A stretch of DNA of 64,000 nucleotides, taken from assembly GCF_000421485.1 (NCBI RefSeq), contig NZ_ATXC01000001.1, positions 248,001 through 312,000 of the forward strand, written 5' to 3'. This document shows, piece by piece, positions 1-64,000 of this stretch (position 1 is the stretch's first letter; every line of letters begins with the position of its first letter). Source of the stretch: Desulfurobacterium sp. TC5-1 (lineage in GTDB: Bacteria; Aquificota; Aquificia; Desulfurobacteriales; Desulfurobacteriaceae). The notes beneath the pieces are model-generated. The model was not told the origin of the DNA, made no database searches, and saw only the letters and a list, made by a program, of their open reading frames with translations. The position numbers and the translations under genes were made by a program.

Positions 1-369
1 ACATGGACATATTTCCCAGATAGAGAAATAAAATTCCATAGACATATTCACATAGGTAATTTTTTCGAACCTAAAGATTCAAAATACACAATTACAGAAG
101 TAATAGGAGAGCATTCTTATGAAGATATGCTAAATTATGCAAAGAAAATAGATTATCTGATAAAACCTTTGGACTACAATGTTTCAGAACATGCATATGT
201 TGTTTTTGATAAGAATTATAAGGATACGAAAAAATTTATTCTAAAGTTTATAGAAGACTATGGTATATATACATTAGGTAGATTTGGAGAATGGGACTAT
301 TATAATATGGATATTTGTATAGAAAAAGCTATGAGGTTATCGGAAAAAATAATAGAGAGGTATAGCTAA
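1..369 (+). CDS. FAD-dependent oxidoreductase, UDP-galactopyranose mutase/protoporphyrinogen oxidase-like (3' part only)
   Basis: The reading frame is open from the first base of the window, so this is the C-terminal ~122 residues of a larger protein whose start lies outside. Two signatures are visible: an N-proximal YFPDREIKFHR stretch and the C-terminal GRFGEWDYYNMD block. Both resemble the substrate and FAD-closing C-terminus of amine-oxidase-fold flavoproteins found in polysaccharide clusters (UDP-galactopyranose mutase and protoporphyrinogen-oxidase-like proteins). The TAA stop shares its last base with the ATG of the next gene, so it belongs to the glycan operon. The ATG at 127 is internal, not the start. 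The exact substrate cannot be told from this fragment. Confidence 0.7.
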   Translation, partial: TWTYFPDREIKFHRHIHIGNFFEPKDSKYTITEVIGEHSYEDMLNYAKKIDYLIKPLDYNVSEHAYVVFDKNYKDTKKFILKFIEDYGIYTLGRFGEWDYYNMDICIEKAMRLSEKIIERYS

Positions 370-1202
370 TGATTAAGCTTTCAGTAATCATGTGGGATTG
401 CGGTTTCCGAGAAAGATTTCATGCTATAAAATCTTATCTAAATCAGACTTTGGATAAAAATGTATACGAAGTTATATGGGTGGAATTTTATAGTGATGTA
501 AAAGAAGAAGTGAAAAAGTTTGCTGATGAACATCCGAATTTTAGAATTTTGACATTGAAAAGGAGTGGTAAGTGGCAATATGGAATTTGTGTAAATGAAG
601 GTGTAAGAATAGCAAAAGGAGATATTTTAGTTATTTCAGATGGAGATGTTGTTGTAGATGAAAAGTTTTTAGAGGATGAGTTAAGGCTTCATGAAAAGTA
701 TCTTGATTTACCTTTTATAAATTATCATAGAAGATACGATGAATCGGCAGAGCCACCTGTATATAGATACGACTTAGAATATTTAAATAAAGTTTGTGTT
801 CTTGTAAATCCAACTAATTATGCAGGGTGTTTTAGCATAAAAAAGAGAGACTTTGTAGCTATTAATGGTTATGAGGAAGATATGGTATTCTCCGGGCCTT
901 CTGCATGTGCAAAGGATTTCTATATACGGGCTAAAAATGCTGGATATTTCATAAGATGGTCTCCTGAGAAAAGATTGTTTCATCCTTGGCATCCAGGAAC
1001 AACGGTAGGATTTTCCTATTTACTGAGAAAGCAAGAAAGGATAATGAAAATTAGAGATTTAAATGTTGATATTTTACCAAATTTTGGATTCGATAAAAAG
1101 ATAAGAAAAAGTAAATTAGATACCGTTCCTGATTATTCTTTTAAAGAAAAGCTTCAGCTCTTTATTGAATTTCTAATTAAAAAAGCTGTAGGGAAGATTT
1201 AA
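369..1202 (+). CDS. Family 2-like (GT-A) glycosyltransferase
   Basis: A 277-residue GT-A-fold glycosyltransferase, probably adding a sugar from a nucleotide-sugar donor to a growing surface glycan at the cytoplasmic membrane. The N-terminus KLSVIMWDCGFRER leads into a Rossmann-like nucleotide-binding half. A metal-binding DXD-like motif, SDGDVVV, lies near residues 94-100. The second half carries the acceptor-side block NGYEEDMVFSG and a FHPWHPG segment near 215. It starts one base inside the previous stop and is followed after 2 bases by the sulfotransferase, so the genes are probably co-transcribed. Donor and acceptor cannot be inferred. Base composition is AT-rich like its neighbours up to about 5.9 kb. 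Confidence 0.75.
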   Translation: MIKLSVIMWDCGFRERFHAIKSYLNQTLDKNVYEVIWVEFYSDVKEEVKKFADEHPNFRILTLKRSGKWQYGICVNEGVRIAKGDILVISDGDVVVDEKFLEDELRLHEKYLDLPFINYHRRYDESAEPPVYRYDLEYLNKVCVLVNPTNYAGCFSIKKRDFVAINGYEEDMVFSGPSACAKDFYIRAKNAGYFIRWSPEKRLFHPWHPGTTVGFSYLLRKQERIMKIRDLNVDILPNFGFDKKIRKSKLDTVPDYSFKEKLQLFIEFLIKKAVGKI

Positions 1203-1204
1203 CA

Positions 1205-1849
1205 ATGAATATATTTGAATTATATCATGCAATGACGTTAAAAAAGAAGTTGTTCTTGAAAGAAGTACCAAGTGCTTTTATAAGAACTAAAACTATTTTT
1301 ACACATATTCCTAAAGCTGCAGGTATAAGCATAACAAGTGCTATTTACGGACATGAAGTGGGGCATATACCGATTAAAATATATAAGAAGATTTTAGGGC
1401 AGGATTTTGACCAATATTTTAAATTTACTTTTGTTAGAAATCCTCTTACTAGGATTATATCTGCATTTTATTTTCTAAAACGAGGAGGACTTAACAAAAT
1501 GGATTACTTATGGGGACGGAGATATGTTTCCCGATATAATGATGTTAATGATTTTATAAAGAATTATCTTACTCGTGACAGTATATGGAGCTATATTCAT
1601 TTCTTTCCGCAATATTATTTTTTAACAGATGATGAGAATAACATATTAGTTGATTTTATTGGGAAAGTTGAAACTCTAAAAAAGGATATTCAAGTTATCG
1701 AAGCTATCTTGAACAGAAAACTATTCATAGAAAGAAAAAATGCTACTAAAAATAAAGGAAAAGTTTCCTTAAAGCCATCTTCTATTGATAAAATTTACTA
1801 TATATATCACAAAGATTTTGAGATGTTCAATTATATACCGGAATCATGA
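1205..1849 (+). CDS. Sulfotransferase family 2 (carbohydrate sulfotransferase-like)
   Basis: Expected to transfer sulfate from PAPS to a hydroxyl of a glycan. Both PAPS-contact motifs are visible in 214 residues: a 5'-phosphosulfate loop, THIPKAAGISI, near residues 33-43, and a 3'-phosphate motif, FVRNPLTRIISAFYF, near 76-90. That pattern fits the chondroitin/heparan-type sulfotransferase 2 family. It sits between a glycosyltransferase and a Wzy-like polymerase and overlaps the latter by four bases (ATGA), implying the exported polysaccharide is sulfated. No PAPS synthesis genes are in the window. Cytoplasmic; no membrane segment seen. Confidence 0.75.
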   Translation: MNIFELYHAMTLKKKLFLKEVPSAFIRTKTIFTHIPKAAGISITSAIYGHEVGHIPIKIYKKILGQDFDQYFKFTFVRNPLTRIISAFYFLKRGGLNKMDYLWGRRYVSRYNDVNDFIKNYLTRDSIWSYIHFFPQYYFLTDDENNILVDFIGKVETLKKDIQVIEAILNRKLFIERKNATKNKGKVSLKPSSIDKIYYIYHKDFEMFNYIPES

Positions 1850-3054
1850 TGATTGGATTATCAAAGTTTCTAATAATGGTTTCCATTTTTTTATCACACT
1901 TGCCGCAATTAAAGGTTCCGATTATTTCAACTACTACGAGACCTGTATTTCAATTATTTTTTCTTCCTATACTTATTGGAAATTCCAATAAGGTTAAGTT
2001 GGAAAGAAGATTGAAAATGAAGTGGTTTTTATTCTCTTTGACTTTTTTTTATTATTTATTGTTGGGATTAATTTTATATCAAAATATACAGGTATTCATC
2101 AGATATACACTGGGATTTATTTTTTTATCATTGTTTTACTTCTTTGGTTATACTAAAGCTTTTCTAAAAGAAAAAAGTTTTTATAAGATAAATATTATCT
2201 TTTTTTTGTTCATTAGTGTGCTTGGAATACTACAAATTCTTGGGATATTATTTAATCCTTTGTTTTTATCAATTGCAAATAATATCAGAACAAAGTTACT
2301 ATCAGTTGTTCTCGATAAAGAAAGGCTTACACTGTTGTTCTCAGAACCATCTTTTTTGGCTTCTTATATATTATACATGCTGTTTCTTGTAGATAGAATG
2401 CTGTTGTTAGCTAGAGATAGCAAGTACTTTTATTGGACAGTAAAAGTTGTTTTACTTGTTTTTGCCATCTTTTCTAAAAGCTTGTATGTTTATTTAACTA
2501 TATCAGTTTTATTAATAATACAGTTTATGTTATCCGATTTTTCCTTAAAAAGAAAGTTTGCTGTTTTATCAACGCTATTAATACTTTCGTTCTTCATGTT
2601 AAGTCAGATTTCTGATAGGCTACAAAGAGTCTTTTATTTTCAAGACTTATCATTTATAGCAAGATATACGTATATTGAGGCATTAGTTCATATGTTTTTA
2701 TCTTCTAAGTTTTTCGGCTGTGGAATAGGAGGTTTCGGATATTATTTTTCCTATTATTTGAATAATCAATTCAATCTTCCAATTTTTCCACCTGAGCTTA
2801 CTAAATACTTAGATGGAAATATCCACGCGGTTCCATTTTCTCTATTTTTTCAATTCCTAGGAGAAACAGGATTGTTTGGAACATCTGCTCTTCTTTTATT
2901 GATTTTTCATGGATTTTTAAAGAGCAAATATAAACATTATTATTTGGCTATGTTTGTAACTACCTTGTCAGCTTTGCCCTGGGGATTACCTTATTTTTGG
3001 ATATTGCTTGGTCTGTTACATAGTATCGAGAACAGAAGGTCGGAAAGGAAATAA
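1846..3054 (+). CDS. O-antigen ligase/polymerase-like membrane protein (Wzy/WaaL family)
   Basis: A 402-residue, very hydrophobic protein with about ten predicted membrane segments spread along its length. A longer loop near residues 285-330 contains GCGIGGFGYYFSYY and PELTKYLDGNIHAVP. This layout is typical of Wzy O-antigen polymerases and WaaL ligases, which join undecaprenyl-linked repeat units at the outer face of the inner membrane. Sequence in this family is poorly conserved, so polymerase versus ligase cannot be decided. The start overlaps the sulfotransferase stop (ATGA), with an ATG again at codon 2. The next gene begins directly after its stop. Confidence 0.65.
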   Translation: MMIGLSKFLIMVSIFLSHLPQLKVPIISTTTRPVFQLFFLPILIGNSNKVKLERRLKMKWFLFSLTFFYYLLLGLILYQNIQVFIRYTLGFIFLSLFYFFGYTKAFLKEKSFYKINIIFFLFISVLGILQILGILFNPLFLSIANNIRTKLLSVVLDKERLTLLFSEPSFLASYILYMLFLVDRMLLLARDSKYFYWTVKVVLLVFAIFSKSLYVYLTISVLLIIQFMLSDFSLKRKFAVLSTLLILSFFMLSQISDRLQRVFYFQDLSFIARYTYIEALVHMFLSSKFFGCGIGGFGYYFSYYLNNQFNLPIFPPELTKYLDGNIHAVPFSLFFQFLGETGLFGTSALLLLIFHGFLKSKYKHYYLAMFVTTLSALPWGLPYFWILLGLLHSIENRRSERK

Positions 3055-4164
3055 ATGGTAATGACTATGGAAAGAAGATTGCTCCTCATAGGTCCTTTGC
3101 CGCCTCCTATAACGGGAGTTAGTTTGGCGAATAATATTGTTCATAAGAAAATAGGAAAGATTTTCCCTATACATGTTAGTTGTATAAATATGTCATATCC
3201 TACTTTCAAAGAAGATGTTGGTAGATTTAACTATAAAAAAGCTTTTGTATATTCGAAGCGTTATTTGGAACTTTATAAAATTTCTAAATCTGATAAAGTT
3301 TATATAACTCCAGGACAAACTTTTTGGGGGATTCTAAAATATGCACCATTCATTTTATATGCAAAACTTTTAAAGAAAGAACTTATTGTTCATATTCATG
3401 GAGATTATTTATGGCAAGAATATAAGAAATTAACAGGTGTAAAAAAGGAAATCTTTAAGTTTCTGTTTTCTCAATTTGATAAAGGAATAGTGTTATCTAA
3501 ATCATTACGGAAAAATTTAATCCCATTTTTGCCGGATAATAAAATTTTTGAACTTCCTAATTTCGTTGAGGATTATTTATTTGAAATAAATCTTGAGCGG
3601 AAGCTAAGTCAAAATTTTAGCGAACTAAGAATAATTTATTTAAGTAATTTGATGAAGGAGAAAGGAATCTTAGATTTATTGGAAGCTCTATTGATCTTAA
3701 AAGAAAGAAATATTCACTTTAATGCAAAACTGGCAGGAAATATAGATAAAGGATTAGAAAAAGAGATTACTAAATATTTGAAAAAACTAGAAGGAAATGT
3801 TAAGTACTTAGGTGTAGTTTCAGGTTATAAGAAGAAAAAATTGTTAGAATGGGGAAATATTTTTGTATTCCCAACTTATTATAAGATGGAAGGACAACCA
3901 ATTTCTATTTTAGAGGCATACGCAACAGGGAATATTGTGTTGACAACTAATCATGCTGGGATTCCAGATATTTTTAAGGAAAATCTAAATGGTTTTTATG
4001 TGAAGAAGAAAAGTCCACAAAGTTTAGCCCAAGTGTTAGTTAAAGTGAAGAGGAACTTAGAGCAATATAAATATATTGCTTTTAATAATAGAAAGGAGGC
4101 AGAAAGTAAATATAGAGTTAGTAGATTCTTAGAAGATTTTAAAAATATTTTAGAGGAACAATAG
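3055..4164 (+). CDS. GT-B glycosyltransferase, family 4 (group 1)
   Basis: A 369-residue retaining GT-B glycosyltransferase. The N-terminal half begins LLLIGPLPPPITGVSL, the glycine-rich acceptor-side loop typical of GT4 enzymes. The C-terminal half has YLSNLMKEKGILDLLEAL and the donor-binding EX7E motif (E-GQPISIL-E, then AYATGN) near residues 280-292. It follows the previous stop with no gap. In-frame ATGs at 3055, 3061 and 3067 are all possible starts. Probably acts at the cytoplasmic face during repeat-unit assembly. The sugar specificity is unknown. Confidence 0.8.
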   Translation: MVMTMERRLLLIGPLPPPITGVSLANNIVHKKIGKIFPIHVSCINMSYPTFKEDVGRFNYKKAFVYSKRYLELYKISKSDKVYITPGQTFWGILKYAPFILYAKLLKKELIVHIHGDYLWQEYKKLTGVKKEIFKFLFSQFDKGIVLSKSLRKNLIPFLPDNKIFELPNFVEDYLFEINLERKLSQNFSELRIIYLSNLMKEKGILDLLEALLILKERNIHFNAKLAGNIDKGLEKEITKYLKKLEGNVKYLGVVSGYKKKKLLEWGNIFVFPTYYKMEGQPISILEAYATGNIVLTTNHAGIPDIFKENLNGFYVKKKSPQSLAQVLVKVKRNLEQYKYIAFNNRKEAESKYRVSRFLEDFKNILEEQ

Positions 4165-4166
4165 AA

Positions 4167-4721
4167 ATGTTTCAAGATTTATCAAAATTTAAGTTACCTC
4201 CGAACTTTCGTGGTAAGCCTTCTTGGTTTGTTCAACTTTGGTGGATAGTTCAGGATACTTTATTTAGATGGTCTCCACAGTTTATGTACGGCTGGAGGAG
4301 ATTTCTTTTAAGACTTTTTGGAGCAAAAGTAGGTAAAGGAGTTTTAATTAGGCCTACTGCTAAGATAACTTTTCCATGGAAAGTTAAAATAGGCGATTAC
4401 AGCTGGATAGGAGATGAAGTAGTTCTTTACAGCCTTGGTGAAATAGAAATAGGAAAAAATGTAGTTATATCTCAAAGATCCTACATCTGTACTGGCAGCC
4501 ACGACTATACTAAAGTTGATTTTCCAATATTTGTTAAAAAGATAGTGATAGAAGACGAAGTATGGTTGGCTAGTGATGTCTTTGTAGCTCCCGGGGTAAG
4601 GGTAGGTAGAGGAACAGTCGTAGGTGCACGAAGCAGCGTTTTTAGTGATTTGCCTCCCGGGAAAGTTTGTATAGGGAGTCCTGCTAAACCTGTAAAAGAT
4701 AGGATAATTGAACATGAATAA
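4167..4721 (+). CDS. wcaF: WcaF-like putative colanic-acid acetyltransferase (hexapeptide fold)
   Basis: A 184-residue left-handed beta-helix acyltransferase. It probably acetylates a sugar of the exported polysaccharide using acetyl-CoA. Hexapeptide repeats of [LIV]-G-x-x-x-x type run from about residue 58 (AKVGKGVLI) to about 175 (VGRGTVVGARSSV, then IGSPAKPV). The C-terminal GSPAKPVKDR is the usual end of the WcaF/NodL/LacA group. The N-terminal FKLPPNFRGKPSWFVQLWW block is specific to the WcaF subgroup. It sits 2 bases after a glycosyltransferase and overlaps the next one by 8 bases. Confidence 0.8.
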   Translation: MFQDLSKFKLPPNFRGKPSWFVQLWWIVQDTLFRWSPQFMYGWRRFLLRLFGAKVGKGVLIRPTAKITFPWKVKIGDYSWIGDEVVLYSLGEIEIGKNVVISQRSYICTGSHDYTKVDFPIFVKKIVIEDEVWLASDVFVAPGVRVGRGTVVGARSSVFSDLPPGKVCIGSPAKPVKDRIIEHE

Positions 4722-5955
4722 AGATATAGTCATAATTGGTGTTAACTTTTATCCTGAAGATACGGCTATAGGCTTATATTCTACGCAGATGGCAGAGTAT
4801 TTGTCTGAAAATGGATTTAACGTTTCTGTTATTACTGGTTTTCCTTATTATCCTCAATGGAAAATATGGGAAGAGTATAGAAATAAACCAAAATATTTAA
4901 AAGAAGTGCATAAAAGGATTAAAATTTACAGATATAAACAATTTACTCCTAAAAATCCGAATTTTAAAAATAGGATAAGACATATATTAAGCTTTACATT
5001 TGGCAGTTTAAAAAATTTAAGGAAGATAAAAGAAGCTGATTTAATTATGGCTGTAGTTCCTTTTACATCTGATGTATGGTTGGCTCATAAATTAGCTAAA
5101 AAAACAAGCTCTAAAGTATGGGTACATATTCAAGACTTTGAGTTTGATGCAGCTTTTGAAACCGGAATTATAGAGAATAACAAATTAAAAAAAGTAGCAA
5201 GTAAAATTTTATATAAAATTGAGTCAAGATTGTTAGATAAGGCCAATATAGTAAGCACCATAAGTTATTCTATGCTTGAAAAGGCAAAAAAGAAAACAAA
5301 AACTGAATTATTTTATCTTCCAAATTGGATAGATGAAACTTTTATTAATCCAGAGAAAACAGAAATTCATCCTTACTTAAAGTCTGATAAGTTCAAAGTT
5401 TTATACTCGGGAAATATTGGCGCTAAGCAAGATTGGGAAACTTTTATTAAGGTTGTTAATTACTTTAAGGGTAGAGATGATATTGAATTTGTAGTTGTTG
5501 GAAATGGTGCTAAAAAGGATTGGTTACTTTCCCAAATAAAAAATTTTAAAAATGTAAAATATTATGCTCCTGTTCCTTATAAGGACTTACCAGATTTATT
5601 GTGTAGTGCAGATTTACACATTTTGTTCCAAAAATCAAAAGTTGTTGATACTGTCATGCCTTCTAAACTTCTTGGAATGATGGCGAGTGCTAAACCTTCA
5701 TTAGTTACAGGTAATCTAAAATCAGAAGTAGCAAAGGTTATAAAGGAATCCCAAGGTGGTGAATTCTTTGATAGTAATGATATTAAATCCATTATCAATT
5801 TTATTGAAGAACTAAATAAAAATCCTCATTTAGCTGAAAATTATGGTAAAAATGCACGGCGATATATAATAGAGCATTTTTCAAAGGAGAAGGTATTAGG
5901 GAATCTAAAAAGTAAAATTAAAGAGATTCTATCCTATGGAGGAAAAGATGACTAA
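4714..5955 (+). CDS. WcaI-like glycosyltransferase (GT4)
   Basis: A 413-residue GT-B glycosyltransferase resembling the colanic acid enzyme WcaI. It has the N-terminus [24 protein letters not shown], then YPQW and the basic region [11 protein letters not shown]. The C-terminal donor region carries [14 protein letters not shown] and [16 protein letters not shown], where WcaI-type enzymes have PSKLLGM in place of the usual EX7E. The ATG at 4714 is preferred over a TTG two codons upstream because an aggat-type site lies about 10 bases before it. It overlaps wcaF by 8 bases and gmd by 8 bases, consistent with coupled translation. Confidence 0.8.
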
Positions 5956-7126
5956 AAAAATTGCCCTTATTACCGGGATTACAGGACAGGATGGAGCATA
6001 CTTGGCAGAATTTTTGCTTAATAAAGGATACGAAGTTCACGGAATAAAAAGGAGAACATCTCTTTTTAACACTGCAAGAATAGACCATTTATACAAGGAT
6101 CCTCACGAAGAAGACGTTAATTTCTTTCTGCACTATGGAGACATGACAGACAGTTTGAACTTAACTTCTATAATTCAGAAAGTGCAGCCTGATGAAATCT
6201 ATAATCTTGCCGCTCAATCTCATGTTGCAGTGTCATTTGAACAACCAGAATATACTGCTAATGCTGACGCTATAGGAACTTTGAGAATTTTGGAGGCAGT
6301 GCGGTTACTCGGTCTGAAAGATAAAACCAGAATATACCAGGCGTCAACATCAGAATTATATGGAAAAGTTCAGGAAATTCCGCAAAATGAGAAGACACCT
6401 TTTTATCCAAGAAGTCCCTATGCTGTTGCAAAGCTTTATGCTTACTGGATAACTGTTAACTACAGGGAAGCTTACGGCATGTTTGCTTGCAACGGAATAC
6501 TGTTTAATCACGAATCTCCGATAAGAGGGGAAACGTTCGTTACAAGAAAAATAACAAGAGGTGCAACGAGGATTCTGTTTGGTCTTGACAGAAAAATCTA
6601 TCTTGGTAATCTTAATGCGAAAAGGGATTGGGGGCACGCAAAGGATTACGTTGAGGGTATGTGGCTAATACTACAGCAGGACGAACCGGACGATTACGTA
6701 CTTGCGACAGGAAAAACTACAGAAGTTAGAGAGTTCGTTAGAAAAACGTTTGCAGAGCTTGGAATGGAACTTGAGTTTTTAGGAGAAGGAATAGACGAAA
6801 AAGGAATAGTGAAAAGTCTTGATGAAGAGAAATTGTTTAATGCTTTAAAATCAGCTGGAATAATGGATGCCGACTCTGTAGTAAATAACGCTCGTAACTT
6901 GGTAGGTAAAGTAGTTGTTGAAGTTGATCCAAAATATTTCAGACCTGCTGAAGTTGATATTCTTATAGGTGATGCTTCTAAAGCAAGAGAAAAGTTAGGG
7001 TGGGAGCCAAAGCACACACTAGATGACCTTGTTAAAGATATGGTAATCGGTGATCTAAAAAACAACTACAGAGAGCTTATACTAAAGAGAGAAGGTATGG
7101 CTTTACCAGGAAGTTGTGGCATGTAA
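5948..7126 (+). CDS. gmd: GDP-mannose 4,6-dehydratase
   Basis: Converts GDP-D-mannose to GDP-4-keto-6-deoxymannose, the first step to GDP-L-fucose and related deoxy sugars. The 392-residue SDR-fold protein shows the NADP-binding [15 protein letters not shown] at the N-terminus, the catalytic S/T and YxxxK elements ([21 protein letters not shown]), the substrate block [16 protein letters not shown] and the C-terminal [11 protein letters not shown]. The ATG at 5948 is chosen over one four codons upstream because a GGAGG site at 5938-5942 sits 5 bases before it. Base composition rises in GC from here on relative to the genes before it. Confidence 0.95.
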
Positions 7127-7138
7127 TGGAGGAAAATT

Positions 7139-8332
7139 ATGAATAAAGAGAGCTTAATTTATGTTGCCGGCGGAACTGGACTTGTTGGCAGTGCCCTGAT
7201 AAGGAAGTTAAAAGAGAAAGGTTATAGGAATATAATTTCTACTTTTCATAGAAGAAAACCAGCTGACGGTGAAGTAAAATGGTATCAGGTGGATTTAACA
7301 AATCAAGCTGAAGTAGAGAGGTTTTTTTCTGACGTTAAACCCGAATACGTATTTTTAGCCGCGGCAAAAGTGGGTGGGATACTGGCAAACAATATTTATA
7401 GAGCCGATTTTATTTATCAAAATTTACAGATACAAAATAATATTATTCATCAGAGTTATTTAAATGGAGTAAAAAAACTTCTTTTTCTGGGAAGTACCTG
7501 TATATATCCACGAAGTTGTCCTCAGCCGATAAAAGAAGAATACCTATTGACAGGAGAGTTGGAGTACACTAATGAGCCTTATGCCATTGCAAAAATTGCC
7601 GGTATGAAGATGTGTGAAAGTTATAATTTACAATATGGAACAAATTTCATTTCTGTAATGCCAACAAACCTTTATGGATATAACGATAATTTTGATCTTG
7701 AAAAGTCTCATGTTCTTCCTGCTCTTCTAAGAAAGATGCATTTAGCTAAGGCATTAGAAGAAGATAATTGGGAAGAAATAAGAAGAGATCTAAACAAACT
7801 TCCTATAGAAGGTGTTACTGGAAAAAATTCAAAAGAGGAAATTCTGAGAATTTTGGAAAAATACGGCATAAAATCCGTTACCCATCACTCGTCACCTGTT
7901 ACTCAAGTAGAAGTCTGGGGAACAGGAAAACCTAAAAGAGAATTTTTATGGTCTGAAGATATGGCAGATGCCTGTATTTTTTTGATGGAAAATGTTGATT
8001 TCTGGGATATAGTTAGACTTATAAAGCCAGATCTACCAGATATAAAAAATACTTCATGTTCGCCTATTTCTTTTGTGATGGAAGGAAAAGAGATAAGAAA
8101 TACTCACCTCAACGTTGGGACGGGTGAAGATATATCAATTAAGGATTTAGCTTATCTCATAAAAGATATAGTCGGTTTCAAGGGAGAAATTTATTTTAAC
8201 ACTTCAAAGCCTGATGGTACTCCCAGAAAGGTCACAGATGTATCAAGACTCCACTCATTAGGGTGGAAACATAAAATTTCGCTTGAGGAAGGAATAAAAA
8301 AACTTTATGAGTGGTATATGAGGGGTGATTGA
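7139..8332 (+). CDS. fcl: GDP-L-fucose synthase (long form)
   Basis: Epimerises and reduces the Gmd product to GDP-L-fucose. Seen here: NADP loop VAGGTGLVGSAL, catalytic region LGSTCIYPRSCPQPIKEE, the YAIAK tyrosine-lysine pair, and the C-terminal VGTGEDISIKDLA and KPDGTPRK. At 397 residues it is well above the ~320 of the E. coli enzyme. The extra length lies at about residues 205-265 and 285-325. The first stretch resembles long Fcl forms known from Bacteroidetes. Within it, bases 7875-7902 are four 7-base units that encode SVTHHSSPVT, apparently a recent low-complexity insertion. Follows gmd by 12 bases. Confidence 0.92.
   Translation: MNKESLIYVAGGTGLVGSALIRKLKEKGYRNIISTFHRRKPADGEVKWYQVDLTNQAEVERFFSDVKPEYVFLAAAKVGGILANNIYRADFIYQNLQIQNNIIHQSYLNGVKKLLFLGSTCIYPRSCPQPIKEEYLLTGELEYTNEPYAIAKIAGMKMCESYNLQYGTNFISVMPTNLYGYNDNFDLEKSHVLPALLRKMHLAKALEEDNWEEIRRDLNKLPIEGVTGKNSKEEILRILEKYGIKSVTHHSSPVTQVEVWGTGKPKREFLWSEDMADACIFLMENVDFWDIVRLIKPDLPDIKNTSCSPISFVMEGKEIRNTHLNVGTGEDISIKDLAYLIKDIVGFKGEIYFNTSKPDGTPRKVTDVSRLHSLGWKHKISLEEGIKKLYEWYMRGD
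7875..7902 (+). repeat. Degenerate 7-base tandem repeat inside fcl
   Basis: Four consecutive heptamers fit a consensus NN-R-T-Y-A-C, ending GTTAC, ATCAC, GTCAC and GTTAC. They lie within an extra stretch of fcl and keep the frame. A similar heptad tract occurs in manC at 9048-9082. Heptameric tracts of this look are known as dispersed low-complexity DNA in other bacteria. Confidence 0.6.
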
Positions 8333-8362
8333 TAGGTGGTAAAAGGAAGGGAGTGATTATAA

Positions 8363-8833
8363 ATGACAAATGAAAGATGGTTGGATGAAGAAACCTTTAA
8401 ATGCGTAGTAGAGCATACACCTTTGGTTTCTATTGATTTAATCGTTGAAAATAAGAATGGTGAAATTCTATTAGGTAAGAGAAAGAATCGACCTGCAAAA
8501 AATTTCTTATTTGTTCCGGGAGGCAGAATTTTAAAAGGAGAAACTATTTTAGAAGCTTTTAATAGAATAACCCTTTCTGAACTTGGAAAAATGATACCAA
8601 TCTCCGCTGCTGAATTTATAGGTGTTTTTGAACATTTCTATGATGATAGTTTTTTTGGAAGTGATATCACAACCCATTACGTAGTACTTGCTTATAAATT
8701 AGTGAATATTTATGATTTAAATTTACCCAAATTGCAGCATGCAGAATATTTATGGTTATCATCTGAGTCTATTCTTGGTAGAGAAGATGTTCATCCTTAC
8801 ACGAAAGCCTATTTTGTAGGAGAAACCAAATGA
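8363..8833 (+). CDS. gmm: GDP-mannose mannosyl hydrolase (Nudix family)
   Basis: Hydrolyses GDP-mannose to GDP and mannose, which may balance GDP-mannose supply for the fucose branch. The 156 residues contain TPLVSIDLIVENKNGEILLGKR and a shortened, variant Nudix box, VPGGRILKGETILEAFNRITLSELG. GDP-mannose hydrolases are known for a shortened box. The GVFEHFYDDSFFGSDITTHYVVLAY block matches the substrate-binding part of this subfamily. A ggaaggga ribosome site lies about 10 bases before the ATG. It overlaps manC by four bases (ATGA). Confidence 0.9.
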   Translation: MTNERWLDEETFKCVVEHTPLVSIDLIVENKNGEILLGKRKNRPAKNFLFVPGGRILKGETILEAFNRITLSELGKMIPISAAEFIGVFEHFYDDSFFGSDITTHYVVLAYKLVNIYDLNLPKLQHAEYLWLSSESILGREDVHPYTKAYFVGETK

Positions 8834-10278
8834 AAGCGATAATTCTCGCAGGCGGAAGCGGTACAAGGCTTTTCCCGATGTCAAGAAGAAAATATCCCAA
8901 ACAGTTTTTAAAAATCGGTGATAAAAAGTCTTTATTTCAAAAAACTGTTGAGAGAAGTTTACTTACTGTTAATCCGGAAGATTTAATCATAATAACCAAT
9001 GAAGACTATCAATTTCACATTAAAAATCAGCTTTCAGAACTTTTTCCTTCACTCGTCACAGTTCACCATTCACCGTTCAACCTAATCCTCGAACCTATAG
9101 GAAGAAACACCGCTCCAGCAATAGCATTGGCTGCAAAATTTGCACTTGAAAAGCTGAAAGTCCATGAAGATGAAGTGCTATTTATATCTCCTTCTGATCA
9201 TCTCATTTCGCCGAAGGAGAAATTTGCCGAATACATGAAAAAAGCTGAAAAGATAGCAAAAGAAGGATACATCGTAACTTTCGGAGTAAGACCCACAAAA
9301 CCTGAAACGGGCTACGGCTACATTGAAGCCGGTACAGCTTTACCGTTGAACGCAATTGACTCTATCTGTTACAGAGTAAAACAGTTTCATGAAAAGCCGG
9401 ATTTAGAAACAGCAAAGGAATATTTAGCAAAAGGAAATTACTACTGGAACAGCGGAATGTTTGCTTTTAGTGTAAAAACGATCTTTGAAGAGCTTGAAAA
9501 ACATGCACCTGAAATTTACGAAAAAATAGAAAATAAGGCATTTGATGAAATTTTAGAAAATTTTGAGTCCATGCCGGACATTTCCATAGATTACGCTGTC
9601 ATGGAAAAAACAGATAAAGCTGCTGTTTTACCGCTTGATATAACCTGGTCAGATGTGGGTTCATGGGACGCTTTTTATGAAGTAATGGAAAAAGATGAAA
9701 ATGGAAATGTAAAGCTGGGGAATATTATTGATATTGACACAAGAGATTCTTTAGTTTTAGGTAATAAAAGAGTCGTTTCTACCGTCGGGATTAAGGATTT
9801 AATGATTGTTGAAACAGATGATGTTTTATTAATTGCAAAAAAGGGAGAAGGTCAAAAAGTTAGAGAAGTTGTAAAGAAGTTAAAAGAAGAAAAGGAATTT
9901 AAGCATTTAACAGAATTTCATACAACTGTTTATCGTCCGTGGGGAAGTTATACAGAGCTTGAAATAGGAAATAGATATAGAATAAAAAGAATAACTGTAA
10001 GGCCGGGAGAGGCTTTAAGTTTACAGCTTCATTATCATAGAAGTGAACATTGGATAGTAGTAAAGGGAACTGCAAAGGTAATATTAGAAGATGAAAACGG
10101 TGAACTTAAGGAGTTTTTTGTTCATGAAAACGAGAGTATTTATGTTCCAAAGACAAGAAAACATAGACTTATTAATCCCGGGAAAATACCTTTAGAGATA
10201 ATAGAAGTTCAGGTAGGAGAGTATGTTGAGGAGGATGATATAGTTAGGTTTGAGGATAGGTATTGTAGAGAGAAGTAG
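8830..10278 (+). CDS. manC: Mannose-1-phosphate guanylyltransferase / mannose-6-phosphate isomerase
   Basis: Bifunctional 482-residue enzyme making GDP-mannose, which feeds gmd and fcl in the same cluster. The N-terminal nucleotidyltransferase has the signature LAGGSGTRLFPMSRRKYPKQFL and EPIGRNTAPAIALAA. FVEKP is represented by FHEKPDLETA, and WSDVGSWDAF follows. The C-terminal cupin (type II isomerase) carries RPWGSYTEL, RPGEALSLQLHYHRSEHW and YVPKTRKHRLINPG. Bases 9048-9082, just before EPIGRNTAPA, are five heptamers encoding SLVTVHHSPF. No phosphomannomutase (manB) is in the window. Last gene of the cluster; about 90 bases follow before the next gene. Confidence 0.95.
   Translation: MKAIILAGGSGTRLFPMSRRKYPKQFLKIGDKKSLFQKTVERSLLTVNPEDLIIITNEDYQFHIKNQLSELFPSLVTVHHSPFNLILEPIGRNTAPAIALAAKFALEKLKVHEDEVLFISPSDHLISPKEKFAEYMKKAEKIAKEGYIVTFGVRPTKPETGYGYIEAGTALPLNAIDSICYRVKQFHEKPDLETAKEYLAKGNYYWNSGMFAFSVKTIFEELEKHAPEIYEKIENKAFDEILENFESMPDISIDYAVMEKTDKAAVLPLDITWSDVGSWDAFYEVMEKDENGNVKLGNIIDIDTRDSLVLGNKRVVSTVGIKDLMIVETDDVLLIAKKGEGQKVREVVKKLKEEKEFKHLTEFHTTVYRPWGSYTELEIGNRYRIKRITVRPGEALSLQLHYHRSEHWIVVKGTAKVILEDENGELKEFFVHENESIYVPKTRKHRLINPGKIPLEIIEVQVGEYVEEDDIVRFEDRYCREK
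9048..9082 (+). repeat. Degenerate 7-base tandem repeat inside manC
   Basis: Five adjoining heptamers are variations on TTCACCN: TTCACTC, GTCACAG, TTCACCA, TTCACCG and TTCAACC. They sit in a linker of the nucleotidyltransferase domain just ahead of the conserved EPIGRNTAPA. The protein remains in frame. Confidence 0.65.
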
Positions 10279-10366
10279 AGAACAAGAAGATTCAATTTGC
10301 AAGTATAGACTTGAAACAGGGAAGGTTTAAATTTCTCTTTGTAGAGAATTTTTTCAGGAGACTAAA

Positions 10367-10552
10367 ATGGACTATAAAGATAGGATTGCGAGAGATCCCA
10401 CGATACTAAATGGCAAACCAGTTATAAAGGGAACAAGAATTCCTGTAGAAATTATCCTTAGAAAATTGGGAGATGGTTTATCTTTTGAGGATCTTTTAAA
10501 AGCCTATCCAACTCTGAAAAAAGAGGATATTTTAGCCGCGGTAGGTTTGTAG
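10367..10552 (+). CDS. DUF433 family small protein (antitoxin-like)
   Basis: A 61-residue protein with the DUF433 hallmark RDPTILNGKPVIKGTRIPVEIIL, then a helical end YPTLKKEDILAAV that looks like a winged or helix-turn-helix DNA-binding unit. DUF433 proteins are usually paired with a PIN-like DUF5615 protein and treated as putative antitoxins. No such partner follows here: the next gene is 66 bases on and belongs to a different pair, so this copy looks orphaned. An AGGAG site precedes the ATG. The function is inferred only from the family. Confidence 0.75.
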   Translation: MDYKDRIARDPTILNGKPVIKGTRIPVEIILRKLGDGLSFEDLLKAYPTLKKEDILAAVGL

Positions 10553-10618
10553 TTCTCACTCCTAAGAAAGTTAGAATTAGAAATGTATAGAGCAAATTGA
10601 TTTTGTGGAGGAAAACGG

Positions 10619-10843
10619 ATGTTAAAATTCAAAATAAAACCAAAAGGAGAAAAAATCACCATTTATTTACCTGAGGAATTGTTTGACCAGGAATTAGAAG
10701 TGACAATTTCTCCAGTAAAGAAAAAGAAGAATCAATTAGAGAGAATTAGAAATATGTTGAAGAACAGACCTGAAAATATATTTCACGCTATAAATGATCC
10801 AGTAGCCTGGCAAAGGAGTTTACGTGAAGAATGGGAAATGTAA
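10619..10843 (+). CDS. Putative antitoxin partner of the following PIN protein
   Basis: A 74-residue charged protein with no family I can name. It starts with a beta-strand-rich stretch (FKIKPKGEKITIYLPEELFDQELEVTIS). A basic helical region around 35-52 follows, then a tail ending DPVAWQRSLREEWEM. That tail ending, the length and the 13-base overlap with a PIN-domain gene fit a VapB-type antitoxin whose C-terminus neutralises the toxin. The N-terminus is not clearly an AbrB or ribbon-helix-helix domain. Start chosen after a GGAGG site (tgtggaggaaaacgg). Role is inferred from position. Confidence 0.6.
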   Translation: MLKFKIKPKGEKITIYLPEELFDQELEVTISPVKKKKNQLERIRNMLKNRPENIFHAINDPVAWQRSLREEWEM

Positions 10844-11211
10844 TTCTGGATTCCAACGTCATAATTTATTTGTCAAAGGGAATTATAGATATTGCTGATT
10901 TGATAAGAAGTGAAGAAGTTAAAATATGGATATCAATAATTAGTTATATGGAAGTATTGAGTTTTGATTTCCTTTCATTCGAAGAAGAGAAATTTGTAAG
11001 AGATTTACTGCAAGAATTCTTTATTATAGAAATTAATAGGGAAATAGCTGAAAGGACTATTCAAATACGCAGGAAGTATAAAATAAAACTTCCGGATGCA
11101 ATAATTTGTGCTTCAGCATCTGTTACTGATGCTATCCTGATAACTGCAGATACACAGCTTGGTAAGGTAAGAGAAGCCAATGTAAAGGTTATCAGTCCAC
11201 CGACTAAATAA
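10831..11211 (+). CDS. vapC: PIN-domain ribonuclease toxin, VapC-like
   Basis: A 126-residue PIN-domain protein predicted to cleave RNA using Mg2+. The acidic residues expected for the active site are all present: D7 in ILDSNV, E41 in SYMEVL, D89 in LPDAIICASA and D107 in ITADTQL. Length and order of motifs match VapC toxins. It overlaps the small upstream gene by 13 bases, typical of a vapBC operon. It sits immediately before the first array of repeat elements, in a zone rich in small toxin-antitoxin-like genes. Confidence 0.85.
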   Translation: MGNVILDSNVIIYLSKGIIDIADLIRSEEVKIWISIISYMEVLSFDFLSFEEEKFVRDLLQEFFIIEINREIAERTIQIRRKYKIKLPDAIICASASVTDAILITADTQLGKVREANVKVISPPTK

Positions 11212-11288
11212 GTAAGTGTTCAAATTTCGGTAACTATTTCCTATTGCAAGGGAGAAATCTGATGAAAAACATTATCTCAACTATCAAT

Positions 11289-11673
11289 GACTCGCTTTGC
11301 TCAGAATGACTTTTTTGCTGTCATTCTGAGGCTACGTAGTAGCCGAAGAATCCGTTCCTTTTCGTCACTCTGAGGTACTTTGTACCGAAGAGTCTTAGAT
11401 TCTTCGCTTGCGCTCAGAATGACGGGAAAGAAACGCTCAGGATGACGGAATGGGAAAGTGCTCAGAATGACTTTTTATTGTCATTCTGAGGCTACGTAGT
11501 AGCCGAAGAATCTGGACGCCTGAATGAGATCCTTCACTGACGCTCAGGATGACACTCTCTTTTCGTCACTCTGAGGCGCCCCGCACCGAAGAGTCTCAGA
11601 TCCTTCGGGCTGCGCCCTCAGGATGACACTCACTTCCGTCATTCTGAGGCCACAAAGTGGCCGAAGAATCTGA
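11289..11673. repeat. Array 1 of inverted hairpin repeat elements
   Basis: The non-coding stretch between the VapC-like gene and the HicB-like gene is made almost wholly of units in alternating orientation. Forward units read ATTCT-GA-stem-loop-stem-GA-AGAAT, for example 11323-11351 with inner stem GGCTAC/GTAGCC. A variant at 11367-11393 changes both sides of the outer stem to ACTCT/AGAGT. A reverse unit at 11600-11624 has ATCCT/AGGAT with inner GGGC/GCCC. Spacers are 5-40 bases of unrelated sequence. No protein-coding potential is credible here. Confidence 0.9.
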
Positions 11674-11706
11674 ACGTATAAAGGAATGGACTTAAAATAT
11701 AAAGGG

Positions 11707-11712
11707 TATAAT
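11707..11712 (+). promoter_or_regulatory. Possible -10 box for the HicBA-like pair
   Basis: A perfect TATAAT lies 37 bases before the GTG start of the HicB-like gene, just after array 1. No good -35 at standard spacing is seen, so the call is tentative. Confidence 0.35.
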
Positions 11713-11749
11713 TTAAAGAAAAAACGGAATGAATTACAGGAGATAAAAA

Positions 11750-11992
11750 GTGGAAAGTAGAATGATTAATGTAAAAGCTGTTTGGGATAAAGACGCACAA
11801 GTATGGGTAGCTATTGGTGAAAATGTTCCCGGATTGGTTACAGAGGCAGATACATTAGAACAACTCATTGAAAAATTGAAAGTTATGATTCCGGAATTGC
11901 TGGAAGCAAATAGATTACTTCCTAACAACAAAGAGGAAATTCATTTTCGCCTGCTAAGCGAATGTACTGAAGTGGTGAAAGTCGGGGCATAG
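11750..11992 (+). CDS. HicB-like/DUF1902 antitoxin
   Basis: An 80-residue protein with the compact HicB-type fold pattern: VKAVWDKDAQVWVAIGENVPGLVTEADTLEQL, then a helical EKLKVMIPELLEAN. This is the partial RNase-H-like core shared by HicB and DUF1902 antitoxins. The GTG at 11750 is preferred because AGGAGA at 11738-11743 is 6 bases upstream; an ATG at 11762 is an alternative. It precedes a HicA-like gene by 3 bases. Antitoxin-first order is common in this group. The pair is enclosed by repeat arrays on both sides. Confidence 0.8.
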   Translation: MESRMINVKAVWDKDAQVWVAIGENVPGLVTEADTLEQLIEKLKVMIPELLEANRLLPNNKEEIHFRLLSECTEVVKVGA

Positions 11993-11995
11993 CAA

Positions 11996-12190
11996 GTGGC
12001 AAATTTTACGCCGAAACTTAAAAAACTTCTTCGGGAAGCAGGTTGTTACTTTGTAAGGCAGGGAAAAGGTGACCATGAAATATGGTACAGCCCGATAACA
12101 AAGCGACATTTCGTTGTTGATTCAAAAATAAAATCACGTCATACAGCTAATGCTGTTCTAAAGCAAGCAGGATTACCTAAGCAATTTTAG
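11996..12190 (+). CDS. HicA-like (YcfA) mRNA interferase toxin
   Basis: A 64-residue double-stranded-RNA-binding-fold toxin of the HicA/YcfA family, expected to cut mRNA. It has KKLLREAGCYFVRQGKGDHEIWYSP with the family's catalytic-type histidine at H27, then a helix with HTANAVLKQAGL. The GTG start lies 3 bases after the antitoxin stop, so translation is probably coupled. The stop is followed after 4 bases by a half repeat element (12195 onward). Confidence 0.85.
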   Translation: MANFTPKLKKLLREAGCYFVRQGKGDHEIWYSPITKRHFVVDSKIKSRHTANAVLKQAGLPKQF

Positions 12191-12194
12191 TAAG

Positions 12195-12745
12195 GTGGCC
12201 GAAGAATCTGGACGACTGGAAGGAGATTCTTCGCTTCGCTCAGAATGACGGGAAGGGGCGCTCAGAATGACTTTTTATTTTGTGTCATCCTGAGGACAGA
12301 GTCCGAAGGATCTATGAGGTTCTTCGCTGTGTTCAGGTGGGAGATTCTTCGCTTCGCTCAGAATGACAGAAAAGAAACGCTCAGGATGACGGAAGGGTGC
12401 ACGGAATAATTCTGTTTTTCTTGTCATCCTGAGGACAGAGTCCGAAGGATCTGTTGAGGCTTTTTGCTGGGTTCAGGTGAGAGATTCTTCGCTTCGCTCA
12501 GAATGACGTTTTCTTTTTGTCACTCTGAGGTGCAGTGTACCGAAGAGTCTATGGTAATGGGATGAGATTCTTCGCTTCGCTCAGAATGACAAAGAAACGC
12601 TCAGAATGACAAAGAAACGCTCAGAATGACAAAGAAACGCTCAGAATGACAAAGAAACGCTCAAGATGACAGAAAAGGGCGCTCAGAATGACGGAAGGGG
12701 AAAGTACTCAGAGTGACGGGAAGAAGGTTCAGAATGACAGGGAAA
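12195..12745. repeat. Array 2 of inverted hairpin repeat elements
   Basis: The 639-base gap between the HicA-like gene and the sugar transferase holds a dense array. It opens with a half unit whose first 20 bases match 11657-11676 of array 1 at 19 of 20 positions. Several full forward units (GGAC-AGA-GTCC inner hairpin) and many reverse units (inner GC-TTC-GC) follow. Near the end only half units remain, ending around 12745. No gene is seen in it. Confidence 0.9.
12591..12670 (+). repeat. 20-base tandem repeat, four copies
   Basis: Within array 2 the unit aaagaaacgc-tcagaatgac is repeated four times head to tail, the last copy with a small rearrangement (tcaagatgac). Each copy is the right half of the reverse hairpin element plus a purine-rich spacer, suggesting local expansion by slippage or unequal crossover. 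Confidence 0.9.
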
Positions 12746-12781
12746 AATAGAATGGATTGGTAGTAATAGGTTACGTGTTGG

Positions 12782-12787
12782 TATAAT
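12782..12787 (+). promoter_or_regulatory. Possible -10 box for the sugar transferase gene
   Basis: A TATAAT hexamer lies 42 bases before the ATG of the WcaJ-like gene, immediately after array 2. A TTGGTA at 12757-12762 is a weak -35 with a long 19-base spacer. Confidence 0.35.
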
Positions 12788-12829
12788 AGATTTAAGTTTA
12801 TATACTTTTACTTTGTTTGAGAGGATTTA

Positions 12830-13468
12830 ATGGGGGTTGTCTCAAAAATCCCATGGTGGAAAAGACCTTTTGACGTTGTGTTTTCTTTGTTTGCGATAAT
12901 ATTAACATTACCGATAATGCTTATAATAGCAATCATAATAAAATTTACGGATAGAGGAAGCATTCTTTTTGTTCAGGAAAGGCCTGGATTAAACGGTAAG
13001 CAGTTTAAGCTCTACAAATTTAGAACAATGTATCCAAATAACGATAAAATCCTGCAGGAATTTCTTGCCAAAAATCCAGAAGCTGCTAAAGAATGGCGAC
13101 TTTACAGGAAACTGAGAAAATACGATCCAAGAGTTACATCGATAGGAAGATTTTTGAGGAAAACGAGTCTTGATGAACTGCCGCAGTTTTTTAACATATT
13201 AAAAGGCGATATGAGTGTTGTGGGTCCTCGGCCATATTTGTTAAGTGAATTTGAAGATTACAACATTCCTGAAAATATAAGAAAAAAATTACTTTCAGTT
13301 AGGCCTGGAATAACGGGATTGTGGCAGGTGGAAGGTAGGAATGAAATGACCTTTCAGGATAGGGTGAATTTGGATTTGGAATACATTGACAATATTTCGT
13401 TTACAAATGATATCATAATAATTTTAAAAACAATAATAGTAATGTTTTCAGGGAGAGGGGCGTATTAA
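12830..13468 (+). CDS. Undecaprenyl-phosphate sugar-1-phosphate transferase (WcaJ/bacterial sugar transferase family)
   Basis: A 212-residue monotopic phosphoglycosyl transferase that probably starts repeat-unit synthesis by loading a sugar-1-phosphate on undecaprenyl phosphate. A single hydrophobic re-entrant helix spans residues ~14-38. The catalytic block ERPGLNGKQFKLYKFRTM follows, then the acidic pair in SLDELPQFFNILKGDMS, VVGPRP, and RPGITGLWQVEGRN. It lacks the long N-terminal membrane domain of full WcaJ, so it is a minimal form. It is separated from the 1-10 kb glycan cluster by ~2.5 kb of accessory DNA but plausibly serves it. Confidence 0.9.
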   Translation: MGVVSKIPWWKRPFDVVFSLFAIILTLPIMLIIAIIIKFTDRGSILFVQERPGLNGKQFKLYKFRTMYPNNDKILQEFLAKNPEAAKEWRLYRKLRKYDPRVTSIGRFLRKTSLDELPQFFNILKGDMSVVGPRPYLLSEFEDYNIPENIRKKLLSVRPGITGLWQVEGRNEMTFQDRVNLDLEYIDNISFTNDIIIILKTIIVMFSGRGAY

Positions 13469-13513
13469 ATTATCAGAATTTTTAGTTTTTTTATAAAATA
13501 AAAAATTTTCTGT

Positions 13514-13530
13514 CGGAGATATTATCTCCG
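13514..13530 (+). terminator. Hairpin downstream of the sugar transferase
   Basis: A perfect 7-base-pair stem CGGAGAT/ATCTCCG with a 3-base loop lies 46 bases after the sugar transferase stop. It is followed by only two T residues, so it is a weak terminator or simply a transcript-end structure. Confidence 0.4.
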
Positions 13531-13627
13531 TTCCCATCACGCCATAATGGCTATCACGACAAATCCCGCCATCAGTTATTAAAATTACTTATATTTCTAT
13601 TTTTGTTCACTTCACGCTTTTTGCAGG

Positions 13628-13656
13628 TTGTTTTAACGGAGCTTCTATTCTACAAT
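13628..13656 (+). promoter_or_regulatory. Putative sigma70-type promoter for the aminotransferase operon
   Basis: TTGTTT (13628-13633) and TACAAT (13651-13656) are separated by 17 bases and end 31 bases before the chosen ATG. This is a reasonable but not strong match. Confidence 0.4.
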
Positions 13657-13687
13657 TTTGCTAATCTTTTAGTAATTGGGTGGTGGC

Positions 13688-14845
13688 ATGAATAAAGTAT
13701 TAAAGGCTATGAAACCTTATCCTATGGATGAGCTTATAAAAGCTAAAGAGGAATTAAGGAAGCAGGGAAAAAAAATATACGATTTTGGAACTGGCGATCC
13801 GAAGGAGCCGACGGCACCTTTCATAAGGGAAGCGGTTAGAAATGCTGTACCTGAAGTGTCCCAATATCCTACCGTTAAAGGAAGAAAGGATTTACGGGAA
13901 GCTGTAAGTGTATGGTTTGAAAACCGCTTTGGTGTAAAGCTTGATCCTGAGACAGAAATAATTCCGTCTGCCGGTTCAAAAGAGGCGATATTCCACTTTC
14001 CGCTTGTTTTTATAGAGGAAGAGTCTGAAAAGAAAAGGGTTATATACGGAACGCCTGCGTATCCTGTTTATGAGAGGGGAACTCTCTTTGCCGGCGGCAC
14101 TCCAACACCGCTGACGCTTAAGTATGAAGACGGTTTTCTGTTAAGGCTTGATAGAGTTGAACCTTCTATTTTAGAAGAGACAAAGATAGTCTGGATAAAT
14201 TATCCCCATAATCCGACAGGTGCTGTGGCACCGATGAGTTATCTTAAAGATATTTATGAAATATGCAGAGAATACGACATTATTCTATGTTCAGACGAAT
14301 GTTACACAGAGATATATTTTGAAGATAAGCCGCCGTCAGCCCTTCAGGTTGGAAAAGAAAATGTTGTGGTTTTCCATTCTTTATCAAAGAGAAGCGGAAT
14401 GACTGGTTATAGGAGTGGTTTTGTAGCCGGCGATGATAAAATCATAAAAGAATACCTCCGTTTTCGCTCGTCTTTCGGCGTTGGTTCACCGGAATTTATT
14501 CAAATTGGTGCAAGGGAAGCGTGGAAAGATGAAAAGCACGTTGAAGAGAGAAGGGAAATTTTCAGGAAAAAGAAGGAAATCTTTGAAGAGTTTTTTAAAA
14601 ATGAAGGGCTTGAATTTTTAGACGTAAAAGCAACTTTTTACTTCTGGGTAAAGGTTCCTGAGGGTGTCTCATCAAAAGATTACGCGCTTCATCTGTTAAA
14701 ATACGGTATAGTGATTTCACCGGGTGAATTTTTCGGAAACGGCGGTGAAGGATTTTTCAGAATTGCCCTTGTTCCGTCGGTGGAAGAGTGCCGGGAAGCC
14801 GTAAAGGTGTGGAAGGAAGCTCATAGAACGATTAAGAGGAGCTGA
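13688..14845 (+). CDS. Class I/II PLP aminotransferase, probably succinyldiaminopimelate aminotransferase (DapC-like)
   Basis: A 385-residue fold-type I aminotransferase. PLP-binding elements visible: YDFGTGDPKEP at the N-terminus, the GS-type loop SAGSKEAIF, NYPHNPTGAV, SDECYTEIYF, and the Schiff-base lysine in HSLSKRSGMTGYRSG at about K231. The C-terminal arginine region GEGFFRIALV completes the set. The FGTGDP start and SLSKRSG motif are typical of DapC-like enzymes of lysine/peptidoglycan synthesis, but substrate assignment from sequence alone is uncertain. The ATG at 13688 follows a GGGTGGTGG tract; a TTG four codons upstream overlaps that tract and is less likely. Confidence 0.8.
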   Translation: MNKVLKAMKPYPMDELIKAKEELRKQGKKIYDFGTGDPKEPTAPFIREAVRNAVPEVSQYPTVKGRKDLREAVSVWFENRFGVKLDPETEIIPSAGSKEAIFHFPLVFIEEESEKKRVIYGTPAYPVYERGTLFAGGTPTPLTLKYEDGFLLRLDRVEPSILEETKIVWINYPHNPTGAVAPMSYLKDIYEICREYDIILCSDECYTEIYFEDKPPSALQVGKENVVVFHSLSKRSGMTGYRSGFVAGDDKIIKEYLRFRSSFGVGSPEFIQIGAREAWKDEKHVEERREIFRKKKEIFEEFFKNEGLEFLDVKATFYFWVKVPEGVSSKDYALHLLKYGIVISPGEFFGNGGEGFFRIALVPSVEECREAVKVWKEAHRTIKRS

Positions 14846-14847
14846 GA

Positions 14848-15242
14848 TTGAACCTTAGAGCCACCAGGAGAAAACCCATTGCTCAAATTATACTTTCACC
14901 TATTCTTGACCTTACGCTTATGCTTGTTATATTTCTTGCCGTCAGTACCGAGTTTATGTCCGGTGGTGAAGTTAAGATTCACGTTCCAAAAGGCGGGGCT
15001 CCAATAAGCTATAACAAATATGAGAAAGTAAATAAAATACTGATAGATAAATGGGGAAAAATATTTTACAACGGTAAAACGTACACAAATATAAGCCAGG
15101 TTATACCCCTTTTAAAGAAAAATGAGCGGGTTTACATAAGAGCGGATAGAGAGACTCCCTACATGTATGTGTTTCAGGTGATAGACGGCCTAAGGAAAGC
15201 AAATTTCACAACAATTTCCCTTGTTGGTGAGAGGACGGAACG

Positions 15243-15246
<4 letters not shown>
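14848..15246 (+). CDS. exbD: ExbD/TolR family biopolymer transport protein
   Basis: A 132-residue inner-membrane protein of the ExbD/TolR type, part of a proton-driven motor energising outer-membrane processes. The single N-terminal membrane helix (about residues 13-35, IILSPILDLTLMLVIFLAV) carries the functionally important aspartate in SPILDLTLML. The periplasmic domain ends VIDGLRKANFTTISLVGE. The TTG start follows a GAGGAG site by 5 bases. No exbB/tolQ partner is in the window, which is unusual. It overlaps tsaE by four bases. Confidence 0.85.
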
Positions 15247-16989
<1,743 letters not shown>

Positions 16990-16995
16990 AATATT

Positions 16996-17014
16996 GCCGG
17001 GCTTTCTGCCCGGC
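16996..17014 (+). terminator. Terminator-like hairpin after enolase
   Basis: A perfect GCCGGGC/GCCCGGC stem with loop TTTCT begins 7 bases after the eno stop. There is no T-run afterwards (GTTCTAAA), so it may stabilise the mRNA end or terminate weakly. Confidence 0.5.
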
Positions 17015-17065
17015 GTTCTAAAAAGTTACCTCCTCAGATATTTTTCCCATCATCCCGGTCAATAT

Positions 17066-17637
17066 TGTCATCCTGAGGACAGAGTCCGAAGGATCTAAGA
17101 GATTCTTCGCTGGGTTCGGGTGGGAGATTCTTCGCTTCGCTCAGAATGACGTTTCCTTTTTGTCACTCTGAGGTGCTGTGCGCCGAAGAGTCTATGGTAA
17201 TAGGATGAGATTCTTCGCTTCGCTCAGAATGACAGGGAAGGGGCGCTCAGAATAATTCTGTTTTTCTTGTCATCCTGAGGACAGAGTCCGAAGGATCTAT
17301 GAAGCTCTTCGCTGGGTTCGGGTGGGAGATTCTTCGCTTCGCTCAGAATGACGGGAAAGGGCGCTCAGAATGGTTTTTTATTGTCATTCTGAGGCTACGT
17401 AGTAGCCGAAGAATCTGTGTGAATGAAATGAAGTCTCGGGGTCTTACTATCAGGGTGAGATTCTTCGCTTCGCTCAGAATGACAGAAAAGAAACGCTCAG
17501 AATGACAGGGAAAGGCGCTCAGAATGACGGGAAGGGGCGCTCAGGATGACGTTTCCTTTGTCATTCTGAGGCCACAAAGTGGCCGAAGAATCTGGATGCT
17601 TGAAAAAGCTCCTTCAGGCTGCGCCCGCAGGATGACA
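17066..17637. repeat. Array 3 of inverted hairpin repeat elements
   Basis: Nearly all of the 695-base gap between eno and the nucleotidyltransferase is repeat array. A forward unit at 17070-17094 has ATCCT/AGGAT outer and GGAC/GTCC inner stems. It is followed by a reverse unit at 17127-17147 with ATTCT/AGAAT and inner GC-TTC-GC, then more units in mixed orientation. The last unit carries GGCCAC/GTGGCC. The outer ends GTCATYCTGAG and CTCAGRATGAC are reverse complements, so forward/reverse pairs form larger inverted repeats. Confidence 0.9.
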
Positions 17638-17684
17638 GAAAGGCTTGCTTTTTTTTATATTTTATTAATGAAAACCTTATTCAG

Positions 17685-17981
17685 GTGATAAGTGTGAGAG
17701 ACGAGATTTTGGTGAAGCTCAGGGGTTTAAAAAAGAAACTCCAGGAAGTTTACGGGATAGAAGAGATAGCGATTTTTGGTTCGGTAGCAAGGGGTGAATG
17801 TACTGAAAATAGTGATGTTGATATAGTTATTCTAAAAATGAAGAAAAAAAACGGTTTTAAAATTGCCGGTGCCCGAAATTTCCTGAAAAATGAACTGAAC
17901 AGAAACGTTGATCTGGGGCTTTACGATTCACTTAATCCTTTTGTAAAAGAAAATGTTAAGAAGGAAATGATCGGTGTCTAA
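17685..17981 (+). CDS. MNT-type minimal nucleotidyltransferase (antitoxin-like)
   Basis: A 98-residue nucleotidyltransferase of the minimal (MNT/MntA) group. The signature IAIFGSVARGE with SDVDIVIL gives the G-S and two metal-binding aspartates, and a third acidic position is in NRNVDLGLYD. Family members often AMPylate and silence a HEPN-domain toxin encoded beside them. No HEPN gene follows: the downstream DNA encodes other proteins on the opposite strand. The start is GTG at 17685. Flanked by array 3 and a second small putative toxin-antitoxin pair. Confidence 0.8.
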   Translation: MISVRDEILVKLRGLKKKLQEVYGIEEIAIFGSVARGECTENSDVDIVILKMKKKNGFKIAGARNFLKNELNRNVDLGLYDSLNPFVKENVKKEMIGV

Positions 17982-18014
17982 AAGAAAGTTCCCGGAAATT
18001 TTCCTATTTGACGT

Positions 18015-18239
18015 TCACTGGCCGACTGCTTTCTTTACCGACAATGCCGGGAAGGTAAATTCTATCTTTTCACCCATAACTTCGGAAGCATCTATTATTT
18101 CAATTCCTAAGAGATTTCCCTTTTCATCCACATCCACGTAAACTCCGGGTGTAACGGTAAAAGTTTTGAATACTTTTGTTCCCGGTTCCCCAAAGCGTAT
18201 ATACAGTAAGTCCCTTTTTTCGTCATATTCAAATCTCAT
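18015..18239 (-). CDS. DUF2283 family protein
   Basis: A 74-residue protein with the DUF2283 pattern: RFEYDEKRDLLYIRFGEP, then VTPGVYVDVDEKGNLLGIEIIDASEVMG. This is a small all-beta repeat-like fold of unknown biochemical role. The gene overlaps the upstream DUF4258-like gene by four bases (ATGA). DUF4258 and DUF2283 genes are commonly neighbours and have been proposed as a toxin-antitoxin-like pair; the antitoxin role here is inference only. Confidence 0.75.
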   Translation of the reverse strand: MRFEYDEKRDLLYIRFGEPGTKVFKTFTVTPGVYVDVDEKGNLLGIEIIDASEVMGEKIEFTFPALSVKKAVGQ

Positions 18240-18520
18240 ATTTTTTCCTCCGTTCCAGAAAACTTTCCATACCGTGCTATAACGGTTAGAACAATGATTT
18301 CTCCATCTATCACTTTATAATAAACGGTTACTTCTTTCTCCGGAAAAAATTTATTGCACCATCTTTTATTATAGGAAAAAACAAAGGTCTTACCATAAGT
18401 TCCAGGTTTTGCATTGGACGCATTGAATCCTTTTTCAAGAGTTATTTTTATTTCTTCAAGGGTTACTCCTCTTTCTTCCATTCTCATTTTTAAATGTGGA
18501 TGTATGTTTATTCTTCGCAC
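18236..18520 (-). CDS. DUF4258-like protein (putative toxin of a DUF4258/DUF2283 pair)
   Basis: A 94-residue basic protein starting INIHPHLKMRMEERGVTLEEIKITLEKG, the H-x-x-x-R-x-x-x-R helix and turn typical of DUF4258/BrnT-like folds. It ends VTVYYKVIDGEIIVLTVIARYGKF, the matching beta pair. Similar folds occur in RelE/BrnT-like RNA-targeting toxins, so a toxin role is possible but not shown. First gene of a two-gene minus-strand unit lying between repeat arrays 3 and 4. Confidence 0.65.
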   Translation of the reverse strand: MRRINIHPHLKMRMEERGVTLEEIKITLEKGFNASNAKPGTYGKTFVFSYNKRWCNKFFPEKEVTVYYKVIDGEIIVLTVIARYGKFSGTEEKI

Positions 18521-18624
18521 ATTAATTTCCTCAAGTGTCGAATAAATATTATCGTTTAGGAGCTGGATAAGAGAGCAGTTGCCGCTTGAAACTTATAAGA
18601 TACATTATAACAGATATCAGGAAG

Positions 18625-18920
18625 GTTCTTCGCTGTGCTTAGAATGGCACTCTCTTTTCGTCACTCTGAAGTGCTGTGCACCGAAGAGTCTCAGATCCTT
18701 CGCTAACGCTCAGGATGACGGGAAGGGGCGTTCAGAATAATTCTGTTTTTCTTGTCATCCTGAGGACAGAGTCCGAAGGATCTAAGAGATTCTTCGCTGG
18801 GTTCGGGTGGGAGATTCTTCGCTTCGCTCAGAATGACATTTCCTTTTTGTCACTCTGAGGTGCTGTGCGCCGAAGAGTCTATGGTAATAGGATGAGATTC
18901 TTCGCTTCGCTCAGAATGAC
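18625..18920. repeat. Array 4 of inverted hairpin repeat elements
   Basis: About 300 bases of alternating forward and reverse units lie upstream of the porin gene. Degenerate copies occur at its left edge (a GTTCTTCGC..TTAGAATGGC reverse unit), and near-identical copies of units from array 3 occur at 18750-18920, including long identical runs with 17070-17240. The array ends 128 bases before the porin promoter. The remaining DNA of this gap is AT-rich and holds only that promoter. Confidence 0.9.
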
Positions 18921-19047
18921 GGGAAAGGGGTGCTTGTAATACTAACAAAGTGGAAAAGTACTTAAATCCGATGAGTATGCCTGCCATAGTATTTGCCTTA
19001 TATAAAAAAAAGTGTTTTTAAAATTGCGATTCAAATCATTAACTTTA

Positions 19048-19075
19048 TTGCATACTTAGGTAAGTTTGATATAAT
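19048..19075 (+). promoter_or_regulatory. Promoter of the porin gene
   Basis: TTGCAT (19048-19053) and a perfect TATAAT (19070-19075) are separated by 16 bases. They lie 35 bases before the chosen start, with a strong GGAGG between. A very similar TTGCAT/TATAAT pair precedes the ClC gene at 39778. Confidence 0.7.
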
Positions 19076-19110
19076 CTACATTAAAATAGCTTTATATTAA
19101 GGAGGATATG

Positions 19111-20298
19111 ATGAGGAAGCTTCTTACGTTCACGCTGATCACGCTTCTTACAGGTTTTGGAGCAACTGCAAAAGCTGCTGCAGAGGTAAAGATTGGTGGT
19201 GAATCAAGGACGATGTTCTTAATGGGTGCAACCACCCTGAATGCAACGGCGAACGATTGGAATACCGATGGAAGAGTCTACGAAAGGGCAAGACTCAAGT
19301 TTGATGTAAATTTAGGGCAGGGTGTATCTTTAAAGTTTGTTCCACAGTATGCTGGAACTTGGGGAGAGGCATCAGCGTTTGGAACGTCTTCTAACGTTGA
19401 AGGCAGTCAGGTTTCAATACATGAAGCGTATGTTCAGTTTGAAAACTTTTTAGGAAGTACTGTTAAAGTTGGACGGCAGGAAGTAACTCTCGGTATAGGA
19501 AGGTTTATCTGCAACAAAAACTATGCAAATACCGGTCTTTCTCTTGACGGTATATTAATCGCTTATAATACAAGCGCAGGGAAACTTATAGGTTTTGGAA
19601 GCCGTATAGATGATGACACAGTAGGAACTGCAGATGAAAACCTTGCTGCACTTTCATGGCAGGGCAACATGAAGACATTTGGATTAGGCGGAAGCTATGA
19701 GTTTGAGTATATTGATTTTAACGTAAAGACCAGGCCCTGGACAGCTTACGTGAGGATTTCGCCTGCATTTGGAACTGGTTTTGGAAAGTTAGGATTAAAC
19801 CTTGAGTACGCAAAACAGGGCGGTGATACAGCTGCCGGAAGCAGTTATGACGGTTCTTTCTACAACGTTTCTGCAAAGTTGGGGCAGAAGAGCTGGGGGG
19901 CAGAGGTTGGATATGAGTTCTACTCTGGTGATGATGGAACGACGGCGGATGTTGAAAGCCTTAATCCTCTCTACTGGGCCGGGCATAAGTTCTTAGGCCT
20001 TGGTGATTACTACACAGGTTTTGTTGGCAGGGGAATAGGAGCGAAGGACACTTATGTTAAGCTTTCATTTAAACCTCTTGCAAAAACGAAGGTCGGCGTT
20101 CAGTACCACTATGTAAAGACAGACATAGGAAGTACAACTGCCGGACAGGAAGTTGACTTTACCGCTTCATATAAATATACAAAGAATGTTTCCTTCTTCG
20201 CCGGCGTTTACGTGATTATGCCTGACAAGTCCTACACTTTAACAAATGTAGATACAACCGGGACAAAAGGCGAAATTACGATGAACGTAAGATTCTAA
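19111..20298 (+). CDS. Outer-membrane porin-like beta-barrel protein
   Basis: A 395-residue protein with a Sec signal peptide at residues 1 to ~24: a basic RK, a hydrophobic LLTFTLITLLTGFGATA core, then AAAEV. The rest alternates polar and hydrophobic residues with many aromatic and glycine positions (VKIGGESRTMFLMG, KVGRQEVTLGIGRF, VGVQYHYVK). It ends in a strand terminating with phenylalanine (ITMNVRF), the usual outer-membrane insertion signal. Resembles alginate/phosphate-type porins; the solute is unknown. ATG 19111 lies 5 bases after GGAGG (19101-19105); the ATG at 19108 is closer than ideal. Own promoter and a strong terminator suggest a monocistronic, well-expressed gene. Confidence 0.8.
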   Translation: MRKLLTFTLITLLTGFGATAKAAAEVKIGGESRTMFLMGATTLNATANDWNTDGRVYERARLKFDVNLGQGVSLKFVPQYAGTWGEASAFGTSSNVEGSQVSIHEAYVQFENFLGSTVKVGRQEVTLGIGRFICNKNYANTGLSLDGILIAYNTSAGKLIGFGSRIDDDTVGTADENLAALSWQGNMKTFGLGGSYEFEYIDFNVKTRPWTAYVRISPAFGTGFGKLGLNLEYAKQGGDTAAGSSYDGSFYNVSAKLGQKSWGAEVGYEFYSGDDGTTADVESLNPLYWAGHKFLGLGDYYTGFVGRGIGAKDTYVKLSFKPLAKTKVGVQYHYVKTDIGSTTAGQEVDFTASYKYTKNVSFFAGVYVIMPDKSYTLTNVDTTGTKGEITMNVRF

Positions 20299-20302
20299 TT
20301 TG

Positions 20303-20326
20303 GAGGGGGGAATGTCCCCCTCTTTT
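20303..20326 (+). terminator. Rho-independent terminator of the porin gene
   Basis: A GAGGGGG/CCCCCTC stem of 7 pairs with a 6-base loop is followed by TTTT. It begins 5 bases after the porin stop. Confidence 0.8.
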
Positions 20327-20332
20327 CAAATG

Positions 20333-20485
20333 TTATGTTCTCTTCTTCTGAAGAAGTCTTTTACCGGCTTTGTATATTGTCTGTATTGATTTCTTGTTTT
20401 TCTTGTAGAAAATCATGGCATCCCGCACCAACAGAATAATGGAAAAAACCTGTATGGCTGTTCTTATCTTGCTCTTCTTTGTCAT
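20333..20485 (-). CDS. Small basic protein of 50 residues, translationally coupled to rad50-like gene
   Basis: Reading the minus strand, the TGA of the rad50-like gene overlaps by one base an ATG (20485-20483). That ATG opens a 50-codon frame ending TAA at 20333. The protein begins MTKKSKIRTAIQ, has a hydrophobic stretch VFSIILLV, then a basic tail rich in lysine (FYKKNKKSIQTIYKAGKR) ending QKKRT. It could be a small membrane-associated or nucleic-acid-binding protein; I recognise no family. Support is the one-base stop/start overlap and the absence of anything else in the 150-base gap before the porin terminator. Confidence 0.5.
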   Translation of the reverse strand: MTKKSKIRTAIQVFSIILLVRDAMIFYKKNKKSIQTIYKAGKRLLQKKRT

Positions 20486-23211
20486 CACTCACCTTCTGCA
20501 AGTTTTATTGTTGAACCGTTTGCTGTCTTTTCAACACGTATAATTTTATCACCTGCAACTTCAAGTTCCGGATCATGTGTTACAACAACCATCTGTGGAA
20601 TTTTTCCTTTTAAATCAAGCAGTATGTCGGCAAGCTCTCTCTTTCTTTCATCGTCAAGGTGAATCGTAGGTTCATCAAGTATAAGCAGTTCAAACTTTGA
20701 CATGAATTTCCTTGCCAGGGCAAACCGAAGGGCAAGGGCAAAGGCAACTTTTTGTCCTCCAGAGAGTTGATCAAGAGTAACAACACCCTGTCCCGGAATA
20801 CCAAATTCTACCGTTAAATCTTCACTTATTGTTATTTCACTAAAGTCGAAGTTAAATTCAGAAAATATGTTTTTGCAGATGCTGGCTATTTCCGGAAGAA
20901 GTTGTTGCCTTAGTTCTGTCACAAATCCCGTGGAAGGGTGAAATCCAGCTTCTACCTGTTTTATAACGTCGTAAGCGCTCTTTAAAACCTTTATTCTATC
21001 CTTTACCTGAAGGAGTTCTTCTATCTCTTTTTTTGTCGCTGCGAGTGTTTCTCTTTTCTCCGTTAAGGTTCCTCTCTTTTGATTTAAAGCTTTTAAAGCT
21101 TCTGAAAGTTTTTCTTCGCTATCTTCTACTGTTTTTTTGATCGTTTCATGTTCTCTTTCGTCGTAGCCGATGTCCTTTATCTTTTCTTCACAGTTTTTCA
21201 ACTTTTCTTTTAAAGTTTCAAGTTCTTTAGAGAGAAGTTCTATTTCCTGTTCTATTTCCGGTCGGGCTTCAAGGTAGGCGGTTATTCTCTCTATTTCTCT
21301 TCTGTTTGCTTCAATTTCTTCTATTGCCTTTTTTAATTCCTTGCCGCTTTTAACATCTATATTAAATCTACTTTTTAGTTCTGAAATGGAAGCTTTAAGG
21401 TTTGCTATTCTTTCGTCAACCGCACCTATGTTTTTAGCAACCTGGTCAGCATCAAAGAATTTTAACTCTTCCTCTATCTTTTCTATTTCAGGTTTAAGGC
21501 GGGACATTTCACCGTTTAAAGAGGAAATGAAGCTTTTTAAAGATAGAACTGTCTCTTTCATTGATTCAACTTCTTTTTCAATGGATTCAAAAGTTTCATA
21601 AGAAAATTTCAGGCTGGCAAGTTCTTTTTGAACAGCATCTCTCTCTTCTTTTAGAGATATAAGTTCTTTCTCAAGGTTTTCTCTCTCTTTCAGCGAAACT
21701 ATTGCCTCTTTTAGATTTTCTTCCTCTCTTTTTTTCTTAAGTTTGAGATTCTTTAATTTGTTCTGCAGTGTTTTTACTGTGCCTTTATGCTTTTCTATAA
21801 AAGAGGAAGACTCTGAAATGAGATTTTTTATTTTATCTGCTGTAAGTTTGCTTCCACAAATAGGACAGGTGTTAATATTTTTACTTTCAAGTTTTTCAAG
21901 ACGTTCCCTGTGCATTTTTATAAGTGATTCTGTTTCTGCTATCTGTTTTTCAACAGACGAAATTTCCCTGTCAGTTTCCGAAATCAGTCCTTTTAAACTC
22001 TCTAAATCAACAGCCGGCAGTTTTTTGAATCTTTCTTCTCTCTTTTCTATCTCTTTTTTAAGATAGGACAACTTCTCACTTAGACTTTCATGTTTAGATT
22101 TTGAAATTTTTAAGGATTCGTAAATATTAACTTTTTGCTTGTAAACATTTTCTGCTTCTTTAAGTTTTAAAGCAGCTTCAGAAAGCTCCCTTTCAACCAC
22201 TTTTAAACGTTCTTTTTTCTTTGAAAATTCCCTCTTTAAAAGCTCAAATCTCTTTTTCCCTTCCTCAAGGTTCTTTTTCTTTTCAATCAGAAGTTTTAAC
22301 TGTGATACTTTATCTTCAATCTCTTTTAGAACCGGAAGCAGTTTCACCTTTTCCTTTAGCATAGGGAGTTTCTTTTCCTCTACTTCCATAACGGACAGTT
22401 TCTTTTTCTTCTTTTCTATTTCGGAAATAACCTTTTGAAGCTGTTCCTGATATATCCTTTTTTCCTTTTCAACTGCTTCAACTCTGCTCTTTTTCTCTTC
22501 AAAACTTTTTAATACCTTTTGCTGCTGAGAGAGGAGGTTTTTCATTTCAATTGTTTCTTTTTCTTCTTCTGCTATCTGACGTTCGAGCTCTTTTATTTCC
22601 TCTTCAATAGAGATTATCTTTTTCTGCAGGTTTTCAAGTTGCTGAAGCTGAAATTCAAACTTGCTGAATTCAACCTCAATCTGTTTTGCAAAAGCTTTTA
22701 TGGTTTCGTGCTTTTTGGCTATTTCCTCTAAGCCAAAGAGGCGGTTAAGGATTTCTCTCCTTGCCTTTGGTGTTCCTTCAAGAAACGTAACAAGTTCTCC
22801 CTGAGGAACGTAAACGGTATTTTTAAAAATTTCTGGTTCAAGGCCTAACTCTTTTCTTAAAACCTCTTCACAAACCTTAACGCCCATGGCAAGTTTCTTT
22901 CCGTCCCTGAAAAGCTCAACAGACTGAGCGCCTTTTGGTGTAATCTTCCTGACGACGGTGTACTCTCTGCCGCCGGTTAAAAATGAAAGAGTGATCTTTG
23001 CAGAAGATTTTTCTCTGTTTACAAGGTTGAGCAGATTTCTCCTTCCAAAAACGATATCCTCGCCGAAGAGGCCGAAGAAAATGCCGCGAAGGATGCTTGT
23101 CTTACCGGAAGCGTTAGACCCGATAATGATGTAAGACGTGTCCTCAAAGGGAAGATCCGTATTTTTATGGGAGAGAAATCCTTCAAGGTTTAGATGTCTT
23201 AGCCGCAGCAT
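20485..23211 (-). CDS. Rad50/SbcC-like SMC ATPase
   Basis: A 908-residue DNA double-strand-break repair ATPase of the Rad50/SbcC type. Walker A is IGSNASGKTS near residues 31-40. Two long coiled coils flank a zinc-hook CPIC at about 448-451. The ABC signature LSGGQKVAFALALR lies near 813, Walker B LLILDEPTIHLD after it, and the switch histidine in VVVTHDPE. The ATG at 23211 is chosen because GGAG lies 5 bases upstream and LRLRHLNLEGFLSHKNT is the family's normal N-terminus; an open frame continues 27 codons further but has no such site. Usually paired with an Mre11/SbcD nuclease, which is not in the window. Downstream of infC. Confidence 0.9.
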   Translation of the reverse strand: MLRLRHLNLEGFLSHKNTDLPFEDTSYIIIGSNASGKTSILRGIFFGLFGEDIVFGRRNLLNLVNREKSSAKITLSFLTGGREYTVVRKITPKGAQSVELFRDGKKLAMGVKVCEEVLRKELGLEPEIFKNTVYVPQGELVTFLEGTPKARREILNRLFGLEEIAKKHETIKAFAKQIEVEFSKFEFQLQQLENLQKKIISIEEEIKELERQIAEEEKETIEMKNLLSQQQKVLKSFEEKKSRVEAVEKEKRIYQEQLQKVISEIEKKKKKLSVMEVEEKKLPMLKEKVKLLPVLKEIEDKVSQLKLLIEKKKNLEEGKKRFELLKREFSKKKERLKVVERELSEAALKLKEAENVYKQKVNIYESLKISKSKHESLSEKLSYLKKEIEKREERFKKLPAVDLESLKGLISETDREISSVEKQIAETESLIKMHRERLEKLESKNINTCPICGSKLTADKIKNLISESSSFIEKHKGTVKTLQNKLKNLKLKKKREEENLKEAIVSLKERENLEKELISLKEERDAVQKELASLKFSYETFESIEKEVESMKETVLSLKSFISSLNGEMSRLKPEIEKIEEELKFFDADQVAKNIGAVDERIANLKASISELKSRFNIDVKSGKELKKAIEEIEANRREIERITAYLEARPEIEQEIELLSKELETLKEKLKNCEEKIKDIGYDEREHETIKKTVEDSEEKLSEALKALNQKRGTLTEKRETLAATKKEIEELLQVKDRIKVLKSAYDVIKQVEAGFHPSTGFVTELRQQLLPEIASICKNIFSEFNFDFSEITISEDLTVEFGIPGQGVVTLDQLSGGQKVAFALALRFALARKFMSKFELLILDEPTIHLDDERKRELADILLDLKGKIPQMVVVTHDPELEVAGDKIIRVEKTANGSTIKLAEGE

Positions 23212-23229
23212 ACCATCTCCATAGAACAA

Positions 23230-23247
23230 AGCCGGCGCACGCCGGCT
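23230..23247 (-). terminator. Hairpin between infC and the rad50-like gene
   Basis: A perfect AGCCGGC/GCCGGCT stem (7 pairs, 4-base loop) lies 19 bases after the infC stop, read on the minus strand. It is followed by TTTGTTCT. It could terminate or attenuate thrS-infC transcription before rad50. Confidence 0.5.
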
Positions 23248-23266
23248 GTAAAAGTAAAAGGGGTGA

Positions 23267-23794
23267 TTATTTTTTATCTTTCTTAGGTGCAAGTATCATG
23301 AACATGTCTCTACCTTCTTTCTTCGGCTTCCTTTCTATCTGGGCAAGGTCTTCAACAGCTTTGTAAATCTTATCAAGCTGGGCGTATCCAAGCTCAAGGT
23401 GAGCCTGTTCCCTTCCTCTAAACATGATGACAACTTTTACCTTGTTACCCTTTTCAAGGAAACGCCGCGTCTGTTTTATACGGACGTTTATATCATGCTC
23501 ATCTGTTCTCGGTCTGAGCTTAACCTCTTTAACCTCTATGGTTTTCTGTTTCTTTTTCGCTTCCTGTGCCTTCTTCTGCTGCTGATACTTGTATTTACCG
23601 TAGTCCATAATCCTGCAAACCGGCGGCTTTGCGTTTGGTGCCACTTCGACAAGATCAAGTCCCTGTTCCTTTGCAAGTTGAAGTGCTTTAAGAGTTGGCA
23701 TGACTCCAAGCTTTTCTCCGTCAGCACCGATAACGAGAACCTCTCTTGCTCTGATAGCCTCGTTTACCCTTGTTTTTTCTGCTTTCTTACTTAT
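23267..23794 (-). CDS. infC: Translation initiation factor IF-3 (ATA start)
   Basis: IF-3 binds the 30S subunit and checks initiation codons. The N-terminal domain has RVNEAIRAREVLVIGADGEKLG and LAKEQGLDLVEVAPNAKPPVCRIMDYGKYKYQQQKK. The C-terminal domain has KEVKLRPRTDEHDINVR and VKVVIMFRGREQAHLELG. The only codon correctly spaced from the strong AGGAGG (23805-23800) is ATA at 23794, five bases after it, giving 175 residues starting at SKKAEKTR. An upstream in-frame TTG at 23809 lies before the ribosome site itself. Rare start codons on infC are a known autoregulation device. Eleven bases separate it from thrS. The usual rpmI-rplT do not follow. Confidence 0.93.
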   Translation of the reverse strand: MSKKAEKTRVNEAIRAREVLVIGADGEKLGVMPTLKALQLAKEQGLDLVEVAPNAKPPVCRIMDYGKYKYQQQKKAQEAKKKQKTIEVKEVKLRPRTDEHDINVRIKQTRRFLEKGNKVKVVIMFRGREQAHLELGYAQLDKIYKAVEDLAQIERKPKKEGRDMFMILAPKKDKK

Positions 23795-23805
23795 GGCTCC
23801 CTCCT
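23792..23805 (-). promoter_or_regulatory. infC ribosome-binding site with ATA initiation codon
   Basis: Read on the minus strand, AGGAGG (23805-23800), a 5-base spacer and ATA (23794-23792). It decides the start of infC and suggests IF-3 limits its own synthesis, as known for AUU-started infC in enterobacteria. Confidence 0.75.
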
Positions 23806-25782
23806 TCAAATTTTGTTTTCTATCTCAAATTTTAGCCTGTCAACGAGTTTATCAAGGGGCATTGAACCGATGTCACCCTCTTTTTTACTTCTGACAGAAA
23901 CAGTGTTGCTTTCTCGTTCTTTCTGTCCGACAATGAGCATGTAAGGGATCTTCTGAACTTCAGCCTTTCTTATCTTGAATCCTACCTTTCCACTTTCATC
24001 GTCAAGTTTCACCCTGATTCCTGCTTCTTTAAGCTTTTTGTAAACCTCGTCAGCATAATCTATGTACTTGTCACTTACAGGAATAATGACTGCCTGAACA
24101 GGTGCAAGCCAGAGCGGGAAAAGTCCTGCATAGTGTTCTATAAGAAGACCGATAAACCTTTCCACGCTTCCCATAATAGCCCTGTGAACAAGAACGGGAC
24201 GCTTTTTCTCACCGTCTCTATCAACGTAGTGGACGTCAAACCTTTCCGGAAGGTTAAAGTCAACTTGAATTGTAGGGCCGTCCCACTTTCTACCTATGGC
24301 GTCAAGAACGGCTATATCTATTTTTGGACCGTAGAAGGCGCCGTCTCCTTCAACGATGTTGTAGTCAAAACCTCTCTCTCTCAAAGCTTCTATAAGGCTG
24401 TTTGTTGCGTGTTCCCACTGCTCGTCTGTACCGATGTACTTTTCTGGCTTTGTTCCTATGTTTATGACATAGTCGAGCTTAAATGTTGAGAGAAGTTCCA
24501 TGACGTAATCAAGGACTGATTGGATCTCCTCTTTAAGCTGATCAGGGCGGCAGAATATGTGACCATCGTCCTGTGTGAAACCTCTAACCCTCAGAAGACC
24601 GTGAAGGGAACCGCTCTTTTCGTACCTGTAAACCGTACCAAACTCAAAATACCTTATAGGAAGGTCTCTGTAAGACCTTGGTTGTGACTTGTATATGAGT
24701 ATATGTGCCGGACAGTTCATGGGCTTTACTGCATACCAATTTGCCCTTTCTATCTCTTCAGGCGTTAGAGGAATTTCTTCGTTTCCAAGTTTTTCATCCT
24801 CATCATGTTCCACCACGGGAACAAAGAACATGTTTTCCTTGTAAAAATCATAGTGACCGGATGTTTTCCACAGTTCGGCCTTCATAAGATGGGGTGTGTA
24901 AACTCTCTCGTATCCGCGCTTTCTGTGTTCCTCTTCAGCCCAGGCTTCTATGGTCTGGCGCAGTATTGCACCGTTAGGGTGCCAGAAAACCAGTCCAGGT
25001 CCTGCCTCTTCGTGAATTGAAAAGAGGTCAAGTTGCTTTCCTAAAATTCTGTGATCTCTCTTTTTGGCTTCTTCAAGTCTGTGAAGATAATCATCAAGCT
25101 GGCTTTTTTTCCAGAAAGCTGTACCATAAATACGCTGAAGCATCTTATTGCGTGAATCGCCACGCCAGTAAGCGCCAGCTACGGAAAGAAGTTTGAAAGC
25201 TTTTATCATTCCAGCATGTTCAACGTGAGGACCGCGGCAGAGATCGTAGAAATCCTCACCGAGCCAGTAAATGGTAATTTCGGCATCTTCAGGAAGTTCA
25301 TTTATGAGTTCAATCTTGTAAGGTTCATTCTTAAATAGTTCTAAAGCTTTTTCTCTTGAAACAACCTCTCTCTTAAAAGGCTCTTTTTCTTTAATGATTT
25401 TAGCCATTTCTTCTTCTATCTTTCCAAGGTCCTCTTCAGAGATTGTTTCAGGAAGGTCAAAATCGTAGTAAAAGCCTTCTTCTGTTGAAGGACCTATTGC
25501 AAGTTTAACGCTGTCTTCTCCGTAAATTTTCTTTACTGCCTTCGCAAGAACATGTGACGCACTGTGTCTTAAAATGTGAAGGGATTCTTCATCTTTAGAA
25601 GTTATTATTTTTATGTCACCGCTAACCTTTATGGGTGTTAATGTATCTATCAATTCGCCGTTAAAAACAGCTCCAACTGCATTTTTTTCAAGACTTTTAG
25701 CAATTTTGCCCGCAATTTCCTTTACCGTTACACCTTCTTCAACTTCCATTACGCTACCGTCAGGCAGTCTTATCTCTATCAT
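23806..25782 (-). CDS. thrS: Threonyl-tRNA synthetase
   Basis: A 658-residue class II synthetase charging tRNA-Thr. Domain order: TGS domain from residue 1 (IEIRLPDGSVMEVEEG), the SAD editing domain with HILRHSASHVLAKAV, the catalytic core (GPGLVFWHPNGAILRQTIE motif region, MNCPAHILIYKSQPRSYRDLPIR motif 2, and motif 3 near HRAIMGSVERFIGLLIEHYAG), then the anticodon-binding domain APVQAVIIPVSDKY. The ATG at 25782 follows GGGAGT with normal spacing; a TTG six codons upstream precedes the site. It is 22 bases downstream of ftsI and leads into infC, the order known from many bacteria. Confidence 0.97.
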   Translation of the reverse strand: MIEIRLPDGSVMEVEEGVTVKEIAGKIAKSLEKNAVGAVFNGELIDTLTPIKVSGDIKIITSKDEESLHILRHSASHVLAKAVKKIYGEDSVKLAIGPSTEEGFYYDFDLPETISEEDLGKIEEEMAKIIKEKEPFKREVVSREKALELFKNEPYKIELINELPEDAEITIYWLGEDFYDLCRGPHVEHAGMIKAFKLLSVAGAYWRGDSRNKMLQRIYGTAFWKKSQLDDYLHRLEEAKKRDHRILGKQLDLFSIHEEAGPGLVFWHPNGAILRQTIEAWAEEEHRKRGYERVYTPHLMKAELWKTSGHYDFYKENMFFVPVVEHDEDEKLGNEEIPLTPEEIERANWYAVKPMNCPAHILIYKSQPRSYRDLPIRYFEFGTVYRYEKSGSLHGLLRVRGFTQDDGHIFCRPDQLKEEIQSVLDYVMELLSTFKLDYVINIGTKPEKYIGTDEQWEHATNSLIEALRERGFDYNIVEGDGAFYGPKIDIAVLDAIGRKWDGPTIQVDFNLPERFDVHYVDRDGEKKRPVLVHRAIMGSVERFIGLLIEHYAGLFPLWLAPVQAVIIPVSDKYIDYADEVYKKLKEAGIRVKLDDESGKVGFKIRKAEVQKIPYMLIVGQKERESNTVSVRSKKEGDIGSMPLDKLVDRLKFEIENKI

Positions 25783-25804
25783 CTCTCTACTCCCGCTCAA
25801 AAAA

Positions 25805-27715
25805 TTACCTGTCTATTTTACGATAACCTTTCTTATATGGGAAATCCTGATTAATAGGTTTCCGTTCCATTTTATCGCCAACGAAGAAATACTTGTACTT
25901 ATCGGGTTTTTCTCTCTCATAGAGTAAAATCCTCTCAGCTATTTCTTTAAAAACAGGAACCGCTATGTCACTTGCCCACAGCTTATTTTTCGGGACTTTC
26001 GGTTCATCAACGGTAACAACCATAACAAAATCCGGATCTGTAAGTGGAAAGGCGCCGGCGAACGTTGCCGTAATCTTATTCCTGTTGTAAGCCCTTATCC
26101 TCGGGTCATATTTAATTGCGGTTCCCGTTTTGCCGCCTATGTAGAAGTTTTCCATCTTTGTGTTCGTTCCGGTTCCACCTTCGACAACCGTGGCCAGAAC
26201 TCTTCTCATCTCTTTAGAAACCCACGGTTTTATAACCTGTCTTATCCTTATTGCCGGAAAGTCTTTGATTACATCTCCTTTGTCGTTGATAATCTTTGCG
26301 ATAATTCTTGGTTTATAGAGATATCCTCCGTTAACAAGGGCGCAGTAGGCTGTGGCTAACTGAAGCGTGTTAACCATTATGTTGTGTCCAAAAGCAAGTG
26401 TGGCAAAATCTACGTTTTTCCACTTTTTATAATTTCTCAAAGGGTAAACAGATTCTCCGGCTATTTCTATTCCTGTTTTCTGGCCAAAACCGAAGGCTTT
26501 CAAGTAGTTGTAGTATCTCTTTTTCCCTAATTTTTGAACTATTTTTATGATTCCAACGTTATCCGAATACTTGATAACTTCCCAGGCAGCCAGGGTAACG
26601 TTCTCACCGTGAAATTCGTTATGAAAGACTTTATCGTCAACCCTGTAATTGGCAGGTGCTTTTATGGGTGTCATTGGTGTTACAAGTCCTTCGTTTATTG
26701 CTGCGGCAAGAACGAATGGTTTTATTACAGAACCGGGTTCGTAAGGGGCACTTATGAAGCGGGGATTTATTTCTGATATAAAGTGTTTACCCCGTTTTGT
26801 TCCGTACTTATAGAATGGATACGATGCGGCTGCAATAATGTCGCCGGTTTTAGGGTTCATTACCACCACATTTATGAAGTTTGGATGCCACTTTTTTGCA
26901 TATTTTTTGATGGTTTTTTCTACTATGTACTGGATGTTGGCATCAATAGTAAGAACCACGTTATTTCCCTTTTTGTATGATAAAAAGAGTGCGTCTGGAT
27001 CGTTAACGTATAGATTTCCTCTGGCGTCCTTTAAGGCTGGAATGACGGTTTTATCACCGAGGATGATTTTGTGTTTTTCAAGATAAAGCTCAAGCCCGCT
27101 GATACCTTTACCTGATGAGTCCAAAACACCAACGACAGAAGAACCGACACCGTACGGATGGACTCGGTCAAACTCAGGCATTACTCCTATCAGATCAAAC
27201 AGCTTTGGTTTCATTTGGTGACTCTTTTCCATGTATTCTTTTATTACCGCTGTAGCTTCCTTTCTCAGGTGGTTAATGTCACCATCTATGTTCTTTTTTA
27301 ACCAGGTAAACTTTACGTTTTTAGAGAAGGCTTTTTGAAGGTCAGATCTGGTAATTCCCGTTTCGTTACCAAATGTATTCAGGAAGATAGTCTGAAATAA
27401 TTTTTTGTCTTTTATCAGTTTTGGTCTTATGTAAAAAGAGCATTTTTTCTTGCTTACTGCTAAAGGGATTCCGTTTCTATCAAAGATTTCTCCCCTTTCA
27501 GACCGCAGGGTAAGTTTTCCTGTGTACTGCCTTTGAAGGAAGGTCAGATACTTTGACTTGTCTAAGTAGCACAAATTCAGGAGACGAAGTATAAAAAGCA
27601 GCAGGAGAAAGATAGAGATAAAAAGAAAAGAATTGAGCCTGTCGTCCTCGAATGGTTTAATGAAATAGTAAATTTTGTTTAAAAAGTTAGCTATATGGTA
27701 ATATAACTTTCTCAT
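25805..27715 (-). CDS. ftsI: Peptidoglycan transpeptidase FtsI (penicillin-binding protein)
   Basis: Septal peptidoglycan cross-linking enzyme. One N-terminal membrane helix (about residues 28-48, SFLFISIFLLLLFILRLLNL) is followed by the PBP dimerisation domain (RSERGEIFDRNGIPLAVS). The transpeptidase domain has all three active-site motifs: S-x-x-K in EPGSVIKPF near 326, S-x-N in KYSDNVG near 383, and KTG in IGGKTGTA near 528. Its 636 residues match FtsI/PBP3. It overlaps the FtsL-like gene by four bases (ATGA). The C-terminal tail after the domain is lysine-rich. Confidence 0.92.
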   Translation of the reverse strand: MRKLYYHIANFLNKIYYFIKPFEDDRLNSFLFISIFLLLLFILRLLNLCYLDKSKYLTFLQRQYTGKLTLRSERGEIFDRNGIPLAVSKKKCSFYIRPKLIKDKKLFQTIFLNTFGNETGITRSDLQKAFSKNVKFTWLKKNIDGDINHLRKEATAVIKEYMEKSHQMKPKLFDLIGVMPEFDRVHPYGVGSSVVGVLDSSGKGISGLELYLEKHKIILGDKTVIPALKDARGNLYVNDPDALFLSYKKGNNVVLTIDANIQYIVEKTIKKYAKKWHPNFINVVVMNPKTGDIIAAASYPFYKYGTKRGKHFISEINPRFISAPYEPGSVIKPFVLAAAINEGLVTPMTPIKAPANYRVDDKVFHNEFHGENVTLAAWEVIKYSDNVGIIKIVQKLGKKRYYNYLKAFGFGQKTGIEIAGESVYPLRNYKKWKNVDFATLAFGHNIMVNTLQLATAYCALVNGGYLYKPRIIAKIINDKGDVIKDFPAIRIRQVIKPWVSKEMRRVLATVVEGGTGTNTKMENFYIGGKTGTAIKYDPRIRAYNRNKITATFAGAFPLTDPDFVMVVTVDEPKVPKNKLWASDIAVPVFKEIAERILLYEREKPDKYKYFFVGDKMERKPINQDFPYKKGYRKIDR

Positions 27716-27975
27716 TCTATGTATAGAACCTCGTTCTCTTTCAAATATTTCATTTTTTTGGTGGCGTTGTCCACCGTTTCTGGTTTTAAGATTTCGTAAT
27801 ATTTTATCTGTAAATTATTATACTCAGATTTTAAATTTTGTATTTCTTCTATCATTTTTGCTATCTTTCTCTTTTCAATTATGCATACGGAACGCAGGTG
27901 TGCAAGTCTAAACAGCAGGAAAATAAACAGGAAGGGTGACATTATTATAAAAATAAGATTGAGGTACTTTGACAT
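27712..27975 (-). CDS. ftsL: FtsL-like cell-division protein
   Basis: An 87-residue bitopic protein with one membrane helix (about residues 7-25, LIFIIMSPFLFIFLLFRL) and a periplasmic coiled coil (KRKIAKMIEEIQNLKSEYNNLQIKY). This fits FtsL, which recruits the FtsW-FtsI pair at the septum. FtsL has little sequence conservation, so the call leans on size, topology and the overlap with ftsI. GTG at 27978 directly before the ATG is an alternative start. No mraZ/rsmH precede it; a tRNA gene on the other strand does. Confidence 0.75.
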   Translation of the reverse strand: MSKYLNLIFIIMSPFLFIFLLFRLAHLRSVCIIEKRKIAKMIEEIQNLKSEYNNLQIKYYEILKPETVDNATKKMKYLKENEVLYIE

Positions 27976-28021
27976 CACGTTGCACCTTCAGCCCGTTTAA
28001 CTATATTTTATCTAAGCCATT

Positions 28022-28098
28022 GCGCCTGTAGCTCAGCTGGATAGAGCCCAGGACTCCGGATCCTGGTGTCGCGGGTTCGAGTCCCGCCAGGCGCACCA
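28022..28098 (+). tRNA. tRNA-Arg (anticodon CCG)
   Basis: A full cloverleaf of 77 bases: acceptor GCGCCTG/CAGGCGC, D-arm GCTC/GAGC, anticodon stem CAGGA/TCCTG with loop CTCCGGA (anticodon CCG, reading CGG), a 5-base variable loop, T-arm GCGGG/CCCGC with loop TTCGAGT. Discriminator A and an encoded CCA end follow. Its 3' end lies one base from the purF stop codon on the opposite strand. Confidence 0.96.
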
Positions 28099-28099
28099 G

Positions 28100-29500
28100 T
28101 TACCTCTCTTTTTTAGCCTGTTCAACAATCTCTTCGGGAATTTCAACGGGATATTTGCCGTCAAAACAGGCCGTACAGTAACCGCACTCTTTTCCGCCGG
28201 CAGCTCTTATCATACCGTCGAGGGAAAGGTATGCAAGTGTATCGGCTTCTATGAACTTAGCTATTTCTTCGATCGTATAGTTGGAAGCGATAAGTTGCTC
28301 CCTGGTTGGTGTATCAATGCCGAAATAACAGGGCCACCTTGTTGGTGGTGAACTGATTCTCATGTGAACTTCTTTTGCTCCCGCTTCCTTTAACATTCTT
28401 ACAATTTTCCGGCTTGTTGTACCTCTAACGATTGAGTCATCTATAACAATTACTCTTTTTCCTTTTAAAACATCAGGAACAGGATTCAGTTTCACCTTGA
28501 CGCTTATGTCCCTTGTTTTTTGAGTTGGTTTAATGAATGTTCTCCCAACATAATGATTCCTGATGAATCCAAGCTGAAATGGAATACCACTCTCTTCCGA
28601 GTAACCTATAGCTGGAACAAGTCCGGAATCCGGAACGGCTATGACCACATCAGCGTCAACGGGATTTTCTTTTGCAAGTGTTTTTCCAAATTCTTTCCTT
28701 ACAGAATAGACGCTCTTGCCAAAGATATGACTATCAGGACGGGAGAAATAGACAAATTCAAATATACACTGGGAGCGGCGGCAGTTAAGTCCTTCAAATG
28801 GATAGATGGTTTTAATGGAATCCTTTGAAACAATTATCATCTCTCCGGGTTCAACATCTCTGATATACCTGGCACCGACTAAATCAAGGGCACATGTTTC
28901 TGAAGCAAAGACGATAGAACCTTCTAACTCTCCCATAACTAAAGGTCTAAATCCCCATGGATCCCTTACAGCTACAAGCTTATCGTCAGCCATGATAAGG
29001 AGAGAAAAAGCACCTTTTAATTTTGTAATAGCATCAACAATTTTGTCTTCAAACGCAGCAGCTTTTGACTTAACTATTAAGTGAACTATAACTTCTGAGT
29101 CGGTGGTGCCTCTGAAGATGGAGCCTTCATCTTCAAGTTTTTTCCTGAGCATAAGGGCGTTAACTATGTTGCCGTTGTGGGATATAGCTAATTTTCCGAT
29201 TCTTGAGGAGACAACTATTGGCTGTATGTTGTCAGGTGAGTCAGAAGCGCCTGATGTTGAATACCTGTTGTGTCCAACGGCTGTGAATCCTTTAAGTTCG
29301 TCAAAAATTCTATGGGAAAAAACGCTGGAAACAAGGCCGAAATCTCTGTGGTAAACGATTTTATTTCCGTCAAATACCGCTATTCCGGCACTTTCCTGAC
29401 CACGATGTTGTAAGGCGTAAAGTCCAAGGTATGTATAGTAAGCTGCGTGAGGATTGTTATATATTCCAAATACTCCACAGTATTCTTTTAAATTCTCCAT
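28100..29500 (-). CDS. purF: Amidophosphoribosyltransferase
   Basis: First committed step of purine synthesis: PRPP plus glutamine to phosphoribosylamine. After a 7-residue propeptide (MENLKEY) comes the catalytic N-terminal cysteine C8 of CGVFGIYNN, then [12 protein letters not shown] and GHNRYSTSG of the glutaminase half. The PRPP loop is [14 protein letters not shown]. Cysteines at [24 protein letters not shown] and the C-terminal CGYCTACF match the four [4Fe-4S] ligands of the Bacillus-type, oxygen-sensitive enzyme. Diverges from purC across 129 bases. Its stop nearly touches the 3' end of tRNA-Arg. Confidence 0.96.
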
Positions 29501-29538
29501 AATTCCGCCTCTCTAAAAGCTCTTGTTTCAGGCTAACA

Positions 29539-29573
29539 ATTATAACATTACCATCAGCCTTTTAAGGTATAAT
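29539..29573. promoter_or_regulatory. Divergent -10 boxes for purF and purC
   Basis: Between the two divergent purine genes, a TATAAT on the plus strand (29568-29573) points to purC and a TATAAT on the minus strand (29544-29539) points to purF. They are 23 bases apart, so RNA polymerases would compete. No clear -35 boxes are seen for either. Confidence 0.45.
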
Positions 29574-29629
29574 TTAAGCCTGAAGAGTGTTGGAAATTAG
29601 CAAACTTATATAGACGGAGGAAAACGGTT

Positions 29630-30346
29630 ATGGAAAAAGGAAAGCTCCTTTACGAGGGAAAGGCTAAAGCTCTCTATGAGACAGACAGTGACAACCTTCT
29701 TATCCAGTACTTTAAGGATGATACAACAGCTTTTGACGGTGCTAAAAAAGAGCAGCTTGAGGAAAAGGGTGTTATCAATTGTGCTATTTCTACAAAAATA
29801 TTTGAGTTTCTTGAGAAGAATGGGATAAAAACTCATTTCGTAGAGTCTCTGTCACCGAGGGAAATGCTTGTTAAAAGGTGTGAAATCATACCGGTTGAAG
29901 TGGTTGTGAGAAATATCGCGGCAGGTAGTTTCTCAAGAAGGTATGGTGTGGAGGAAGGTACGCTTTTGAAAGAGCCTTTGGTTGAATTTTTCTACAAGTC
30001 AGACGAGCTTCACGACCCAATGGTTTGTCCAAATCACGTGTACCTTTTTGGATGGGCAACGAGAGAAGAGCTTGCCCACATGGCTAAAGAGGCGCTGAAA
30101 ATAAACGAACTTCTTAAAAATTTCTTTGACGCTATTGATATAACACTTGTTGACTTTAAACTTGAGTTTGGGAGACACAACGGGGAAGTGATTCTCGCCG
30201 ATGAAATCACACCGGACAGCTGCAGGCTCTGGGACAAGTTAACCCACGAGGTTCTTGATAAAGACAGATTTAGAAAAGACATGGGCAAAGTTGTTGAAAG
30301 CTACAGGGAAGTTTACAGAAGAATCATGGAAAAGTACGGGGAGTGA
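29630..30346 (+). CDS. purC: Phosphoribosylaminoimidazole-succinocarboxamide synthase (SAICAR synthetase)
   Basis: Joins aspartate to CAIR with ATP in purine synthesis. The 238-residue protein has LLYEGKAKALYET at the N-terminus, FKDDTTAFDGAKKEQ, VRNIAAGSFSRRYGVEEGT, and the C-terminal signature LVDFKLEFGRHNGEVILADEITPDSCRLWD. It follows GGAGG by 8 bases. Downstream, trpS starts 2 bases after its stop. It is divergent from purF, so both purine steps are probably co-controlled. Confidence 0.97.
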   Translation: MEKGKLLYEGKAKALYETDSDNLLIQYFKDDTTAFDGAKKEQLEEKGVINCAISTKIFEFLEKNGIKTHFVESLSPREMLVKRCEIIPVEVVVRNIAAGSFSRRYGVEEGTLLKEPLVEFFYKSDELHDPMVCPNHVYLFGWATREELAHMAKEALKINELLKNFFDAIDITLVDFKLEFGRHNGEVILADEITPDSCRLWDKLTHEVLDKDRFRKDMGKVVESYREVYRRIMEKYGE

Positions 30347-30348
30347 TA

Positions 30349-31419
30349 ATGGAACGTAAGCTCGTAAGCAACGTCGATAAGGAAATGAAAATTGCCCTTG
30401 AAAAGTACAGGGAACCTGAAAATATAAAACGTGTTCTTTCCGGTATGAGACCTACGGGAAAACTCCATCTTGGAAACTACTTTGGTGCGTTAAAGGCGTG
30501 GATTAAACTTCAAGATAAAGCAGAAAGCTTCTTTTTCATCGCTGATTGGCACGCTATAACGACATCTTACCACGACCTCTCTTCTCTGTCTGCAAATACG
30601 GTTGAAATGATGGCAGATTGGCTGGCTGCTGGGCTTGATCCGGAAAAGGCAACACTTTTCGTTCAATCCTGGGTAAAAGAACACGCTGAGCTTTACTTGC
30701 TCCTTGGTATGACAGTACCCGTAAAGTGGCTTGAAAGGAACCCGACGTACAAAGAGATGATGGAAAACCTGAAGGACAGAGAGCTTGCCACTTATGGTTT
30801 CCTTGGTTACCCTGTCCTTCAGGCTGCCGACATTCTTATATATAGAGCTGACGTTGTACCTGTTGGTATAGACCAGATTCCTCACCTTGAACTAACAAGG
30901 GAGATAGCGAGGCGCTTCAACAACTTTTTTGGAAATCTTTTCCCGGAACCAAGGCCCTATCTTTCTGAAGCACCAAAACTTCCCGGCCTTGATGGAAGGA
31001 AGATGAGCAAAAGTTACGGCAACTGTATCTACCTGTCAGACAGCGAAGAAGAGGTAAACAGAAAGGTTAGAAGCATGTTTACCGATCCTTCGAGAATTAA
31101 AAAGACAGATCCGGGACATCCTGAAACGTGTCCGGTATTTGCCTACCACACAATATTTACCGACGGAGAGAGTTTGAAAGAAATAGAGTCTGACTGTAGG
31201 GCCGGAAAGATCGGGTGTGTTCAGTGTAAGAAGAAGCTTGCAGAAACGCTTAACAGCTTTCTCAATCCTATAAGGGATAGGAGAAACAGTTACCTGTCAA
31301 GAAAGAAAGAGATGGCTGAAATTTTTGTAGAGGGCAGCAGGAAGGCTGAAAGTATTGCGAAAGAAACGGTGGAAAGTGTAAGAGAAGCCATGAATTTCTT
31401 CAAACCGGAGGATCTGTGA
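30349..31419 (+). CDS. trpS: Tryptophanyl-tRNA synthetase
   Basis: A 356-residue class I synthetase. The HIGH-equivalent is in RPTGKLHLGNYFGALKAW near residues 28-45. PVGIDQIPHLELTREIARRFN is the Trp/dimer region and the KMSKS loop is GRKMSKSYGN near 216-225. The ATG at 30349 has GGGGAG 5 bases upstream, while a GTG two codons earlier overlaps the purC stop. The C-terminal half contains a cysteine cluster, CRAGKIGCVQCKKK, which may bind an iron-sulfur cluster as reported for some TrpRS enzymes of thermophiles; that is inference. Its stop overlaps a tiny downstream frame. Confidence 0.95.
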   Translation: MERKLVSNVDKEMKIALEKYREPENIKRVLSGMRPTGKLHLGNYFGALKAWIKLQDKAESFFFIADWHAITTSYHDLSSLSANTVEMMADWLAAGLDPEKATLFVQSWVKEHAELYLLLGMTVPVKWLERNPTYKEMMENLKDRELATYGFLGYPVLQAADILIYRADVVPVGIDQIPHLELTREIARRFNNFFGNLFPEPRPYLSEAPKLPGLDGRKMSKSYGNCIYLSDSEEEVNRKVRSMFTDPSRIKKTDPGHPETCPVFAYHTIFTDGESLKEIESDCRAGKIGCVQCKKKLAETLNSFLNPIRDRRNSYLSRKKEMAEIFVEGSRKAESIAKETVESVREAMNFFKPEDL

Positions 31420-31499
31420 ATATAAGAAAAATCGTTGTTAGACTTGGTATTGCCTCGCTACTCATCTATCTGCTGGTTCTGTTCATCAATCAGCACTGA
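31416..31499 (+). CDS. 27-residue single-pass membrane microprotein
   Basis: A GTG overlapping the trpS stop (GTGA) opens a 27-codon frame ending TGA at 31499. GGAGG at 31407-31411 lies 4 bases before it. The peptide has a positively charged start (NIRKIVVR) followed by one membrane-helix-length stretch (LGIASLLIYLLVLFI) and ends NQH. RibD begins 10 bases later. Charge distribution suggests N-in orientation. No family is recognised. The overlap, ribosome site and tidy helix argue for a real gene. Confidence 0.55.
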   Translation: MNIRKIVVRLGIASLLIYLLVLFINQH

Positions 31500-31509
31500 G
31501 GCGCGGTAG

Positions 31510-32583
31510 ATGAATGATGATAGGTACATGGAAATTGCAATAGAAGAGGCACTTCGAGGGAAGGGGAATACCCTTCCCAATCCTGCTGTAGGTGCTGTAA
31601 TAGTAAAGAATGGCAGGATTGTAGCTACAGGATTTCACGAAAAAGCAGGAATGCCCCACGCAGAAGCTGTTGCAATAGAAAAAGCCGGGGAAAAGGCGAA
31701 AGGGGCAACTATATATGTTACATTAGAGCCCTGTAATCATTACGGAAGAACGCCACCGTGCACGGAAAAAATAATAAAAGCTGGCATCAAACGGGCAGTC
31801 ATAGGTGTTAGAGACCCAAATCCTGTGGCATCCGGTGGAATTGAAAGGTTAAAAGAAGCTGGAATAGAAGTTACAGTAGGTGTAAAAGACAAAGAGTGCA
31901 GGGAGCTTATAGACGATTTTACAGTACTTGTAAAAAAGAAGCGGGCTTTTTGTTCTTTAAAACTTGCAATGACTCTTGATGGAAAAATAGCCAGGAAAGA
32001 CGGTTCATCAAAGTGGATAACAGGAGAACAGTCACGGCAGTATGTTCACAGACTCAGAACGATACATAATGGTGTAATGGTAGGTATAGGAACCGTTTTG
32101 AAAGACGATCCTCTGCTTAATGTCAGGCTTGTATCAGCACAGAGACAACCAAAAGCCATTGTAGTTGATAGGCAGCTTAGAATTCCGGTCCACTCAAAAC
32201 TTGTAAAGGAAAGAGCTTCTGATCTGGTAGTGATAACAACGGAAGAAGCTTTACTCTCTTATAAGAGCGGTATTCTCAGGGATTTTGGCGTTACATTAAT
32301 TCCTGCATCGGAAGGAAGAAACGGTGTTAATCTTAAAGAGGCACTTAAAGCACTAAAAGAGATTGGCATTTATAGTGTAATGTGTGAAGGTGGAAGCAGG
32401 CTCGCTCATTCCCTGATAAACGAAAACCTTGCTGATAAGTTTTACCTTTTCTATGCTCCGAAATTCTTTGGAAGTGGCATTCCTGCGTTGAATGGATGTG
32501 AAATGGAAAAGAAAGTTTCCATTTTTGACATTGAACCGATAGGAGAGGACTTTTTGATAAAGGCCTATCCGGAGGAATCGTGA
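31510..32583 (+). CDS. ribD: Riboflavin biosynthesis deaminase/reductase RibD
   Basis: Bifunctional enzyme of riboflavin synthesis: N-terminal pyrimidine deaminase and C-terminal reductase. The deaminase half shows NTLPNPAVGAVIV, the zinc/proton-shuttle HAE in MPHAEAVAIE, and PCNHYGRTPPC. The reductase half begins SLKLAMTLDGKIARKDGSSKWITGEQS and includes VMCEGGSRLAHSLI. At 357 residues it is full length. The start follows gaggcgcgg. It overlaps thpR by four bases. Other rib genes are not in the window. Confidence 0.95.
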   Translation: MNDDRYMEIAIEEALRGKGNTLPNPAVGAVIVKNGRIVATGFHEKAGMPHAEAVAIEKAGEKAKGATIYVTLEPCNHYGRTPPCTEKIIKAGIKRAVIGVRDPNPVASGGIERLKEAGIEVTVGVKDKECRELIDDFTVLVKKKRAFCSLKLAMTLDGKIARKDGSSKWITGEQSRQYVHRLRTIHNGVMVGIGTVLKDDPLLNVRLVSAQRQPKAIVVDRQLRIPVHSKLVKERASDLVVITTEEALLSYKSGILRDFGVTLIPASEGRNGVNLKEALKALKEIGIYSVMCEGGSRLAHSLINENLADKFYLFYAPKFFGSGIPALNGCEMEKKVSIFDIEPIGEDFLIKAYPEES

Positions 32584-33134
32584 AGAAGAGACTTTTCATA
32601 GGGACTACCGTTTCTATACCAGAGCCAGAACTTAAAGAAATAAAAAAAGAAATGGCCGCGTTAGAAATATCTGGAAAGTGGGTTGAAGAACATAACCTCC
32701 ATTTTACATACAGGTTTCTTGGCGAGGTTCTTTCACCGTTCATCCCTGAAATTTCAAAAAGTTTGAGAAGTCACCTATCGAACGTTAATAAAGTAGAGGC
32801 AGAGTTAAAAGGCTTGGGCGTCTTTCCAAACTCTAAACATCCGAAAGTTTTATGGATAGGGATTAGCGCGCCGGGTATTGAAGTGATAAAGGAAGCTATT
32901 GATGCATCACTCAAGCCGTTTGGTTTTAAAGAAGAAAAACAAAAGTTTGTTCCGCACGTAACTGTTTTAAGGATAAAAAGGTTCAAACACAGAATAAAAT
33001 TTTCAAATTATCTTAACCGTATGAAAGAGCATCTCTTTTTGAAAATGACAATAAAAGAGGTATCTTTAGTAGAGAGCGTGCTTACTTCGGAAGGGCCAAT
33101 ATACAAAAATTTGGAAACGGTGGAATTGGGATGA
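32580..33134 (+). CDS. thpR: RNA 2',3'-cyclic phosphodiesterase (LigT/ThpR)
   Basis: A 184-residue 2H phosphoesterase that opens 2',3'-cyclic phosphates at RNA ends. Both H-x-T motifs are present: LHFTYRFLGEV near residues 40-50 and PHVTVLRIKRF near 122-132. The bilobal KKRLFIGTTVSIPEPE start is typical. The GTG start overlaps the ribD stop (GTGA); the 3' end overlaps the DUF445 gene by four bases. Confidence 0.88.
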   Translation: MKKRLFIGTTVSIPEPELKEIKKEMAALEISGKWVEEHNLHFTYRFLGEVLSPFIPEISKSLRSHLSNVNKVEAELKGLGVFPNSKHPKVLWIGISAPGIEVIKEAIDASLKPFGFKEEKQKFVPHVTVLRIKRFKHRIKFSNYLNRMKEHLFLKMTIKEVSLVESVLTSEGPIYKNLETVELG

Positions 33135-34297
33135 ATGTTCAACTTTTAGTGCCACCCGTAGTTGGTGGAATAATAGGTTACTTTACAAACTACGTTGCGA
33201 TAAAAATGCTTTTTCGACCCAGGAAGGCTGTTTACATAGGAAAATGGAAAGTGCCTTTCACGCCGGGACTTATACCGTCTAAGAGAGATAAACTGGCAGC
33301 CTCCATTGCAAAGGTTGTTAAGGAGAATCTTTTAACGGAAGAGACGGTAAGGAAAAGACTCAACGAAGAAAAGGTGAAAATAAGCATAGAAGCTCTTGTG
33401 GACAAAGGCTTAGACCGTTTACTTGACTCCATGCCTGAATATATAGAAAAGATGACCTTTTCTATAGCTGACAGAAGACTTTTTGAGGTGTTAAACATAA
33501 CAGATGTGGAAAAAATGATAGGAAAAGTAGTTAATTACGTTTATGAAAAAAAAACAACGTTGAGGGACATTTTCCCGGAGGCTATTTTAAGAAAGAAAGA
33601 GGAAATAATTGGTAGTTTAACTAAAAAGCTTATTGAGGTGGCCAGAGAAAAGATAAATTCTGAAGAATTTTTAGACCTGATTGCGGACAGGATACAGAAA
33701 TTTATGGAAACATCAGGAAAAATTCCCGATGTAGTTATATTTAGGAAACCTGTAAAAGTCATATCAGATACGATAGCTGTTAAAATAGTGAAGACTTTGA
33801 ACGAAACGGTGGAGAGTCCGCTTTTTGTAGAAGCTGCAAAAAGTTACATATCCCGTACTTTTGACAGATTTTTAGAAAAAGAGATTGTAGAGTTAGTAGG
33901 AAAAAAATATGATAGAGAGTCTTTAACAAGGAGGTTAACGGCTATCGTATATGAAAACTTCAACACACCGATAAGAAAATTACCCTTTGTGAGGGATAAA
34001 ACTTACACTTTAATTGCCGGCTGGATGAGAGCATTGATTGATAAAAACAGAGAATTGTTGATTGAGAACATCTCTTTAAAGTTGCTTGAGCTTATAGAAA
34101 AAGAACTTCCCGTGATTATGGAGTCTATGGATATAGAAAATCTTGTTGCTGAAAAGGTTAACTCGCTCCCAATAGATGAGGTTGAAGGGATAGTTTTAAG
34201 ATTAATTGACGAAGAACTTAGATACATAACTCTTTTGGGTGGCATTTTGGGTTTTATAATAGGGGCTTTTCAGGATGTTCTTTTTTTCGTAAAATAA
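33131..34297 (+). CDS. DUF445 family membrane protein
   Basis: A 388-residue DUF445 (YheB/YjiN-like) protein of unknown function. It has a short hydrophobic N-terminal segment VPPVVGGIIGYFTNYVAIKMLFRP, the family's strongest signature, then KVPFTPGLIPSKRDKLAASI. A long, charged, helical middle and a C-terminal membrane segment, ITLLGGILGFIIGAFQDVLFFV, follow. Such proteins probably sit in the inner membrane with a large helical domain. Last gene of the purC-to-DUF445 run; all junctions from ribD onward overlap by four bases. Confidence 0.88.
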   Translation: MNVQLLVPPVVGGIIGYFTNYVAIKMLFRPRKAVYIGKWKVPFTPGLIPSKRDKLAASIAKVVKENLLTEETVRKRLNEEKVKISIEALVDKGLDRLLDSMPEYIEKMTFSIADRRLFEVLNITDVEKMIGKVVNYVYEKKTTLRDIFPEAILRKKEEIIGSLTKKLIEVAREKINSEEFLDLIADRIQKFMETSGKIPDVVIFRKPVKVISDTIAVKIVKTLNETVESPLFVEAAKSYISRTFDRFLEKEIVELVGKKYDRESLTRRLTAIVYENFNTPIRKLPFVRDKTYTLIAGWMRALIDKNRELLIENISLKLLELIEKELPVIMESMDIENLVAEKVNSLPIDEVEGIVLRLIDEELRYITLLGGILGFIIGAFQDVLFFVK

Positions 34298-34383
34298 ATC
34301 ATAAAGCCATTTGGTTTAACATTTAGATTTAAAAATTATTTTGTTTGTTTTTGTTTTATTAAACATATTTTAAAGGGTTGGAA

Positions 34384-35430
34384 ATGGTAATCTTTAGGGA
34401 GCGGGAGGTTTCTAAATCAACACTTCTCATATCTTTGTTGGTAGTTTTCTTTTTCATCGTCTTTTTTGGATTCAGTTTCATAATAAGAACGATAAAAGTT
34501 TATAGAACCGATGATGCCTTTATCATAAACCGTCTCGGGCAGATAAGAGGTTCTATCCAGAGATACGCCAAACTGGAAATTATAAAGTCGCCCGAAGCTG
34601 TTAGAATTAAAAACTATGTAAATAAAGCTCTTGAAGAGGTGGACGCAAAATACCTGAACAACAAGTTTCTTGAGAGTTACCAGCAACGGGTGAAGTTCAG
34701 GGAATCTTACGTCAAGCTTAAGCGTGTATGGAAGGATTTGGAAAATGCGACATCCGTTCCTGAAATCGTCAGTTTAAGTGAAAAATGCTGGAACTTGGCT
34801 GACCAGACGACTACAAAGGCACAGCACATAGCGGAAATAAAGGATAAACAGTTATTGAACATAATTGAAAATGTGAGGAATCTGATATTCAGCATAATTT
34901 TCATATTGGTGGTGGCAATTTACTTCTTTGTCAAGAAAGACCTTGAAAAAAATGCCACACTTGATAGTTTAACGCTTTTGTACAATAGAAACTACTTCGG
35001 CAGTCAGCTTCAAAGATACATATGGAAAAGCAGGAAGGATAATCTGCCGATTTCTGTGATAATGATAGATGTAGATTTTTTTAAAAAGATAAACGATACT
35101 TATGGTCATACAAAGGGTGATGAGGTTCTTGCAAGGATAGCACAGATAATAAGGAAGCAGATAAGGGATTCTGACCTTGCATTTAGGTACGGGGGTGAGG
35201 AGTTTCTGGTTGTTCTTCCCGGAATTTCTTTGAACAAGGCCAGGAAAATTGCTGAAAGGATAAGGGAAGCTGTTAAAAATGCGGATTTTGGAATAAGAAG
35301 ACAGGTTACGGTAAGTTGCGGAGTGACTGAGTACAGAGCAGGTGATACGCTGAGAGATTTTATTGAAAGGGCAGATAAAGCTCTCTACCGGGCGAAGGCG
35401 CTTGGTAGAGATAGATGTGAGTTCTTATAG
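34384..35430 (+). CDS. Membrane-bound diguanylate cyclase (GGDEF)
   Basis: Makes c-di-GMP from two GTP. Two membrane helices (about residues 12-34 and 162-185) flank a ~125-residue helical extracytoplasmic sensor region of no recognised family. The cytoplasmic GGDEF domain begins DSLTLLYNRNYF. It carries MIDVDFFKKINDTYGHTKGDEVL, the intact active site GGEEF near 270-274, and an inhibitory I-site RDSD five residues before it, so the enzyme should be active with product feedback. ATG 34384 follows AAAGGG by 6 bases; a TTG two codons earlier is less likely. Ends one base from a convergent gene. Confidence 0.9.
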   Translation: MVIFREREVSKSTLLISLLVVFFFIVFFGFSFIIRTIKVYRTDDAFIINRLGQIRGSIQRYAKLEIIKSPEAVRIKNYVNKALEEVDAKYLNNKFLESYQQRVKFRESYVKLKRVWKDLENATSVPEIVSLSEKCWNLADQTTTKAQHIAEIKDKQLLNIIENVRNLIFSIIFILVVAIYFFVKKDLEKNATLDSLTLLYNRNYFGSQLQRYIWKSRKDNLPISVIMIDVDFFKKINDTYGHTKGDEVLARIAQIIRKQIRDSDLAFRYGGEEFLVVLPGISLNKARKIAERIREAVKNADFGIRRQVTVSCGVTEYRAGDTLRDFIERADKALYRAKALGRDRCEFL

Positions 35431-35431
35431 T

Positions 35432-36553
35432 TCACAATCTGTCAAGGTAGCTTTTCAGCCTTTCTACGCCTTCCGCTAAATGGTTAATGTTCCTCGTATA
35501 TGCGAACCTTATGTAGTTTTCAGTTCCGTTTTTTCCAAAATCGACGCCTGGCGTAACGGCAACGTGGATGTTTTCCAAAAGTTCTTTTGCAAATTCAAAG
35601 GAGTTTTTACCGTATTTAGAGATGTTCGCCCATATGTAGAAGGCGCCTTCGGGTTTTGCGTCTATGTCAAATAATGGTGAAAGGGCGTTAAGGAGGTAGT
35701 TCCTCCTCTTTCTAAATGTTTCTGTCACTTTTGAAAGGTATTGATAATCAAAGGCACCAAGAGCTGCATACTGGCTTATTGTTGGGGCGCTTATGAAGAA
35801 ATTTTGAAGTATTATCTCTGCTTTTCTCATTAGGTTCTCAGGCAGAATTATCCAGCCAAGGCGGAATCCAGGCATACAGAAATATTTTGAAAAACCACTG
35901 ATTACGATAGCTCTATCGGAAAATTCAAGGGCCGTGTGTTCTTTTTTGTCATAAACGAGACCGTGGTAGATTTCGTCTGATATAAACCATATATTTTTTT
36001 CGTCGGCCGTTTCTATGAGCTTTTTAAGATTTTCTTTCTCATAAACGTTTCCTGTGGGGTTTGAGGGAGAGGGAATGTGAACTGCTTTAACATTGCTGTT
36101 TTCTTCTAACATATCAGGTGTTAGCTGGTAGTTTGTGCTTTTGTTAACAGGAACAAAAACAGGATCGATGCCCAGGACCTTTGCAAAATTTTTGTAGCAA
36201 GGGTAGGATGGGTCTGTAAGCAGTATCTTTTCACCAAAGTCAAGGAGTATGGAGTAGGCCACTAAAAAGGCGCCTGACGTACCTGGTGTTACTGCTATCC
36301 TTGAGGGGGATATGTCGATGCCGTACTTTCTGTGGTAAAACTCTGCAATCTTTTCTCTCAAAGGTAGCAGTCCAAGGCTTTCAATGTAACCGTTTTTCCC
36401 ATCTTTAATGGCTCTTTCTGTCTCTTCCCACACCTGTGGTGGTGGTTGAAGGTCTGGTTGACCAACTTCAAAGTGAATGGTATCTCCGTATCTGCCGGCT
36501 TCCCTGACAATGTCCATAACTATGAATGAAGAAACGCCGTCAAGCCTTTTCAT
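35432..36553 (-). CDS. Class I PLP aminotransferase
   Basis: A 373-residue fold-type I aminotransferase of the AspC/alanine-type group. It shows HFEVGQPDLQPPP, TPGTSGAFLVAYS, SPSNPTGNVY, SDEIYHGLVYD and the PLP lysine in ISGFSKYFCMPGFRLGW at about K232, with the C-terminal arginine in YIRFAYTRN. The substrate cannot be fixed; aspartate, alanine and aromatic amino acids are possible. The start overlaps the hypF stop by four bases. It converges with the diguanylate cyclase, the stops being one base apart. Confidence 0.85.
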   Translation of the reverse strand: MKRLDGVSSFIVMDIVREAGRYGDTIHFEVGQPDLQPPPQVWEETERAIKDGKNGYIESLGLLPLREKIAEFYHRKYGIDISPSRIAVTPGTSGAFLVAYSILLDFGEKILLTDPSYPCYKNFAKVLGIDPVFVPVNKSTNYQLTPDMLEENSNVKAVHIPSPSNPTGNVYEKENLKKLIETADEKNIWFISDEIYHGLVYDKKEHTALEFSDRAIVISGFSKYFCMPGFRLGWIILPENLMRKAEIILQNFFISAPTISQYAALGAFDYQYLSKVTETFRKRRNYLLNALSPLFDIDAKPEGAFYIWANISKYGKNSFEFAKELLENIHVAVTPGVDFGKNGTENYIRFAYTRNINHLAEGVERLKSYLDRL

Positions 36554-38787
36554 CTCATTCCTCCTGCAATTACCTGTCCAAGAGATATACCGCCATCGTT
36601 TGTTGGAACTATCTGGTGAGTATAGACGGTAAAGCCGTTTTCTTTTAAGAGAGGAAGAACAGTTTCAACTAAAAGGCCGTTCTGGAACACACCGCCGGAG
36701 AGGGCGACCCTGGAGATGCCTGTTCTCTTGAGTATTCTGGCAATTTCTAAAATCATCTCTGCCACGGCGTTGTGAAACTTTTTAGCAATAATGGGGATAG
36801 GTACGCCCCTTTCTGTATCCTTGATAACACCTTTTACGACTGGTATCCAGTTAATCGTTTCTCCTTCAATGGAAAATTTGTAGCTTTCCTCTGTGTCCGA
36901 CTTTAGTGCTTCCTGTTCAAGGAGTATTGCAGCCTGTGCGTGGTATGAAACCCGTTTTTTTATTCCAGTTAGCGCTGCTATGCCATCAAACAGTCTTCCC
37001 ATGCTGGATGTAAGTGGTGAATTGATAGCTTTTTCAACCATTTTTACGATGAAAGCAGCCGATTTTTCATCTGTTAAATGTTCAGGTGGTTTTATGTCTG
37101 CTTCAGTGCAGAGTGAAATGGCTACTCTATAAGGTTCTTTTACCGCTTTTTCACCGCCCGGAAGTCTGAACTGTTTGAGGTGAAACTTCCTTTCGTATTC
37201 GAAAAAGTTCAGGAGAAACACTTCACATCCCCAGATCGTTCCGTCATCTCCGTAGCCTGTTCCATCGAAAGAGAAGCCTATTACCTTCTCTTTCGGGTCG
37301 GCTTCGTTTTCGGCAAGGCACGATAAAAGATGGGTAAAGTGATGTTGAACCTTTAGTAGTTTTTCTTTAAACTTCCTCTCGCCGAACTTTGTTGAGTAGT
37401 AGAGGGGATGTTTGTCACATACAACGATTTCAGGTTTTACATTGAATAAAGATAGAAAATCATTGATTGTTTCTTCGTAAAATTCAACGGAAAGAGGCGT
37501 TTCTAAGTCTCCTATATGCTGTGATATGAAGACTTTGTCATCGATACCTAAAGCTATTGTGTTTTTCATAAAAGGTCCAAGTGCCAGTACTGGGTTTTTG
37601 AGTTTAAAGGGAAGTTTTACCGGTAAAGGTGCAAATCCCCTTGAGCGGCGCAGTGGTGATGGTTTTTCCGCAATGATTCTAATAACGGAATCATCACAGC
37701 GTCTTTTTATAGGACGGTTGTGGAGGAGCAGATAGTCCGCTATTTCAGTGAGTCTTTCAAGGGCTTCGTCGTTATCTTTCACTATTGGATCATCTGTAAC
37801 GTTGGCACTTGTTGCAACGATAGGTTTGCCAAAGTCTTTCAGAATTAAATGGTGGAGCGGTGTGTACGGAAGAAAAGCACCTACCGTGCTGTTTGATGGT
37901 GCAACAGAAGGTGCAAGCGAGTAGTGTTTGCTCTTTTTAAGAACGACTATTGGTCTTTCAATGGAGAGCAGTGCCCGCTCTTCTAACGGTGAGACGACAG
38001 CTTCTTTCTTTATTGAATCAATGTCGGGAAACATTACCGCAAAAGGCTTCTCTTCACGGTTTTTTCTCTTTCTCAGCTCCCTTACGGTTTCTTCTTTTGA
38101 CGCGTCACATATAAGATGAAAACCACCAAGTCCTTTTACGGCTAAGATTTTTCCAGCTTCTATCAGTTTTGCCGTTAATTCTATGGCTTCATCCTTTTCC
38201 GCTATCGTGTTTCCCTGTTTATCTGTTAGCCATACATGAGGGCCACAGACAGGGCAGGCGTTTGGTTGTGCGTGAAATCGTCTGTTTGAGGGGTCATTGT
38301 ATTCCCTTTCACATTCTGGACACATTTTAAAGATTTTCATTGTAGTGTTTTTTCTGTCGTATGGTAATTTTTCAATGATGGTGTATCGGGGACCGCAGTT
38401 TGTGCAGTTTATAAATGGATACCGGTACCGCCTGTCCTGCGGATTTTCCATCTCTTTTATACACTCTTCACACGTTGCGAGGTCGGGAAGAATAAGAACT
38501 TCAACTTTTCCACCTTCGGTGCTTTTCTTTATTTCAAAGCTTTCGTATCCGGCATCTTCTAAGAATTTGTACTCAAGACTGTAAATTTTTGAAATAGGAG
38601 GTTTTTCCTTTTCTATCCTCAGTAGAAACTCTTTAACATCTTTTTCGTTGCCTTCCACTTCTATGATGACGCCTGATGTGTCGTTGAGTACGTATCCATT
38701 CAGGTTCAATGATGTGGCAAGTCTATAGATAAACGGACGAAAACCGACTCCTTGAACGGTTCCCGTTACAAAGATTTTAGCTCTCAT
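36550..38787 (-). CDS. hypF: [NiFe]-hydrogenase maturation carbamoyltransferase HypF
   Basis: Makes the carbamoyl precursor of the cyanide ligands of [NiFe] hydrogenase. Domain order in 745 residues: acylphosphatase (GTVQGVGFRPFIYRLA), two zinc fingers (CEECIKEM..CTNCGPRYT, CPECEREY..CPVCGPH), a YrdC-like domain (LAVKGLGGFHLICDA, KRKNREEKPFAVM) and a Kae1-like domain with QHHFTHLLSCLAENE, GFSFDGTGYGDDGTIWG and ALSGGVFQNGLLVE. Presence implies a functional [NiFe] hydrogenase elsewhere, fitting an H2-using chemolithotroph. No other hyp genes are nearby. GGAG lies just before its ATG. Confidence 0.96.
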   Translation of the reverse strand: MRAKIFVTGTVQGVGFRPFIYRLATSLNLNGYVLNDTSGVIIEVEGNEKDVKEFLLRIEKEKPPISKIYSLEYKFLEDAGYESFEIKKSTEGGKVEVLILPDLATCEECIKEMENPQDRRYRYPFINCTNCGPRYTIIEKLPYDRKNTTMKIFKMCPECEREYNDPSNRRFHAQPNACPVCGPHVWLTDKQGNTIAEKDEAIELTAKLIEAGKILAVKGLGGFHLICDASKEETVRELRKRKNREEKPFAVMFPDIDSIKKEAVVSPLEERALLSIERPIVVLKKSKHYSLAPSVAPSNSTVGAFLPYTPLHHLILKDFGKPIVATSANVTDDPIVKDNDEALERLTEIADYLLLHNRPIKRRCDDSVIRIIAEKPSPLRRSRGFAPLPVKLPFKLKNPVLALGPFMKNTIALGIDDKVFISQHIGDLETPLSVEFYEETINDFLSLFNVKPEIVVCDKHPLYYSTKFGERKFKEKLLKVQHHFTHLLSCLAENEADPKEKVIGFSFDGTGYGDDGTIWGCEVFLLNFFEYERKFHLKQFRLPGGEKAVKEPYRVAISLCTEADIKPPEHLTDEKSAAFIVKMVEKAINSPLTSSMGRLFDGIAALTGIKKRVSYHAQAAILLEQEALKSDTEESYKFSIEGETINWIPVVKGVIKDTERGVPIPIIAKKFHNAVAEMILEIARILKRTGISRVALSGGVFQNGLLVETVLPLLKENGFTVYTHQIVPTNDGGISLGQVIAGGMR

Positions 38788-38826
38788 CTGGCTCCTTTTA
38801 ACTTTTGAGTGTCAAATATTTTACCA

Positions 38827-39582
38827 TTACAGGGAGGGGTAGCTTTCGTAGTAAATTTTTATCAGGTAGAGACCTTCCGGCGGTGCTAAGAATGGAGCTA
38901 CCTGCCGGTTTTTCGCTCTGAACATATCAGGTATTTCATCTGGAGCTAACTTTCCTGTTGCCGCTTCAACGGCGGTGGCAACTATTACCCTTATCATATG
39001 CCGGAGAAATGAGCGTCCTGTAATTCTTATCTCTATTGTGTGTTCATTCCGGGAAACAACTATTTCGTCTATCGTTCTTACTGGATTTTTATCTTCGTCT
39101 TTTGAAAGTTTCGAAAATGTTGTGAAGTCGTGTGTTCCTTTGAAAAAGGATAGGCTGTTTTTCAGGATTCTTACATCTAATTTCTGTGGTATGAACCAGG
39201 AACGTTTGTATTCAAAAGGTGACGCTACTGGCCTGTTAAATATTCTGTAAAGATACGTTTTTCCTTTTGCATCTTTTCTTGGATCAAAGTTTTCCGGTAC
39301 TTCCTCTGCTGAAATTACTTTGATATCTGGCGGCAAAAGTCCGTTAAGTGCTCTCTGAATTTTGAAAAGCGGAATCTCTTTTACTGTTTTGAAAGTCGCA
39401 ACCTGTCCAAGTGCGTGGACGCCGGCGTCTGTTCTGCTTGCCCCTTTAAGGTTGACATCGTGGTGCAGTATTTTTTCAAGAGCTTCTTTTATTGTTCCCT
39501 GAATGGTTTTCCCGTGCTTTTGAATCTGCCATCCCATGTAATTTGTTCCGTCGTATTCTATGGTTAGTTTAATGTTTCTCAC
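38827..39582 (-). CDS. truA: tRNA pseudouridine(38-40) synthase TruA
   Basis: Modifies U38-U40 in the anticodon arm. It shows KLTIEYDGTNYMGWQ, GASRTDAGVHALGQV with the catalytic aspartate, and the C-terminal block RSFLRHMIRVIVATAVEAATG. The GTG at 39582 is chosen (251 residues, MRNIKLTIEYDG) because AGGTGA lies 4 bases upstream and the promoter is close. An ATG six codons further up (39600) would leave almost no leader after the -10 box, and earlier codons are upstream of the promoter. Confidence 0.93.
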   Translation of the reverse strand: MRNIKLTIEYDGTNYMGWQIQKHGKTIQGTIKEALEKILHHDVNLKGASRTDAGVHALGQVATFKTVKEIPLFKIQRALNGLLPPDIKVISAEEVPENFDPRKDAKGKTYLYRIFNRPVASPFEYKRSWFIPQKLDVRILKNSLSFFKGTHDFTTFSKLSKDEDKNPVRTIDEIVVSRNEHTIEIRITGRSFLRHMIRVIVATAVEAATGKLAPDEIPDMFRAKNRQVAPFLAPPEGLYLIKIYYESYPSL

Positions 39583-39602
39583 ATTTTCACCTGCACACAT
39601 AG

Positions 39603-39621
39603 AATTTGATATCAAATTATA
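39603..39621 (-). promoter_or_regulatory. truA -10 box overlapping a 16-base perfect palindrome
   Basis: On the minus strand TATAAT (39621-39616) is preceded by TTGAAA (39642-39637) with a short 15-base spacer. It runs directly into the perfect palindrome AATTTGATATCAAATT (39603-39618). The palindrome would cover the transcription start, so it is a candidate operator. Confidence 0.5.
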
Positions 39622-39684
39622 GGGAATGTATTTGTTTTTCAAGTTTCTCAGCAAGTTGGTAGATTTTTAGAGATTTTAAACTTT

Positions 39685-39714
39685 TTGCATATATCACCTT
39701 TTTAGGTATATAAT
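39685..39714 (+). promoter_or_regulatory. Promoter of the ClC-CBS gene
   Basis: TTGCAT (39685-39690) and perfect TATAAT (39709-39714) with an 18-base spacer, 63 bases before the GTG start. It probably drives the whole ClC-mutL-htpX-ClC-coaBC-HAD run. Confidence 0.6.
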
Positions 39715-39777
39715 AGTTTCTTGCGCGTTGGCCAGGTTGTTACAGAAAAAAGTGAATAAGGGGTTAGGAGGCGTGAG

Positions 39778-41586
39778 GTGTTCCATTTAGGGGCGATAAG
39801 GAAACGGTTTACTATTTCCTATCAGGAGAACTTTCAAGATTTATTCATTCCAGGGGTTATAGGTCTAATAACGGGTCTTTTTATAGTTGTGTTTGTCAGA
39901 GCCATAGAGTTTTCGACGAAGATTTTCCTTGGAAACATTGTTGGTTACATTCCGCCTCTCCCTGCAGGTGAAGGTGGAAGTACTGTTTATCATTTTGTAA
40001 TGGCAAGACCTTACCTGTTGCCTCTATCAGTTGCGATAGGTGGTTTGATTGTGGGTGTTATTACCTATCTCGTTCCTGAGGCAAGAGGTGAAGGTACGGA
40101 AATGGCTATCAAAGCCTTTCACTTTCGCCTTCACTTAGGACTTAAATCGGCTGTTTTTAAACTTATCACTTCTGCTATTACAATTGGTTCCGGTGGCGTA
40201 TCAGGAACTGAAGGTCCAAGTGCTTTAATTGGTGGCAGCGTTGGTTCTTTTGTCGGGAAACTTTTCAAACTTGATGACCACACAAAAAATATAGCTCTTG
40301 CGGTTGGTCTCGGAGCAGGTATTGCAGGTGTTTTTAAAGCACCCCTTGCCGGTGCTCTCCTCTCAGGTGAGCTTTTTTACAGGAGAGATTTTGAGGTAGA
40401 GGCTCTCATTCCGGGTTTTATAGCTTCTGTTACCTCTTACATTATAGTTGGCGTTTTTACCGGTTTCGAACATATGTTTAAAGTACCGGTCCATCCCTTT
40501 AAAGGTCTTTCTGTTCCTCTCTTTGTTACCTATTTTGTTATGGGTGTTCTTGCTGCTCTTGTTGCGAGACTTTTGGTCTATACGTTTTTTACAGTTCATC
40601 ACTTTTTCGTAAACCTTGAGCTTCATCCAGCTTTAAAACCGGCCATCGGTGGTTTTTTTACGGGTATTCTTGGAATGCTTAACCCTCTTGCCATTGGTAG
40701 TGCTTATGGATGGATTCAGCTTATAATGCTGGGAAAGACGCATTATTTAACCCCGCTTCACATAATTACCGGTGTTATTATGGTTATTGTTGGATTATCG
40801 TTGACTCTCGGTTCCGGTGGTTCCGGTGGTATTTTTGGTCCGTGTATTGTTATAGGTGGATTAACCGGAGCATCTTTTTACCATGTAGCTAAATTTTTGA
40901 GTGTTTTACCTCAATCTCATATAGATATAGCTTCTTTCATGATTGTGGGTATGATAGCCACTCTTGCCGCTGCAGCCAATATCCCTCTATCAACGCTTAT
41001 ACTTGTTGTTGAGATAACGGGTGGTTATGATCTTTTAGTTCCTTCTCTCATAGCGGTATCTGTTGCTTACCTGCTTACTACCGACATTACAATGTTCCCT
41101 GCTCAGGTTAAAAGCAGGATTGATTCACCGGCGCATATGGATGAACTTAAAGGTGCGTTGCTCAGGACTTACAGGGTTGCCGACATTATGACTAAGAATG
41201 TGGTAACGATATCTCCCACTGATCCTGTTTTAAAGGCTGAGAGGTTGATGGCAGAATATACAATTTCAGGGATTCCTGTTGTTGTTAACGGAAAGGTTAT
41301 AGGAATGGTTACCGGTAGGGATATAATGAAAGTTCCGATTTCTGACAGAGCCAAGGTAACTGTTGAACACGTTATGAGCAGGAATCCCGTCTGTGTTCTT
41401 CCCGATATGTCAATTCTTGAAGTTCTCAATATATTTATCAGCAACGGTATAGGGAGAGCTCCCGTTGTTGATAATTATGAAAACAAAAACCTTATTGGTA
41501 TGATTACACGGGTTGATATTGCTAACTTCCTTGCCGAACAGGAGAGAAAGAAATTAGCGGAAGGGCATGATACGGCGTTTGAATGA
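39778..41586 (+). CDS. ClC-type chloride channel/antiporter with CBS-pair domain
   Basis: A 602-residue membrane protein. The ClC core shows GSGGVSGTEGPSALIGG (with the gating glutamate in GTEGP, near residue 146), VFKAPLAGALLSGELFY and GSGGSGGIFGPCIVIGG (the GxFxP anion-site motif). About 11 hydrophobic helices lie in the first ~450 residues. From ~465 on come two CBS motifs (VADIMTKNVVTISPTDPVLKAERLM and VEHVMSRNPVCVLPDMSILEVLN) that probably sense adenine nucleotides. The retained gating glutamate favours a H+/Cl- exchanger, inferred from family knowledge. GTG start 6 bases after GGAGG. Overlaps mutL by 20 bases. Confidence 0.92.
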   Translation: MFHLGAIRKRFTISYQENFQDLFIPGVIGLITGLFIVVFVRAIEFSTKIFLGNIVGYIPPLPAGEGGSTVYHFVMARPYLLPLSVAIGGLIVGVITYLVPEARGEGTEMAIKAFHFRLHLGLKSAVFKLITSAITIGSGGVSGTEGPSALIGGSVGSFVGKLFKLDDHTKNIALAVGLGAGIAGVFKAPLAGALLSGELFYRRDFEVEALIPGFIASVTSYIIVGVFTGFEHMFKVPVHPFKGLSVPLFVTYFVMGVLAALVARLLVYTFFTVHHFFVNLELHPALKPAIGGFFTGILGMLNPLAIGSAYGWIQLIMLGKTHYLTPLHIITGVIMVIVGLSLTLGSGGSGGIFGPCIVIGGLTGASFYHVAKFLSVLPQSHIDIASFMIVGMIATLAAAANIPLSTLILVVEITGGYDLLVPSLIAVSVAYLLTTDITMFPAQVKSRIDSPAHMDELKGALLRTYRVADIMTKNVVTISPTDPVLKAERLMAEYTISGIPVVVNGKVIGMVTGRDIMKVPISDRAKVTVEHVMSRNPVCVLPDMSILEVLNIFISNGIGRAPVVDNYENKNLIGMITRVDIANFLAEQERKKLAEGHDTAFE

Positions 41587-43018
41587 GACTGTTATTTCAA
41601 GAATAGCGGCGGGACAGATAGCTGTCTCGCCGGCGTCTGTTGTTAAAGAGATTGTTGAAAACAGCCTTGACGCTAATGCTTCTGCTATAAGCGTTTTCAT
41701 AAATTCACCCTTTAATTTCAAAGTTGTTGATGACGGTGAGGGTATTCCTTTTAAAGAGCTTCCTGTTGCTGTTGAAAGGTTTTCTACAAGTAAAATAGAG
41801 AGCGTTGAGGATTTATTGAGATTAAAAACTTATGGATTTAGAGGTGAGGCGCTCCACGCTATATCCCTCTTTTCACGTTTGACGATAAAGAGCCGTTATC
41901 ATTCAGAAGATGTTGGTGGTGTTATAGTTTTAAAGGGTGGGGTTGTTGAAAGATATGAGCCGATGCCTTTTTCCGGTGGAACGACTGTTGTTGTTGAAGA
42001 CCTTTACTTTAACGTTCCCGTGAGGAAAAAGAGCGTTTCAAGGAATGAGAAGCAAAAGATAAGAAGCGCGGTTGAAGATTTGGCCCTTGCCAATGAGAAT
42101 GTCTCTTTCAGGATAGATAATTCCATTTATCCAGCCTCTTCTAAGGCGGAGAGAGTTTTTCGCATTACCGGCAAGCAATTTGAATTTAAAGAGGGGAAAT
42201 TTTTTAAGCTCTTTTTAAAAAGCAGGTTTGAAAGCGGTTCTGGAAGGGTGAGGAAAGTTTTTGTAAATGGACGTCCGGTTGTTTCAAAGGATATTTCAGA
42301 GTTTATGAAGAAACATCACGTGGAAGAGTATATTCTTTTTATTGAGCTTTCACCTTCAGAGGTTGACTTTAACGTTTCTCCGTTGAAAGACAGGGTAGTT
42401 TTTAAGAACGTTGATACGTTGTTTAGCGGTTTGGAGAGGATGCTCGAAAGGTCGTTTTACTTTCTTCCGCAGTTTAAAACTGTTGAAGGCATTAAAGAGG
42501 AGAAACACATTGAGTATGGAACTTTAAAGTTAATTGGCAGTGACGGTACTGTTGCTATATGTGATGATGACAATTATTACTATTTCTTTGATATTCACCT
42601 TTTGCACGAAAGGGTTAATTACGAAAAGATACTTGAAAAACTAAAAGAGAAGTTTTTTGAAGAAAAAGAGCTTTTTCCGGTTGTTGCATTTACTGAACCT
42701 CTGGTTGCTGATAAACTTAGAAAATTGGGAATAACTGTTAAAAGAGATGGTAAAAAGTACGTTGTTCCTTCTATTCCTGTGATTCTTTCGCGGGAAGATG
42801 TTGAAGCTGTTATAAAAGGTGAGGATCCTGAAAGTGTTGCGTCTGCTGCATGTAAAAATGCTGTTAAGTCGGGTGTTGAGTTTGTTTCCAGGATGGAACT
42901 TGAAAAGCTGATTTCTCTCTATCTTGAATGTAAGGAAAAACGGGTTTGTCCCCACGGAAGACCTATATTTTATAGAATTAAAAAGAGAGAAATTTTGAGA
43001 AAGCTGGGAAGATTGTGA
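41567..43018 (+). CDS. mutL: DNA mismatch repair protein MutL
   Basis: A 483-residue GHKL ATPase coordinating mismatch repair. The N-terminal ATPase motifs are intact: VVKEIVENSLDANA, DDGEGIP and TYGFRGEAL, plus VFVNGRPV. The C-terminal domain is short. Its endonuclease signature reads D-I-H-L-LH-E-RVNY-E near residue 342 in place of the usual DQHA-x2-E-x4-E, with the metal-binding D, H and both E kept. ACKNAVKSG and CPHGRPIFYRI complete the endonuclease metal site. Compact size reflects a very short linker. Start ATG lies inside the ClC gene. No mutS is in the window. Confidence 0.94.
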   Translation: MIRRLNETVISRIAAGQIAVSPASVVKEIVENSLDANASAISVFINSPFNFKVVDDGEGIPFKELPVAVERFSTSKIESVEDLLRLKTYGFRGEALHAISLFSRLTIKSRYHSEDVGGVIVLKGGVVERYEPMPFSGGTTVVVEDLYFNVPVRKKSVSRNEKQKIRSAVEDLALANENVSFRIDNSIYPASSKAERVFRITGKQFEFKEGKFFKLFLKSRFESGSGRVRKVFVNGRPVVSKDISEFMKKHHVEEYILFIELSPSEVDFNVSPLKDRVVFKNVDTLFSGLERMLERSFYFLPQFKTVEGIKEEKHIEYGTLKLIGSDGTVAICDDDNYYYFFDIHLLHERVNYEKILEKLKEKFFEEKELFPVVAFTEPLVADKLRKLGITVKRDGKKYVVPSIPVILSREDVEAVIKGEDPESVASAACKNAVKSGVEFVSRMELEKLISLYLECKEKRVCPHGRPIFYRIKKREILRKLGRL

Positions 43019-43028
43019 GAGGTAAAAG

Positions 43029-43928
43029 GTGGTGAATACGGTAAAAACTGTTTTCTTCTTGGCACTTCTTTCTGCCATACTTCTTGTTTTCGGGAAGCTG
43101 GTCGGTGGCACTACCGGTATGATTTTTGCTTTCTTTATTGCCATGGGAATGAATTTTGCCAGCTGGTTCTTCTCCGACAGAATTGTCCTTTCAATGTACG
43201 GTGCAAGGGAAGTTTCACCTGAGGAAGCCCCAGAGCTTCACGAAATTGTTGAGAAGCTTGCAAAGAATGCCGGAATTCCCAAGCCAAAGGTTGCTATCGT
43301 TCCTATGGATGTTCCAAACGCTTTCGCAACCGGTAGAGATCCGGAACACGGCGTTGTTTGTGTAACTACGAAGCTTCTTGAAATTTTGGATAGGGATGAA
43401 GTAGAGGGTGTTCTTTCCCATGAGATTGCCCACATCAGAAACAGGGACACTCTAATTTCAGCTGTTGCTGCAACGATGGCGAGTGCTATTGTCATGATTG
43501 CTGATATGGCAAGGTGGTCTCTCTTTTTTGGGTTTGGCAGAGATGACGAAAGGGACGGTATAGCGGAGACTATAGGTCTTATTCTAATGATTATTGTTGC
43601 ACCGGTAGCTGCAACTCTTATAAGAATGGCTATATCAAGGTCAAGAGAGTTTATTGCGGATGAAACGGGGGCAAAAATTTCAGGAAAACCTGAAGCTCTT
43701 GCCAGCGCTTTGAAGAAGCTTGAACTTTACGCAAAAGGTCTTCCGCCGGAAGTTGTAGAGGCAGAGGTAAAACCTGCAACATCCCACATGTTTATTGTAA
43801 ATCCGTTTAAAGGTGATGGGTTGGCTGTTCTCTTTTCAACACATCCACCGACAGAAGAGAGAATAAGAAGGCTTCTGGAGATTGCTAAAAAGTTGTTTGG
43901 CAGAGTGAGAGATTTTTTTGATCTGTAA
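43029..43928 (+). CDS. htpX: Zinc metalloprotease HtpX
   Basis: Inner-membrane M48 protease that degrades misfolded membrane proteins. Four hydrophobic segments lie at about residues 6-25, 28-48, 145-163 and 180-205. The zinc motif [10 protein letters not shown] is near 132-136, with the third ligand in [11 protein letters not shown]. The C-terminal cytosolic part ends [14 protein letters not shown]. Length 299 is normal. Two GTG codons at 43029 and 43032 both suit the GAGAGGT site. Placed between mutL and the second ClC gene, 10 and 12 bases away. Confidence 0.94.
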
Positions 43929-43940
43929 TCGGAGATTTTT

Positions 43941-45281
43941 ATGAAGTTTGATAGAACTTTCTTTCAGCTTGTCTGGCAATACCTTAAGGGTTGTGCAAAG
44001 GTAAATCTAAAACTTCGTTTTGATCTTCTTTCCATTTCTCACTTTTTAGGAAGGTGGATACCTTATGCTTTCACTGTCGGCATAATAACAGGTTCTATAG
44101 CTGCCTTTATGGATGTTTTAATTACAGAGATAAATCGGTTGATATCCATACATGACGTTCTTTTCTTTCTGTATCCTATAGCTACGGCACTTGTGGTTGG
44201 TTATACGCTTGTAATTGATCCTGTCGTTGGCGGTCCCGGGATAGGGTATGCCATAGTTCATTTAAAAACAAAGTACTTTTTGCCTGCTAAACTTGTCTTT
44301 TTAAAGTTTGTATCTTCAACTCTGGTTCTTTCCGGCGGTTTTATAGCCGGTAGAGAAGGCCCTTCATTTTTCATCGGTGTTGCCATTGGAGAGTGGCTTG
44401 GAAAGGCTTACGGTTTTAGCAAAAGATTTAAAAATCTTTTAGGACTTATAGGAGGTGGTGCGTTTACCGGGGCACTTTTGAAAGCACCTCTTGGAAGTTC
44501 AATCTTTGCCATGGAACTTGAAAATATGTACGATTTTGATTATTCGCCTTTTGTTCCGATGATTATTGCAGCCATTACCAGTTATTTGACCTTTACTTTT
44601 TTTAGAGGTGAGAGTGCATTTATAGCTCTTACTCGGGAACCTGTATGGACGCTTGACAGCATACCCTACCTTGTAATTATGGGGCTTACGATTTCTTTTA
44701 TTATCTACCTTTACACGTTTATGTTTCACACAGGTTCCTGCGTTTCTAAATTTTTTGAGCCGTTTAAAAGGCCTGTAATCGGGACGGCAGTTTCTCTTCC
44801 GATACTTATTGCTCTTTACTTTGCTACTAACGATACGGAGATTTTAGCTGCACCGGCACACATGAATATTGTTTCAAAATTGGCACAAGTGCCGTTTCCT
44901 GTTTGGATTGACATTATAATAGTTATTGGGGTAATCCTTGTGACGAGCCTGACCCTCGGTTTTGGAATTCCCGGGGGGCTTGTCCTTCCTAACCTTTTGA
45001 TAGGTGCCGCTGTTGGTAATATGTTTGGACATCTTTTTCCTGATCAGATAGTTATGTTTTCTCTTGCTGGAATGGGTGCAGCGCTCGCTGCAGGTGCAAA
45101 AACGCCCCTTGCCGCCATCGTTATGATTACCGAGATGAGCCATGCTGATGTTGTTATTCCTATGACGGCAGCAGTTATTACCAGTTACACGACGAGCTTT
45201 GGATTCAGTCTTTACCTTGGCCAGGAGATAGACATTAAACCTTTAATAAAAGGAGTGACAAAACGTGGTAAGGACACTTGA
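43941..45281 (+). CDS. Second ClC-type channel/antiporter, without CBS domains
   Basis: A 446-residue ClC-fold membrane protein, distinct from the one at 39778. The gating motif is SGGFIAGREGPSFFIGVAIG near residues 130-149, with the E. coli-like GREGP. GGGAFTGALLKAPLGSSIFAMELE follows, and the anion-site motif is altered to GIPGGLVLPNLLIG, with leucine where GxFxP has phenylalanine. No CBS domains, so no nucleotide sensing. Clearly paralogous but diverged from the first copy, so the two may differ in ion or regulation. Overlaps coaBC by 17 bases. Confidence 0.88.
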   Translation: MKFDRTFFQLVWQYLKGCAKVNLKLRFDLLSISHFLGRWIPYAFTVGIITGSIAAFMDVLITEINRLISIHDVLFFLYPIATALVVGYTLVIDPVVGGPGIGYAIVHLKTKYFLPAKLVFLKFVSSTLVLSGGFIAGREGPSFFIGVAIGEWLGKAYGFSKRFKNLLGLIGGGAFTGALLKAPLGSSIFAMELENMYDFDYSPFVPMIIAAITSYLTFTFFRGESAFIALTREPVWTLDSIPYLVIMGLTISFIIYLYTFMFHTGSCVSKFFEPFKRPVIGTAVSLPILIALYFATNDTEILAAPAHMNIVSKLAQVPFPVWIDIIIVIGVILVTSLTLGFGIPGGLVLPNLLIGAAVGNMFGHLFPDQIVMFSLAGMGAALAAGAKTPLAAIVMITEMSHADVVIPMTAAVITSYTTSFGFSLYLGQEIDIKPLIKGVTKRGKDT

Positions 45282-46443
45282 AGGTAAGAAAATATTGCTT
45301 GGAATAACGGGAAGTATTGCAGCTTATAAGGCCGTAGAGATTTTAAGGGAGCTCCAGAGAAGGGGAGCGGACGTTTACACTGCTGTTACTCCCAATGCTC
45401 TTGAATTTGTTTCTGAAGTGGTTTTAAGAACCCTTTCAGGACATTCTGTCTATAAAGAGATTGTGCCAAAAGAAAATCCTGAAATAAGGCACACCTCCCT
45501 TGCATCTTTGGTTGATCTTTTCATTGTTGCTCCGGCTACCGGCAATACGATAGCAAAGATAGCCTGTGGTATAGCTGATAACCCTGTTACAGCTTCAGCA
45601 CTTGCGATAGGAAAGGGTATTATCTGCCCTGCTATGAACGTTAAGATGTATGAGAATCCAGCAACTGTTGATAACATTGAGCTTTTGAGAAAGAGGGGGT
45701 ACGTTATAGTTGATTCTGATGAGGGAGAGCTTGCCTGTGGCGTGAGAGGAAAGGGGAGACTTGCAAAAGTTGAGACGATTGTTGAGGCAGTTGAAGATTA
45801 CTTTATTCCGAAGTTTTTGAGGGGGAAAAAGGTTGTTGTTACGGCAGGTCCTACGAGGGAGTATATAGATCCTGTCAGATTTATTTCCAATCCTTCTTCT
45901 GGAAAAATGGGATATGAAATAGCTAAAGTTGCAAGAGCTGCAGGTGCATCAGTGACATTAATATCCGGAAAAACCTGCCTGGACGCTCCTTCCGGGATGA
46001 ATTTTATTGAGGTTGAAACGGTTGATGAGATGAGGAGTGCCGTTATTGAGAATATAAAAGGTGCTGATGTTTACATCTCAGCGGCAGCTATCGGTGATTA
46101 TAGACCGGTTAAGAGAAGTGAAAGTAAGATAAAGAAAGGGGCAGGTAGGCTTGTTATAGAGTTTGAGAGAACGCCTGATATTCTTTCTGAAGTTGCTGAA
46201 GGTAAACTTGCCCGTTTTATCGTTGGTTTTGCTGCTGAGACGGACAATCTGATTGAGAATGCCCGAAAGAAACTTAAATCCAAAAAGATAGATATGGTCG
46301 TTGCCAATGATGTAAAAGGAAAAGTTTTTGGAAAGGATGAGACAGAATGTGTTATTGTTGGGGAGAATTTTGAGGAAAAAGTAAGTGGTTCTAAAAGAAA
46401 GGTGGCTTTAGAGATTTTGAAGCTTATAAGTCAAAAATTATGA
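45265..46443 (+). CDS. coaBC: Bifunctional phosphopantothenoylcysteine decarboxylase / phosphopantothenate-cysteine ligase
   Basis: Catalyses two steps to coenzyme A. The flavin-dependent CoaC half shows LLGITGSIAAYKAVE, the active-site histidine in IRHTSLAS, the substrate clamp PAMNVKMYENPA and GELACGVRGKGRL. The CoaB half begins KKVVVTAGPTREYIDPVRFISNPSSGKMGYEIA and contains the dimer-interface lysine region ESKIKKGAG and FAAET. 392 residues is standard. The GTG start follows AGGAGTGA by ~7 bases. Overlaps the HAD gene by four bases. Confidence 0.95.
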   Translation: MVRTLEGKKILLGITGSIAAYKAVEILRELQRRGADVYTAVTPNALEFVSEVVLRTLSGHSVYKEIVPKENPEIRHTSLASLVDLFIVAPATGNTIAKIACGIADNPVTASALAIGKGIICPAMNVKMYENPATVDNIELLRKRGYVIVDSDEGELACGVRGKGRLAKVETIVEAVEDYFIPKFLRGKKVVVTAGPTREYIDPVRFISNPSSGKMGYEIAKVARAAGASVTLISGKTCLDAPSGMNFIEVETVDEMRSAVIENIKGADVYISAAAIGDYRPVKRSESKIKKGAGRLVIEFERTPDILSEVAEGKLARFIVGFAAETDNLIENARKKLKSKKIDMVVANDVKGKVFGKDETECVIVGENFEEKVSGSKRKVALEILKLISQKL

Positions 46444-47063
46444 AAACGGTTGTTTTTGATTTTGACGGTACGTTAGTAGATACTTTTGACATAGCGGTTA
46501 ACGTTTACAACAGAGTTGCACCGATTTTTCGTATTCGCAGGATTGCCCGTACAGAGAGGGAAACAGTTAAGAATTTCTCTCTCAATGAATTTGCTGTTAA
46601 GTATCGTATTGCAAGTTATAAGTTTCTTCCCCTTGTTATTTTTTTAAGGTTTTTAATGGTAAGGGAGAAAAAGAGGAAGAAAATTTCCTTTTTTCCAGGC
46701 ACAGTTCAGATGATCAGGGATTTACGAAATAGTGGTTTTAGATGTGGTATTTTGACAACAAATTCGAGGAGGTTTGTTTCTTCGCTTCTTGAAAAAGAGA
46801 AACTCTCTGAGTGTTTTTCTTTCATTGAGACAAATCCTTTCTTGAGAGGTAAACATAAAAGTTTGGAAAAATTAAAAAAGTTCCACGGAGATTTTGTTTA
46901 TGTGTGTGACGAGGGGAGGGATGTAGTTGCAGCAAAAGAGGCCGGTGTAGTTTCAGTAGCAGTAACCTGGGGGTTCAACTCGGCGGAGAACCTGTTGAGA
47001 TTTTCCCCAGATTTTATTATTTCTTCACCTCAAGAGTTTTTCAATGTTTTAAAAGATCTATAA
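46440..47063 (+). CDS. HAD-superfamily phosphatase (phosphoglycolate phosphatase-like)
   Basis: A 207-residue HAD hydrolase. Motif I VVFDFDGTLVDT is at the N-terminus with nucleophile and acid aspartates D8 and D10. A helical cap follows. Motif II is GILTTNSRRF, the motif III lysine lies around GKHKSLEKLK, and motif IV is CDEGRDVVAAKEAGV. The VTWGF after it is typical of phosphoglycolate-phosphatase-like members. The substrate is unknown. Its 3' end overlaps by 23 bases the 3' end of the convergent repeat-protein gene. Confidence 0.82.
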   Translation: MKTVVFDFDGTLVDTFDIAVNVYNRVAPIFRIRRIARTERETVKNFSLNEFAVKYRIASYKFLPLVIFLRFLMVREKKRKKISFFPGTVQMIRDLRNSGFRCGILTTNSRRFVSSLLEKEKLSECFSFIETNPFLRGKHKSLEKLKKFHGDFVYVCDEGRDVVAAKEAGVVSVAVTWGFNSAENLLRFSPDFIISSPQEFFNVLKDL

Positions 47064-47724
47064 AGTTCTCAAAGAAGTCTTTTCCAGGTTTTTCTTCTTT
47101 GATTTTTTCAAACAGCTCTTTCCCCGGTTTTTTTTCGATTAGCTTTTTAACGGCTCTTTCGCCTGGCCTCTTTTCAATGATGCTTTTTGCTATGCTTTCA
47201 CCAGGTCGCTTTTCCAAAAGTTTATTAAATAGCCCTTTCCCGGGTTTTTTCTCTATCAGTTTTTTAAGTGCTTTTTCTCCAGGTCGTTTTTCTATCACCT
47301 TCTTTAAAATTTCTTCCCCGGGTCTCTTCTCCACTATTTTGCTGACGAGCTCTTTTCCCGGTTTTTTTGTCACAAGCTTTCTAATGATATCTTCGCCAGG
47401 TTTGTTTCTGTGTTTCATGAATCTTTCGCCATGTTCGTAAGAGGCTTTTTGATTAAAGGTTTCTTCTCTACAGGTGTGCACCTCTGTTTTTGATTTTTGC
47501 TTTTCCAGAGCTTCTTGAAGTTTATGAAGAACCTGTTCGTGCTGTTTCTTTATTTCCTGATAAATGTCCGCCGTTGCAGGTAGCCGTTCTATTCTTTTTA
47601 CTATGTTTCCCTGGAAGAATATGTTCGTGACAACTTTTCCTGATGATTTGTAGTATTCAGTCTGGACGTGGAACGTTTTTGTTCCGCAACGGAAATTGGT
47701 GTTCATTGAGAAGGTCTCGTTCAT
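47041..47724 (-). CDS. Protein with nine 13-residue tandem repeats; pilus-linked by context
   Basis: A 227-residue protein. Residues ~15-75 form a small domain, TKTFHVQTEYYKSSGKVVTNIFF and EIKKQHEQVLHKLQEALEK, of a type I have seen described only as uncharacterised. Residues 107-223 are nine perfect-length 13-residue repeats with consensus [KE]-[KR]-P-G-[EK]-x-[ILVF]-x-[KN]-x-[IL]-[IVL]-E. They are rich in charge and predicted helical with a Pro-Gly break every 13 residues. The gene directly follows the prepilin peptidase gene (no gap), so a role in pilus or secretion assembly is suggested by context only. The 3' end overlaps the HAD gene. Confidence 0.7.
   Translation of the reverse strand: MNETFSMNTNFRCGTKTFHVQTEYYKSSGKVVTNIFFQGNIVKRIERLPATADIYQEIKKQHEQVLHKLQEALEKQKSKTEVHTCREETFNQKASYEHGERFMKHRNKPGEDIIRKLVTKKPGKELVSKIVEKRPGEEILKKVIEKRPGEKALKKLIEKKPGKGLFNKLLEKRPGESIAKSIIEKRPGERAVKKLIEKKPGKELFEKIKEEKPGKDFFENFIDLLKH
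47056..47406 (-). repeat. Nine 39-base coding repeats
   Basis: The DNA for residues 107-223 of the repeat protein is nine 39-base units, diverged at third positions while keeping the Lys/Arg-Pro-Gly-Glu/Lys core. That argues for purifying selection on the peptide rather than a recent slippage expansion. Confidence 0.9.
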
Positions 47725-48495
47725 CTATCCTCCCAGGTAAAACTTTAAAAGTAAGTTACCTAAAAAAATCGTCAAATATCCCCCTACTGCTAGAAACGGA
47801 CCAAAAGGTAAAGGGGTTTCGCTATCCTTATCTTTTGATATTATAAATATAATACCAATTATTGCGCCGATGAGGGAAGCAAAGAAAATTACGAAGAAGA
47901 CTTTTTTCCACCCGAGGAATGCACCTATTGTAGCCATTATGTTGGCATCTCCATATCCCATCCCTTCACGACCTCTTATCATGAAGTACGTTTCTATGAT
48001 AAATAGAATGATTCCGGAACCTAAAGATGCACCTAAGATAGAATCAATAATATTCATACTGTGGGTAAATGGTGAAAGAGCTATCCCGAGAATCATAACG
48101 ATGTAGCACGGTTTAACCGGTACCATCATTTCTTTTATGTCAATTGCAGAGATTACTATAAGGAACCAGGTTAGTATGCTGTAGTATAGTGCGTCAAAGG
48201 TGATTCCGAAACGAAAAAATATTGCTGCAGTGAGAATGGCTGTAAGAAGCTCAATGAGCGGGTAGGTTGGTGATATTTTCTCACCACAGTAACGACATCT
48301 TCCTCTAAGAAGGAGATAGCTGATTATGGGTATGTTATCGTACCATTTGATTGGCGTACCGCATTTAGGACAGTGAGACCCTGGAAATACTATTGATTCT
48401 TCCCTGGGAAGTCTGTAGATGCAGACATTCAAGAAACTTCCGACAATGCTCCCTAAAACGAAGCCAAATAAAACGGACAGCAGAGAATTTGACAT
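47725..48495 (-). CDS. pilD: Type IV prepilin peptidase/N-methyltransferase
   Basis: A 256-residue inner-membrane aspartic protease that cleaves and methylates type IV prepilins and pseudopilins. It has about eight membrane helices. The cytosolic zinc loop has C42, C45, C67 and C70 (HCPKC, CRYC). Protease aspartates are D119 in ISAIDIKEMMVP and D183 in GMGYGDANIMA. The N-terminal FVLGSIVGSFLNVCIYRLP is the family signature. It shares one base with the upstream gene's stop (TAATG). Pilin genes are not in the window. Confidence 0.95.
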   Translation of the reverse strand: MSNSLLSVLFGFVLGSIVGSFLNVCIYRLPREESIVFPGSHCPKCGTPIKWYDNIPIISYLLLRGRCRYCGEKISPTYPLIELLTAILTAAIFFRFGITFDALYYSILTWFLIVISAIDIKEMMVPVKPCYIVMILGIALSPFTHSMNIIDSILGASLGSGIILFIIETYFMIRGREGMGYGDANIMATIGAFLGWKKVFFVIFFASLIGAIIGIIFIISKDKDSETPLPFGPFLAVGGYLTIFLGNLLLKFYLGG

Positions 48496-49082
48496 TAATG
48501 GGTCTCCATAGAAGCGTTGTTAATAACGGAAAGAATTTTTAGAAGAAACTCTTTCCACTTTTCAATGCCGGTTAAAAAGTCAGTTTCTAAAAATTTTACC
48601 ATCTCTTCAGGAGCTTTTATTTCATTAAGGCGGAGCATTTTTTCTTCAATTTCAAGTATTGCCTCGTCCATTCCTTCCACTATAGGCAGGAATATGCTTC
48701 CCTTTTCAAGGATTTCCACGGTTTTCATTATGGAATCACTGATGTAATTGATGTGTAGTTGTGCCAGCTCTTCCGAAGCTTCGAAGGCTTCTACTACCAT
48801 TTCTATTGCACCGTTTACCGAGTCAAGAGCCATTATAGAAAGTTCTATGTGATTTTTTAAAAAGTTTATTGTGGAGTCGGTTACTATGTTAATTTCTGAT
48901 ACATCGTTTAGACTATCAAGGTAGTCGGGATGGACAGTTTTGCCACCGATTTCAACGCTTTTTATTACTCTTTCCGGAAAAAGATATTTAAATTCGACGA
49001 GTCTCAGCATTTCTTTTAGATTTTTGTATTTCTGTTTCTCTATTTTAACTTTTTGCACCTTTCCATCTATTCTGAGCTTCAC
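48495..49082 (-). CDS. Uncharacterised 195-residue helical protein
   Basis: I do not recognise a family. The first ~75 residues look like a small alpha/beta, ubiquitin-like domain (KLRIDGKVQKVKIEKQKYKNLKEMLRLVE, then VEIGGKTVHPDY, then EINIVTD). The remaining 120 are amphipathic helices (HIELSIMALDSVNGAIEMVVEAFE, ILEIEEKMLRLNEIKAPEE) resembling a four-helix bundle. No signal peptide or membrane segment, so probably cytosolic. It is the first gene of the unit with pilD and the repeat protein, suggesting a shared pilus or secretion-related role (inference). Confidence 0.65.
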   Translation of the reverse strand: MKLRIDGKVQKVKIEKQKYKNLKEMLRLVEFKYLFPERVIKSVEIGGKTVHPDYLDSLNDVSEINIVTDSTINFLKNHIELSIMALDSVNGAIEMVVEAFEASEELAQLHINYISDSIMKTVEILEKGSIFLPIVEGMDEAILEIEEKMLRLNEIKAPEEMVKFLETDFLTGIEKWKEFLLKILSVINNASMETH

Positions 49083-49137
49083 TCAAGACCTCCGGCTGTG
49101 CTTTTAAAGAAATTTTACCATTTGACTCAGGGATAAA

Positions 49138-50865
49138 TTATTCTTTAACTTCAGGTTTGCCAAATAGATATCCCTGTCCAAAGACTGTAAAATCTCTTGC
49201 CAATTCTTTTATTATTTTTAGTATCCGTTCATTTTCAATGTATTCTGCTACAACGGCGATGTTTAGCTGTTTTGCTACGGAAAGGACAAATTCTACAAAC
49301 TCTCTGTCCAGTATTTTTCTGTCGATGCTTCTTACGAATCTTCCATCGATTTTTATTCCGTCAATGGCAAGGGTTTCTATCAGGTGAAAGTTGGCATAGT
49401 CAACTCCAAAATCGTCAATAAATATTTTAAATCCAAGATTTTTGAGGTAAGCAATTTTTTCTTCAAGGTGAGAAATTAAGGAGAGGTTTTGTCTTTCCAT
49501 AAGTTCTATTACTATTTCTTCTGGTGAAATGTTGTTTTCTTTGGTTATACGTTCCAGAAAGTCCACATTTCCTTCGAGGAGGGCGTTGGAAATGTTTATT
49601 GAAAGCCTTTCTTTCATTCCGGTTTTAGCTTTGTATTGCATGGCTTCTTCTATAACTATTTTATCAAGGTCTCCATCAAGAGAGTAAAAGCTGATATCGT
49701 CTATAAAAACACCCGCAGGCACTAACTTTCCGTCTTTAGTTCTTATCCTTGCAAGTACTTCAAAAGCAAAAATATCCCCGGAATATAAGTCTATAATTTT
49801 TTGAAAAGCAAAAGTTACTCTGTTTTCTTTTATGGCTTTTATTACAAGTGCTACGTTTTCTTTTCTTCTTTGACATCTCTTTCTAACAGTTTCGTCTATG
49901 AAAAAGAATCCTTCTTTTTTGGTTTTTTTGAATTCTCTCAGCGAATTTTCAAGAATCCATAGCAAGCTGGAGATATCGTTGCATACGCTTACCTTTGTTC
50001 CAACAGAAATTAGAACTATGTCAAGGGTATGTTTGTCGCCTTCCAGGGGTATTTTTATCGGCTTTTCTTTTACACTGTTAAGAAAGTCTTCAACTTTCTT
50101 TTTTATGTCTTCCTGATTTCCTTTCATCAAAACTAAAAATTGGTCACCTTGAAGCCTAAATATGTTGGGATATCCATTGCAGAATTCTTCTAAAAAGGTT
50201 TCTTTTAGGAATGTGGCGAAGTAAATAATGACACTGTCCCCCACTTCATATCCAAAGTATGTGTTTATGTTTGCAAATCCTCTTATGTCAAACACTACGG
50301 CAAATGTTAAATCTTTATTGCTGCATTTGGGGAATATTTTCTGGATGTTATATCTTGAAGGAAGTCCGGTCATAGGATCGGCTGCCGTTAGTGTCTGGTC
50401 AGGTGTAAATCTGCAGGAAGAACGCAAGAAGTATATAGCAATTATAAAGAGAAGTTTTGTTAGTTTTTTAATTCCGTCTATTAATTCGGGATGATTTGCG
50501 GATAGATTATAGAGGAGAGAGAGAATCCTTTCTGTAAAAGAGAAGTAAACTTCAATAAAGTCCAGGCTTTTTATGTTCCATTTTCTGTGGGTTTGTGTGA
50601 TGGAATAGACTGAGATATGCAGGGATTTTGAATCAAATATGGAATTGAAAAAATCATTGATTGTTTCTGAGAAAACTTTACTGTCCACGCCTCTATTTTT
50701 AAAAAGATGTTTGTATTCCGGGAATTTATCAACGACTTCTTTTTTTAGTTCTTCGCACAGTTTATTCGCTTCTTTTATATTAATAAATTTTTTTAGTTCC
50801 TGTATTTGTTTGAAGTCATCTTCCGTGAAATTATATATTTGGAAAAGTTCTTCAAGAAGTTTCAT
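49138..50865 (-). CDS. c-di-GMP signalling protein: globin-like sensor, degenerate GGDEF, EAL
   Basis: A 575-residue soluble protein. Residues ~1-150 are helical and fit a globin-coupled sensor: FTEDDFKQIQEL at the start and SITQTHRKWNI with a candidate proximal heme histidine H93. The GGDEF domain has a broken active site (FRLQGDQFLVLM), so cyclase activity is unlikely. The EAL domain reads EVLARI. It keeps the expected residues: N in SINISN, E in IELMERQ, the DDFG in FIDDFGVDYANF, K in DGIKIDGRF, E in VVAEYIE, Q in FGQGYLFGKP. It may therefore be an active phosphodiesterase. The ATG at 50865 matches the paralog's start and follows GGGGGA. Confidence 0.85.
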   Translation of the reverse strand: MKLLEELFQIYNFTEDDFKQIQELKKFINIKEANKLCEELKKEVVDKFPEYKHLFKNRGVDSKVFSETINDFFNSIFDSKSLHISVYSITQTHRKWNIKSLDFIEVYFSFTERILSLLYNLSANHPELIDGIKKLTKLLFIIAIYFLRSSCRFTPDQTLTAADPMTGLPSRYNIQKIFPKCSNKDLTFAVVFDIRGFANINTYFGYEVGDSVIIYFATFLKETFLEEFCNGYPNIFRLQGDQFLVLMKGNQEDIKKKVEDFLNSVKEKPIKIPLEGDKHTLDIVLISVGTKVSVCNDISSLLWILENSLREFKKTKKEGFFFIDETVRKRCQRRKENVALVIKAIKENRVTFAFQKIIDLYSGDIFAFEVLARIRTKDGKLVPAGVFIDDISFYSLDGDLDKIVIEEAMQYKAKTGMKERLSINISNALLEGNVDFLERITKENNISPEEIVIELMERQNLSLISHLEEKIAYLKNLGFKIFIDDFGVDYANFHLIETLAIDGIKIDGRFVRSIDRKILDREFVEFVLSVAKQLNIAVVAEYIENERILKIIKELARDFTVFGQGYLFGKPEVKE

Positions 50866-51017
50866 AAGCTTCCCCCAATTTTGAGGCAGTATTGTTTGGA
50901 AAAATAGTTGGATCAATCTAACATTTTTTTTGTCTGGAGTCAATAAAGATTCTTTTTTATGTTTGGGGTAAATTTAATCAATCGGTTAATTTTTTAAAAA
51001 GATAACTAAATATTTTT

Positions 51018-52742
51018 TTATTTTAAAATTGCTTCAGGTTTTCCGAACAGGTAACCCTGTCCCATAATAGGATAGCTGGAGATTTGTAATAAACGTTCTT
51101 TTATTTCTTTTCGTTCAACGTATTCAGCAATTACGGAAATTTTCAGCTGTTCTGCAAGGGAAACAATGAATTTTATGAATTCTAAGTCTATAATTTCCTT
51201 ATCTATATTTTTAACGAATCGTCCGTCAATTTTTATTCCATCTATTGGTAAGCTTTCGATGAGATGGAAATTGGAATAGTCAACGCCAAAGTCATCTATA
51301 AATATTTTGAAACCTAAATTTTTCAAATAGTTAAGCTTTTCGGTCAGATCAGATATAAGTGCCACATTCTGTCTTTCCATAAGTTCTATTATTATTTCCT
51401 GTGGGGAAATGTTATGTCTTTTTACTGCTTGCTCTAAAAATTCTATATCACCCTCTAAAAGTGCATTGGAGACGTTTATAGAGAAAGGAATTTTTATATT
51501 TTCTCTCCTTTTGTATTTTAGTGCTTTTTCTATAACGATTTTGTCAAGATCTTCATTAAGCGAATATATGCTTATGTCGTCAATAAACGACTCTGCGTTA
51601 ATAGTTATATTGTTTTCATGCTGAATTCTGGTTAAAACTTCGTAAGCGAACGTTTGCTCTGTTTTTAAATTTACGATTTTTTGTAAAGTAAAAGAAACTC
51701 TGTTTTCTTTTATGGCGTTTATCACAAGTTCTACGTTTTTTCTTCTTCTTTTGCATTTAAACTTGTGATTTTTGTCTATTGTAAGACAGCCTTCCTTTTT
51801 TGTTTTTTTAATTGTTCTCATAGCATTTTCCATTGTCCAGAGGAGGGAAGAGATATCTTCATTTTCCACCTTCATTACTGTTGCGAGAACAGGGATATCT
51901 ATTGGAAGAATATTGCCGTTGAAGGCAACCTTTATCGGTTTGCTTTTAAAATTGTTTAAGAAATTTTGTATCTTATCTTCGATATTTTCGGTGGTTCTAA
52001 AAAAGACGATGAACTGGTCTCCCTGAAGTCTGAATATATTCGGATAGCAGGAGCAGAATTCCTGAATGAAAAACTCTTTTATGAATGTTGCCAGGTACAC
52101 TATTACACTATCTCCAACTTCGTATCCGAAATAGGTGTTAATGTTGGAAAGATTTCTTATGTCAAAGAGTATTGCGTATAGATTTTCTCTTCTTGAACAT
52201 TTTGTGTATATTTTCTGAATTGTGTATCGGGACAGAAATCCGGTCATTGGATCTATATTTATGGATTTGCTGAATATGTCTCTGTTAATGCAGAAATTTT
52301 TCAAAAAATAAACGGCAATGATGAATAGAAGACGTGTTAGTGCTTTTATGCTTTTCTGGAGTTTGGGATTTTCCTTCGTTTTTCTGTAAAGATTGGAAAG
52401 TAAGTTTTCAATAAAGTAGAAATAGGCTTCTATAAATTCAAGTCTTTCAATTCCCCATTTCTTGTTAACAGAAGTGATGGATTCCATTATTTCAGATATC
52501 TGCTCTTTGTTGAAAAAAGCGTGCACAAACTTTTTTACAGTTTCTATGAAAGTTTCTCTGTTTATCTTATTGCTTTTTGCTGCCTGTGAAAAGGAATAAA
52601 AGTGTTCAGTAACATACTTTTCCAGATTTTCCCCGAGAATTTCTACGAATTCATTTGAGAATAGGGGTTTTAATTTATTAACCTCCTTGAACTCTTTATC
52701 TGTAAAGGTGTAGTTTTCCAAAAGTTCTTTAAGGGTATCCAT
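51018..52742 (-). CDS. Paralogous globin-like sensor / degenerate GGDEF / EAL protein
   Basis: A 574-residue protein, collinear with the one at 49138-50865 along its whole length, so the pair arose by tandem duplication. The N-terminal helical domain aligns residue for residue, but the candidate heme histidine is asparagine (N93 in SITSVNKKWGI). The GGDEF site is again QGDQF (FRLQGDQFIVFF). The EAL domain keeps EVLTRI, IELMERQ, FIDDFGVDYSNF, DGIKIDGRF, VIAEYVE and GQGYLFGKP. It probably hydrolyses or senses c-di-GMP with a different input. The start follows a ggagatatt site. Located 41 bases after uvrA's start-proximal neighbour on the same strand. Confidence 0.85.
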   Translation of the reverse strand: MDTLKELLENYTFTDKEFKEVNKLKPLFSNEFVEILGENLEKYVTEHFYSFSQAAKSNKINRETFIETVKKFVHAFFNKEQISEIMESITSVNKKWGIERLEFIEAYFYFIENLLSNLYRKTKENPKLQKSIKALTRLLFIIAVYFLKNFCINRDIFSKSINIDPMTGFLSRYTIQKIYTKCSRRENLYAILFDIRNLSNINTYFGYEVGDSVIVYLATFIKEFFIQEFCSCYPNIFRLQGDQFIVFFRTTENIEDKIQNFLNNFKSKPIKVAFNGNILPIDIPVLATVMKVENEDISSLLWTMENAMRTIKKTKKEGCLTIDKNHKFKCKRRRKNVELVINAIKENRVSFTLQKIVNLKTEQTFAYEVLTRIQHENNITINAESFIDDISIYSLNEDLDKIVIEKALKYKRRENIKIPFSINVSNALLEGDIEFLEQAVKRHNISPQEIIIELMERQNVALISDLTEKLNYLKNLGFKIFIDDFGVDYSNFHLIESLPIDGIKIDGRFVKNIDKEIIDLEFIKFIVSLAEQLKISVIAEYVERKEIKERLLQISSYPIMGQGYLFGKPEAILK

Positions 52743-52783
52743 AATATCTCCGGTCAGGATAAAAATTCTAAAATTAAGTATTA

Positions 52784-55597
52784 TTAATATACCAGATATT
52801 TTCTTAAATATCTACCTGTATAGGTTTCTGTCTGTGCTACTTCTTCAGGTGTTCCGGTCGCAACGATTTTTCCTCCCCGGTCACCACCTTCAGGTCCTAA
52901 ATCTATTATGTAATCGGCGCACTTTATAAAGTCCATGTTGTGTTCTATAACAATTACGGTGTTTCCCCTGTCCACTAACTTTTGAAGAACCTCTATAAGC
53001 TTTTTAACGTCGTGGATGTGAAGTCCTGTCGTTGGTTCGTCAAGAATGTAGAGAGTTTTTCCTGTGGGCCTTTTTGACAGTTCTTTTGCGAGTTTTACCC
53101 TCTGGGCTTCTCCCCCTGATAGTGTTGTTGCCGGCTGTCCCAATTTTATGTAAGAAAGACCGACGTCATAGAGTGTTTTTAGTTTTCTTACTATTCTTTC
53201 GTGGTGTTTGAAAAATTCAAGGGCTTCTTCAACGCTCATTTCAAGCACATCGTATATGTTTTTTCCCTTGTATGTTATCTCAAGGGTTTCTCTGTTGTAC
53301 CTTTTTCCTCCGCAGACGTCACAGGTGACGTAAACATCAGGTAAGAAGTGCATTTCCACCTTTATCAGTCCGTCACCTTTACAGGCTTCACACCTTCCGC
53401 CGGGAACGTTGAATGAGAATCTTCCCTTTTTGTATCCTCTTGCCCTTGCTTCCGGTGTGGCCGCAAAGAGTTCTCTTATAAAGTCGAAAACGCCGATGTA
53501 TGTAGCAGGGTTTGATCTTGGTGTTCTTCCTATGGGAGATTGATCAACGTTTATGACTTTATCTATGTCTTCAAGACCTTCTATCTTTTCATATTTTCCA
53601 GGTATGGTCTTACTTTTGTATATCTCTCGTGAAAGGGCGTTGTAAAGGATGTCGTTTATTAGGGTTGATTTTCCTGAACCTGATACACCGGTAACGCAAA
53701 TAAACAGTCCAAGGGGAAATTCAACGGTTATATTTTTCAGATTGTGTTCTGCTGCACCTATGATTCTTAAAAACTTTCCGTTGGGTTTGCGTCTTTTTTC
53801 AGGTATGGGTATTGCAAGTTTTCCGGATAAGTACTTACCTGTTATGGATTTTTCACTCTTTTCTATCTCTTCTGGTGTTCCCGCTGCTACGACTTCACCT
53901 CCGTGGATGCCGGCACCCGGCCCCATGTCTATTACGTAGTCAGCACTTTTAATGGTATCCGTGTCGTGTTCTACGACGATTACCGTATTTCCTATGTCTC
54001 TCAGTTCTTTTAACGTTTTTATTAACCTGTCGTTGTCCCTTTGGTGGAGCCCTATGCTTGGTTCATCAAGGACGTAGAGAACGCCGGTCAATTTTGAGCC
54101 TATCTGAGTTGCAAGCCTTATCCTCTGGGATTCACCGCCCGAAAGTGTTCCTGTTCTTCTGTCAAGTGTTAGGTAGTCTAATCCAACGTCTAACAGGAAT
54201 TTTAGGCGGTTTTTAATCTCTTTCAGAACTCTTTCTGCGATTATTTTTCTTTTTCCTTCAAATGTTACGTTATTGAAGAATTCATAAGCCTTTTTTATGC
54301 TCATCTCTTCAACGTCAGCTATTGAAAGGCCGTCTATCTTTACTGAAAGAGCTTCTTTGTTGAGCCTTTTCCCTTTGCACTCTTTACACGGAACTTCTCT
54401 CATGTACTCTTCTATATAGTCTCTGACAGATTCTGATTCTGTTTCTATGTAGCGTCTTTCAAGGTGTTTTATTATGCCTTCAAAGTAGTAGGGTTTATAG
54501 TTGCCTCTGCTCCATGAAACGGTGTTATAGACTCTCAAAATTCCCCTGTCAGCATAAAGTATAAAGTCAAGGTCTTCTCCTGTCAGTTCTCCTGCCGGTG
54601 TGTCGCGGGATATTCCTAAATAGTCGCACGCGGAAGAGACCATATCTTTTATGTATTCAAACTTTGCTCTTTCAGTTATGTTAAACGCGTTTACTATGGG
54701 TTTGTCCCAATTTATTAAAAGGTCAGGGTCTATTTTCGGAGAGAAGCCTATACCACCACACGCCGGACAAGCACCGAGAGGACTATTGAAAGAGAAAAGT
54801 CTCGGTGAAATCTCTTTAAAACTGAAACCACATATTGGACATGCCCCTTTTGTGCTAAGGATTTCCTCTTTTTTAGAGTCGTAATCTACAATCAAGACAA
54901 GTCCATCCGACAGCTTTACGGCTATTTCTACCGAGTCAGCGATTCTTGTTTTATCTTCCGGTTTTACTTTTATCCTGTCAACGATAACTTCAATTGTATG
55001 TTTGACCTTCTTTTCAAGTTTTAGATTGAGGGCTTCATCTATGGTGTACGTTTTTCCGTCTATTCTAATCCTTCTAAATCCCTGCTTTTCCAGTCTTTCA
55101 AGCAGGTTTTTGTGTTCGCCTTTCTGTTCTCTTACGATAGGTGAAAGAATGAGAATCCGCTTTCCTGTGAATTTCAAAATTCTATCTACAACCTCTTCAA
55201 CGGTTTGGGGTCTTATTTCAATGTTGCAGTTTGGACAGAACGGCGTTCCAGCTCTTGCAAATAACAACCTCAGATAGTCGTGTATCTCTGTTGTTGTTCC
55301 AACGGTGGAGCGGGGATTTTTAGAGACAGTTTTTTGCTCAATAGAAATTGCAGGTGATAGTCCTTCTATCAGGTCAACGTCTGGTTTTTCCATCAGCTGG
55401 AGGAACTGCCTTGCGTAAGAAGAGAGTGACTCTACGTACCTTCTTTGTCCTTCGGCGTAGAGCGTGTCAAAGGCAAGGGACGATTTTCCCGAACCAGAAA
55501 GTCCTGTTATTACAACTAATCGGTTTTTTGGAATTTCTACGTCTATGTTTTTAAGATTATGCTGTCTTGCGCCTTTAACTATAATCTTATCTTTCAT
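52784..55597 (-). CDS. uvrA: Excinuclease ABC subunit A
   Basis: DNA-damage recognition ATPase of nucleotide excision repair, 937 residues. Two ABC modules are seen: Walker [25 protein letters not shown] (N) and [16 protein letters not shown] (C); signatures [13 protein letters not shown] and [16 protein letters not shown]; Walker [16 protein letters not shown] and [15 protein letters not shown]. Zinc fingers lie at [17 protein letters not shown] and [18 protein letters not shown]. Full length. It follows ilvC by 79 bases and precedes the GGDEF-EAL pair on the same strand. Confidence 0.97.
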
Positions 55598-55653
55598 GGT
55601 AGTAATAATTTATTTCAAATGTGAGATATGTCCATTGGAAGTTGCGTGAGAAG

Positions 55654-55670
55654 GGCGGGCAGAGCCCGCC
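55654..55670 (-). terminator. Hairpin downstream of ilvC
   Basis: A perfect GGCGGGC/GCCCGCC stem with a 3-base loop starts 6 bases beyond the ilvC stop. No T-run follows on the minus strand, so it may terminate weakly or protect the ilv transcript end. Confidence 0.5.
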
Positions 55671-55676
55671 GGGTGA

Positions 55677-56687
<1,011 letters not shown>

Positions 56688-56726
56688 TTACCTCCTGCAA
56701 ATTTTAACTGTAATTTTCAAGAATTT

Positions 56727-57239
56727 TTAACCGAAAGTTTCTCCGTGCAGGGCTCTTACCATTGCAACTCTACCGGTTCTTGCCATCTCCTTTATTCCCA
56801 TGGGCTTGATGAGTTCTATAAAAGCGTCTATCTGGTCTTCATCGCCTGTAAGCTCAAGGGTATAAGTATCTTGAGATATATCAACTATCTGAGCACCGAA
56901 CACGCTGGCTATTCTCATCAGTTCATTTTTCTTTTCTGATGTGTCTGCATTTAGCCTTACAATGAGGAGTTCTCTGTCAAGTTTTTTCTTATCTGTCAGG
57001 TCTCTTACTTTAAATACATCTACAAGCCTTCTGAGTTGTTTGACAATTTGTTCTATTGTGTGTTCGTCCCCCTGGGCTACCATTGTTAACCTTGAAATTG
57101 TCGGGTCTTCTGTTTGTCCCACGTTTAAACTTTCTATGTTGTAGCCTCTTGCGCTGAAAAGTTCCACTATCCTTGCAAGAGCGCCTGGATGGTTTTCAAC
57201 AAGAACGCTTATTATGTGTTTTCTTTCGTTTTCACACAT
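56727..57239 (-). CDS. ilvH: Acetolactate synthase small (regulatory) subunit
   Basis: A 170-residue regulatory partner of IlvB. The N-terminal ACT domain HIISVLVENHPGALARIVELFSARGYNIESLNVG is the valine-binding unit, followed by TMVAQGDEHTIEQIVKQLRRLVDVFKV and a C-terminal ACT-like domain ending ARTGRVAMVRA. It lies 9 bases after ilvB, so the subunits are co-produced. Feedback inhibition by valine is expected from the family. Confidence 0.95.
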   Translation of the reverse strand: MCENERKHIISVLVENHPGALARIVELFSARGYNIESLNVGQTEDPTISRLTMVAQGDEHTIEQIVKQLRRLVDVFKVRDLTDKKKLDRELLIVRLNADTSEKKNELMRIASVFGAQIVDISQDTYTLELTGDEDQIDAFIELIKPMGIKEMARTGRVAMVRALHGETFG

Positions 57240-57248
57240 GGTTACCTC

Positions 57249-58988
57249 TTAACTAACAGCTTTTTTGAGTTTTTTCCCGTAGTTGGGGAGTATCATTTCG
57301 TTAATTGCAGCGCCCGGCGGTACCATGGGGAATACATCTTCTTCCCTGTTTACCACAAAGTCTATTACAACCGGCCTGTCGCTTATTTCCATCGCCGCCT
57401 TAAGAACCTTTTCAACATCTTCAGGTTTTTCTGCCCTTAGACCGACGGCACCCATACTTTCGGCTAATTTTACGAAATCTGGCTGGAAGGCTATGTCAAC
57501 CTGAGAGTAGTTTCGGTCGTAGAATATACCCTGCCACTGGCGAACCATTCCCAAAAACTGATTGTTGAGTATGGCTATTTTAACGGGAACATTGTAGTTG
57601 GCTGCCGTGACAATTTCCTGCATGTTCATCTGAAAGCTTCCGTCACCTGATATGCAGAAGATGGTTTTGTCAGGATTACCTATCTGTGCACCGATGGCTG
57701 CAGGAACACCAAAGCCCATTGTTCCAAGGCCGCCTGATGTGACTAACTGTCTTGGGTATTTAAACTTATAGTATTGGGCTGCCCACATCTGGTGCTGTCC
57801 AACGTCTGTTGCTATTATGGCTTCTCCTTTGGTTACTTCATAGATTTTTTCTATTACAAATTGTGGTTTGATTACGATGTCACTTGGTTCGTAGTAGAGT
57901 GGATATCTTACCTTCCAGTGCTGGATAAGATCCATCCACCTGTCTCTTTCCTGAAATACCTCTCTATTTTTCATTACCTGCTTTTCGACTTCTGGAAGCA
58001 GCTCTTCAAGAACAAGTTTTGCATCGCCAACTATAGGAATGTCAGCATGCTTGACTTTGCCTATTTCTGCACTGTCAACGTCTATGTGAATGATTTTTGC
58101 GTTAGGTGCAAATTCAGCTACTTTACCGGTAACTCGGTCATCAAATCTTGCTCCTACCGCTATGAGCAGGTCACATTCTGTTACTGCCATGTTGGCTGCG
58201 TAAGTTCCATGCATTCCGAGCATTCCTAAGAAGTAAGGATGAGTTCCAGGAATTGCACCAAGCCCCATAAGTGTTGTGGTTACAGGGATTGTGCACAGTT
58301 CCGCCAGCTTAATTATTAAATCTGAAGCACCTGCTTTGATGACACCACCACCAACGTAAAGGACAGGTCTTTTAGCTGCGGCTATCGCTTTTGCGGCCCG
58401 CTTAATTTGTCCTGGATGTCCTTTCTTTACAGGTTTGTAGCTTCTTATCTGAACGGGTGATTTGTATTCCTGCTCAAAGAAATCAGCTATGCTTCTCATA
58501 ACGTCTTTTGGCAAATCAACTAACACGACACCCGGCCTTCCGGTTCTTGCTATATAAAAAGCTTTTTTAACGGTATCCGCCAGCTGATTTACGTCTTTTA
58601 CTAAAAAATTGTGTTTTGTTATTGGTCTTGTAATACCGACAGTGTCAACTTCCTGAAATGCATCGTTTCCTATCATAAATGTGGGGACGTTTCCTGTAAA
58701 TGCCACAATGGGGACAGAATCTATTTGGGCAGTAGCAAGTCCTGTAACCAGGTTTGTGGCGCCCGGTCCTGAAGTTGCAAAACAGACACCAACTTTTCCT
58801 GTTGTTCTTGCATAACCATCTGCTGCGTGAGCGGCTCCCTGCTCGTGTCTTGTAAGGATGTGTTTTAAAGATGTGTACGATAGTCTGTCGTAAATATCAA
58901 GAACGGCTCCACCGGGGTAGCCAAATATGTATTCAACACCCTCAAGCTGAAGCGCTTCAAGAAGTATTTCTGCACCTGACAATTTCAT
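57249..58988 (-). CDS. ilvB: Acetolactate synthase large subunit
   Basis: Thiamine-diphosphate enzyme condensing pyruvate to acetolactate. Starting at ATG 58988 (579 residues), it has [16 protein letters not shown], the catalytic glutamate in [46 protein letters not shown] and the ThDP motif [36 protein letters not shown] lies just before this ATG. The frame stays open 86 codons further upstream, but without a ribosome site or family similarity. First gene of the ilvBHC unit. Confidence 0.96.
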
Positions 58989-59091
58989 TTTTCTGCCTCC
59001 CAAAATTGCAGCCAAAAGCTTGTACAGTTGATAGAAAGAAATAATATCATAAAATTTCTGAGGTTTACACAGGAAGTAGGAGGTTGAATTA

Positions 59092-60375
59092 TTGGAAAAG
59101 CTTACATTCTGGGTTGATCCGTACGTTTTGTTTCTACACATGGTTGATAAAGGATATCCTGTAAGGATGTTTCTTGATTCGGCGCTAATTGATGTAAAAA
59201 AGGGTCGTTTTTCTTTCATATGTATAGGAGAAATAGAAAAATTCACTGTAAAAGATTATAAAGGTCAGGCTTTTGAATTGTTGAAAGGGTTTTATGAGCG
59301 CCTGAGAAAGAAGTATTCTGATGACTATTTTGGGATTTTTGGATATTTTTCCTACGATGCGGGACGATATATAGAAAGGTTGCCCCGATATTCATCTGAT
59401 GATATTAAAATACCTGATATCTCTTTCTTTTTGCCGGAAACAACAGTAGTTTTTGATAATTTGAGTAGAACAATATATGTCTATGGCAAAATGCCGGAAT
59501 TTTTTTGTGAGAGTGTTCTCTCTTTAAGTGAAGGATTTCAGATTGACTTTCTCTCTTTCAATATGACAAAAGAGCAGTTTTTTAGTAGTGTAGAAAAGAT
59601 TAAAAAGTACATAGCTTCAGGTGACACTTTTCAGGTTAACTTTTCACAAAGGCTCAATTTTCTTTTTTCCGGTTCACCGGTTGCGTTTTATCATCGCCTC
59701 AGGGAGATCAACCCTTCACCTTTTGCTTTTTATCTTGATATGGATGGGTTTAAAGCAGTTTCATGCTCTCCGGAGAGACTTGTAAGAAAGGTCGGCAGTA
59801 TTGTTGAAACGAGGCCTATTGCAGGGACAAGGAGGAGAGGAAAAGATGAAAATGAGGATGCATTTCTTTCAAAAGAACTTTTCCTGTCAGAAAAAGAGAG
59901 GGCGGAACACATTATGTTAGTGGATTTAGAGAGGAATGATTTAGGAAAAATAGCAAAATACGGAACGGTAGTGGTTGATGAGCTAATGGTGAAGGAGGTT
60001 TATTCTCACGTTATGCACATAGTTTCGAATGTGAGGGCAGAAATTGACGAAGGTGTACACCCCGTGGATGTTGTAAAAGCTCTTTTTCCAGGAGGAACAA
60101 TTACAGGTGCACCGAAGGTGAGGACAATGGAAATTATTGAAGAGCTTGAACCAACAAGGAGAGCCCTCTATACAGGTTCAGTGGGTTATCTTTCATTTAA
60201 CGGTGACTTTGACTTCAACATTGTTATAAGGACAATGTTGATGAAGGATGACAAAGCTTATCTCCAGGTTGGTGCCGGTATTGTTTGGGATTCAGATCCC
60301 GAGAGAGAATACAGAGAGACAATCCACAAAGCCCGGGCGTTTTTGTCTGCGGCCAATTTAGAAAAAATTTTGTAG
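59092..60375 (+). CDS. pabB: Chorismate-binding enzyme: aminodeoxychorismate synthase component I (PabB) or anthranilate synthase component I
   Basis: A 427-residue chorismate-utilising enzyme. Conserved blocks: [92 protein letters not shown] and [14 protein letters not shown]. The short length, lack of the TrpE N-terminal regulatory motif and QVNFSQ favour PabB (folate). The PIAGT motif, however, carries alanine where classical PabB has the lysine PIKGT. Function is therefore split between the two. TTG start 8 bases after GGAGG. No amidotransferase (pabA/trpG) adjoins it. Confidence 0.8.
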
Positions 60376-60382
60376 AAAATTG

Positions 60383-60411
60383 AAAAGGGGGGATGCGCCC
60401 CCCCTTTTTTT
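60383..60411. terminator. Bidirectional rho-independent terminator
   Basis: AAAAGGGGGG pairs with CCCCCCTTTT around a 6-base loop, followed by further T residues. The A-tract on the other side gives a T-run on the minus strand too. It lies between the convergent pabB-like and ribbon-helix-helix genes and can serve both. Confidence 0.85.
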
Positions 60412-60437
60412 AAACTGATAATGGAAATAATAAAGAC

Positions 60438-60680
60438 TTATTCTTCTGCTTCTTTTGCTGCTGCTGCTTCTTCCTTTTCTTTTCTTCCAGATTCAAGTAA
60501 CTTAGAGAGATCAGCGATTGTTGAATTATCCAGTCTTTCTTCAATGATGGTTTTGATGAGCTTGTTAAGCTTCATTTCGTTGTTACCGGCAATTCCGTAA
60601 AGAATGTAGTAAGTCTTTTTTGGAAGGGATACCTTTACAGTTTTGTTGGTTCTCTTCCCGGGCTTTCTTCCTCGTGCCAT
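60438..60680 (-). CDS. Ribbon-helix-helix (CopG-like) DNA-binding protein
   Basis: An 80-residue protein. A basic N-terminus (ARGRKPGKRTNK) leads into a strand TVKVSLPKKTYYIL and two helices (YGIAGNNEMKLNKLIKTIIEERLD), the ribbon-helix-helix layout. It ends in an acidic, alanine-rich helix (RKEKEEAAAAKEAEE). Members bind palindromic operators as dimers of dimers. AAGGAGG precedes the ATG. It diverges from the AhbD-like/hemE unit, so it may regulate itself or that unit; a 14-base palindrome lies between them. Target unproven. Confidence 0.7.
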   Translation of the reverse strand: MARGRKPGKRTNKTVKVSLPKKTYYILYGIAGNNEMKLNKLIKTIIEERLDNSTIADLSKLLESGRKEKEEAAAAKEAEE

Positions 60681-60724
60681 ATTTTCCTCCTTAGTTAAAT
60701 TTAATAAAAATTGATTCTCTGCTT

Positions 60725-60752
60725 ATTTTAGCAAAATTTTTCCTCATTGTAA
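60725..60752 (-). promoter_or_regulatory. Putative promoter of the ribbon-helix-helix gene
   Basis: On the minus strand TTACAA (60752-60747) and TAAAAT (60730-60725) with a 16-base spacer, 45 bases before the gene's ATG. Confidence 0.4.
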
Positions 60753-60785
60753 CATTTTTGTGTCTTAAATCAATCTTGTTATGCA

Positions 60786-60799
60786 TAACCGTACGGTTA
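60786..60799. promoter_or_regulatory. 14-base perfect palindrome, candidate operator
   Basis: TAACCGTACGGTTA is a perfect palindrome in the 348-base gap between the divergent ribbon-helix-helix gene and the radical SAM gene, about 34 bases upstream of the former's -35. The rest of the gap is AT-rich with no other structure seen apart from a TATAAT at 60994-60999 before the radical SAM gene. Confidence 0.4.
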
Positions 60800-61028
60800 A
60801 AACATGCTAATGAGTGTAACGTAACGCTTTAGAATAAAATTTCGTATTCTGCATATTTTTAATATAGTGCTTTTAACCTTAACAGTCGAATATTTAAATG
60901 AATTTTTACTAAGTTTCATAGCTATTATTATTTATGTTAGAAGCGTCTTTAAAATCGGGATTTTAAATAGTAATATTTACACTGCACTCTTTATATAATT
61001 GAGATAATTGAGAATTCTGGAGAAAATT

Positions 61029-62126
61029 ATGGGACATGAACAATTCTTGCCGAAATGGATAGCGTGGGAAGTTACAAGGAGATGTAACCTTAATTGTATT
61101 CATTGTCGTTCATCATCCACTATGGAATCTGAGCAGGGTGAGTTTACTTTTGAAGAAGCTAAGAAGCTGATGGATGATATTGCCACCATTTCCAGTCCGA
61201 CTATTGTCCTTACCGGTGGTGAGCCTCTTTTAAGGGATGATCTGTTTGATATTGCTGCCTACGGTACAGAGAAAGGGTTCAGAATGTGCATAGCTACTAA
61301 TGGTGTTCTTGTTGATGACGAAGTTTGTCGTGAAATGAAGAGAACAGGCATAAAAATGGTTTCTCTTTCTCTTGATGGTTCTACCGCAGAGATTCATGAC
61401 GACTTCAGGAAACAACCGGGAGCGTTTGATGGTGTTTTGAACGCCGTTGAACATTTAAGGAAGCATAACATTCCATTCCTCATAAATTCCTCTTTTACAA
61501 AGAGGAACGCCTTTGATATACCTAATGTTTATAAAAAGGCCAGAGAGCTTGGGGCAAGGGCCTGGTACATGTTTTTAGTTCTTCCAGTAGGTAGAGGTGA
61601 AGAAGCAAATACGGAGCTTCTTGATGCGGAAGAGGCAAACTACTGGTTAAACTGGCACTATGAGCTTGAGAAAGATTTAATTTTAAAAGGTGACAACACT
61701 ATTTTGGTTAGGCCTACCTGTGCACCTCACTACTACCGAATTTTCAGGCAGAATGCTAAAAGGGACGGTCTTGATCTTAAAAGGAGAAATCTCGTTTTTG
61801 GGACCGGTGGAGGGAAGGGTTGTGTCGCCGGTCAGTCAATAGCGTTGATAGACTGTCACGGCTGGCTAAAACCGTGTAGCTACTTTCCAATTTCTGACAT
61901 AAACGTTTTTGATGTTCCTTTTAGCAAGGCCTGGTTTGAATCGAAAATCATGCAGGATATGAGAAAGATTGACGAGTTTAAGGGAAGATGTGGGGTTTGT
62001 GAGTATCTTAAAATATGTAACGGTTGTAGAGTGAGGGCTTACTGGAAGTACAACGACTACATGCAGGAAGATCCTGTTTGTGATTACGTTCCTGTAAAAA
62101 TGAGGAAAGAAAGGAGAGATGTATGA
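61029..62126 (+). CDS. Radical SAM/SPASM enzyme, AhbD-like (heme synthesis)
   Basis: A 365-residue radical SAM enzyme. The CX3CX2C site is C19-C23-C26 in [28 protein letters not shown] and [16 protein letters not shown] follow, then VLPVGRGEE. The C-terminal SPASM-like region has cysteines in [39 protein letters not shown] and DPVCDY. These suit one or two auxiliary 4Fe-4S clusters. The pattern matches AhbD, which oxidatively decarboxylates Fe-coproporphyrin III to heme. Overlap with hemE (ATGA) supports a tetrapyrrole role. ATG 61029 has GGAGA 5 bases upstream; an upstream TTG lacks one. Related NirJ-type activity is possible. Confidence 0.8.
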
Positions 62127-63160
62127 AAGATCATCCAATACTTAAAGCGGCAAGAGGAGAGAAAACTGATTACACGCCTGTATGGATTATGCGGCAGGCG
62201 GGTAGGTATTCTGCCAAGTACAGAGAGATAAGGGCAAAGGCCGGTTCATTCATGGATTTGTGTAGAAATCCCGAACTTGCGGCTGAGGTTACTCTTCTTC
62301 CGATAGAGGAGATAGGCGTTGATGCCGCTATTCTCTTTTCCGATATCTTTGTTCCTGTTGAAAAGATGGGAATAAATATTGAATTTGTTTCGGGAAAAGG
62401 CCCCGTTTTGTCTCCGGTTGTTAGAACAGTGGAGGATGTAAAAAATCTCAGTATTCCCGTGCCTGAAGATGACCTTAGTTATGTTCTTGAGACCATAAAA
62501 ATTATAAAAGATCGTTTGACAGATAGACCGCTCATAGGGTTTTCCGGTGCTCCTTTTACACTTGCAAGTTATATTCTTGAGGGGGGAACTACAAAAGACT
62601 ACAGGGCTGCCAAAACAACAATGTGGAACAATTCAGAGCTCTGGCAGGCCTTGATGGATAAGCTGACAGTTGTTGTGACGGAATATTTGTCATCTCAAAT
62701 AAAGGCAGGGGTTGATCTTGTTCAGATTTTTGATTCCTGGATGGGGGTTCTTTCTGCTGAGGATTACGAAAAGTACGTTTTCCCTCACACGAAGAAAATA
62801 GTTGATATTCTTAAAGAGAGGCATCCTGATACGCCTATAATCCATTTTGGTGTTAACAGTTCTCATCTTATAGAGATTAATAATCTGTTGGACGTTGATG
62901 TAATAGGTCTTGACTGGAGAACAGAGATTCCGTTTGCCCTTGGTAGAACGGACAAATCAATCCAGGGTAACCTTGATCCTGTAGCTCTGTTTGCGGATGA
63001 AAAAGTTATAGAAGAAAAAGTAAGAAAGATAGTGATAGAAGGCCTCAGGGCAAGAGGGCACATATTTAATTTAGGTCATGGAATCCTTCCACAGACGGAT
63101 CCTAAAAAGGCGAAATTTTTGGTGGAAACTGTCCATAGAATAAGTAGAGAAGTCAGATGA
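62123..63160 (+). CDS. hemE: Uroporphyrinogen decarboxylase
   Basis: Decarboxylates uroporphyrinogen III to coproporphyrinogen III. The 345-residue TIM barrel has [23 protein letters not shown] at the N-terminus (substrate arginines), [14 protein letters not shown] with the catalytic aspartate, [23 protein letters not shown] and [11 protein letters not shown]. It overlaps the AhbD-like gene by four bases. A hairpin terminator starts right after its stop. Confidence 0.97.
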
Positions 63161-63162
63161 TG

Positions 63163-63186
63163 GCCTGGAGATATTTCCAGGCTTTT
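63163..63186 (+). terminator. Terminator after hemE
   Basis: GCCTGGA (63163-63169) pairs with TCCAGGC (63176-63182) around a 6-base loop, followed by TTTT. Placed 2 bases after the hemE stop. Confidence 0.75.
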
Positions 63187-63210
63187 CCAATTTTGTTTTT
63201 GTGAATAATA

Positions 63211-63240
63211 TTGAAAAGATAATGCCTATTATTGTATAAT
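63211..63240 (+). promoter_or_regulatory. Promoter of the substrate-binding protein gene
   Basis: TTGAAA (63211-63216) and perfect TATAAT (63235-63240) with an 18-base spacer, 52 bases before the ATG at 63293. Confidence 0.65.
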
Positions 63241-63292
63241 ACATCAGCTATAAAAAAGCAACTTTAAAACTTTTGACAGGAGGGTTTGTGGA

Positions 63293-64000
63293 ATGAAAAA
63301 AGGGGATTTCAGGAAACTCCTCTCTGTGGTTTTCCTCCTTGTTCTTGCTTTCGTTTCCTTTTCATGTTTTTCAAAGAGCGAGAACAAAGAGGAGAAAACA
63401 ACTGCTGAAACAACCACAGCTGTTGAACAAGGAACGAAAACAGGGTCAACAGGAAAGAATGTTATTGTCATAGGTTATACTTCTTCTCAAACGGGAAAGT
63501 TTGCAACTGAGAGTCGTGAGCAATCAAACGGTCTTCAGTTGTGGGCCAGGGATGTTAATGCCAACGGTGGAATCTACGTTAAAGACTTAGGTAAAAAACT
63601 AAAGGTGGTTCTTAAAAGTTATGATGATGAAAGCTCTAAGGATAGGGTTCAGCAGCTCTATACAAGGCTTATTAATGAGGATCAGGCCGATTTCTTAATA
63701 TCTCCTTATTCTTCCGGTCTTACAGCTTCAGCAGCGGTTGTTACAGAGCAGTACGGAAAGATTCTCGTCGCAACAGGTGCTGCTTCTGATAAGATATTCT
63801 CAAAAGGTTATGAGTACGTTTATCAGGTTTATACGCCTGCATCTCGCTACCTCACAGATGCGGTTGATATCTTAAAGCAAAAAGATTCAAAGGTTAAAAA
63901 GATAGCAATCGTTTATGAAAATTCAAATTTTGCCAAGAGCGTTGCCACGGCTGCAAAAAAATATGCTGAAAAGAATGGGTTTAAGGTTGTTCTCTTTGAG
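63293..64000 (+). CDS. ABC transporter substrate-binding protein, LivJ/LivK-type (5' part only)
   Basis: An open frame of 236 codons runs from ATG 63293 to the window edge. The start has AGGAGGG 8 bases upstream. The protein begins with a signal peptide (KKGDFRKLLSVVFLLVLAFVSFSC) whose cysteine at ~26 suggests a lipoprotein, though the lipobox (SFSC) is imperfect. A Glu/Thr-rich linker follows. The mature part reads VIVIGYTSSQTGKFATESREQ, GLQLWARDVNANGGIYV, SYDDESSKDRVQQLYTRLI and ISPYSSGLTASAAVV, the pattern of leucine/isoleucine/valine and amide/urea-type periplasmic binding proteins. Permease and ATPase genes would lie beyond the window. Ligand unknown. Confidence 0.85.
   Translation, partial: MKKGDFRKLLSVVFLLVLAFVSFSCFSKSENKEEKTTAETTTAVEQGTKTGSTGKNVIVIGYTSSQTGKFATESREQSNGLQLWARDVNANGGIYVKDLGKKLKVVLKSYDDESSKDRVQQLYTRLINEDQADFLISPYSSGLTASAAVVTEQYGKILVATGAASDKIFSKGYEYVYQVYTPASRYLTDAVDILKQKDSKVKKIAIVYENSNFAKSVATAAKKYAEKNGFKVVLFE

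Follow-up and report, generated by a model that had tools for sequence, protein, structure and literature searches.

Hairpin arrays at a surface-polysaccharide locus

The window, that is, the whole 64,000-nt stretch that was analysed (C1:248001-312000), contains 29 exact hairpins that are grouped into four arrays (Table 1). Each hairpin consists of a GTC tag, an outer stem (ATTCT, ATCCT or ACTCT on its 5' side), GA opposite GA, an inner stem and a short loop. The GTC tag is found in every copy, is mostly preceded by T or C and reads GTCA in the window hairpins; the outer stem opens AT..AT or AC..GT, and the tail consists of C and then, in most copies, T. The long-stem copies lie on the + strand except for one on the − strand, and the short GC-loop-GC copies lie on the − strand, so that inverted pairs alternate along the arrays. 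The whole genome contains 51 hairpins, 49 of which are located inside 26 kb at a polysaccharide/toxin-antitoxin locus. The original prediction described four arrays of one design; both the arrays and the hairpins that it named are found where it placed them, with all of its inner stems (GGCTAC/GTAGCC, GGTAC/GTACC, GGAC/GTCC, GGCCAC/GTGGCC and GGGC/GCCC).

Table 1. Arrays and exact hairpins in the window (positions are those of the window).
Feature	Position	Strand	Description
Array 1	11300..11670	.	8 hairpins + half-units
Hairpin	11320..11352	+	ATTCT-GA-GGCTAC gta GTAGCC-GA-AGAAT
Hairpin	11364..11394	+	ACTCT-GA-GGTAC ttt GTACC-GA-AGAGT
Hairpin	11398..11423	-	ATTCT-GA-GC gcaa GC-GA-AGAAT
Hairpin	11480..11512	+	ATTCT-GA-GGCTAC gta GTAGCC
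Hairpin	11528..11553	-	ATCCT-GA-GC gtca GT-GA-AGGAT
Hairpin	11565..11595	+	ACTCT/AGAGT
Hairpin	11599..11627	-	ATCCT-GA-GGGC gca GCCC-GA-AGGAT
Hairpin	11638..11670	+	ATTCT-GA-GGCCAC aaa GTGGCC
Array 2	12201..12720	.	7 hairpins, then tandem half-units
Hairpin	12225..12249	-	ATTCT-GA-GC gaa GC-GA-AGAAT
Hairpin	12284..12312	+	ATCCT-GA-GGAC aga GTCC-GA-AGGAT
Hairpin	12343..12367	-	GC gaa GC type
Hairpin	12423..12451	+	ATCCT, GGAC aga GTCC
Hairpin	12483..12507	-	GC gaa GC type
Hairpin	12519..12549	+	ACTCT type
Hairpin	12566..12590	-	GC gaa GC type
Tandem half-units	12578..12692		period 20 bp
Array 3	17067..17640	.	9 hairpins + half-units
Hairpin	17067..17095	+	ATCCT, GGAC aga GTCC
Hairpin	17126..17150	-	GC gaa GC type
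Hairpin	17162..17192	+	ACTCT type
Hairpin	17209..17233	-	GC gaa GC type
Hairpin	17269..17297	+	ATCCT, GGAC aga GTCC
Hairpin	17328..17352	-	GC gaa GC type
Hairpin	17383..17415	+	ATTCT, GGCTAC gta GTAGCC
Hairpin	17459..17483	-	GC gaa GC type
Hairpin	17560..17592	+	ATTCT, GGCCAC aaa GTGGCC
Array 4	18620..18923	.	5 hairpins + half-units
Hairpin	18694..18719	-	ATCCT, GC gtta GC type
Hairpin	18754..18782	+	ATCCT, GGAC aga GTCC
Hairpin	18813..18837	-	GC gaa GC type
Hairpin	18849..18879	+	ACTCT type
Hairpin	18896..18920	-	GC gaa GC type

Blocks of ~166 bp recur nearly unchanged between arrays: 17068-17235 and 18755-18925 are identical at 165/166 positions, and 12422-12600 and 18755-18925 at 152/166. 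The window copies are, therefore, not independent, and independent support is provided by other genomes and sister families. The original prediction held that it would fail if its variants traced to only one or two recent duplications; the outer-stem variants in the window are indeed partly block duplications, but they are also seen in other phyla.

Conservation of the fold

We scored covariation with a pattern that leaves pairing unforced. Of the 104 outer pairs at variable positions in the host genome, 103 are Watson-Crick, one is T.G and none is C.A; when only the 21 distinct hairpins are counted, the value is 41/42 (Fisher p=5.5e-10), and among 200 distinct hairpins of other phyla it is 389/400. 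When the search pattern demanded pairing in the two stems alone and allowed any base at both GA positions, GA/GA was retained in 196/205 distinct hairpins (18/19, 30/32, 9/10, 8/9 and 131/135 in five sets). The GA/GA design occurs in >20 bacterial phyla with up to 447 copies per genome; a reversed control pattern was found neither in the host genome nor in 50 genomes with thousands of copies. Both the coordinated change of the outer stems and the near fixity of GA/GA that had been proposed for the window thus hold well beyond it. The loops are also restricted (GNA in 104/121; GNNA in 30/30). The calculated folding energy for the shortest copies is unremarkable (z about 0) and is uninformative as the sole test. 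Selection on a folded single strand is supported by the covariation, the fixed GA/GA and the restricted loops, all of which are seen across phyla.

The near-identical blocks and tandem half-units would fit a neutral, satellite-like expansion, that is, a palindrome that slippage and recombination multiply in the absence of a recognising protein. However, GA/GA and the loop type are preserved across >20 phyla, and a link to one nuclease subfamily, with matching residues (see below), would be unexpected; we consider this explanation very unlikely.

The original prediction left the choice between folded RNA and single-stranded DNA undecided. Transcribed RNA elements (terminators, mRNA stabilisers or small RNAs) would be expected to fold well as RNA and to be intergenic, as the repeats do and are. 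However, successive copies face opposite ways, and transcription would yield the TC/TC complement from half of them; G.T pairs are nearly missing (1/104 in the host genome, 2/400 across phyla); and an Rfam search of the arrays returned nothing above the gathering score, only two chance-level matches. The loops obey the rule known for ultra-stable mini-hairpins of DNA, which requires a GNA or GNNA loop together with two or more G-C pairs (PMC4686876), rather than the RNA-type GNRA, with 22/30 GNNA loops falling outside GNRA. In the shortest copies, the inner stem and loop read exactly GC-GNA-GC or GC-GNNA-GC, as in the d(GCGAAGC) mini-hairpins, a motif known from laboratory oligonucleotides (PMC4686876) that here forms the core of a genomic repeat. 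These four features narrow the choice to DNA: the folded-strand part of the prediction stands, the data favour repeats that act as single-stranded DNA, and selection on folded RNA appears very unlikely.

A GIY-YIG nuclease gene adjoins the repeats

A gene for a small stand-alone GIY-YIG protein (about 95-96 aa; Pfam PF01541, E=1e-18) is located ~4.7 kb before the first base of the window (G000:C1:243051-243341, + strand). A modelled homologue resembles GIY-YIG structures in its predicted fold; a search of solved structures by sequence identified no close relative. Only two of the 24 genomes of the order encode the nuclease, exactly those with >50 repeats (p=0.004), and in both the repeats lie on each side of the nuclease gene; genomes with 15 copies (G014, 85% complete) and one copy (G013) are without it. 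The original prediction knew of no functional account for such arrays; instead, they surround a nuclease gene that is found beside such hairpins in many phyla.

We examined 52 close homologues from repeat-bearing genomes of many phyla with a distance limit of 300 bp. A window-type hairpin is located within this distance of 21/52 homologues, compared with 0/20 divergent GIY-YIG genes and 1/40 Y1 genes (p=1e-7); for any GTC-tagged hairpin, the values are 42/52 and 8/60 control genes (p=2e-13), with six other three-letter tags found near 4-15 of the same 52. In an independent Pseudomonadota sample, a GTC-tagged hairpin is near 35/49 homologues (other tags, 4-13). That the hairpin family adjoins a GIY-YIG nuclease gene is new here. 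Literature searches with the letters of the repeat returned no relevant paper, those combining GIY-YIG with REP terms found none among the papers searched, and a 2006 survey of the GIY-YIG superfamily does not mention palindromes.

The association is not obligate. No close homologue was found in 13 of 50 repeat-bearing genomes (e.g., G057 and G072, with ~300 copies each), G067 (447 copies) encodes only a very distant one, and G162, from the Pseudomonadota, gave no nuclease match despite its 490 CGTC-type copies; co-occurrence in Pseudomonadota is weak (7/30 vs 10/120, p=0.046). We therefore rejected strict dependence of the repeats on the nuclease, and the many large repeat sets suggest that it is not needed for their persistence, with the qualification that many of the genomes lacking a match are incomplete assemblies.

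The fixed unpaired tag and the inverted pairs recall REPINs, so we also considered classical REP/REPIN elements moved by a hairpin-recognising Y1 transposase (RAYT, IS200/IS605-like). Some Y1 gene is present in 38/50 repeat-bearing genomes, and at one locus (L215) repeat pairs flank a Y1 gene on both sides. However, 12/50 of these genomes have no Y1 gene, the 99.8% complete host genome has none, hardly any Y1 gene has a window-type repeat within 300 bp (1/40, above), and the tag is GTC, not GTAG. We rejected a Y1/RAYT transposase as the partner, and this origin is highly improbable.

A nuclease residue tracks the hairpin type

Fully paired hairpins are accompanied by W in the RxWK of the nuclease in 33/34 cases and GA/GA hairpins by a non-W residue in 43/43; one residue thus matches the hairpin type in 76/77 cases, including genomes picked independently of the repeat, although the match depends on few supported switches, the tree being poorly resolved (5 switches in its best version, of which 1 has strong support). 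In addition, a TTGC stem corresponds to [AG]G (7/7) and a stem ending in T to G (23/24). In the sample of Pseudomonadota, the W rule holds in 28/29 and 5/5 cases and the pairing of TTGC with [AG]G in 2/2; one further gene (L104) was predicted correctly.

Because the repeats surround a nuclease gene whose sequence changes with the hairpin type, we consider it likely that they are single-stranded DNA hairpin recognition (probably nicking) sites of the small, Ssn-like GIY-YIG nuclease in the same cluster, and neither RNA elements nor repeats without meaning, and that they form a GA/GA branch of the GTC(CGTC)-tagged REP superfamily. When the locus turns single-stranded, in lagging-strand replication or in DNA uptake by transformation (of the competence genes, only a ComEC-type gene was found), the GTC-bearing strand would fold; the cognate nuclease would then read the rigid shape that is made up of the unpaired tag, the outer stem, the GA pairs in tandem and the GNA/GNNA mini-hairpin. 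Cutting at the hairpins could alter recombination and gene exchange at the nearby surface-polysaccharide and toxin-antitoxin genes and could favour joint copying of the nuclease gene and its sites, with the arrays then growing by block duplication. The sequence comparisons demonstrate the conserved fold, the DNA-type loops, the linkage of nuclease and repeats and the agreement between nuclease residue and hairpin type; from these we infer cleavage, its strand and site, an effect on transformation, self-propagation and mobility.

A more tentative proposal, less likely than not, is that a small number of residues following the REKxxK motif of the nuclease set which GTC-tagged single-stranded hairpin is read; nuclease and hairpins would then make up a REP system that propagates itself without a transposase in most bacterial phyla. 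In this shape code, W would specify a continuous stem and any other residue tandem GA, [AG]G would go with a stem that ends in GC, and G with one that ends in T. The data also give a short list of residues and base pairs for in vitro swapping; if the GIY-YIG nuclease is confirmed as the partner, single-strand hairpin cutters of chosen specificity could follow, a class of spurious database 'proteins' would be explained, and surface-polysaccharide variation would be linked to site-specific single-stranded DNA cleavage.

Relation to known repeats

Site-specific single-strand GIY-YIG nucleases (Ssn) with NTS repeats have reportedly been described in Neisseria (Nat Commun, 2025), where a small stand-alone protein is said to affect natural transformation and to be associated with a genomic repeat present in hundreds of copies close to important genes. 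The nuclease described here is likewise small and stand-alone, and its gene is accompanied by a repeat family of its own; however, the host is Aquificota-like, the sites are GA/GA hairpins clustered in one polysaccharide/toxin-antitoxin locus, the cutting of single-stranded DNA is predicted, and a residue-to-hairpin correspondence is not known to have been reported for Ssn. GTAG REPs/REPINs with RAYTs share the short hairpin, unpaired tag, inverted pairs and high copy number, but the tag here is GTCA, and no Y1 gene is present in the host genome and almost none adjoins the repeats in relatives.

CGTC-tagged palindromes are widespread short bacterial repeats; their superfamily includes Neisseria dRS3 and Rickettsia RPE-4/RPE-6, and the 2013 survey reported no partner enzyme and left the cause of their spread open (Di Nocera et al., 2013; PMC3733652). 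The window family shares the unpaired (C/T)GTC tag, the complementary A-T stem start, inverted dimers, heterodimers of unlike stems, occurrence in several phyla, copies inside genes and the lack of an adjoining transposase. However, its stem is broken by fixed GA/GA into a 5-bp outer stem and a separate inner stem with a loop of 3-4 bases, instead of a continuous 8-9 bp stem with a loop of 4-5; it is therefore a relative, not a member, of CGTC-1 to -4. Its tail is CT rather than three unpaired bases with a CCA consensus, and clusters are common. The nuclease type found here also adjoins CGTC-1-type copies, and the data point to a GIY-YIG nuclease as the candidate partner of the classical branch and the GA/GA branch alike.

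One relative, G012, suggests that the repeats could be passengers of a transposon-like element (MITE) mobilised by a DDE transposase: there, a hairpin pair is carried by an element of ~145 bp whose inverted ends are TGTTTGAAAA and whose target duplications are mostly ~10 bp long. Terminal inverted repeats with a target duplication are found only around these dispersed pairs and are missing from the host genome, so such an element cannot account for the window, for which this origin is extremely improbable. The dispersed pairs of G012 were rejected as REPINs and are cargo of the element, within which many copies have spread by another route.

Arrangement of the hairpins in the genome

A search for the pattern GTC-A-YYCT-GA-(inner hairpin)-GA-AGRR-T-C finds 29 exact matches in the window, distributed over four intergenic arrays; in the 1.65-Mb genome of Desulfurobacterium sp. 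TC5-1 the hairpins total 51, of which 49 lie in one cluster and two elsewhere. Within the cluster lie a polysaccharide locus and a number of small genes that resemble toxin-antitoxin genes (PIN, HicA/DUF1902, nucleotidyltransferase/HEPN-like pairs, and DUF2283/DUF4258). The arrays alternate between long-stem copies on one strand and short copies of the GC-loop-GC type on the other. Blocks of ~166 bp are duplicated in the window arrays (165/166 identical), so the window copies are not independent.

Most arrays adjoin toxin-antitoxin-like gene pairs; one nucleotidyltransferase/HEPN-like pair, 87-88% identical between this genome and a relative (G012), is rearranged in position and lies inside the polysaccharide loci of both. 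One hairpin arm is also repeated singly, as tandem half-units (CGCTCAGAATGAC plus spacer) with a period of ~20-22 bp.

Coordinates of the hairpin cluster and associated features (C1, contig of the TC5-1 genome; L numbers, loci)
Feature	Position
Hairpin cluster	C1:240593-266920
Window	C1:248001-312000
GIY-YIG gene	C1:243051-243341 (+)
Toxin-antitoxin-like pairs beside arrays	window 10367-12190, 17685-18520; L009:10931-12318; L045/L046
Tandem half-units	window 12578-12692, 17471-17550
ORFs built of repeat DNA	window 17299-17505, 18676-18858
In-frame hairpins in Wzx-like ORF	L009:16407-16476 (C1:246407-246476)

Conservation and type of the fold

The original prediction was of a folded RNA or single-stranded DNA preserved by compensatory changes. 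Using a pattern in which both variable outer positions are unconstrained on either side, we find that 103/104 of the variable outer pairs are Watson-Crick in TC5-1; the G012 cluster gives 118/126 and other phyla 622/634. For distinct sequences the counts are 41/42, 75/82, and 389/400, respectively (Fisher p 1e-4 to 1e-70). With the GA positions unconstrained and outer and inner pairing the sole requirement, GA/GA is present in 196 of 205 distinct hairpins; in some copies the module is repeated, that is, GA/GA, 1-2 pairs, and a second GA/GA precede the loop.

In the GC-loop-GC inner part, three-base loops are GNA in 104/121 and four-base loops GNNA in 30/30; 22 of these 30 are not RNA-type GNRA because the third position is a pyrimidine. 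Ultra-stable DNA mini-hairpins have a 'GNA or GNNA loop and at least two G-C pairs', and d(GCGAAGC) melts at 78 C (PMC4686876). Both hairpin arms provide a Py-GA-Pu context (TGAG and CGAA). In DNA, tandem G-A pairs tend to be sheared in such contexts. The alternating orientation of the copies, the rarity of G.T pairs, and the lack of an Rfam match to the arrays speak against selection of the hairpins as RNA. The predicted fold is, on this sequence evidence, shown to be conserved and of DNA type.

Spread among bacteria

The hairpin was scanned for in ~85,000 species genomes, and the matches listed give at least 120 stretches from more than twenty phyla, including candidate phyla; fifty genomes from the scan carry 2 to 447 copies each, and a reversed control pattern gave 0 copies in the same fifty. 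Within the window's order, the repeat is confined to its genus (51, 101, 15, and 1 copies; 0 in 20 other genomes). A ~145-bp element is present about 18 times in G012 (loci L017 and L047-L063), each time with one internal hairpin pair, inverted ends TGTTTGAAAA/TTTTCAAACA, and target duplications that are as a rule close to 10 bp; the TC5-1 genome has no match to these ends. The dispersed hairpin pairs of G012 are a separate, later route of spread.

A GIY-YIG nuclease gene beside the hairpins

Genome context links the repeats to one subfamily of predicted nucleases. The cluster contains a gene for a 96-aa GIY-YIG protein (Pfam 1e-18); repeats lie 73 bp ahead of the gene and 141 bp beyond it. 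Among genomes of the window's order, the two that have >50 repeats are the only ones with the protein, and in both the gene has repeats on either side. Homologues (E<=0.001) are found in 37 of 50 repeat-bearing genomes. We examined 52 close homologues (50 from repeat-bearing genomes and two of the window's order): a window-type hairpin (GTC tag, outer stem, GA facing GA) lies within 300 bp of 21, versus 1 of 60 control genes (20 divergent GIY-YIG and 40 Y1, from the same and related genomes), and any GTC-tagged hairpin within 300 bp of 42/52 versus 8/60. Further flanking types are GTC-ATTGC, -ATTTC, -ATGCT, -ATCCC, and -ATCTC; the fully paired GTC-ATTCCCGCG...CGGGAAT, that is, the CGTC-1 design, also flanks GIY-YIG homologues.

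The Y1/RAYT transposase of classical REP elements was rejected as the partner: neither TC5-1 nor 12 of the 50 repeat-bearing genomes has a Y1/RAYT gene, and a window-type hairpin lies within 300 bp of 1/40 Y1 genes. At one locus (L215, genome G031), the sole case among the Y1 loci examined, window-type hairpin pairs lie either side of a Y1 transposase gene (~0.2 and 1.2 kb). Genomes G162, G057, G067, and G072 carry GTC-tagged hairpins by the hundred; a search for a close GIY-YIG homologue detected none in them.

An independent sample of 150 Pseudomonadota genomes, selected blind to the repeat except for the centre genome (G058), has a close homologue in 30. A GTC-tagged hairpin lies within 300 bp at 35 of 49 GIY-YIG loci, and on both sides at 20, versus 4-13 and 0-2 for eight control tags at the same loci. 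CGTC-1 copies co-occur weakly with the homologue (7/30 genomes with it vs 10/120 without, p=0.046); one genome has 490 CGTC-1 copies and no GIY-YIG match.

Nuclease residues and hairpin type

Comparison of loci shows that variation in the putative nuclease is matched to variation in the hairpin. In the segment after REKxxK, the W of RxWK is matched with fully paired hairpins in 33/34 cases, and lack of this W with GA/GA hairpins in 43/43; TTGC stems correspond to [AG]G (7/7), and T-ending stems to G (23/24). The stem-to-residue pattern was recorded first and the Pseudomonadota loci were read afterwards; it was during that reading that the W rule took its sharper paired-versus-GA form. At those loci, the W rule holds in 28/29 and 5/5 and the TTGC rule in 2/2. 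One further gene (L104), which carries KKWNRKWK, is flanked on either side by paired hairpins, in agreement with prediction. On a tree with these residues masked, switches are rare and most lack support: the best tree has five, of which one is strongly supported and goes in the expected direction. As a pattern, the correspondence is therefore strong; as a tally of independent events, it is weak.

One genome (G061; L242, L263, and L271-L274) encodes about ten GIY-YIG homologues with differing flanking hairpins, both fully paired and GA/GA; this set is natural material for specificity testing.

Proposed mechanism and relationship to known systems

We propose that the nuclease would bind and nick the folded GTC strand while the DNA is single-stranded; nicking may affect recombination at the surrounding locus and could help the repeats and nuclease to be copied. 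TC5-1 carries a ComEC-type competence gene, so uptake of single-stranded DNA by the host is possible.

A 2025 paper reportedly describes Ssn, single-strand-specific GIY-YIG nucleases that act on Neisseria repeats and have many homologues. If so, this kind of system is already known. The GA/GA branch and its distribution over phyla appear to be new, as do the grammar of the DNA mini-hairpins and the match between residue and hairpin. The nearest published repeats are the CGTC-tagged REPs, for which the authors found no dedicated transposase (PMC3733652).

Repeats in open reading frames

ORFs built of repeat DNA (..RFFASLRMT.., ..LRFAQND..) would enter annotations as spurious small proteins. A flippase-like (Wzx) ORF contains two in-frame hairpins, the added stretch reading ..RHSERSEESPHPLRHSEVSCAEES..; in this it resembles the in-gene palindromes of Rickettsia.

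Follow-up and report, generated by a model that had tools for sequence, protein, structure and literature searches.

The source organism of the DNA described here is a heat-loving anaerobe, and the radical SAM enzyme AhbD, to which the enzyme described here is related, is known from archaea and sulfate reducers. AhbD belongs to the siroheme route of heme synthesis (Methanosarcina barkeri, Desulfovibrio; NCBIfam model TIGR04545). The enzyme of M. barkeri needs the iron of its substrate for efficient quenching of the radical, and coproporphyrin that is metal-free or carries zinc is a very poor substrate (PMC11306076). In the coproporphyrin-dependent (CPD) route (HemE-CgoX-CpfC-ChdC), the last step is carried out by ChdC. 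HemN/CgdH is another radical SAM enzyme that converts two propionates into vinyls, although it has no SPASM domain, acts on a porphyrinogen, and uses two SAM (PMC10548856), and the AhbD-like enzyme described here comes from an unrelated subfamily. That AhbD can substitute for ChdC at the end of the CPD route is stated in reviews (PMC7242693, PMC10548856 citing Dailey 2015, and PMC12670364), where there is also mention of ahbD in the vicinity of hemY and hemH. The logic of those statements, with coproheme decarboxylated by AhbD where there is no ChdC, is the same as that followed below; the passages found are, however, of a single sentence each, and they make no mention of Aquificota, of Geobacter, or of an AhbD clade of its own that excludes HemN.

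The two overlapping genes of the present locus are likely to code for the enzymes at the entry and at the exit of a hybrid route to heme b that requires no oxygen. HemE would yield coproporphyrinogen III, which a HemY/CgoX-type FAD oxidase would aromatise to coproporphyrin III. Ferrochelatase would then insert iron to produce coproheme, and the AhbD-like radical SAM/SPASM enzyme, taking the place of ChdC (or that of HemN in the classical route), would convert the propionates of rings A and B of coproheme into vinyls, giving heme b. The part of this proposal that assigns a late tetrapyrrole decarboxylation to the AhbD-like enzyme is very probably correct. At the level of sequence, the route is based on the gene set, the absences, co-occurrence, phylogeny, and the cofactor cysteines. 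It shares with the CPD route the proposed order of intermediates, HemE, a HemY/CgoX-type oxidase, a ferrochelatase, and the pairing of hemH with hemY, whereas ChdC would be replaced by a radical SAM enzyme, the organisms are diderm anaerobes, the oxidase is partly CgoX-like, and the ferrochelatase is PpfC-like. While the idea of AhbD in place of ChdC is already known, what appears to be new is an AhbD clade that is linked to hemE and exclusive of HemN. Neither this clade, its exclusion of HemN across Aquificota and Desulfuromonadales, nor its naming in these organisms was found in the literature searched, whose coverage was partial, so that an earlier mention is possible; the same search returned no biochemistry on the clade.

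Layout of the ahbD-like and hemE genes

The window, i.e., the whole stretch of DNA that was analysed, comprises 64,000 nucleotides and corresponds to bases 248001-312000 of contig 1 in a genome of 1.65 Mb (four contigs, 99.8% complete). Both main open reading frames, their four-base overlap, the divergent small frame, and the palindrome are located where the first-pass annotation had put them (Table 1).

Table 1. Features of the ahbD-like/hemE locus (positions in the window)
Feature	Position	Strand	Remarks
GC-rich hairpin with T-runs flanking both sides	60383..60408	.	Terminator scan
Divergent 80-aa basic protein, probable ribbon-helix-helix (RHH) regulator	60438..60680	-	Pfam RHH_4 sub-threshold
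Perfect 14-bp palindrome TAACCGTACGGTTA, possible operator	60786..60799	.	In divergent intergenic region
ahbD-like radical SAM/SPASM gene; proposed anaerobic coproheme decarboxylase (heme synthase)	61029..62126	+	365 aa
ATGA stop/start overlap of the ahbD-like gene with hemE	62123..62126	+	Read from sequence
hemE, uroporphyrinogen III decarboxylase	62123..63160	+	TIGR01464 and Pfam URO-D

HemE scores 423 bits with TIGR01464, above the cut-off of 303, and matches Pfam URO-D with an E value of 1e-123. The start of the ahbD-like gene is likelier to be the ATG at 61029, which follows CTGGAG, than the TTG at 61008, which would make the protein seven residues longer. The ATGA overlap makes translational coupling of the two genes likely. 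An overlap of four bases is also found in G008, and the spacing in other relatives extends from overlap to a gap of 33 bp, or includes inserted genes. In some members of the family (loci L078, L084, L161, and L158), one gene, up to 3.9 kb, sits between ahbD and hemE. Additionally, G005, G013, and G019 carry after hemE a gene for 289-297 residues with no assigned role.

On the other side of the ahbD-like gene, the hairpin accounts for five overlapping matches in the terminator scan, compared with 0.5 expected in shuffled sequences, and is likely a terminator separating the upstream gene from the RHH-like gene. The match of the 80-residue protein to RHH_4 (E 0.046) is below the curated cut-off. 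Its gene is found upstream of ahbD in three of the four genomes of the genus (the window genome, G001, and G002), and was not found at ahbD in G003 or in the remaining genomes of the family. The palindrome TAACCGTACGGTTA is present in one copy in the 64 kb, with 0.09 matches expected by chance at two or fewer mismatches. The sequence of G001 aligned to it is TAACCATATGGCTA, in which the inner 8-bp CCGTACGG is changed to CCATATGG; since this two-base change is symmetric, the dyad may persist there. In the aligned upstream region of G002, the palindrome is not kept. As a conserved operator the palindrome was rejected, the exact site being confined to the window genome. The local control circuit that had been suggested for the RHH gene and the palindrome thus finds no support outside the genus; the pair would be a genus-level feature at most, to which a role in control can be assigned only weakly.

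Relationship of the encoded protein to AhbD

Among the NCBIfam models, TIGR04545 (AhbD) gives the best match to the AhbD-like protein (384 bits, E 6e-115), followed by TIGR04053 (274 bits), NirJ2 (256 bits), NirJ (203 bits), and AhbC (195 bits). The score is lower than the equivalog cut-off of the model, which is 500 bits. With the same model the orthologue in G022 reaches 356 bits, and the hemE-linked members on the side of Desulfobacterota reach about 435-457 bits. The average identity of the enzyme to canonical AhbD is only about 40%. In common with AhbD, the protein includes the radical SAM motif CX3CX2C as well as the C-terminal SPASM/Twitch cysteines, and the spacing of the latter eight, CX33CX17CX37CX2CX5CX2CX17C, fits the full SPASM motif of AhbD (PMC10452713). 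All 11 cluster cysteines are invariant in an alignment of 100 hemE-linked and 41 canonical AhbD sequences. The two groups have 73 conserved positions in common, and of the residues that both conserve, 26 are seldom found in AhbC and NirJ. At several other positions, each clade has a fixed residue of its own, as with Tyr180 of the hemE-linked proteins, which is His in canonical AhbD. The codon of Tyr180 occupies positions 61566-61568 of the window, and this residue may provide a lead to the ligand near the porphyrin iron.

In a tree calculated by a quick method, with AhbC and NirJ-like sequences as the outgroup and TIGR04053 left out, all hemE-linked proteins, including that of the window, form one clade (SH-aLRT 100) that is sister to AhbD of the siroheme route; AhbD is separated from the NirJ/AhbC outgroup by a branch with weak support (79). 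The fold of the AlphaFold model (pLDDT 73.7) is that of SPASM-type radical SAM enzymes, the nearest neighbors including PqqE, SkfB, SuiB, and anSME. It is well supported by these sequence comparisons that the protein belongs to a sister clade of AhbD and is not a stray radical SAM enzyme. The resemblance to AhbD noted in the first-pass annotation is upheld by the phylogeny, in which the protein takes its place beside AhbD rather than NirJ or AhbC. As to identity with AhbD itself, the full set of cysteines, the best model, and the position of the clade agree with it, whereas the protein is not a member of the TIGR04545 equivalog.

Heme genes in Desulfurobacteriales and other lineages

The survey covered 61 genomes of the class, 24 of them in the order (22 of Desulfurobacteriaceae together with the sister family f2) and 37 in families f3 and f4; G023, one of the two genomes of f2, is only 64% complete. 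The ahbD-like gene is present in 22/22 genomes of Desulfurobacteriaceae, with 81-95% identity between orthologues, as well as in G022 of the sister family (58%). It was not found in f3 and f4, where the best matches, at ~30-35% identity, are NirJ-like. The distribution of HemN is the opposite, with matches above the cut-off in 37/37 genomes of f3 and f4 compared with 0/24 in the order. HemF and ChdC/HemQ (PF06778) were found in none of the 61 genomes, control genomes being positive for the latter, and the AhbA/B-type siroheme decarboxylase (PF17805) in none of the 24 genomes of the order. In f3 and f4, 20/37 genomes have such a decarboxylase with two domains per open reading frame, an arrangement that suggests the heme d1 (NirDL) type. 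Ferrochelatase is found in 60/61 genomes of the class. The HemY/CgoX-type oxidase (TIGR00562, above the cut-off) is present in all 24 genomes of the order and also in f4, and is replaced by HemJ in f3; HemJ was not found in the order. In the window genome, hemY (C1:214358-215716) adjoins hemH (C1:215744-216631) ~32 kb before the start of the window, and the adjacency is retained in nearly all genomes of the family. The order thus has HemE, a porphyrinogen oxidase, and a ferrochelatase and is devoid of HemN and HemF, and this gene content, with neither ChdC nor AhbA/B, is the one that the hybrid route of the first-pass annotation called for.

The presence of HemN under another annotation was rejected, since the sole matches are HemW (269 bits, TIGR00539) and a genus-level protein of the HemN superfamily, NF006385 (C1:1374329-1375666, also L089:9329-10666, 445 aa). 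Because the latter exceeds the cut-off of the 'coproporphyrinogen III oxidase family' (395 vs 355 bits), it might be thought to carry out the late decarboxylation, leaving some other role to the AhbD-like protein. Such an assignment is extremely improbable, given that the protein reaches only ~120 bits with HemN (cut-off 325) and has a CX3CX2CC motif in place of the CX3CX2CXC of HemN, and that most other genomes of the family show one match to the HemN superfamily, of the size of HemW, whereas the AhbD-like gene is universal in the family.

A scan of GTDB genomes returned at least 551 relatives of the AhbD-like protein. The best 80 of these, besides those of Desulfurobacteriaceae, are mostly from Desulfuromonadales/Geobacter (56-61% identity), and a few bear the labels Rokubacteria, Actinomycetota, or deltaproteobacteria; a tblastn search of plasmids gave TIGR04053/NirJ-type relatives and no closer match. 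In 60 of the 66 loci of relatives with enough flanking sequence, the gene immediately downstream, in the same orientation, is hemE; 47 of the 66 include hemH, usually next after hemE. In G125 (L294), the genes ahbD, hemE, hemH, and hemY form a row of four. Neither HemN nor AhbA/B (PF17805) was found in any of 36 genomes with hemE-linked relatives, whereas AhbA/B is present in 10/10 genomes whose AhbD exceeds the 500-bit cut-off. In the phylum of G078, 110/198 genomes have AhbD above the cut-off and a second group scores about 435-460 bits. The members of that group that were inspected are mostly linked to hemE, whereas canonical AhbD is found beside AhbC and AhbA/B. However, the score alone does not sort the two kinds, as proteins of 459-498 bits without a link to hemE occur in G131, G157, G197, G102, G147, and G109. 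Compared with canonical AhbD, the gene described here is thus encoded with hemE, and elsewhere also with hemH or hemY, rather than with ahbA, ahbB, or ahbC, and the genomes are without AhbA/B.

The resemblance of the protein to AhbD, NirJ, and NirJ2, together with a second AhbD/NirJ-like radical SAM pair on contig 2 of the window genome, could also be read as a sign of a siroheme-dependent or heme d1 route, with hemE as a neighbor by chance. There is very little probability in this, as decarboxylases of the AhbA/B/NirD type are absent from all 24 genomes of the order and from the 36 other carriers, the adjacency to hemE recurs in the loci of other lineages, and those loci of canonical ahbD that were inspected show no hemE or hemH nearby. 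The canonical siroheme route was rejected on the same absence of AhbA/B. The pair on contig 2 consists of adjacent genes at about 90300-92620 (L075:8328-10605), coding for 412 and 344 residues with 261 and 166 bits to TIGR04545. It is not accompanied by AhbA/B and, while missing from most of the family, is also found in other members of the genus as well as in G022 and G023.

Porphyrinogen oxidase, ferrochelatase, and the order of steps

The oxidase and the ferrochelatase were examined because both can tell whether iron enters before or after decarboxylation. The roles of residues that distinguish CgoX from PgoX were taken from PMC10740692. In the order as in the other carriers, the oxidases have the PgoX-type residues Arg95, Phe329, and Leu332 and lack Phe227 of CgoX. 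In turn, the CgoX-type residues Arg364 (position in the Bacillus enzyme) and Lys71 are found in 37/38 oxidases from carriers of the AhbD clade, including 24/24 in the order; in the oxidases of HemN-bearing Aquificota of f4, the residue at 364 is Thr or Ser in 17/17. The nearest among the solved structures is PgoX of Myxococcus. In a small tree of oxidases, those of the order group with two Myxococcota-labelled carriers (L169 and L210), away from the Aquificota of f4, and the shared residues are therefore not independent events. This grouping suggests that the heme genes may have travelled together between lineages.

The residues of the ferrochelatase were read against the human enzyme, the five best PDB alignments listed being all human. 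Among the matches listed, those that come nearest to the ferrochelatase are PpfC of human and of yeast, and it has Met76 at the proximal position; the hallmark of CpfC from Firmicutes and Actinobacteria was not found with the human sequence as the reference. The equivalent of human Arg164 is Leu in 22/23 ferrochelatases of the order (L088:9720-10640 and its orthologues), whereas HemN-bearing Aquificota, like nearly all other carriers of the AhbD clade, have Arg there.

Several of these features would be expected if the AhbD-like enzyme had replaced HemN directly, converting coproporphyrinogen III to protoporphyrinogen IX, to be followed by PgoX and then PpfC. In that case, coproporphyrinogen III would have a third class of decarboxylase in the hemE-linked clade, whose members, radical SAM enzymes of the SPASM type, would use the metal-free porphyrinogen as substrate and would have taken over from HemN in Desulfurobacteriales, Geobacter, and their relatives within an otherwise protoporphyrin-dependent route. 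The mutual exclusion of the AhbD-like gene and HemN is exact across the genomes tested, the oxidase keeps the strict PgoX residues and has a PgoX as its nearest solved structure, the ferrochelatase with its Met76 is PpfC-like, and the enzyme lies in a clade of its own, under the AhbD cut-off. Even so, we regard a direct replacement as unlikely. We know of no enzyme of the AhbD family that acts on a porphyrinogen, and the oxidases carry the CgoX-type Arg364 and Lys71. The clade has every SPASM cysteine and 73 positions in common with AhbD, the mechanism of which needs the porphyrin iron (PMC11306076).

Since the M. barkeri enzyme has this requirement, insertion of iron ahead of decarboxylation is favored, and coproheme, rather than coproporphyrinogen III, is the probable substrate of the AhbD-like enzyme. 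For the hybrid route as proposed in the first-pass annotation, the gene set, the absences, and the sister relationship to AhbD speak in its favor, whereas the iron-first order is one that we infer, and the oxidase and ferrochelatase keep many features of the protoporphyrin type.

The cytochromes of Geobacter and its relatives demand heme in very large quantities. The genomes of the Geobacter group that were tested have neither HemN nor the siroheme decarboxylase, and ChdC is also absent from the Aquificota tested. For the late step of heme synthesis left without an enzyme in these anaerobes, the hemE-linked clade is the candidate that suggests itself. The hybrid route would add diderm bacteria to the organisms with a route of the coproporphyrin type, and it provides a short list of testable enzymes, for which the question of the first substrate is directly testable. 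Judged by the TIGR04545 cut-off or by a search for HemN alone, such organisms would seem unable to complete heme.

Among the 14 carriers examined outside Aquificota, the sole exception in the residues at 364 and 71 of the oxidase is the HemY encoded at L163:4020-5450, in a Rokubacteria-labelled MAG, which has Thr and Val at these positions.
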